Below are positions 1-21,783 of a DNA stretch of 21,783 bases, one piece after another. The DNA is taken from IMG/VR virus record IMGVR_UViG_3300032093_000960, positions 1 through 21,783 of that record; one strand, 5' to 3'. Below the pieces are notes generated by a model that was given only the letters and a program-made list of their open reading frames with translations, ran no database searches and had not been told where the DNA came from. Position numbers and translations under genes: made by a program. This DNA comes from a virus. The stretch's first letter is position 1, and each line of letters begins with the position of its first letter.

Positions 1-68
1 AAAAAACTTATGAGACGAAGGTCTGGCAAGACTTCGCACAAGATTTAGAAACTTTAAAGGAGGAATAA
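1..68 (+). CDS. C-terminal end of an upstream gene (unidentified)
   Basis: The frame starting at base 3 is open from the window edge to a TAA at 66-68. It encodes 21 residues ending in LETLKEE and shares its stop with the next start (TAATG). The next gene's Shine-Dalgarno, AAAGGAGG, lies inside these last codons, as expected for genuine translational coupling. The tail is charged and probably helical. By position, before the giant internal-type protein and the scaffold/capsid pair, a portal or large terminase is plausible, but nothing in these residues shows it. Confidence 0.55.
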   Translation, partial: KTYETKVWQDFAQDLETLKEE

Positions 69-460
69 TGGCAAGAGGCCCATTAGCAGGAGCATCAGGC
101 CCTGGTAAATTCTCCAAGAGAACAGATTTACCTTCAGCATATTACGGTGAAGGTGTAGAAACAGCAGCAATTAAATCACAAATGCCATTGTCAACGACAG
201 CCGGTGAAGCAGATGATAGAGGCGGTAGGCCAAGAACTGCGCTTCCTCCAGTAACTCCATTATTTGCACCATCACAACGCCCAGAAGAACCTATTACTAC
301 AGGTGTAAAACCTGGTGATGGTGGTGGCGATGAAGTATTAATGATGAACCAAATGCAACAACAGCAATCTTTATCACAAACATTAGCTCAAATGCTTCCG
401 TACGATACTAATGGAGAAATTGCTGCCCTATACGAGCAGGCTTTATCTAGAGGACTTTAA
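68..460 (+). CDS. Small disordered Pro/Gly-rich phage protein
   Basis: This 130-aa protein starts at an ATG with a near-perfect ribosome site (AAAGGAGG, five-base spacer) overlapping the upstream stop. The N-terminal two thirds are rich in Gly, Pro, Ser and Thr (MARGPLAGASGPGKFSKRTD and a PPVTPLFAPSQRPEEP stretch) and look unstructured. Residues about 92-130 are Gln/Met/Leu-rich and probably helical (MMNQMQQQQSLSQTLAQML). There is no signal peptide or membrane segment. The position between the presumed head-vertex gene and the giant virion protein suggests a minor virion or assembly factor. I do not recognise a characterised family, so the function is unknown. Confidence 0.8.
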   Translation: MARGPLAGASGPGKFSKRTDLPSAYYGEGVETAAIKSQMPLSTTAGEADDRGGRPRTALPPVTPLFAPSQRPEEPITTGVKPGDGGGDEVLMMNQMQQQQSLSQTLAQMLPYDTNGEIAALYEQALSRGL

Positions 461-3400
461 TGGCTCAGAATGTAAATAAAGGTAATCTTTATCAAGCAGT
501 AGAGCGTGCTGGTTTGAACCCAGCGCAAAAAGAACAGATTAATTCTTTTTCTGATATGTATTCAAAGCATACATCTTTAACTAATTTACCAGATGCTATT
601 GCTGCTATTGAATATAATCAATTAACTGCAGAGCAACAAAAGAGTATGGCTGAGTTCTTTGGTGCTGATGAAACCAAACCAGGACAAGGCGTTGTAATGA
701 AGGCAGCCTCTTGGTTAGTTAAACCAATTGTTGAGCCAGTAAAAGAAGTTTTAAAAGCAGCTAGTTGGGCATCTGATCAAGTTACTAGAGCGTATCGCAC
801 AGGTCGTATTGCAATAGGTGAGCAAACAGATTTAGCTTCAGCATTTCGTAGATCTGGTGCTAATGGTGAGCAGGTATATGATGAGAGTCGTATATCAAAA
901 GCAGTTGCTACTTATGGTCAAAATAGAGTTTATGTAGCACAACAGATTTCAGCAGGTATTCCATTAGATCAAATTATTGCTAATGCTCAGAATCCTGAAC
1001 AAAAGCGTATTGCTGCCGAGGCTTCAAAGCCTGATGGAGATCCTTTACTTGATGAAGCAGTAGCAAAAGTTAATGCTGCTAAGTATTCATTTGGTAGAGA
1101 TGTAGCTAATTTTTTCTTACCAAAAGATCTTGAAGGTAAGAGCGGTCTTTATACTTGGATCTCAGGTACTGGTGATGCAGCTTTCCGTATATTCCTAGAC
1201 CCTACTATTGTTCTAGGTAAAGTAGCAAAAGCATATAATGCTGGCAAGTTTGCATTAACTAAAACTATTGGATCTGCAGCAAAAGTTGATAATGCTTTCC
1301 AATATGACAGCGTTAGTAGATTCTGGACTGAGTATACTAAAGGTCTAGATGACTTAGTTAAGGCTCGTGCTTCTGAAAAAGCAATTGAGGTCGGTGAGGC
1401 GACTACTCGCCTACGTAGACTTAATCCAGCCCTTGGTGCTAATGGTGTAGATGATGCACTTATTAAGTTTGCTAAAGATGATATGGATGGCGTATTAGAT
1501 GTAAATACTGCTAAGGCTTTCCTATCAAATGTTGAACGTATTGAACCATTGTTCTACGGTCAAGCAGGATTACAAATTAAGGTTATGCCTAGACTAAGCG
1601 CTTTCCGCAAGAAGCGTGTAGATCTATACACTAAAGGTACAAGAGCATTTAGTCTTAATGATGACTCAACAGACTTTTTACGCAATATAGTATTTGATGA
1701 AGCTGATGCTCGTGGTATCTCTACTCAAGAAGCAGCATTACAATCTCTTATTGGTCGTGGTGATGAAACAGTAGCAGAGGCTGCTGAAAGAACTGCTTTA
1801 AGGATTAAGGCAGAAGAAGCCAAGAGAGTAAATAAATTCTCTGTCTATTCTATAAACAAGCGTATAGATAACTTTTCTCGTAAGTTTAATTTAATTCCAG
1901 ATATGGATGAACTAGGTAACCACACATCTCCTAGAGCACATATTGCTTTTGAGCGTTATGCTCGCCTTGTATATGGTAAGTACTCATCTAGAATATTGGG
2001 TGATGTCTATCAACAGTCTAACCTTGGTCAACGCCGTCAAATGTTTAATGGACTACAATCTGTAGTTGGTGAATTACGAGGTCTTAAAGGAACTCAAGGT
2101 GGTCGTAAACTACTAGAGACTATTGGTACTGTAGGCAGAGATGCTGTTTATACCAACAGAGCATTTGATGATGCTAATCCACAGGGCTTCTTTCCATCAG
2201 TTGTAAATGGTTCAGACTCCGCTTTGTATCCATATCAAATTAATGAACGTCAAGCATTTATCACACCACAGCAATTAGATCGTTTTGCTGCAAGAGATGG
2301 ATTTATATCTAATGCTTGGGGATTACAGTACACAAAAGCAGCAGATGATGCTATTAGCACATTCGTTACTGGTACTTTAGCAGGTCCTAGATTCCCAGTT
2401 CGTAACGCTATTGAGGATTATTTATTCTATCTTGCAAATGGTAGAGGTATTATTAGATCAGGCGTTCAGGTAGCAAAGGGTCGTAGACTAGCTACAGATG
2501 TTCGTACTGCTACTAAAGATTTAAATCTAGGTTTAGTAAATCGTTATACAAAAGCAAAAGATAAGAATCAGATCGTATCTAAACTTAATGATATTGATAA
2601 AGGCGTTAAAAAAGATATTGGCAAAGATGGTCAAGAGATAGTATTTGCTGACTTTTATACTACAAAGGCTGAAAAGTTAGAAGCCAAGCGTAAAGTATTA
2701 GCAGAGGTATTATTAAGAGATAAATTTAATGATGCCCAAATTGGTAAGTTTGGTAAAGACTTTGATCGCTATACCTATGAGTTCACTATGTATGGTGATT
2801 ATGAGAACCTACTTCGCTCTGCAAGCGAGGGTGCTTATAACTTAAACGCTGGTAGCGATATTGTTTCTAGAGCAAAACGTATCAGTCGTAAGCACGGTAA
2901 AGTAGTTGACTTTAGTATTGATGGTGAAGATTATGCTCGTCAATTTGGATCCTTTGGTGAGTTTAGCCCATTAGATCAAGAGGGTAAGTTAGCTTGGGCA
3001 TTTCAAATTATGACCAAGGCTCAAGATGAGTTTGCTTCAGAGGGTATGAAGTTACTTAAAGTTCACGGTAATAATCGTGGTGCTTTCGTAAAGGCTATGT
3101 CAGAGCATATTGATAAGCCACAGTTTGCATCCTTAAAGCCTAAGTTTGATCGGTATGTAGATACTAATTACACATCAACTCAACAGGCTTCTGCCATCTA
3201 TGATGATCTAAGAACCTTGTTTGGTAAAGCAGATAATTCTATTAATACAAACCTACTTAATAGAGTGGTCAAGGTTGGCGATAATGGTCAACTAAAAGTT
3301 GATACTGATGACTTTAGTATTGAGTTCTTACCTACTAAGTACACAGATATTCCCAAGGCAATTGTTGGTCCTAAATTACTACCAGCACAGCAGTCACAAA

Positions 3401-5229
3401 ATATTATCTCTGATCTAAATACTAGATTATGGGACTTCTTAGGTGATGCTAATGCTCGTTTATCTAGAGATCAGATTGTTATAGATGCAGCATTTAATAT
3501 TCGTAAAGAGTTACAACCCTACCTAGATGACCTTGCTAAAAAGGTTGGTCCACAGGTAGCTACAAAACAGGTTGTAGAGTTATCAGAGAAGTTAGCAGTA
3601 GAGCGGGTATTAGCATTTGTTGATAACCCTACTGTTAGAACTCAGATGGCTTGGTCTATGCGTAACTTTGCTCGTTTCTATAGAGCTACTGAGGATGCTT
3701 ATCGCCGTCTATATAGAACAGTTAAGTACAACCCAGAGTCTATTCGTAAGATAGCACTTACCTATGAAGGTGTAGCACATACTGGATTTGTACAAAGAGA
3801 TGATCAAGGCGAGCCTTACTTTATCTATCCTGGTGTAGCACCGGTATATGAAGCAATGAATAAAGTTCTAGGTGTATTTGGATTAGGCGATAAATTCGTT
3901 GCTCCAATGCCATTACAATTTGGTTCAGATATTAGAATGTTAACACCATCTGCTAACCCTGAATCTTGGTTACCTACATTTAGTGGTCCTTTAGCTGGTC
4001 TATCACTGAAGACTATTTACAGTATTGCTGGTCTATTTGAAGAATCTAATATTGATGCACTATCAACTATTGGTCAGGAAATAAAGTCTACTGAAAGAAT
4101 AACCTTAGGTGAGATTGGTGAGAATCAATCATTCTTCCAAGCAATATTACCAGGTCACGTTAATAGGCTTATTACATCTCTTAGTAGAGATGAAAGAGAT
4201 TCCCAGTACGCATCTGCTTTCCGCAAGGCAGTAACTTATCTAGAGGCTGGTGGACATACACCTTCTTCAGATGCAACACCTGGTGAGTTAGCACAGTACC
4301 AAAAGAGATTAAGATCTACAATTACTGGTGTGTTAGCAACTCGTTTCGTATTAGGCTTTATAAGTCCTGCATCACCAACTACAACTCTAAAGTCAGATAT
4401 GGCTGAATGGGTTAGAGATAATGGTCGGGTTAACTTTAAGCAAGTCTATACAAAACTTATTGAGGAATACACCGCTAAGAATAGTCCAGATCCAATAGGT
4501 GAGGCTATGGCTGATTGGGTTAAACTATTCCCAGATGAAGTTCCTTACGTTATTAACGAATCAGAGCCTGAGTTCCAGGCAAGATTTAAGACTAGCAACG
4601 CAGCAGCAAACTGGGTTGATGAGAACAAGGATCTAGTAGCCAAGTATCCAGAGGGTGCTGGCTTCTTAATTCCTCAAAGTGGAACCTTCTCTTGGGATGC
4701 TTACCAATTCCTAAAAGATAATGGCTTCCGTAAGACTAAGCTAGTAGATGACTTCTTAAAAGAGTCTTTTGTTTCTAAAGATAAATACTTCTACTACACA
4801 CAGCGTGATAAGTATGAAGCGGCACTAGAGAACGCTGGTTCAGATTCAGAGCGTAAGAGAATTAACAACGCTTGGAGAGTATGGTCTGGTGACTTCAAGA
4901 GTGCAAGACCTTTATTGCAGGAAGAGTTTGCTAATTCAGCCTCTAATAATATTAAACGTCAAGCCTCTTATGGGGATCTAAAGCGTTTACTAAATGAGTC
5001 TGGTATTAATAATCCAGCAACTAAGGCTTTGCGTAGTATGGTAAATATCTATGAAGAGTATCTATTTACTAAAGATAATGTTTATAACTCTAGATCTGAA
5101 AGAGATGTTAGATCCAGAGAGTTTATTAGAGAGTCAACTCTTGAGCAATTGAAAGATATTGCTAGAACAAACCCAAATGCAAAGGGTGCATTTGAAGTAT
5201 TATTTAGTAACTTCCTAAGAGAGGATTAA
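460..5229 (+). CDS. Giant internal/ejection-type virion protein candidate (1589 aa)
   Basis: This is by far the largest gene of the window. It overlaps the preceding stop (TAATG) and has GAGGA five bases before the ATG. The protein is mostly charged, alanine-rich and probably alpha-helical throughout, with no signal peptide and no recognisable lysozyme, protease or polymerase motif. Its middle carries many Arg/Lys-rich segments. Around residues 1140-1200 it becomes more hydrophobic and Pro/Gly/Leu-rich (VFGLGDKFVAPMPLQFG, TFSGPLAGLSLKTIYSIAG), and near 1290-1310 there is another apolar stretch (ITGVLATRFVLGFISPASP); these may be membrane-interacting. Size, helicity and position just upstream of scaffold and capsid resemble the large internal or DNA-ejection proteins of podoviruses. 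That role is inferred from context, not from homology. A tape-measure role is less likely because no tail-tube genes accompany it. Confidence 0.9.
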   Translation: MAQNVNKGNLYQAVERAGLNPAQKEQINSFSDMYSKHTSLTNLPDAIAAIEYNQLTAEQQKSMAEFFGADETKPGQGVVMKAASWLVKPIVEPVKEVLKAASWASDQVTRAYRTGRIAIGEQTDLASAFRRSGANGEQVYDESRISKAVATYGQNRVYVAQQISAGIPLDQIIANAQNPEQKRIAAEASKPDGDPLLDEAVAKVNAAKYSFGRDVANFFLPKDLEGKSGLYTWISGTGDAAFRIFLDPTIVLGKVAKAYNAGKFALTKTIGSAAKVDNAFQYDSVSRFWTEYTKGLDDLVKARASEKAIEVGEATTRLRRLNPALGANGVDDALIKFAKDDMDGVLDVNTAKAFLSNVERIEPLFYGQAGLQIKVMPRLSAFRKKRVDLYTKGTRAFSLNDDSTDFLRNIVFDEADARGISTQEAALQSLIGRGDETVAEAAERTALRIKAEEAKRVNKFSVYSINKRIDNFSRKFNLIPDMDELGNHTSPRAHIAFERYARLVYGKYSSRILGDVYQQSNLGQRRQMFNGLQSVVGELRGLKGTQGGRKLLETIGTVGRDAVYTNRAFDDANPQGFFPSVVNGSDSALYPYQINERQAFITPQQLDRFAARDGFISNAWGLQYTKAADDAISTFVTGTLAGPRFPVRNAIEDYLFYLANGRGIIRSGVQVAKGRRLATDVRTATKDLNLGLVNRYTKAKDKNQIVSKLNDIDKGVKKDIGKDGQEIVFADFYTTKAEKLEAKRKVLAEVLLRDKFNDAQIGKFGKDFDRYTYEFTMYGDYENLLRSASEGAYNLNAGSDIVSRAKRISRKHGKVVDFSIDGEDYARQFGSFGEFSPLDQEGKLAWAFQIMTKAQDEFASEGMKLLKVHGNNRGAFVKAMSEHIDKPQFASLKPKFDRYVDTNYTSTQQASAIYDDLRTLFGKADNSINTNLLNRVVKVGDNGQLKVDTDDFSIEFLPTKYTDIPKAIVGPKLLPAQQSQNIISDLNTRLWDFLGDANARLSRDQIVIDAAFNIRKELQPYLDDLAKKVGPQVATKQVVELSEKLAVERVLAFVDNPTVRTQMAWSMRNFARFYRATEDAYRRLYRTVKYNPESIRKIALTYEGVAHTGFVQRDDQGEPYFIYPGVAPVYEAMNKVLGVFGLGDKFVAPMPLQFGSDIRMLTPSANPESWLPTFSGPLAGLSLKTIYSIAGLFEESNIDALSTIGQEIKSTERITLGEIGENQSFFQAILPGHVNRLITSLSRDERDSQYASAFRKAVTYLEAGGHTPSSDATPGELAQYQKRLRSTITGVLATRFVLGFISPASPTTTLKSDMAEWVRDNGRVNFKQVYTKLIEEYTAKNSPDPIGEAMADWVKLFPDEVPYVINESEPEFQARFKTSNAAANWVDENKDLVAKYPEGAGFLIPQSGTFSWDAYQFLKDNGFRKTKLVDDFLKESFVSKDKYFYYTQRDKYEAALENAGSDSERKRINNAWRVWSGDFKSARPLLQEEFANSASNNIKRQASYGDLKRLLNESGINNPATKALRSMVNIYEEYLFTKDNVYNSRSERDVRSREFIRESTLEQLKDIARTNPNAKGAFEVLFSNFLRED

Positions 5230-5230
5230 A

Positions 5231-6394
5231 ATGGCTGAAGAATTTGACCCAAATTCCACTGGATCTTCTGGTTATATAACCTCTTCAACTCCAGTAACTA
5301 CCAATATCCCAACTTCAAGACCTTTTGACAGGCCTCAGTCTATTGCAAGTGTACAACCTACCACTGCCTCTGAAGCAGATTTAACTAGAAACTATAATGA
5401 AATGTCAGAGGCTCTACGTAAGAGCCTTGCACAGAAGTTAAAGTCAGCAGGATATAACGTACCAGTAACTGGTAAATACAGTGCCAAAGTGCGACAGGCT
5501 TTTATAGATTCAATTGGTGAGTTGTCTGACGAAATAAGAAATCTTCAGCAAAATGATCCTAGAAGATTAGAAACCACTAAGTATGATTTAGATACTTTTC
5601 TAAATGATAAAATAGGTGAGCGCCAAGCATCTTTTGCTGAGGAATACAAACCTACTAGAACTATAAACGTATCACCAGCCACAGTAGCTGCTGGTAAAAT
5701 CAACGATGCTTTCCGCAGATTACTAGGTAGAGATGCAACTGAAGTTGAGATCACTCAATTTACTAGTTTATTAAATAAGGCAGAAGAGAAGAATCCAGAT
5801 GTATCAACACCTAAATTAGTAGGTGGCTCTGTTGTCTATACAAATACTGGTGGTCTTGATAGAGATACTTTCCTAGAAGGTTTAGTAAAAAAGGTCAAAT
5901 CTCCTGAGACTGGTAAAGCAGAGTATGATGTAAGACAAGAATCTCAGAAGTCTTTATTCCGTCAAGATCTTGCTAAAGCAGCATCTGCTAATGGACTATC
6001 TTTAGACAGAGACTTTAAAGGTTTAGCAGATACTTGGGTCAAGCGTATTGAATCTGGTGAAGATCCAGATATCTTTAAACAGATGATTAGAGATGTTGCT
6101 AAGCGTGGATATCCTGAATCTGTTACTAAGTTGATGGATCAGGGTATTGATCTTGAAACAGTTTATGCCCCATATAAAAGAACTATGGCTTCAGTACTAG
6201 AACTTAATCCAGAGGTTATTAGTTTTGATGATCCAGTATTGAGATCTGCTATTGGACCAGATAAAGAAATGCCTATCTACGATTTCCAAAGAGCATTACG
6301 TAAAGATTCTCGTTGGCAATATACAAATAATGCTAGAGAAGAAGTAGCAAGTATAACTCAGAAGATTCTACAAGACTTCGGATTTCAGGGGTAA
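5231..6394 (+). CDS. Internal virion protein candidate (387 aa)
   Basis: The ATG lies one base after the previous stop, with GAGAGGA upstream inside the preceding gene. The first 50 residues are Ser/Thr/Pro-rich and disordered. Residues about 58-100 form a short helical module (LAQKLKSAGYNVPVTGKYS, then VRQAF) that loosely resembles a peptidoglycan-binding type 1 repeat, with its G-V-TG-Y and VR-AF pattern. Residues about 155-185 hold a conserved-looking block (INDAFRRLLGRDATEVEITQ). The remainder is helical and charged. It sits between two other virion-type genes and is probably a partner of the giant protein. The peptidoglycan-binding idea is weak, and catalytic residues are not evident. 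Confidence 0.85.
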   Translation: MAEEFDPNSTGSSGYITSSTPVTTNIPTSRPFDRPQSIASVQPTTASEADLTRNYNEMSEALRKSLAQKLKSAGYNVPVTGKYSAKVRQAFIDSIGELSDEIRNLQQNDPRRLETTKYDLDTFLNDKIGERQASFAEEYKPTRTINVSPATVAAGKINDAFRRLLGRDATEVEITQFTSLLNKAEEKNPDVSTPKLVGGSVVYTNTGGLDRDTFLEGLVKKVKSPETGKAEYDVRQESQKSLFRQDLAKAASANGLSLDRDFKGLADTWVKRIESGEDPDIFKQMIRDVAKRGYPESVTKLMDQGIDLETVYAPYKRTMASVLELNPEVISFDDPVLRSAIGPDKEMPIYDFQRALRKDSRWQYTNNAREEVASITQKILQDFGFQG

Positions 6395-6396
6395 CG

Positions 6397-7620
6397 GTGG
6401 CTATATCTAAAGAAGAAAAAGCGGTTAGAGCAGCACTTGCTCAACTAGAAAAAGATGCAGCAGTTTCTGATGCTGCAGTGGCAAGAATGAATCAAGCCAC
6501 ACCTGTCTCTAGCTATGAGCAGGCAAGATCACAGTTATCTGAAATTAAAGATCCTAAGACTAGAGCAATAGCCGAAAAAGCATTTGCTGGTGTAGATCGC
6601 CAAACTGAAAGACTTATAACTGAGGCAGCGAAAGTTGGATTACAAGTAACTCCTACAGGTACTTTGGCTCCAATACAACAACAGCCTCAACAACAACAGC
6701 AACAACAACAACAATTAACTAATGAACAATACCTAGCTCAACAAGAGGCTAGATTAGCAGCCGAGGCTGCATTGCAAAATCGTAAGTCTGCTTATGATCT
6801 TTTACTTGAGCAATTTTCTATATATGGATTAGGATCCTTAGTAGAAGGAATTAAAGGACTCGTACAAGAGAATGTAAGCCCTAGTGAGTTTGCTATTCGT
6901 TTACGTCAAACAGATGCCTATAAGAAACGTTTTGCTGCTAATGCTCAACGCATAGCCGGTGGTCTTAGAGCACTATCTGAGGGTGAATATATTGCATTAG
7001 AAGATCAATACCAAGAACTTATGCGTAACTATGGATTACCTGCAAACTATTATGCAAAGGGTGATCTAGGCCGTCAAGAAGGATTTGAAAAGTTTATTGC
7101 TGGAGATGTATCTCCTGCTGAATTAGAAGATAGAATAGTTACAGCACAACAGAGAGTAATTAATGCACCACCTGAGGTGACTACAGCGTTAAAGCAATTC
7201 TATCCTGATATTACTAATGGCGATATCCTTGCCTATACTCTAGATCCATCTAAAGGATTAGCAGATATTAAACGTAAGGTAACTGCAGCAGAGATCGGTG
7301 GCGCAGCCATTGGTGCTCAGTTAGGTGCAACTGTAGGTAGAGCAGAAGAACTTGCTCGCTATGGTGTAACTGCAGAAAGTGCTAGAGCAGGATTTGGTGC
7401 TATCGGTGGTGGATTAGAGCGAGGTTCACAACTTGCTTCTATCTATCAACAACAACCTTATACACAGACAATAGCTGAGGAAGAGGTATTTAATCTTCCA
7501 GGACAAACAGATGCTCAAAGAAAACGTAAGAAGATTATTGGATTAGAGCAAGCAGAATTTGCTGGACAGACTGGTATAACCAGTGGAGCGCTAGGCAGAG
7601 AACGAGCCGGCTCCTTTTAA
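6397..7620 (+). CDS. Internal virion protein candidate with polyglutamine tract (407 aa)
   Basis: It begins with GTG two bases after the previous stop and has only a weak ribosome site (a GGGG run), so translation is probably coupled. The N-terminal part (1-85) is Ala/Gln/Lys helical. A Gln tract follows at about residues 94-106, three Gln, one Pro, then nine Gln. The centre (about 115-290) is helical with aromatic and charged residues. The Gly/Ala-rich segment at about 302-350 (GGAAIGAQLGATVGRAEELA) could be a flexible or membrane-active hairpin. The C-terminus is basic (RKRKKI) and ends in ERAGSF. It is the last of three consecutive large helical proteins before the capsid module. No family is recognised; a virion or ejection role is inferred from position and composition. 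Confidence 0.85.
   Translation: MAISKEEKAVRAALAQLEKDAAVSDAAVARMNQATPVSSYEQARSQLSEIKDPKTRAIAEKAFAGVDRQTERLITEAAKVGLQVTPTGTLAPIQQQPQQQQQQQQQLTNEQYLAQQEARLAAEAALQNRKSAYDLLLEQFSIYGLGSLVEGIKGLVQENVSPSEFAIRLRQTDAYKKRFAANAQRIAGGLRALSEGEYIALEDQYQELMRNYGLPANYYAKGDLGRQEGFEKFIAGDVSPAELEDRIVTAQQRVINAPPEVTTALKQFYPDITNGDILAYTLDPSKGLADIKRKVTAAEIGGAAIGAQLGATVGRAEELARYGVTAESARAGFGAIGGGLERGSQLASIYQQQPYTQTIAEEEVFNLPGQTDAQRKRKKIIGLEQAEFAGQTGITSGALGRERAGSF
6676..6714 (+). repeat. CAA/CAG trinucleotide repeat encoding polyglutamine
   Basis: Thirteen in-frame codons, all CAA or CAG except one CCT, give QQQP followed by nine Q. Runs of this kind expand and contract by slippage, and the tract separates two helical regions of the 407-aa protein. 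Confidence 0.85.
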
Positions 7621-7741
7621 CTAAGCCTGCTAACGGGACGACTGGTCCGTTAGAGAGATAACAAAACCAGTAGTAGGAGCCATACAGAGATCCCCGAACT
7701 GTATGAGGCCTGCGATAACTACAACGAATGGGAGATGGACT
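7621..7741 (+). promoter_or_regulatory. Non-coding leader with two stem-loops before the scaffold/capsid genes
   Basis: This 121-base gap is unusually long for such a compact region. It contains two hairpins. The first pairs CTAAC (7630-7634) with GTTAG (7649-7653) and GGAC (7636-7639) with GTCC (7645-7648) around a five-base loop, with one bulged G. The second pairs CATACAG (7681-7687) with CTGTATG (7699-7705) around an 11-base loop. Neither is followed by a U-run, so they are not ordinary terminators. They could be RNA-processing or mRNA-stability elements for the highly expressed capsid transcript, or flank a promoter that I cannot identify with confidence. GGGAG at about 7730 is the scaffold ribosome site. 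Confidence 0.5.
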
Positions 7742-8215
7742 ATGTCCAACTACGACTACGAGGATGATGACGATGCAGATACAACAACTGAATCGTTAAG
7801 CAATGATCTCGTTAAACAACTACGCAAGGCTAATAAGCAAAAAGATAAAGAGTTGGCAGATCTTAAAGCTAACTTTGAGTCTTTAAATAAAGCGCAAAGA
7901 GAACGAGCAATCAAAGACACCCTTGCAAGTCGTGGGGTAAATCAGAAGATCGCTTCATTTATCCCACAGGATATAGACCCAACTGAGGAGTCTGTATCAA
8001 AATGGCTTGAAACAAACGCAGATGTGTTTGGACTTCAAACCGAAACACCCCAACAACCTAATGTAGATCCTGCTCAAGCGGCAGCGTATAAGAAGATGAG
8101 TGCAGCAACTGAGGCTGGTATGACACCAGATCGCAGTACTGATGTATATCAAAGACTTATGAACGCTAATACCCGTGAAGAGTTAGATCAAGTCATTCGG
8201 GAGTCGGGGCTTTAA
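7742..8215 (+). CDS. Head scaffolding protein (157 aa)
   Basis: I chose the ATG at 7742, which has GGGAG seven bases upstream, over an in-frame ATG at 7703 that has no ribosome site and lies in the second stem-loop. The protein opens with a strongly acidic tract (YDYEDDDDAD). A Lys/Leu coiled-coil segment follows at about residues 18-60 (LVKQLRKANKQKDKELADLK). The rest is helical, ends in a charged C-terminus, and includes an acidic tryptophan helix (SVSKWLETNADVFG). A small, acidic, coiled-coil protein immediately upstream of the major capsid gene is the classic layout of a capsid scaffold, which guides procapsid assembly and then leaves. The call rests on context and composition. Confidence 0.75.
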   Translation: MSNYDYEDDDDADTTTESLSNDLVKQLRKANKQKDKELADLKANFESLNKAQRERAIKDTLASRGVNQKIASFIPQDIDPTEESVSKWLETNADVFGLQTETPQQPNVDPAQAAAYKKMSAATEAGMTPDRSTDVYQRLMNANTREELDQVIRESGL

Positions 8216-8242
8216 ATCCTACTAACGAAAGGCAATACCTAA

Positions 8243-9184
8243 ATGGCTCTACCTACAGGTAGTTTCACCGGTACTGCTGATATCAGCAATCTCGTAAAAG
8301 CTGCGTATGATCAATACGTAAGAATGGCGCTTCGCTCCATTCCAGTAATGCGAGCCTTGGCAGATGTCAAGCCAGTACAACAGGCAATGCCAGGATCATC
8401 AGTTGTATTCTCCATCTATTCTGATCTATCTGCTGCAACCAGCACTTTGACAGAAACTCTTGATGTTTCCTCTATTGCTCTTGGTAACCCATCACAAGTT
8501 ACCGTAACACTAAATGAGTACGGCTCAGCCGTTACTACAACTAAGAAGTTAAACCTAACTTCTTTCAACGATGTAGATGCAGCTCTTGCTGACATCATTG
8601 CATACAACGCTGCAGATTCTATTGACTCTGTAGTTGCAACAGTTCTAACTGGCGGAACCAACGTAATCTACGGTGGAAACGCTACAACAACAAATACAAT
8701 TGATGCAGCAGATACAATCTCTGTAGCTGATATTCGTAATGCTGTAACAGAACTACGCACAAACAAAGCCTTGCCTCGCCTTGGTGAGTTGTACGCAGCA
8801 TATCTACACCCACGTCAAGCAGCCGACCTTCGTGCCGAATCAGGTACCGGAGGATTCCAGGATATCGTTAAGTACACAGACAATGTGTCAAAGACAATTA
8901 TCCCTGGCTCAGTAGGTGTAATTGAAGGTGCTTTCGTTGTTGAAACACCTCGTGTTCCATTCGCAGCGAACACAAACTCACCAGCAGTCAACGTCTACAA
9001 GGCAGTTGTCGCTGGTCGTGAGGCTCTAGCAGAAGCTATGGGTCAAGATATCAATACCGTAATCGGACCAGAGATTGATGCTCTGCGCCGCTTCCGTACA
9101 ATTGGTTGGTACTACTTCGGTGGATTCGCAAGACTCCGAGAAGCAGCGCTATATCGTATTGAGACCTCTGCTTCAGCAGGCTAA
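8243..9184 (+). CDS. Major capsid protein, HK97-fold / N4-gp56-like
   Basis: This 313-aa protein would form the icosahedral shell. The ATG is preceded by AAAGG. The N-terminal half shows the pattern of the N4-gp56-type capsid group: a helical N-arm (VKAAYDQYVRMALRSIPVMR), then SSVVFSIYSDLSAATSTLTE, and a strand-rich part with VTVTLNEYGSAVTTTKKLN followed by a helix (DVDAALADIIAYNAADSIDS), which corresponds to the spine region. The C-terminal half has an ADLRAESGTGGFQDIVKYTD segment and ends in a typical P-domain-like closing (IGWYYFGGFARLREAALYRI). Codon choice shifts towards C-ending codons (AAC, TAC, ATC) relative to neighbouring genes, as expected for the most highly expressed gene. Assignment to the capsid role is firm; the exact family is from memory of the pattern. 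Confidence 0.9.
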   Translation: MALPTGSFTGTADISNLVKAAYDQYVRMALRSIPVMRALADVKPVQQAMPGSSVVFSIYSDLSAATSTLTETLDVSSIALGNPSQVTVTLNEYGSAVTTTKKLNLTSFNDVDAALADIIAYNAADSIDSVVATVLTGGTNVIYGGNATTTNTIDAADTISVADIRNAVTELRTNKALPRLGELYAAYLHPRQAADLRAESGTGGFQDIVKYTDNVSKTIIPGSVGVIEGAFVVETPRVPFAANTNSPAVNVYKAVVAGREALAEAMGQDINTVIGPEIDALRRFRTIGWYYFGGFARLREAALYRIETSASAG

Positions 9185-9200
9185 CAAATGCGATTCGGTG

Positions 9201-9222
9201 GAGGGCGGGTCAAACCGCCCTT
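9201..9222 (+). terminator. GC-rich hairpin just after the capsid gene
   Basis: GGGCGG (9203-9208) pairs with CCGCCC (9215-9220) around a six-base loop, extended by an A-T pair and a G-T pair. There is no U-run after it (TTCATCAC follows), so it is at best a weak or attenuating terminator, or a 3' stabiliser of capsid mRNA. It lies 18 bases beyond the capsid stop, before the AGAAAGGA ribosome site of the next gene. Confidence 0.55.
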
Positions 9223-9240
9223 CATCACTAGAAAGGAACT

Positions 9241-9555
9241 ATGACTTATCACCTAGTAACACCTTGGGAAAACCAAACTTGGATAGTAGATCCAGCATCT
9301 AACTATGCTCGTTTAGCAGGTAGACCATTATCAGGTGGAAGTCCTACTGGTTCACAGCAATACATTACAGAAGTACCAAGAGCATTAACTTTTATTATTA
9401 ATGGCACCACAGTTACTACTAGTATGACCCCAGATCAAGACACACTTGCTGATGCTGATTACTATTATCTTGGTGGACACGAGTACGATATACCAGATAA
9501 TGTGGCACAAATTCTTATCAATGCTGGTTACTCAGATTACGTTACTAACATATGA
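9241..9555 (+). CDS. Small virion-associated protein after the capsid gene (104 aa)
   Basis: The ATG follows a good AAAGGA ribosome site. The protein is mixed alpha/beta with many Thr, Tyr and Asp residues. Its C-terminal segment (YYYLGGHEYDIPDNVAQIL, then INAGYSDYVT) has the look of a compact helix-strand unit. There is no signal peptide or membrane segment. The place directly after the major capsid gene is where head-decoration or head-completion proteins usually lie. I do not recognise a family, so the structural role is inferred from position only. Confidence 0.8.
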   Translation: MTYHLVTPWENQTWIVDPASNYARLAGRPLSGGSPTGSQQYITEVPRALTFIINGTTVTTSMTPDQDTLADADYYYLGGHEYDIPDNVAQILINAGYSDYVTNI

Positions 9556-9833
9556 GTAACTGTACACAAAGTTGTAAGACCCAAGACCACGAGTCATATG
9601 GTGAGTGTATGCAATCCAATATGCCAATGTTTATGGGAGTAAATCCTACTAAAACTGGTTGGGATCAAGACAAAGTCAAGAAAGATGAGAAGGAGTTAAA
9701 CTCCTATTACTCAGCAATCAAGCAAGGCGTAGAACCTAGATCTACTAGAACAAAAGATATAGATGCAGCAATCAAACTTTCCGACAAAGCTGGCAAAGCC
9801 TTTGACGGAATCAACCTAAAATATAAGGGGTAA
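9552..9833 (+). CDS. Small Cys-containing phage protein (93 aa)
   Basis: It starts within the previous gene (ATGA overlap). The N-terminus holds a cysteine cluster (CTQSC at residues 4-8 and a third Cys in SYGECMQ), with a nearby His (DHE), which could bind a metal. The remainder is lysine-rich and helical (KVKKDEKELNSYYSAIKQG) with a repeated AIKLSDKAGKAF-like helix. It begins the run of small basic genes between the capsid and the collagen module. Function is not known, and the metal-binding idea is inference. Confidence 0.75.
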   Translation: MSNCTQSCKTQDHESYGECMQSNMPMFMGVNPTKTGWDQDKVKKDEKELNSYYSAIKQGVEPRSTRTKDIDAAIKLSDKAGKAFDGINLKYKG

Positions 9834-9835
9834 AA

Positions 9836-9949
9836 ATGAAATCAATGAAAATGAACTCTTACAAGGCTCTTGAAAAAGGTGCTAAGGGTAAGAAGGCTAA
9901 GAAGTCTGACAAGAAAATGGTTATGAAGAAGATGGGCAAGAAGAAGTAA
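9836..9949 (+). CDS. Lysine-rich mini-protein (37 aa)
   Basis: The ATG lies two bases after the preceding stop, and AAGGGG lies seven bases upstream. The product is extraordinarily basic: about 17 of 37 residues are Lys, with runs such as KGAKGKKAKKSDKK and a KKMGKKK end. Its stop overlaps the next start (TAATG), which supports a real, coupled gene. Such a peptide would bind nucleic acid or an acidic protein surface. No family is recognised. Confidence 0.6.
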   Translation: MKSMKMNSYKALEKGAKGKKAKKSDKKMVMKKMGKKK

Positions 9950-10032
9950 TGTGCGCCACTTGCGGTTGCGGATATGCAACATACGATGATATTGAAACCG
10001 GCGCTCCTGGTAAAGAAGCACCTCAGCAATGA
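9949..10032 (+). CDS. Cysteine-cluster microprotein (27 aa)
   Basis: It overlaps both neighbours by one and four bases (TAATG, ATGA). The product begins MCATCGCGYATYDD, with Cys at residues 2, 5 and 7 (CxxCxC), followed by an acidic and Gly/Pro-rich tail. The cluster could hold a metal ion, or form a disulphide with a partner. It is acidic while its neighbours are strongly basic. Being placed exactly between two overlapping frames is the main evidence that it is translated. Confidence 0.5.
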   Translation: MCATCGCGYATYDDIETGAPGKEAPQQ

Positions 10033-10190
10033 AGAAAACTAAAGGCGCTAAGAAAGTCGCCAAGGTTATGAGAGAGTTTAAAAAGGGCGAACTTAATATT
10101 GGCAAGTCTGCCAAGAAGGTTAAGTCTAAGAAGCAAGCAGTTGCTATCGCTCTATCAGAAGCAGGAATGTCTAAGAAGAAAAAGAAGTAA
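10029..10190 (+). CDS. Basic DUF6496-like small protein (53 aa)
   Basis: It starts in an ATGA overlap with the preceding microgene and ends in a TAATG overlap with the next. The core, VMREFKKGELNIGKSAKKVK followed by KKQAVAIALSEAG, matches the pattern I remember for DUF6496, a small family common in phage and bacterial genomes. The C-terminus is five consecutive lysines. Its function is unknown; high charge suggests nucleic-acid contact. The family assignment is from memory and moderately sure. Confidence 0.7.
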   Translation: MKKTKGAKKVAKVMREFKKGELNIGKSAKKVKSKKQAVAIALSEAGMSKKKKK

Positions 10191-10348
10191 TGTCATCTGG
10201 CAAATACAAGCGCCACGATGGTTTTAATCCTATTCAAATTAAAGACGGTCTAATAGTTCGGTTGAATAAGAACGGGACTATTAGATCTATCTTAGGAAAG
10301 TACGGAGATTATGGCAAAGAGTCCAGCTTGGCAACGAAAAGAAGGTAA
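10190..10348 (+). CDS. Small phage protein (52 aa)
   Basis: It starts at an ATG overlapping the previous stop (TAATG), and its last 38 bases overlap the start of the next gene in another frame. The product is beta-leaning (FNPIQIKDGLIVRLNKNGTI) with a basic C-terminus (ATKRR). The strand-turn-strand look suggests a small beta-hairpin protein. No family is recognised. The strict start/stop coupling favours a real gene. Confidence 0.55.
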   Translation: MSSGKYKRHDGFNPIQIKDGLIVRLNKNGTIRSILGKYGDYGKESSLATKRR

Positions 10349-10589
10349 GAATCCTAAAGGCGGATTGAACGCTAAGGGTCGTGCCTCTGCCAGAGCACAA
10401 GGTATGAATCTAAAAGCACCAGTAAAAAAGGCTGAGGCTAAGAGATCACCTAAGTCTGCTGCTAGACGTAAATCTTTTTGTGGTCGTATGTGTGGAATGA
10501 AATCAAAGTTAACCTCTGCTAAGACAGCAAGAGATCCAAACTCTAGAATAAACAAGTCCTTACGGGCTTGGGATTGTAGTTGCCGATGA
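10311..10589 (+). CDS. Basic small protein of the AWQRKEGKNPKGGLNAKGR family (DUF6321-like)
   Basis: This 92-aa protein overlaps the previous gene by 38 bases and starts after a GGAG site inside it. It carries the recognisable block AWQRKEGKNPKGGLNAKGRA (residues 6-25), then LKAPV, then RRKSFCGRMCGMKSKLTSAK and a final RINKSLRAWDCSC. I recall this combination from many environmental phages, where it is a conserved protein of unknown function (I believe DUF6321). Four Cys in the C-terminal half (residues about 64, 68, 89 and 91) could form a metal site. A minus-strand frame over the same bases is a shadow. Confidence 0.8.
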   Translation: MAKSPAWQRKEGKNPKGGLNAKGRASARAQGMNLKAPVKKAEAKRSPKSAARRKSFCGRMCGMKSKLTSAKTARDPNSRINKSLRAWDCSCR

Positions 10590-10750
10590 AAAGGAAAAAA
10601 GCATTTTGGGACACAAAGAATCCGAAGAAGACATCAAAGAAATTAACACCAGCACAGAAGAGTGCTGCAAAGGCAAGGGCCAAAGCTGCCGGAAGACCTT
10701 ATCCAAATCTAGTTGATAACGCCGCAGTAGCTAAAAAGAAAAAGAAGTAG
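10586..10750 (+). CDS. Lysine/alanine-rich mini-protein (54 aa)
   Basis: The ATG overlaps the previous stop (ATGA). The protein is Lys/Ala-rich (KSAAKARAKAAGRPYPNLVD), begins MKRKKAFWDTKNPKK, and ends in five Lys. It closes the run of basic mini-genes and is followed by a GGAG site for the next gene. The AKARAKAAG helix resembles the basic tails of histone H1-like and ribosome-associated proteins, which may simply reflect composition. Function is unknown. Confidence 0.6.
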   Translation: MKRKKAFWDTKNPKKTSKKLTPAQKSAAKARAKAAGRPYPNLVDNAAVAKKKKK

Positions 10751-10760
10751 GGAGAACTAA

Positions 10761-11044
10761 GTGACATTAGGTGTAGCAGGTACAACTCTTAACGATGAGT
10801 TAAATCGTCTAGCCAATGGTGGCACTTATAGAACTGTTGGCAATCTAGTAGATCAAGCACTCGCTGCTCGTCAGTGGGCTGCACAAAGATCAGTAACATT
10901 AACACTAACCGATACTGTCGGTGTTCTTAATGAGATTGCTGGCCTATCAAACAAAGCAGAGTTCCTAGATTTTAACGGTGTCTGTAATTTACTAGCATCA
11001 ACTACTGGACTACCTGCTGCTGAAGCACTGAGAGCGATCTCAAC

Positions 11045-11048
<4 letters not shown>
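10761..11048 (+). CDS. Small helical phage protein upstream of the fibre module (95 aa)
   Basis: It starts with GTG seven bases after a GGAGAA ribosome site. The product is helical and Ala/Leu-rich without a membrane segment (LNDELNRLANGGTYRTVGN, LVDQALAARQWAAQRS, then FNGVCNLLASTTGLPAAEAL). It overlaps the next gene by four bases, which suggests coupled expression with the Ig-like and collagen-like proteins. No characterised family is recognised; by place it may be a small virion or head-completion protein. Confidence 0.75.
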
Positions 11049-12841
<1,793 letters not shown>

Positions 12842-12842
<1 letters not shown>

Positions 12843-13900
12843 TGAAGGTAGCTGTATATACGATTGCTCTTAATGAAGAGAAGCACGTTCAGCGTTGGTA
12901 TGACTCTGCTAAAGATGCAGATTACTTACTGATAGCAGATACTGGTTCTACAGATAAGACAGTAGAACTTGCTAAGTCTTTAGGTATTAATGTTATTAAT
13001 ATCAAGATAGATCCTTGGCGCTTTGATGATGCTAGAAACGCAGCATTGGCTGCCCTACCACCTGAGATAGATTACTGCATAACACTAGATATGGATGAAG
13101 TTCTAGTAGGTGACTGGAAGAAGGATTTACCAGAGGCTTTAAAGTTTAATATTACTAGACCAATACATAACTTTGTTTATGGTTGGAATGATGATGGAAC
13201 ACCATCTGTATCTTTTGATGGAACTAAGGTTCACGCCCGTAGAGGTTATCGTTGGAGATTTCCAATACACGAGGCAGTATGTGCCTATAAGATTCCTGAG
13301 ACTAAAGCTAAGGTAGATCTAACGATCCACCATTTTCCAGATGATTCTAAGTCTAGAGAGCATTACCTAGATATATTAGAGATGGCTGTTGAGGAAACTC
13401 CAGGCGATTCTCGGATGCTTTACTACCTTGGTAGAGAGTATTGCTACCGTAAAAGATTTTATGATGGACTACAAACTTTAAAGAAGTATTTAGAGTTCTC
13501 AATATTTCCAGCAGAGCGTTCATATGCACTACGCATTATGGCTAAGTGTGATCCTGATAATGCTGAAGAGCATTTACAGAAATCTATTAATGAGTATGTG
13601 TGTAGAGAATCAGTCTTAGCACTGGCTAACTATTACTACCAACATACTAGGTGGGAAGAGTGTTTTAGAACTGCAACTAGAGCATTAACTATCACTGAAA
13701 AGAAAACAGATTTCCTATCTGAAGGTTGGGCTTGGGGCCATATGGCAGATGACTTATGTGCCATATCAGCTTGGCAATTAGGTGAATGGAAAGTAGCAGT
13801 AGAGCACGGCAAGAAAGCAGTTGATTTAAGTCCAAATGATGAAAGATTGCAAAACAATTTAAAGTTCTACAGAGAGAAGGCTAATGAGCACACTAAATGA
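12842..13900 (+). CDS. GT2-type glycosyltransferase with C-terminal TPR-like repeats
   Basis: This 352-aa protein starts in a TAATG overlap. The GT-A fold is clear: VAVYTIALNEEKHVQRW at residues 3-19, LIADTGSTDKT at 30-40, DDARNAALA at 62-70, and the metal-binding DxD in ITLDMDEV at 80-87. RWRFPIHEAV is a further block seen in such enzymes. From about residue 195 it turns into paired helices typical of TPRs (LYYLGREYCYRKRFYDGLQT and EWKVAVEHGKKAVDLSPNDE). Similar GT2-TPR proteins glycosylate peptides or build cell-surface glycans. It follows the GT25 gene directly, so it may extend the first sugar. It overlaps the next structural gene by 17 bases, which ties the glycosylation pair to virion expression. 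The substrate is inferred. Confidence 0.88.
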
Positions 13901-14786
13901 GATGGTAGATGAGATCAAGTCTAACCTGCAAGGTTACACCTTGCGACAGGACCGTATCAGTTATGTTGCAAACACAGGTGGTATATCTACTACCGATAGT
14001 AGTATTGCTATTGGCTCTGCCTCAAACCTTGCTAAAGGTATTATTGAAATTGATGATGAGTTAATCTGGATTGATTCTTTTAATAAAGCAAACAGCACAC
14101 TTAATGTAATACCAGGATTTGGTAGAGGTTATCAGGGAACTTCCCCTGCACCACACTCACAGTATGCTCAGGTTACCTTAGCTCCAACATTCCCAAGAAC
14201 TGCAATTAAGAAGGCTATCAACGATACTATCAATAGTTTGTTTCCTAACCTTTGGGCAGTAACCTCAACTACTTTTACCTATAACGCATCTGTTACAACC
14301 TATGCCCTACCAGATGATCTAGAGTCAATCCTGTATCTATCTTGGCAGACTACTGGATCAAGCCAAGAGTGGCTACCGATCAATCGCTGGAGATCAGATG
14401 GTATGGCTAATGCCGCTACCTTTAATACTACAAACACAGTTAGCATTTATGACAGTGTGCAACCTGGTAGAACAGTTCAGGTTTGGTATACAACTACACC
14501 TGATACTTTAGATAATAACTCTGATGATTTTGCTGATGTTACTGGATTACCACAATCTTGTCAGGATGTAGTAACTCTTGGTGCTTCATACAAATTACTA
14601 TCATTCTTAGATCCAGGTCGTATCAATCTCACATCTGCTGAGGCAGATAGTGCTGATAGCAAGATCCCATCAAGTGCTGGTGTTTCATCTTCTCGTTACA
14701 TCTACGCTCTGTACCAACAGAGACTAAATGAAGAGGCGTTGAAGTTGAAAGACAGATATCCAATTCGTATACATTACACCAGATAA
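13884..14786 (+). CDS. Head-tail connector/adaptor-like virion protein (300 aa)
   Basis: The gene starts inside the glycosyltransferase end. Residues 1-25 are helical (LNEMVDEIKSNLQGYTLRQD). Residues about 30-100 form a beta module with a characteristic IEIDDELIWIDSF, a GFGRGYQGTSPAPHS turn and a QVTLAPTFPR end. The rest is a helix (RTAIKKAINDTINSLFPNLW), a beta part with TYALPDDLESILYLSW, and a C-terminal helix. Proteins with an N-terminal helix, a helix named by the ALP-D pattern and about 300 residues serve as adaptors below the portal in short-tailed phages. I judge adaptor or tail-tube-like from context. The beta module is shared with the next gene. Confidence 0.75.
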   Translation: MSTLNEMVDEIKSNLQGYTLRQDRISYVANTGGISTTDSSIAIGSASNLAKGIIEIDDELIWIDSFNKANSTLNVIPGFGRGYQGTSPAPHSQYAQVTLAPTFPRTAIKKAINDTINSLFPNLWAVTSTTFTYNASVTTYALPDDLESILYLSWQTTGSSQEWLPINRWRSDGMANAATFNTTNTVSIYDSVQPGRTVQVWYTTTPDTLDNNSDDFADVTGLPQSCQDVVTLGASYKLLSFLDPGRINLTSAEADSADSKIPSSAGVSSSRYIYALYQQRLNEEALKLKDRYPIRIHYTR

Positions 14787-14795
14787 GGAAGGTTA

Positions 14796-15167
14796 ATGAC
14801 TCGTCTATTTAGTTCTATCAGTGTTGAGACAACACTAGCATCTAGTATATCCAACGTTGCTACCAGTATGACAGTAGCTGCGGGAACAGGCACCACCTTA
14901 CTTGGTGGTGTGACTATTACTTCAGGTGACCAATTTACCGTTGCTCTAGATCCAGATACAGCCAATGAAGAGATTGTCTTTATCACAGCAGCAGCAACAG
15001 ATACATTCACGATTTCACGGGGTGAAGCAGGAACGAGCAATATCGCTCATTCTGGCGGAGCTACTGTGAAGCACGTTCTGACCTCCGATGATCTAAACGC
15101 ATTTGAGGCCGGATTAACACAAGAGCAAGAACCAATTCCAACCTCGTTTCTATTTATGGGAGCATAA
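14796..15167 (+). CDS. Fibre-associated beta-module protein (123 aa)
   Basis: The ATG follows AAGGAAGG. The protein is one beta module: TSMTVAAGTGTTLLGGVTIT, FTVALDPDTANEEIVFIT, then DTFTISRGEAGTSNIAHSGG and ATVKHVLTSDDLNAFEAGL. The RG-G-T--AH-GA-V arrangement is frequent in phage fibre and baseplate proteins and corresponds to the beta module of the preceding connector-like protein. The C-terminal tail is short and carries FLFMGA. It begins a series of small fibre proteins. The precise role is unknown. Confidence 0.8.
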   Translation: MTRLFSSISVETTLASSISNVATSMTVAAGTGTTLLGGVTITSGDQFTVALDPDTANEEIVFITAAATDTFTISRGEAGTSNIAHSGGATVKHVLTSDDLNAFEAGLTQEQEPIPTSFLFMGA

Positions 15168-15170
15168 ACA

Positions 15171-15500
15171 ATGGCAACAACATACAAAGTACTGGGGCAA
15201 TCAGCCCCATCAGCAACATCTTTAACAACTTTGTACACAGTTCCTTCTGCCACTTCAACGATTGTATCTACGATTACTGTAGCTAATCGGGCAGCAACGG
15301 CTGGTACATATCGCATAGCAGTAAGAGTGGCTGGTGCCTCCATTGCTAATGCTCAATACGTTATCTACGATGCTTCGCTCTCAGCGAACTCTACAGATAC
15401 TATGACACTTGGAATCACATTGGCTGCTACAGATGTTGTATCTGTATACGCATCCACTGCTGACTTCACATTCAACGCCTTCGGAACGGAGCTATCTTAA
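15171..15500 (+). CDS. Small beta-rich virion protein (109 aa)
   Basis: It starts three bases after the previous stop, with GGGAG eight bases upstream. The whole chain is Ser/Thr/Ala/Val-rich beta (TLYTVPSATSTIVSTITVAN, TYRIAVRVAGASIANAQYVI, TDVVSVYASTADFTFNAFG). The TLYTVP start, then TV-N--A-AGTYRIAVR and the closing D-VSVYAS pattern are familiar from small fibre/capsid-spike proteins of many phages. There is no signal sequence. It is probably a short fibre subunit. Confidence 0.75.
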   Translation: MATTYKVLGQSAPSATSLTTLYTVPSATSTIVSTITVANRAATAGTYRIAVRVAGASIANAQYVIYDASLSANSTDTMTLGITLAATDVVSVYASTADFTFNAFGTELS

Positions 15501-15501
15501 T

Positions 15502-16005
15502 ATGGCTATAGGAAGAATTCCAGAACCAGGGACTGGTATCCCTGAATCCATCATTGCTGCTAAGGGTGACATCCTCACCGGTACAGCTAATGATACCCCT
15601 GCTGTTCTCTCAGTAGGCACAAACGGACACACACTTGTAGCGGATTCTAGTACCGCAACGGGCCTTGCCTACTCTGCTGGAATTCCTGTCGTTCTTGATG
15701 CTGAAACTGCCACATACACAGTTGTCTTAGGTAACGCCTATCAATTGGTCACAATGTCAGTTGCCTCTGCTAATGACTTCCAGATTCCAACTAACGCCAA
15801 TGTTGCTTTTCCAGTAGGAACAGTTATTAATGTTATTCAAATTGGTGCAGGTCAAACAACTATTAAAGCTGTAACCTCAGGTACTACTACCATCTCATCA
15901 ACTGGAGCAACTGCTACTGCACCTAAACTAAGAGCGCAATATTCGGCTGCATCCTGCATTAAGGTCGCTACCGATACTTGGTATGTGGTAGGAGATATAG
16001 CCTAA
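15502..16005 (+). CDS. Tail-fibre protein with TG-DTPAVL module (167 aa)
   Basis: The start is the ATG one base after the previous stop; a longer frame open from 15409 overlaps the upstream gene and is rejected. Residues about 18-53 contain KGDILTGTANDTPAVLSVGT and the following HTLVADSSTATGLAYS, a module widely found in phage tail fibres and tail-associated proteins. Residues 55-167 are a beta-rich tip (FQIPTNANVAFPVGTVINVI, AGQTTIKAVTSGTTTI, ending in WYVVGD). It overlaps the next gene (TAATG). It is a likely fibre subunit near the receptor-binding tip. Confidence 0.85.
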   Translation: MAIGRIPEPGTGIPESIIAAKGDILTGTANDTPAVLSVGTNGHTLVADSSTATGLAYSAGIPVVLDAETATYTVVLGNAYQLVTMSVASANDFQIPTNANVAFPVGTVINVIQIGAGQTTIKAVTSGTTTISSTGATATAPKLRAQYSAASCIKVATDTWYVVGDIA

Positions 16006-16562
16006 TGAGTTTACTGGGGATTATTGCTAGTCAAAACTACCCTCGTATTACTAATAGTTATGAATCTATTGCAACAGTAACTGGTACGGGTTCAAGCGGT
16101 GTTATTAATTTTACTTCTATTCCAGGTACCTTTAAGCATTTACAAATTAGAATAAGTGCAGTACCTACTGCCGCCGAAACTATTGCTTGTAGGGTTGGTA
16201 ACGGGTCTATTGATACTGGGTCAAATTATACTAGGCATAGTTTGAATGGTAATGGTACTGATGCCGCCGCTTATGGTGTTGCAAATTTTACTTATTGGAA
16301 TATTTATGGTTTGAGAGTTGCCTCAGATTCAACCAATCCAATAGTAGCCGTAGTAGATATTTTAGATTATGCTAATACAAATAAATTTAAAACTTTTAGA
16401 GCCTTATCTGGTACTGATAAAAATGGCTCAGGTGAAATTGCACTTAACTCTGGCTTGTGGCGAAGCACTTCAGCAATAGACCAAATTAGAGTTTTTGCAG
16501 AAGGCGCAGGAAACTGGGCAACTTCATCAACATTCGCCCTCTACGGAATTAAAGGAGTTTAA
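16005..16562 (+). CDS. Fibre-tip paralogue 1 of 3 (185 aa)
   Basis: I chose the ATG overlapping the previous stop rather than an upstream in-frame start at 15978. The protein has the domain common to this trio: YESIATVTGTGSSGVINFTS followed by IPGTFKHLQIRI at the N-terminus, a central variable beta part, and ALNSGLWRSTSAIDQIRVF with the closing STFALYGIKG. It is Asn/Ser/Thr-rich. A jelly-roll or lectin-like fold is plausible. The C-terminal LYGI strand is nearly invariant in the trio, as in a framework strand, and the middle differs. It is probably a receptor-binding or decoration subunit. Confidence 0.8.
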   Translation: MSLLGIIASQNYPRITNSYESIATVTGTGSSGVINFTSIPGTFKHLQIRISAVPTAAETIACRVGNGSIDTGSNYTRHSLNGNGTDAAAYGVANFTYWNIYGLRVASDSTNPIVAVVDILDYANTNKFKTFRALSGTDKNGSGEIALNSGLWRSTSAIDQIRVFAEGAGNWATSSTFALYGIKGV

Positions 16563-16564
16563 CA

Positions 16565-17053
16565 ATGGCCGCAGGTTCAACATATACACCGATAGCGACA
16601 ACTACTTTAGGTAGTGACCAATCAAGCGTTACATTTTCCACTATTTCAGGAAGTTATACTGACATAGTTTTAATTGCAACAACTCCTAGCACACAAGTTG
16701 CACAAAATATGAAACTAGAAATTAACTCAGATACTGGAACTAATTACTCATTAACGACTTTAGGCGGAACAGGAAGCAGCACATTTAGCGATAGAGAAAC
16801 TTCAACTGCAACCCCATCTGTTTTATATTTAGGTGCTGATTCTAATGGCATTATGCACTTTCAAAACTATAGTAATACCACTACCTACAAAACTGTTTTA
16901 ATTCGCAGTAATGCGCCAAGTAATAATACTATGGCTAGAGTTTTATTATGGCGTAGCACCAGTGCTATCACCTCAATTAAAATAAAGCGTGAAAGCACTA
17001 ACGATATTAAGTCAGGCTCAACCTTCACACTTTACGGAATAGCGGCGGCATAA
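16565..17053 (+). CDS. Fibre-tip paralogue 2 of 3 (162 aa)
   Basis: It has an excellent AAAGGAG site seven bases before the ATG. It has the same build as its neighbours: YTPIATTTLGSDQSSVTFST and ISGSYTDIVLIAT at the N-terminus, and LLWRSTSAITSIKIKR plus STFTLYGIAA at the end. It is the shortest copy. The centre (DSNGIMHFQNYSNTTTYKTV) differs from the other two. Leucine is encoded mostly by TTA here, in contrast with the CTA-rich head genes. It is likely a virion surface protein, with receptor contact as inference. Confidence 0.8.
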   Translation: MAAGSTYTPIATTTLGSDQSSVTFSTISGSYTDIVLIATTPSTQVAQNMKLEINSDTGTNYSLTTLGGTGSSTFSDRETSTATPSVLYLGADSNGIMHFQNYSNTTTYKTVLIRSNAPSNNTMARVLLWRSTSAITSIKIKRESTNDIKSGSTFTLYGIAAA

Positions 17054-17580
17054 TGGCAAATACATATACTTTAATTGCAAGTTCAACTGTTGGTAGTGGT
17101 GGTGCGGCTAACATAGAATTCACTAGCATACCTGGCACTTATACTGATTTAGCAATTTTTTTAAGTGCTAGATGTTCTGGTTCGGGTGCTAATGGTTGGG
17201 AAAATGGCTCAATAACATTTAATAACTCTACTTCGGGCTATTCAGGCATATTGTTAGTAGGTCGTGGCGATTTAGCACCAGTTTCTATTAGTAACGGAAC
17301 CTCGGCTATTGATTATGGTTGGTATGCAAGTGACTCGGGAACAACTGCTAACACTTTTGCAAGTAATTTTATTTATATTCCCAATTATACAAGCAGCAAT
17401 AACAAGTCTGTTAGTTCTGATATAGCACAAGAAACTAATGCTGCAAGAGCAATTATGGGATTTAATGCAGGACTTTGGTCAAATTCTGCTGCCATAACTT
17501 CTGTAAAATTAACCAATGCCTCACCCCAAACTTTTGTTCAATACTCAACCGCTTACCTATACGGAATCAAAAACTCATAA
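17053..17580 (+). CDS. Fibre-tip paralogue 3 of 3 (175 aa)
   Basis: It starts in a TAATG overlap with paralogue 2. The N-terminus (YTLIASSTVGSGGAANIEFT, then SIPGTYTDLAIFLSAR) and the C-terminus (FNAGLWSNSAAITSVKL, then STAYLYGIKNS) align readily with paralogue 1, while the middle is its own. The trio therefore arose by tandem duplication or serial acquisition. TTA is the main leucine codon. A role as surface or receptor-binding protein is inferred from place and family look. Confidence 0.8.
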   Translation: MANTYTLIASSTVGSGGAANIEFTSIPGTYTDLAIFLSARCSGSGANGWENGSITFNNSTSGYSGILLVGRGDLAPVSISNGTSAIDYGWYASDSGTTANTFASNFIYIPNYTSSNNKSVSSDIAQETNAARAIMGFNAGLWSNSAAITSVKLTNASPQTFVQYSTAYLYGIKNS

Positions 17581-17597
17581 TCAACTAAGGAGAAACA

Positions 17598-17828
17598 ATG
17601 CCAAACCCAACTAAACTAATCGTGGATTGTTCCACAGGAGTAACTACTGAGGTAGAACTTACCGATGAAGAGGTTGCTCAAAGAGAAGCAGAGGCAGCCA
17701 AGGTTGCTGAGATCAAAGCAGCAGAGGAAGCAGCAGAGGCAGGCAAGGCTGCAGCCAAAGCAAGTGCTGAGTCTAAGTTAGCTGCCCTTGGTTTAACTGC
17801 AGAAGAAGTAGCAGCGCTAGTTAAGTAA
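17598..17828 (+). CDS. Small coiled-coil Ala/Glu-rich protein (76 aa)
   Basis: AAGGAG lies six bases before the ATG. The first 22 residues (KLIVDCSTGVTTEVELTDEE) form two strands and a turn with the LTDEE start of a helix. The rest is a continuous Ala/Glu/Lys helix (AKVAEIKAAEEAAEAGKAAA) and ends in a small helix (LGLTAEEVAALVK). Similar short proteins with 'VDC-TG---EV-LT-EE' sit at the end of fibre clusters in other phages, possibly as fibre chaperones or linkers; function is not established. The stop overlaps the next microgene. Confidence 0.8.
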   Translation: MPNPTKLIVDCSTGVTTEVELTDEEVAQREAEAAKVAEIKAAEEAAEAGKAAAKASAESKLAALGLTAEEVAALVK

Positions 17829-17902
17829 TGATTTATTTCCTAGCTTATCTAGGATTCTTTTGTGGTCTAATAATTGGATATATATACGGGAGGTCTAAAT
17901 AA
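17828..17902 (+). CDS. Single-pass membrane microprotein (24 aa)
   Basis: The ATG overlaps the previous stop (TAATG) and the stop overlaps the next start (TAATG). The product is a single apolar helix (IYFLAYLGFFCGLIIGYIYG) with a basic end (GRSK), which fits insertion with the C-terminus inside. Small residues in GxxxG-like spacing (G-FFC-G-LII-G) could mediate helix pairing. The GGGAGG ribosome site of the following HNH gene lies in its last codons. It could serve as a leader that couples translation, or as a membrane effector. No family is known to me. Confidence 0.5.
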   Translation: MIYFLAYLGFFCGLIIGYIYGRSK

Positions 17903-18351
17903 TGGCTTATGGCGATTTACTTTGTACTAAGTGCAATATAGCCAAGCCAGAATCTGAGTTCTATAGTGAACCTAGAAATCCCAATAGAAACTTTAAACGT
18001 TCTAATTGTAAGTCTTGTGATGCTGAAAGAAACCGCAGGTATTTATCTTTACCTGGTATAAAAAAACGCAAGGCAGAAATTAAACGGCGTTCTAATAGAA
18101 AACTATCCTATAACTTTCCACCAGAATTATATGATCAAAGATTTAATGAACAAGGTAATTGTTGTGCCATATGTAAAACTGTAATTGCTGGTGGAAAAGG
18201 TACTTTCCACGCTGATCATAACCATCAAACAAATCAACCAAGAGGTGTGCTTTGCCACAATTGCAATGTAGCACTTGGTAATTTTAAAGATAATCCAGAG
18301 TTGCTACAAAAAGCAATTGAGTATCTCAATAAGTATTCGGAGGTTGAATAA
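17902..18351 (+). CDS. Endonuclease VII-like HNH nuclease (149 aa)
   Basis: The protein has two zinc-binding modules. The first is C8xxC11 with C36xxC39, joined by a basic segment (SNCKSCDAERNRRYLS). The second is C88xxC91 with C118xxC121, enclosing the His-Asp-His active-site block FHADHNHQTNQPRGVLCHNC (103-HADHNH-108). This arrangement is that of phage recombination endonuclease VII and of free-standing HNH enzymes derived from it. It sits alone between fibre and tail genes, which fits a homing or selfish nuclease, or a junction resolvase used at packaging. The start has GGGAGG at good spacing and overlaps the microprotein stop. Nuclease identity is sure; which role is not. Confidence 0.88.
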   Translation: MAYGDLLCTKCNIAKPESEFYSEPRNPNRNFKRSNCKSCDAERNRRYLSLPGIKKRKAEIKRRSNRKLSYNFPPELYDQRFNEQGNCCAICKTVIAGGKGTFHADHNHQTNQPRGVLCHNCNVALGNFKDNPELLQKAIEYLNKYSEVE

Positions 18352-20291
18352 TGCCATATGGTTCTGACGTCACCGAGGGCATACCCTACGTACTTTCCAA
18401 TCCATCTGGTGCTACTAACTATTCAGCTACTGGTGTTAACTACGATATGGCTATTGCCGGTCTGCCATTCTTTATTGGGGCAACTGATGATTCACCATAT
18501 CGTAGAGTAACTGCCCAGTACCGTAAGCAACAGTATGACCAAACCCGTGAGGCTGGAGAGCAGTCCCTTACTGGTTGGTGGTTTAGATCGCAGTCATCCT
18601 TCCACTATGGCGCTGGTATTAAATACTTTGAACCAGCACAGGATGAGTCACTTCGTTTCCAGTACACAGAATCTAAAGGTTGTGATGTCTTTACTAAAGG
18701 ACAGGTAACTTTACTTAACACAACTGTTAGAGCTAGGACTGCAACAGCAACTAACCTATACCTATTTGGTGCTAGAGATAATGCTAATAACGTAGATGCA
18801 GTTGTCTTTACTGAAGGAGTTGACCTAAAGAAACTTACTATGAGTGGTGATACACCCACCATTACTACCTATACCTTAACAGCAGCTCCACACACACTTG
18901 ATTTTATGGCTCTAACCTCTGATGGTACTAGATACTTTGCTGCAGATAATGACAAACTTCATAGAGGTAATATCTTTGGATCTACAGATGATGGTCATAT
19001 CTACGATCTTGATGGTCCAGTTACCACAGTAGCATTGCGCTATGCAAAGCAACGTTTACTTGCTGGTGTGGGTAGAGAGTTATACGAATTAGATTCTAAT
19101 AAGGCAACCACTGCAGGTGGTCACGCTTTACCTACTGCACTTTATGAACATCCAAACCCATCTTGGATATGGAGTACCATATCTGAAGGACCTGCTGCTT
19201 TCTATGTTGGTGGCTATGCTGGATCTCAATCATCTCTATACAAGATTACATTAGATACCGCTACCACTAATGCGCTAGGTTTCCCAGAGTTAAACGCTCC
19301 TACTGTTGTAGTTGATCTACCAGAGGGAGAAGTACTTAACTCCTTTGATGTATACCTTGGTCTCTACGGAGTTCTTTGTACTAGTAAAGGTGTAAGAATT
19401 GCAGTGCTATCTGCTGATGGTGATATTCAATACGGACCATTACTAGTAGATACAGAGTGCAAGAGCGTAACTTTTAAAGATAGATTTGCTTATGTAACAA
19501 CCTTACAAGGTACTGAGTCAGGTCTAATTCGTATTGATCTACAACAACCTATAGTTCCTAACAGCTTAGTCTTTGCTTATGCTTGGGATCTTTATGCAAG
19601 TGGTGAGACTGTTAACCCTGTCTCTGCAGACTTCCTTGGTGCTACCGATAGAGTTGTCTTTGGTGTACCAGGAGATGGTATCTGGATTGAATCTAATGCT
19701 ACTAAGGTAGCAAGTGGATATCTACAGACAGGTTTTGTTCGTTACAATACCCTTGAAGGTAAGTTGTTTAAATTATTAAATCCTAGAATAGATACTACAG
19801 ATGGTGCTTTAGGCATCTCATCTATTGCCTATGATGATACTGAATATAATATTGGTTCCTTTGCACAAGAGGGAACAGTTCAAGAGATTGGTATTCCATA
19901 CCCAGTAGGAGCACAAGAGTATCTAGGCTTTAAATTTACTTTAACTAGATCATCTACTGATTCATCTAAGGGTCCACTATTTACTGGATACCAACTCAAG
20001 TCACTGCCTGCAGTGCCTCGTCAAAGATTAATTCAATACCCTCTGTTCTGCTATGACCACGAGAGTGACAATATGGGCGTAGAGGTTGGGTATGAAGGGT
20101 CAGCATATGACCGTATGAGCCAGCTAGAGGCTGTTGAAAACAATGGCGATACCGTCAGAGTTGAAGACTTTAGAACTGGTGAGTCATACATTGGATTAAT
20201 TGAAGAGCTTGACTTTATAAATAAAACTCCTAGCGATAGAAGATTCTCCGGATATGGTGGAATGTTGATCGCTACTATCAGATTGGTATAG
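18351..20291 (+). CDS. Large tail protein, beta-propeller-like (646 aa)
   Basis: It overlaps the HNH stop (TAATG) and has GGAGG upstream. The N-terminal part has an aromatic and charged block (YRKQQYDQTREAGEQSLTGW, then WFRSQSSFHYGAGIKYFEP). From about residue 115 to 460 short beta blades recur, each with an aromatic-Gly-Asp/Asn turn (LYLFGARDNANNVDAVVFTE, RYFAADNDKLHRGNIFGS, FYVGGYAGSQSSLYKITLDT), which suggests a propeller. The C-terminal quarter is jelly-roll-like. In short-tailed phages, a protein of this size placed between fibres and lysis genes often forms the tail nozzle or tail hub. I prefer that role. It has no enzymatic motif that I can see. Confidence 0.82.
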   Translation: MPYGSDVTEGIPYVLSNPSGATNYSATGVNYDMAIAGLPFFIGATDDSPYRRVTAQYRKQQYDQTREAGEQSLTGWWFRSQSSFHYGAGIKYFEPAQDESLRFQYTESKGCDVFTKGQVTLLNTTVRARTATATNLYLFGARDNANNVDAVVFTEGVDLKKLTMSGDTPTITTYTLTAAPHTLDFMALTSDGTRYFAADNDKLHRGNIFGSTDDGHIYDLDGPVTTVALRYAKQRLLAGVGRELYELDSNKATTAGGHALPTALYEHPNPSWIWSTISEGPAAFYVGGYAGSQSSLYKITLDTATTNALGFPELNAPTVVVDLPEGEVLNSFDVYLGLYGVLCTSKGVRIAVLSADGDIQYGPLLVDTECKSVTFKDRFAYVTTLQGTESGLIRIDLQQPIVPNSLVFAYAWDLYASGETVNPVSADFLGATDRVVFGVPGDGIWIESNATKVASGYLQTGFVRYNTLEGKLFKLLNPRIDTTDGALGISSIAYDDTEYNIGSFAQEGTVQEIGIPYPVGAQEYLGFKFTLTRSSTDSSKGPLFTGYQLKSLPAVPRQRLIQYPLFCYDHESDNMGVEVGYEGSAYDRMSQLEAVENNGDTVRVEDFRTGESYIGLIEELDFINKTPSDRRFSGYGGMLIATIRLV

Positions 20292-20296
20292 GACTT

Positions 20297-20500
20297 ATGA
20301 CTCCTAATGAATGGGCAGGACTTGCCGTAGCAGTAACGACACTTATTGGAACACTAGCGTTAACAGTAAGACACTTAGTTAAATACTATTTGTCTGAACT
20401 TAAACCGAATGGTGGATCAAGTGTCAAGGACCAGGTCAACCGTTTAGAGGAGAAGGTTCAATTCTTAACAGATCTAGTAAAGGAGTCACTAACAAGATGA
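20297..20500 (+). CDS. Membrane-anchored coiled-coil protein of the lysis cassette (67 aa)
   Basis: One membrane helix spans residues about 5-28 (EWAGLAVAVTTLIGTLALTV). A basic turn (RHLVKYY) and a coiled coil (VKDQVNRLEEKVQFLTDLVK) follow. This TM plus Leu-heptad plan is that of the small holin-like or DUF2746-like proteins beside actinophage endolysins. It overlaps the endolysin start by four bases. A holin accessory or anti-holin is the most likely role. Confidence 0.75.
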   Translation: MTPNEWAGLAVAVTTLIGTLALTVRHLVKYYLSELKPNGGSSVKDQVNRLEEKVQFLTDLVKESLTR

Positions 20501-20952
20501 GCGTAGTAGAGATAGCAAAGGCTGAGATAGGCAACAGAGAGACCGGCAATAATGATAACAAGTATGGCAAGTGGTATGGTGCTAACAACCAACCTTGGTG
20601 TGCGATGTTTGTATCTTGGGTATTTAACAAAGCGAATTTAGGTAATAAGATTACAGCACAAGGAGAGAAAGGCTTTGCCTCCTGTGATGCTGGACTGAAG
20701 TGGTTTATCAATAAGAATAAGATGATTCCAATAGGTCAAGCGCAAGCTGGAGATATTGTTTTCTTCCAGTTTGATAAAGATGCAGAGCCTGACCACGTTG
20801 GAATTGTCAAATGGAATAACACTAGGTTGAAGTATCTTCAAGTAATTGAGGGTAATACAAGCAGTGGTTCCAAAGGCAGTCAATCAAACGGGGATGGTGT
20901 GTATCTTAGGAAACGACCATACTCTCTAGTAATGGGTGTAGTTCGCCCGTAA
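20497..20952 (+). CDS. CHAP-domain endolysin
   Basis: This 151-aa cysteine peptidase/amidase hydrolyses peptidoglycan at the end of infection. The catalytic Cys is C35 in PWCAMFVSWVF, the His is H100 in EPDHVGIV after the typical AGDIVFF strand, and E118/N120 in VIEGNTS complete the site. Residues 1-30 form the helical lead-in found in CHAP domains. It consists of the catalytic domain only; no cell-wall binding repeat follows, unlike many modular lysins. Its start overlaps the membrane protein gene, and a holin follows, making a complete lysis cassette. CHAP versus NlpC/P60 is decided by the PWCAMFVSW context. Confidence 0.92.
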   Translation: MSVVEIAKAEIGNRETGNNDNKYGKWYGANNQPWCAMFVSWVFNKANLGNKITAQGEKGFASCDAGLKWFINKNKMIPIGQAQAGDIVFFQFDKDAEPDHVGIVKWNNTRLKYLQVIEGNTSSGSKGSQSNGDGVYLRKRPYSLVMGVVRP

Positions 20953-20960
20953 GGATGGAT

Positions 20961-21173
20961 ATGAATAAACTAATTGACAAGTTAAAAGACCCAAAGACTA
21001 AGGCTGCATTTAAGTCTTATCTACGGGCAGTATTAGCATCAGCAGTAACTATGGGTCTTGCACTTGCTGCAGATCTTGCACCAGAGTATGCAATCTTGAT
21101 TGGTTCAATCGCTGGTCCACTGGCTAAGTGGGCAGATAAGACTGAAAAAGAGTACGGCGTAGGAGCCGAGTAA
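20961..21173 (+). CDS. Two-helix holin
   Basis: An ATG at 20955 is also in frame, but AAGGA at 20951-20955 has proper spacing only to the ATG at 20961, which gives 70 aa. A basic amphipathic N-terminus (LIDKLKDPKTKAAFKSYL) precedes two membrane helices, about RAVLASAVTMGLALAADLA and YAILIGSIAGPLAKWA, joined by a short PE turn. The charged tail is DKTEKEYG. This is the plan of class II-type holins that time lysis by making membrane holes. It is the last gene before the strong terminator. Confidence 0.85.
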   Translation: MNKLIDKLKDPKTKAAFKSYLRAVLASAVTMGLALAADLAPEYAILIGSIAGPLAKWADKTEKEYGVGAE

Positions 21174-21196
21174 TTTAGTTTACTGCGAGGCAATAT

Positions 21197-21229
21197 AAGG
21201 GGGGCGCTTAACTGCGCCCCTCTTTTTTT
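21197..21229 (+). terminator. Strong rho-independent terminator after the lysis genes
   Basis: GGGGCGC (21201-21207) pairs perfectly with GCGCCCC (21214-21220) around a six-base loop; the stem can be extended by four more pairs, one of them G-U. A T-run (TCTTTTTTT) follows at once. It ends the structural and lysis transcript. Read from the other strand, the same hairpin lies right after the minus-strand zinc-ribbon gene but lacks a good T-run there. Confidence 0.92.
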
Positions 21230-21234
21230 ATGCC

Positions 21235-21471
21235 CTAAATTTCCCTAGCGGGATCATCTACCGGACAAGGCACGATTATTAAATTACCACAGTTAGCACA
21301 AGTAGCATCTAACATATACCAGGAGATCTCAAAGTTATCAAAGGTAGCTAGGATAGAGAATACTTTAGAGCCACAAGGACAAGCGTGTAGTGGTCCTAAG
21401 GACCTAAGGTCCGTACCGAATTTATCTGGTAGTTTCTCTTTATTTTTTCGCAGGGTTGGTAGACGGAACAT
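21235..21471 (-). CDS. Small zinc-ribbon protein on the minus strand (78 aa)
   Basis: This is the only convincing complete minus-strand gene. The first 25 residues are basic. A zinc ribbon follows: C31-P-C33-G at HACPCGSKVFS and C58-A-N-C61-G at DATCANCGNLIIVP, separated by strands (FSILATFDNFEISWYMLD). It ends with a PVDDPAR tail. The same plan, Cys-x-Cys-Gly then Cys-x-x-Cys-Gly and a Pro-Val-Asp tail, is familiar in short actinophage proteins of unknown role. AGGAAGGAG lies 14 bases before the ATG, which is long; a CTG at 21477 would have five-base spacing. It converges on the lysis terminator. Probably a regulatory or nucleic-acid-binding early protein, by inference. Confidence 0.75.
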   Translation of the reverse strand: MFRLPTLRKNKEKLPDKFGTDLRSLGPLHACPCGSKVFSILATFDNFEISWYMLDATCANCGNLIIVPCPVDDPAREI

Positions 21472-21684
21472 ATTGCTCAGGTCGGCTCCTTCCTGTGGTC
21501 AGTCGCCTCGGCGCTTTCAGCGCCGCCTTGGTTGGTTACCGTATCTGTAATTCGCCTTTGGCTCATATGGTACACATTTCCGATCTAGTAATCCGAAAGG
21601 ATCGCACTCACGGCGTGTTGCCTTTACATCCCAGTATTTTTTACGGGCGGTGCTACAATTAATCCAAGATAAAAGGAGTATGCA
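21472..21684. promoter_or_regulatory. GC-richer gap between the minus-strand gene and the proteasome-like gene
   Basis: This 213-base region is richer in GC than the rest of the window. It has a perfect hairpin (CGGCGC at 21509-21514, GCGCCG at 21520-21525, five-base loop). An open minus-strand frame (21517-21708) covers most of it and ends in the loop of this hairpin. I see no tRNA. At its right end lies a promoter for the next plus-strand gene. Confidence 0.5.
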
Positions 21685-21708
21685 GTGACGGCAATAGTTG
21701 GTATTCAA
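21517..21708 (-). CDS. Possible short basic protein (63 aa), doubtful
   Basis: The frame reads like coding sequence in its last 40 codons (KYWDVKATRRECDPFGLLDR, then YEPKANYRYGNQPRRR) and is followed 46 bases later by the minus-strand zinc-ribbon gene, with a ribosome site for that gene in between. Against it, its only ATG lies in the first 24 bases of the plus-strand proteasome-like gene and opposite that gene's promoter and ribosome site. It could be a decayed remnant of an older gene. Basic C-terminus and two Cys near the start (CRHC) hint at nucleic-acid binding. Confidence 0.3.
   Translation of the reverse strand: MNTNYCRHCILLLSWINCSTARKKYWDVKATRRECDPFGLLDRKCVPYEPKANYRYGNQPRRR
21651..21659 (+). 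promoter_or_regulatory. Extended -10 promoter for the proteasome-like gene
   Basis: TGCTACAAT is a full extended -10 element (TGnTAnnnT). No good -35 hexamer lies at the right distance, as is allowed for extended -10 promoters. It is 26 bases before the GTG start and AAGGAG (21673-21678) lies between them. It would restart transcription after the lysis terminator. Confidence 0.6.
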
Positions 21709-21783
21709 GGTAAGGGTTGGGCAGTTATTGCTGCTGACTCTATGACTACCTATACAGATAGACCTTACGTTGCTAAGGGCTAC
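21685..21783 (+). CDS. Proteasome beta-type N-terminal-nucleophile hydrolase (5' part, cut by window)
   Basis: The GTG start has AAGGAG six bases upstream; an ATG at 21680 runs into a stop at once. After the initiator the chain reads TAIVGIQGKGWAVIAADSMT. With Thr as residue 1, Asp falls at 17, the spacing of catalytic Thr1 and Asp17 in proteasome beta subunits and HslV. Lys33 would be the first or second residue beyond the edge. There is no propeptide, so Thr1 is exposed by simple removal of Met, as in HslV and BPH-type bacterial homologues and unlike actinobacterial PrcB. The AADSMTT context looks closest to the BPH/HslV group. A phage use could be virion-protein processing or degrading host proteins; both are inference. 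Confidence 0.8.
   Translation, partial: MTAIVGIQGKGWAVIAADSMTTYTDRPYVAKGY

Follow-up and report, generated by a model that had tools for sequence, protein, structure and literature searches.

The window, a stretch of 21,783 bases classed as linear, is an entire IMG/VR record, and the reading frame at its right end cannot be extended within it. This frame opens with a GTG start codon at 21685-21687 and runs without a stop to the contig end, encoding 33 residues (MTAIVGIQGKGWAVIAADSMTTYTDRPYVAKGY). Features of the window are the following:

9836 to 10190, plus strand: capsid slot, the place 3' of the capsid gene and a pair of small genes in which related phages carry the hydrolase; here small ORFs only, two of them Lys-rich
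11386 to 12243: collagen-like repeat protein, before a glycosyltransferase pair
20497 to 20952, plus strand: CHAP/NlpC-P60 endolysin of the upstream late operon (Pfam CHAP, E 4.2e-10; PHROG 21357 endolysin, E 2.5e-67)
20955 to 21173, plus strand: gene for a 72-residue protein that closes the late operon (PHROG 37724, function unknown)
21197 to 21231, plus strand: intrinsic terminator of the late/lysis operon, stem at 21197-21224 with 11 pairs, 8 of them G-C, and a T-rich tail
21235 to 21471, minus strand: 78-residue ORF between the late and early regions, containing two Cys pairs
21651 to 21659, plus strand: extended -10 promoter element TGCTACAAT, conserved in early-slot upstream sequences
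21673 to 21678, plus strand: Shine-Dalgarno-like AAGGAG, 6 nt 5' of the GTG, in a purine-rich stretch kept in relatives
21685 to 21783, plus strand: first 33 codons of a 189-residue proteasome-like threonine hydrolase (sequence, completed by contigs L007 and L097; PHROG 1040)

Relatives of the gene were collected through a degenerate AVIAADSMT search of viral contigs and through relatives of the neighbouring CHAP endolysin. Two contigs match the right end of the window and run on past it, L007 with 99.71% identity over 6,555 bp and L097 with 98.77% identity over 3,427 bp, and a third, L058 (contig 3300008114_001115), is 100% identical to its last 479 bases. The contigs that are 98.6-100% identical to the right end give a complete hydrolase of 189 residues. 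The L058 copy has a deletion and a frameshift after residue ~148, reflecting either a broken gene or an assembly error. In total, 221 loci among those examined carry the gene, and dN/dS within the 189-residue clade is 0.04-0.19, mostly 0.04-0.10. The hydrolase gene is real and under strong purifying selection.

The initial annotation had read the 33 residues as the start of a propeptide-less proteasome-type hydrolase, with Thr1 and Asp17 spaced as in proteasome beta subunits, and had expected Lys33 and a full Ntn fold of about 170-240 residues beyond the contig end. The Thr1-Asp17 spacing is borne out in the window itself. The continuation carries no stop, and the lysine is present as Lys34, displaced by one extra hairpin residue, its codon lying just past the contig end. 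In E. coli HslV the catalytic Lys is found one residue earlier (+33). In the alignment with Bacillus anthracis HslV (3ty6), Lys34 is paired gap-free with a Lys that is likewise at +34. None of 42 diverse relatives, down to 30% identity to the first sequence, departs from Thr1, Asp17, Lys34 or Gly47. Counted from Met1, the residues invariant in this set are M1, T2, D18, K35, G48, W60, P63, F74 and P81, together with G136, G138, A142 and G144. Variation occurs at the secondary catalytic positions: S137 is kept in 34 of the 42, and the region equivalent to D166/S169 is variable.

Profile searches place the protein in the proteasome superfamily. It scores 32.5 bits against Pfam PF00227 (Proteasome; curated cut-off 22.4), which is matched by 38 of the 42 relatives at E <= 0.001. 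PHROG 1040, the 'peptidase HslV family', matches it at E 9.2e-26 and matches all 42 members, with E values down to 1e-30. A profile search of PDB sequences finds HslV at E 6e-12 and the beta-proteobacterial proteasome homolog BPH at E 8e-11 over nearly the whole length, and no unrelated family matches better. The AlphaFold model (pLDDT 90.8, pTM 0.88) is a confident proteasome (alpha-beta-beta-alpha) fold, whose closest solved folds are BPH (E 2.6e-10, TM 0.73-0.77), then HslV and 20S beta. The closest predicted viral structures are phage proteins, one of them named HslV. Both helices, at residues 50-58 and 71-89, are present in the model, and the loop between H2 and the next strand is extended and acidic, with a median of 14 residues and a net charge of about -2. 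The equivalog cut-offs of NCBIfam are not reached for HslV (27.1 bits vs 137 and 26.3 vs 157.75) or for archaeal 20S beta (28.7 vs 224). No companion alpha subunit was detected, each phage giving one match only to the clade's profile. These results support a phage-borne Ntn hydrolase of proteasome type that has no propeptide, and the protein is probably a group-I proteasome homolog of HslV/BPH-like character. Its catalytic residues and modelled fold make it very probably an active threonine hydrolase.

This kind of protein is already known from phages, as PHROG 1040 and as the homologs PPH and AAH, described by Fuchs, Alva and Lupas (2021) from phages and hosts (PMC8665760). According to the same work, homologs normally have no propeptide unless they are 20S beta or HslV. 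Because phage homologs are known and propeptide absence is usual among them, neither point is surprising here. Several clades are mixed in PHROG 1040; that of the freshwater actinophages is distinguished by invariant residues and genome slots of its own. The window's protein resembles AAH and PPH in its group-I character, its carriage by a phage, the lack of a propeptide and of an AAA+ partner, and a compact fold without helix H5. However, PPH has about 140 residues and no helix H2, whereas the window's hydrolase has 189 residues with H2 present in the predicted model. Plasmid and phage homologs with an AAH-like host range, presumed to be AAH, form a clade (100/100) apart from the window's family, and actinobacteria-specific phages with AAH were not found by the authors (PMC8665760). 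When phage and plasmid homologs from elsewhere are included in the tree, 17 of the 19 freshwater sequences fall into one supported clade (95/94). The presumed AAH clade (100/100) consists of the rhizobial, Streptomyces and Bacillus plasmid homologs together with phages such as E3 and MTATph1.

Among the solved structures, BPH (PDB 5ovs/5ovu) is the closest analogue by fold and gives a full-length profile match. It shares the extended acidic pore loop and the lack of a known unfoldase with the window's protein, although identity is about 18% and the hydrolase is phage-borne. BPH has a long acidic pore loop and apparently no unfoldase, whereas HslV has a short linker at this place (PMC5777263). 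HslV shares Thr1/Asp17/Lys33/Gly47, a GSGG motif and a C-terminal match with the hydrolase, which differs in lacking HslU, in its extended acidic loop and in scoring far below the equivalog cut-off. Two homologs from phages of freshwater actinobacteria, the HslV-named protein of Actinomycetia phage DSL-LC01 (WJZ48484.1) and that of Planktophila phage LanE43AprF5 (F5; OX376641), are 35-39% identical and have the same catalytic residues. DSL-LC01 is a 129-kb phage in which the homolog adjoins whiB, and the F5 homolog follows the portal gene.

Phage F5, isolated on Ca. Planktophila LanE-43 (PMC10202952), shares TerL, portal, scaffold-like and capsid genes with the window's phage group and carries a 178-residue hydrolase homolog. 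By this kinship, the putative hosts of the window's phage are freshwater actinobacteria. Nine host-type genomes of Nanopelagicales, picked by a 16S signature, contain no match to PF00227. HslU was not found above cut-off in any of 22 records (16 from phages and 6 of the nine host-type genomes). A scan of genome contigs with the 189-residue protein gave no cellular relatives. In 296 Nanopelagicales and 396 Actinomycetota genomes searched with profiles, the matches were weak throughout, and those that were inspected proved to be 20S beta/HslV-like or remote homologs. Because the cellular matches are only weak, the gene was not recently captured from the host group. The main texts of four freshwater-actinophage papers (PMC10202952, PMC6802176, PMC10611076, PMC10914622) do not mention a phage proteasome or HslV.

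Methionine aminopeptidase removes Met1 when position 2 is Thr. The host enzyme would thus expose Thr1, and the catalytic centre would consist of Thr1, Asp17 and Lys34 with Gly47 at the oxyanion hole; the residues and fold are in place, and the chemistry is presumed from them. Subunits would most likely assemble into a closed homo-oligomeric double ring. The extended acidic loop at the pore may control entry as in BPH, and cleavage would be independent of ATP, requiring neither HslU nor another dedicated ATPase; absence of a dedicated unfoldase is likewise a likely feature. Model substrates were not cleaved by BPH (PMC5777263), which shows that general proteolysis need not come with a proteasome fold and makes a narrow substrate range likely for the phage hydrolase. 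The protein may be pictured as an accessory protease of the infection phase that would act in trans on host or phage polypeptides.

The hydrolase could have a host AAA+ protein such as ClpX as its partner, and it may be an HslV-like ATP-dependent peptidase working with ClpX or another host unfoldase. HslV is among the best profile matches, and the host-type genomes encode a ClpX-like ATPase of 431-446 residues that weakly matches the HslU profile; ClpP paralogues are present in the two hosts checked. However, HslU occurs in neither the phages nor the hosts examined, the HslV equivalog scores stay far under the cut-off (27 vs 137 bits), and the extended acidic pore loop departs from the short HslV linker (PMC5777263). 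This explanation is rather unlikely. The phages contain no ClpP, and ClpP was also considered as a replacement for the hydrolase in gene-less phages, where none was found.

The hydrolase gene is single-copy in every phage record with a match and occupies one of three slots: 66 loci have it immediately 3' of the portal gene, 91 in the capsid slot, and 46, the window's clade among them, have it in an early slot that separates lysis cassette and early operon. It lies directly 3' of the portal gene in 72 of the 85 portal-bearing loci that could be scored, including that of F5. In most of the 91 capsid-slot loci the hydrolase has a Lys-rich C-terminal tail. These Lys/Ala-rich tails (L002:7813-8538, L030:1873-2508 and others) are about 20-55 residues long, and many of them begin with an internal Met, which would fit fusion to a small basic gene such as those at 9836-10190 of the window. 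The tree requires five changes of slot label in total; for the early slot, two or more changes are forced by branches with good support. Because the hydrolase of genome G710, 84% identical to the window's protein, occupies the portal slot, the move in the window's lineage is recent.

These positions bear on a second alternative, in which the hydrolase is a capsid-maturation or virion-morphogenesis protease that cuts scaffold, capsid or ejected proteins during head assembly. The position directly after the portal gene, the predominant one in portal-bearing loci, is the classical place of prohead proteases. A second set of loci has the gene in the capsid slot, and in one actinobacterial genome (L200) a MuF-like head gene has a Thr-type homolog nearby. 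However, five near-complete records of the same phage group (34.6-40.2 kb) are without the hydrolase: neither the clade's profile nor PHROG 1040 at E <= 1 matches them. Portal loci lacking the hydrolase show no recognisable substitute protease, the next gene being a small unrelated or shared ORF. The five records may not be complete, so that any single absence is provisional, but it is unlikely that all five lack the gene by chance. In the window's clade, moreover, the gene precedes the early operon, and remoter phage homologs adjoin thymidylate synthase, DHFR, deaminase or reductase genes. A prohead maturation protease is thus not what this distribution suggests, and a virion-related role is improbable. 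The scaffold, one of the targets proposed initially, is disfavoured by the near-complete relatives, which lack the gene and have nothing recognisable in its place.

In our reading the hydrolase is accessory and works inside the cell, accessory because five near-complete records of the same group do without it, and in trans because a single copy occurs in three genomic slots. As a whole, the reading as an accessory, unfoldase-free, BPH-like threonine protease of the infected cell is the one we favour as probable. Its substrates would most likely be those of cell takeover, and we assign a takeover or counter-host role only tentatively; recycling of unfolded protein is a rather doubtful function.

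Genomes G418, G712, G713, G714 and G716 were rejected as evidence of dispensability because only the lysin and a few early genes are common to them and the window. At six portal loci without the hydrolase (L350, L361, L366, L389, L405 and L407), an acidic ORF of 73-86 residues directly follows the portal gene, and in L350 this is the ORF that otherwise follows the hydrolase. The remoter phage and plasmid homologs at L177, L178, L180, L182 and L424 adjoin genes for thymidylate synthase, DHFR, ribonucleotide reductase or dCMP deaminase.

The protein may alternatively be a specific Ntn hydrolase or ligase, monomeric and connectase-like, and not serve degradation. Connectase, which is a monomeric ligase, belongs to the proteasome-like family (PMC8665760), and the invariance of W60, P63, F74 and P81 in the phage clade is unexplained. 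However, the predicted model lacks a connectase-type insertion between strands 3 and 4, and the nearest folds are ring-forming proteases, which makes this explanation quite improbable. A catalytically dead passenger or contig-end artefact, suggested by the mere 33 codons in the window and the frameshift in the near-identical L058, is refuted as an artefact by the 221 loci, the invariant catalytic residues and a dN/dS of about 0.05-0.1, and is very improbable overall.

The initial annotation had also placed a strong terminator between the lysis operon and the hydrolase, and had given the gene a promoter and an expression phase of its own. The terminator is confirmed by its stem of 11 pairs and T-rich tail, and is terminator-like on the minus strand too. 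The promoter claim holds for the early-slot clade, where all 15 distinct upstream sequences that were aligned, the window included, retain TG[CT]TA; it does not extend to most relatives, which carry the gene in the late block. There is no -35 element at normal spacing to TGCTACAAT, and the bare extended -10 pattern is not commoner than chance (3 found vs 6.2 expected), so that its count is uninformative. Within window positions 21560-21660, 5' of the -10 element, early-slot relatives show strong conservation of CTAGTAA, ACGGCGTGT and ACATCCCA, with ACGGCGTGT occurring in nearly all of them, or CGGCGTGT in all. These strings are possibly an operator or a phage-specific promoter element.

The hydrolase opens an early block that encodes a Cas4/RecB-like nuclease, a gp49-like protein, WhiB (Pfam E 2.1e-12), a DnaB-like helicase, a Toprim protein, a sigma-like factor and a methylase. 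WhiB is a marker of actinophages. Because the gene is the first of this early/replication operon in the window's clade, the hydrolase should be made early; the separate phase proposed initially is read from gene order. An early takeover role fits the family as a whole poorly, because most relatives carry the gene in the late block. The 78-residue ORF on the minus strand (21235-21471) is a candidate for a conserved regulator where late and early regions meet, and a reverse-strand Cys-pair ORF that looks similar by eye lies 3' of the lysis genes in L030 (13091-13366, minus strand).

To our knowledge, phage proteasome homologs are known from sequence only. No genomic context pointing to a function of the phage homologs was reported by Fuchs et al. 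(PMC8665760). New here are the freshwater actinophage clade, its three slots, the natural gene-less relatives and the hosts without proteasome or HslUV. At somewhat less than even chance, we would go further and regard the clade as an undescribed actinophage-specific subfamily, unfoldase-free and brought into streamlined freshwater actinobacteria without proteasome or HslUV, whose gene has moved repeatedly between late structural and early positions, changing its timing. The clade is large and under selection in phages of one of the most abundant groups of freshwater bacteria. A cultured phage-host pair is at hand (F5/E7 on Ca. Planktophila LanE-43, F5 being a confirmed carrier), and gene-less relatives exist in nature beside carriers. 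Because the hosts have neither proteasome nor HslUV, the effect of the phage protein would be free of host background. The shifting gene position separates what is needed for the virion from what acts in the cell.

Two further regions of the window were observed. Two adjacent glycosyltransferase genes (PHROG 2835 and PHROG 13126) occupy 12258-13900, between the collagen-like repeat protein and the tail genes. A protein of 1589 residues with no clear family match is encoded at 460-5229; a giant ORF is found shortly after the portal gene in the relatives inspected, and the window's protein may be an ejected virion protein.
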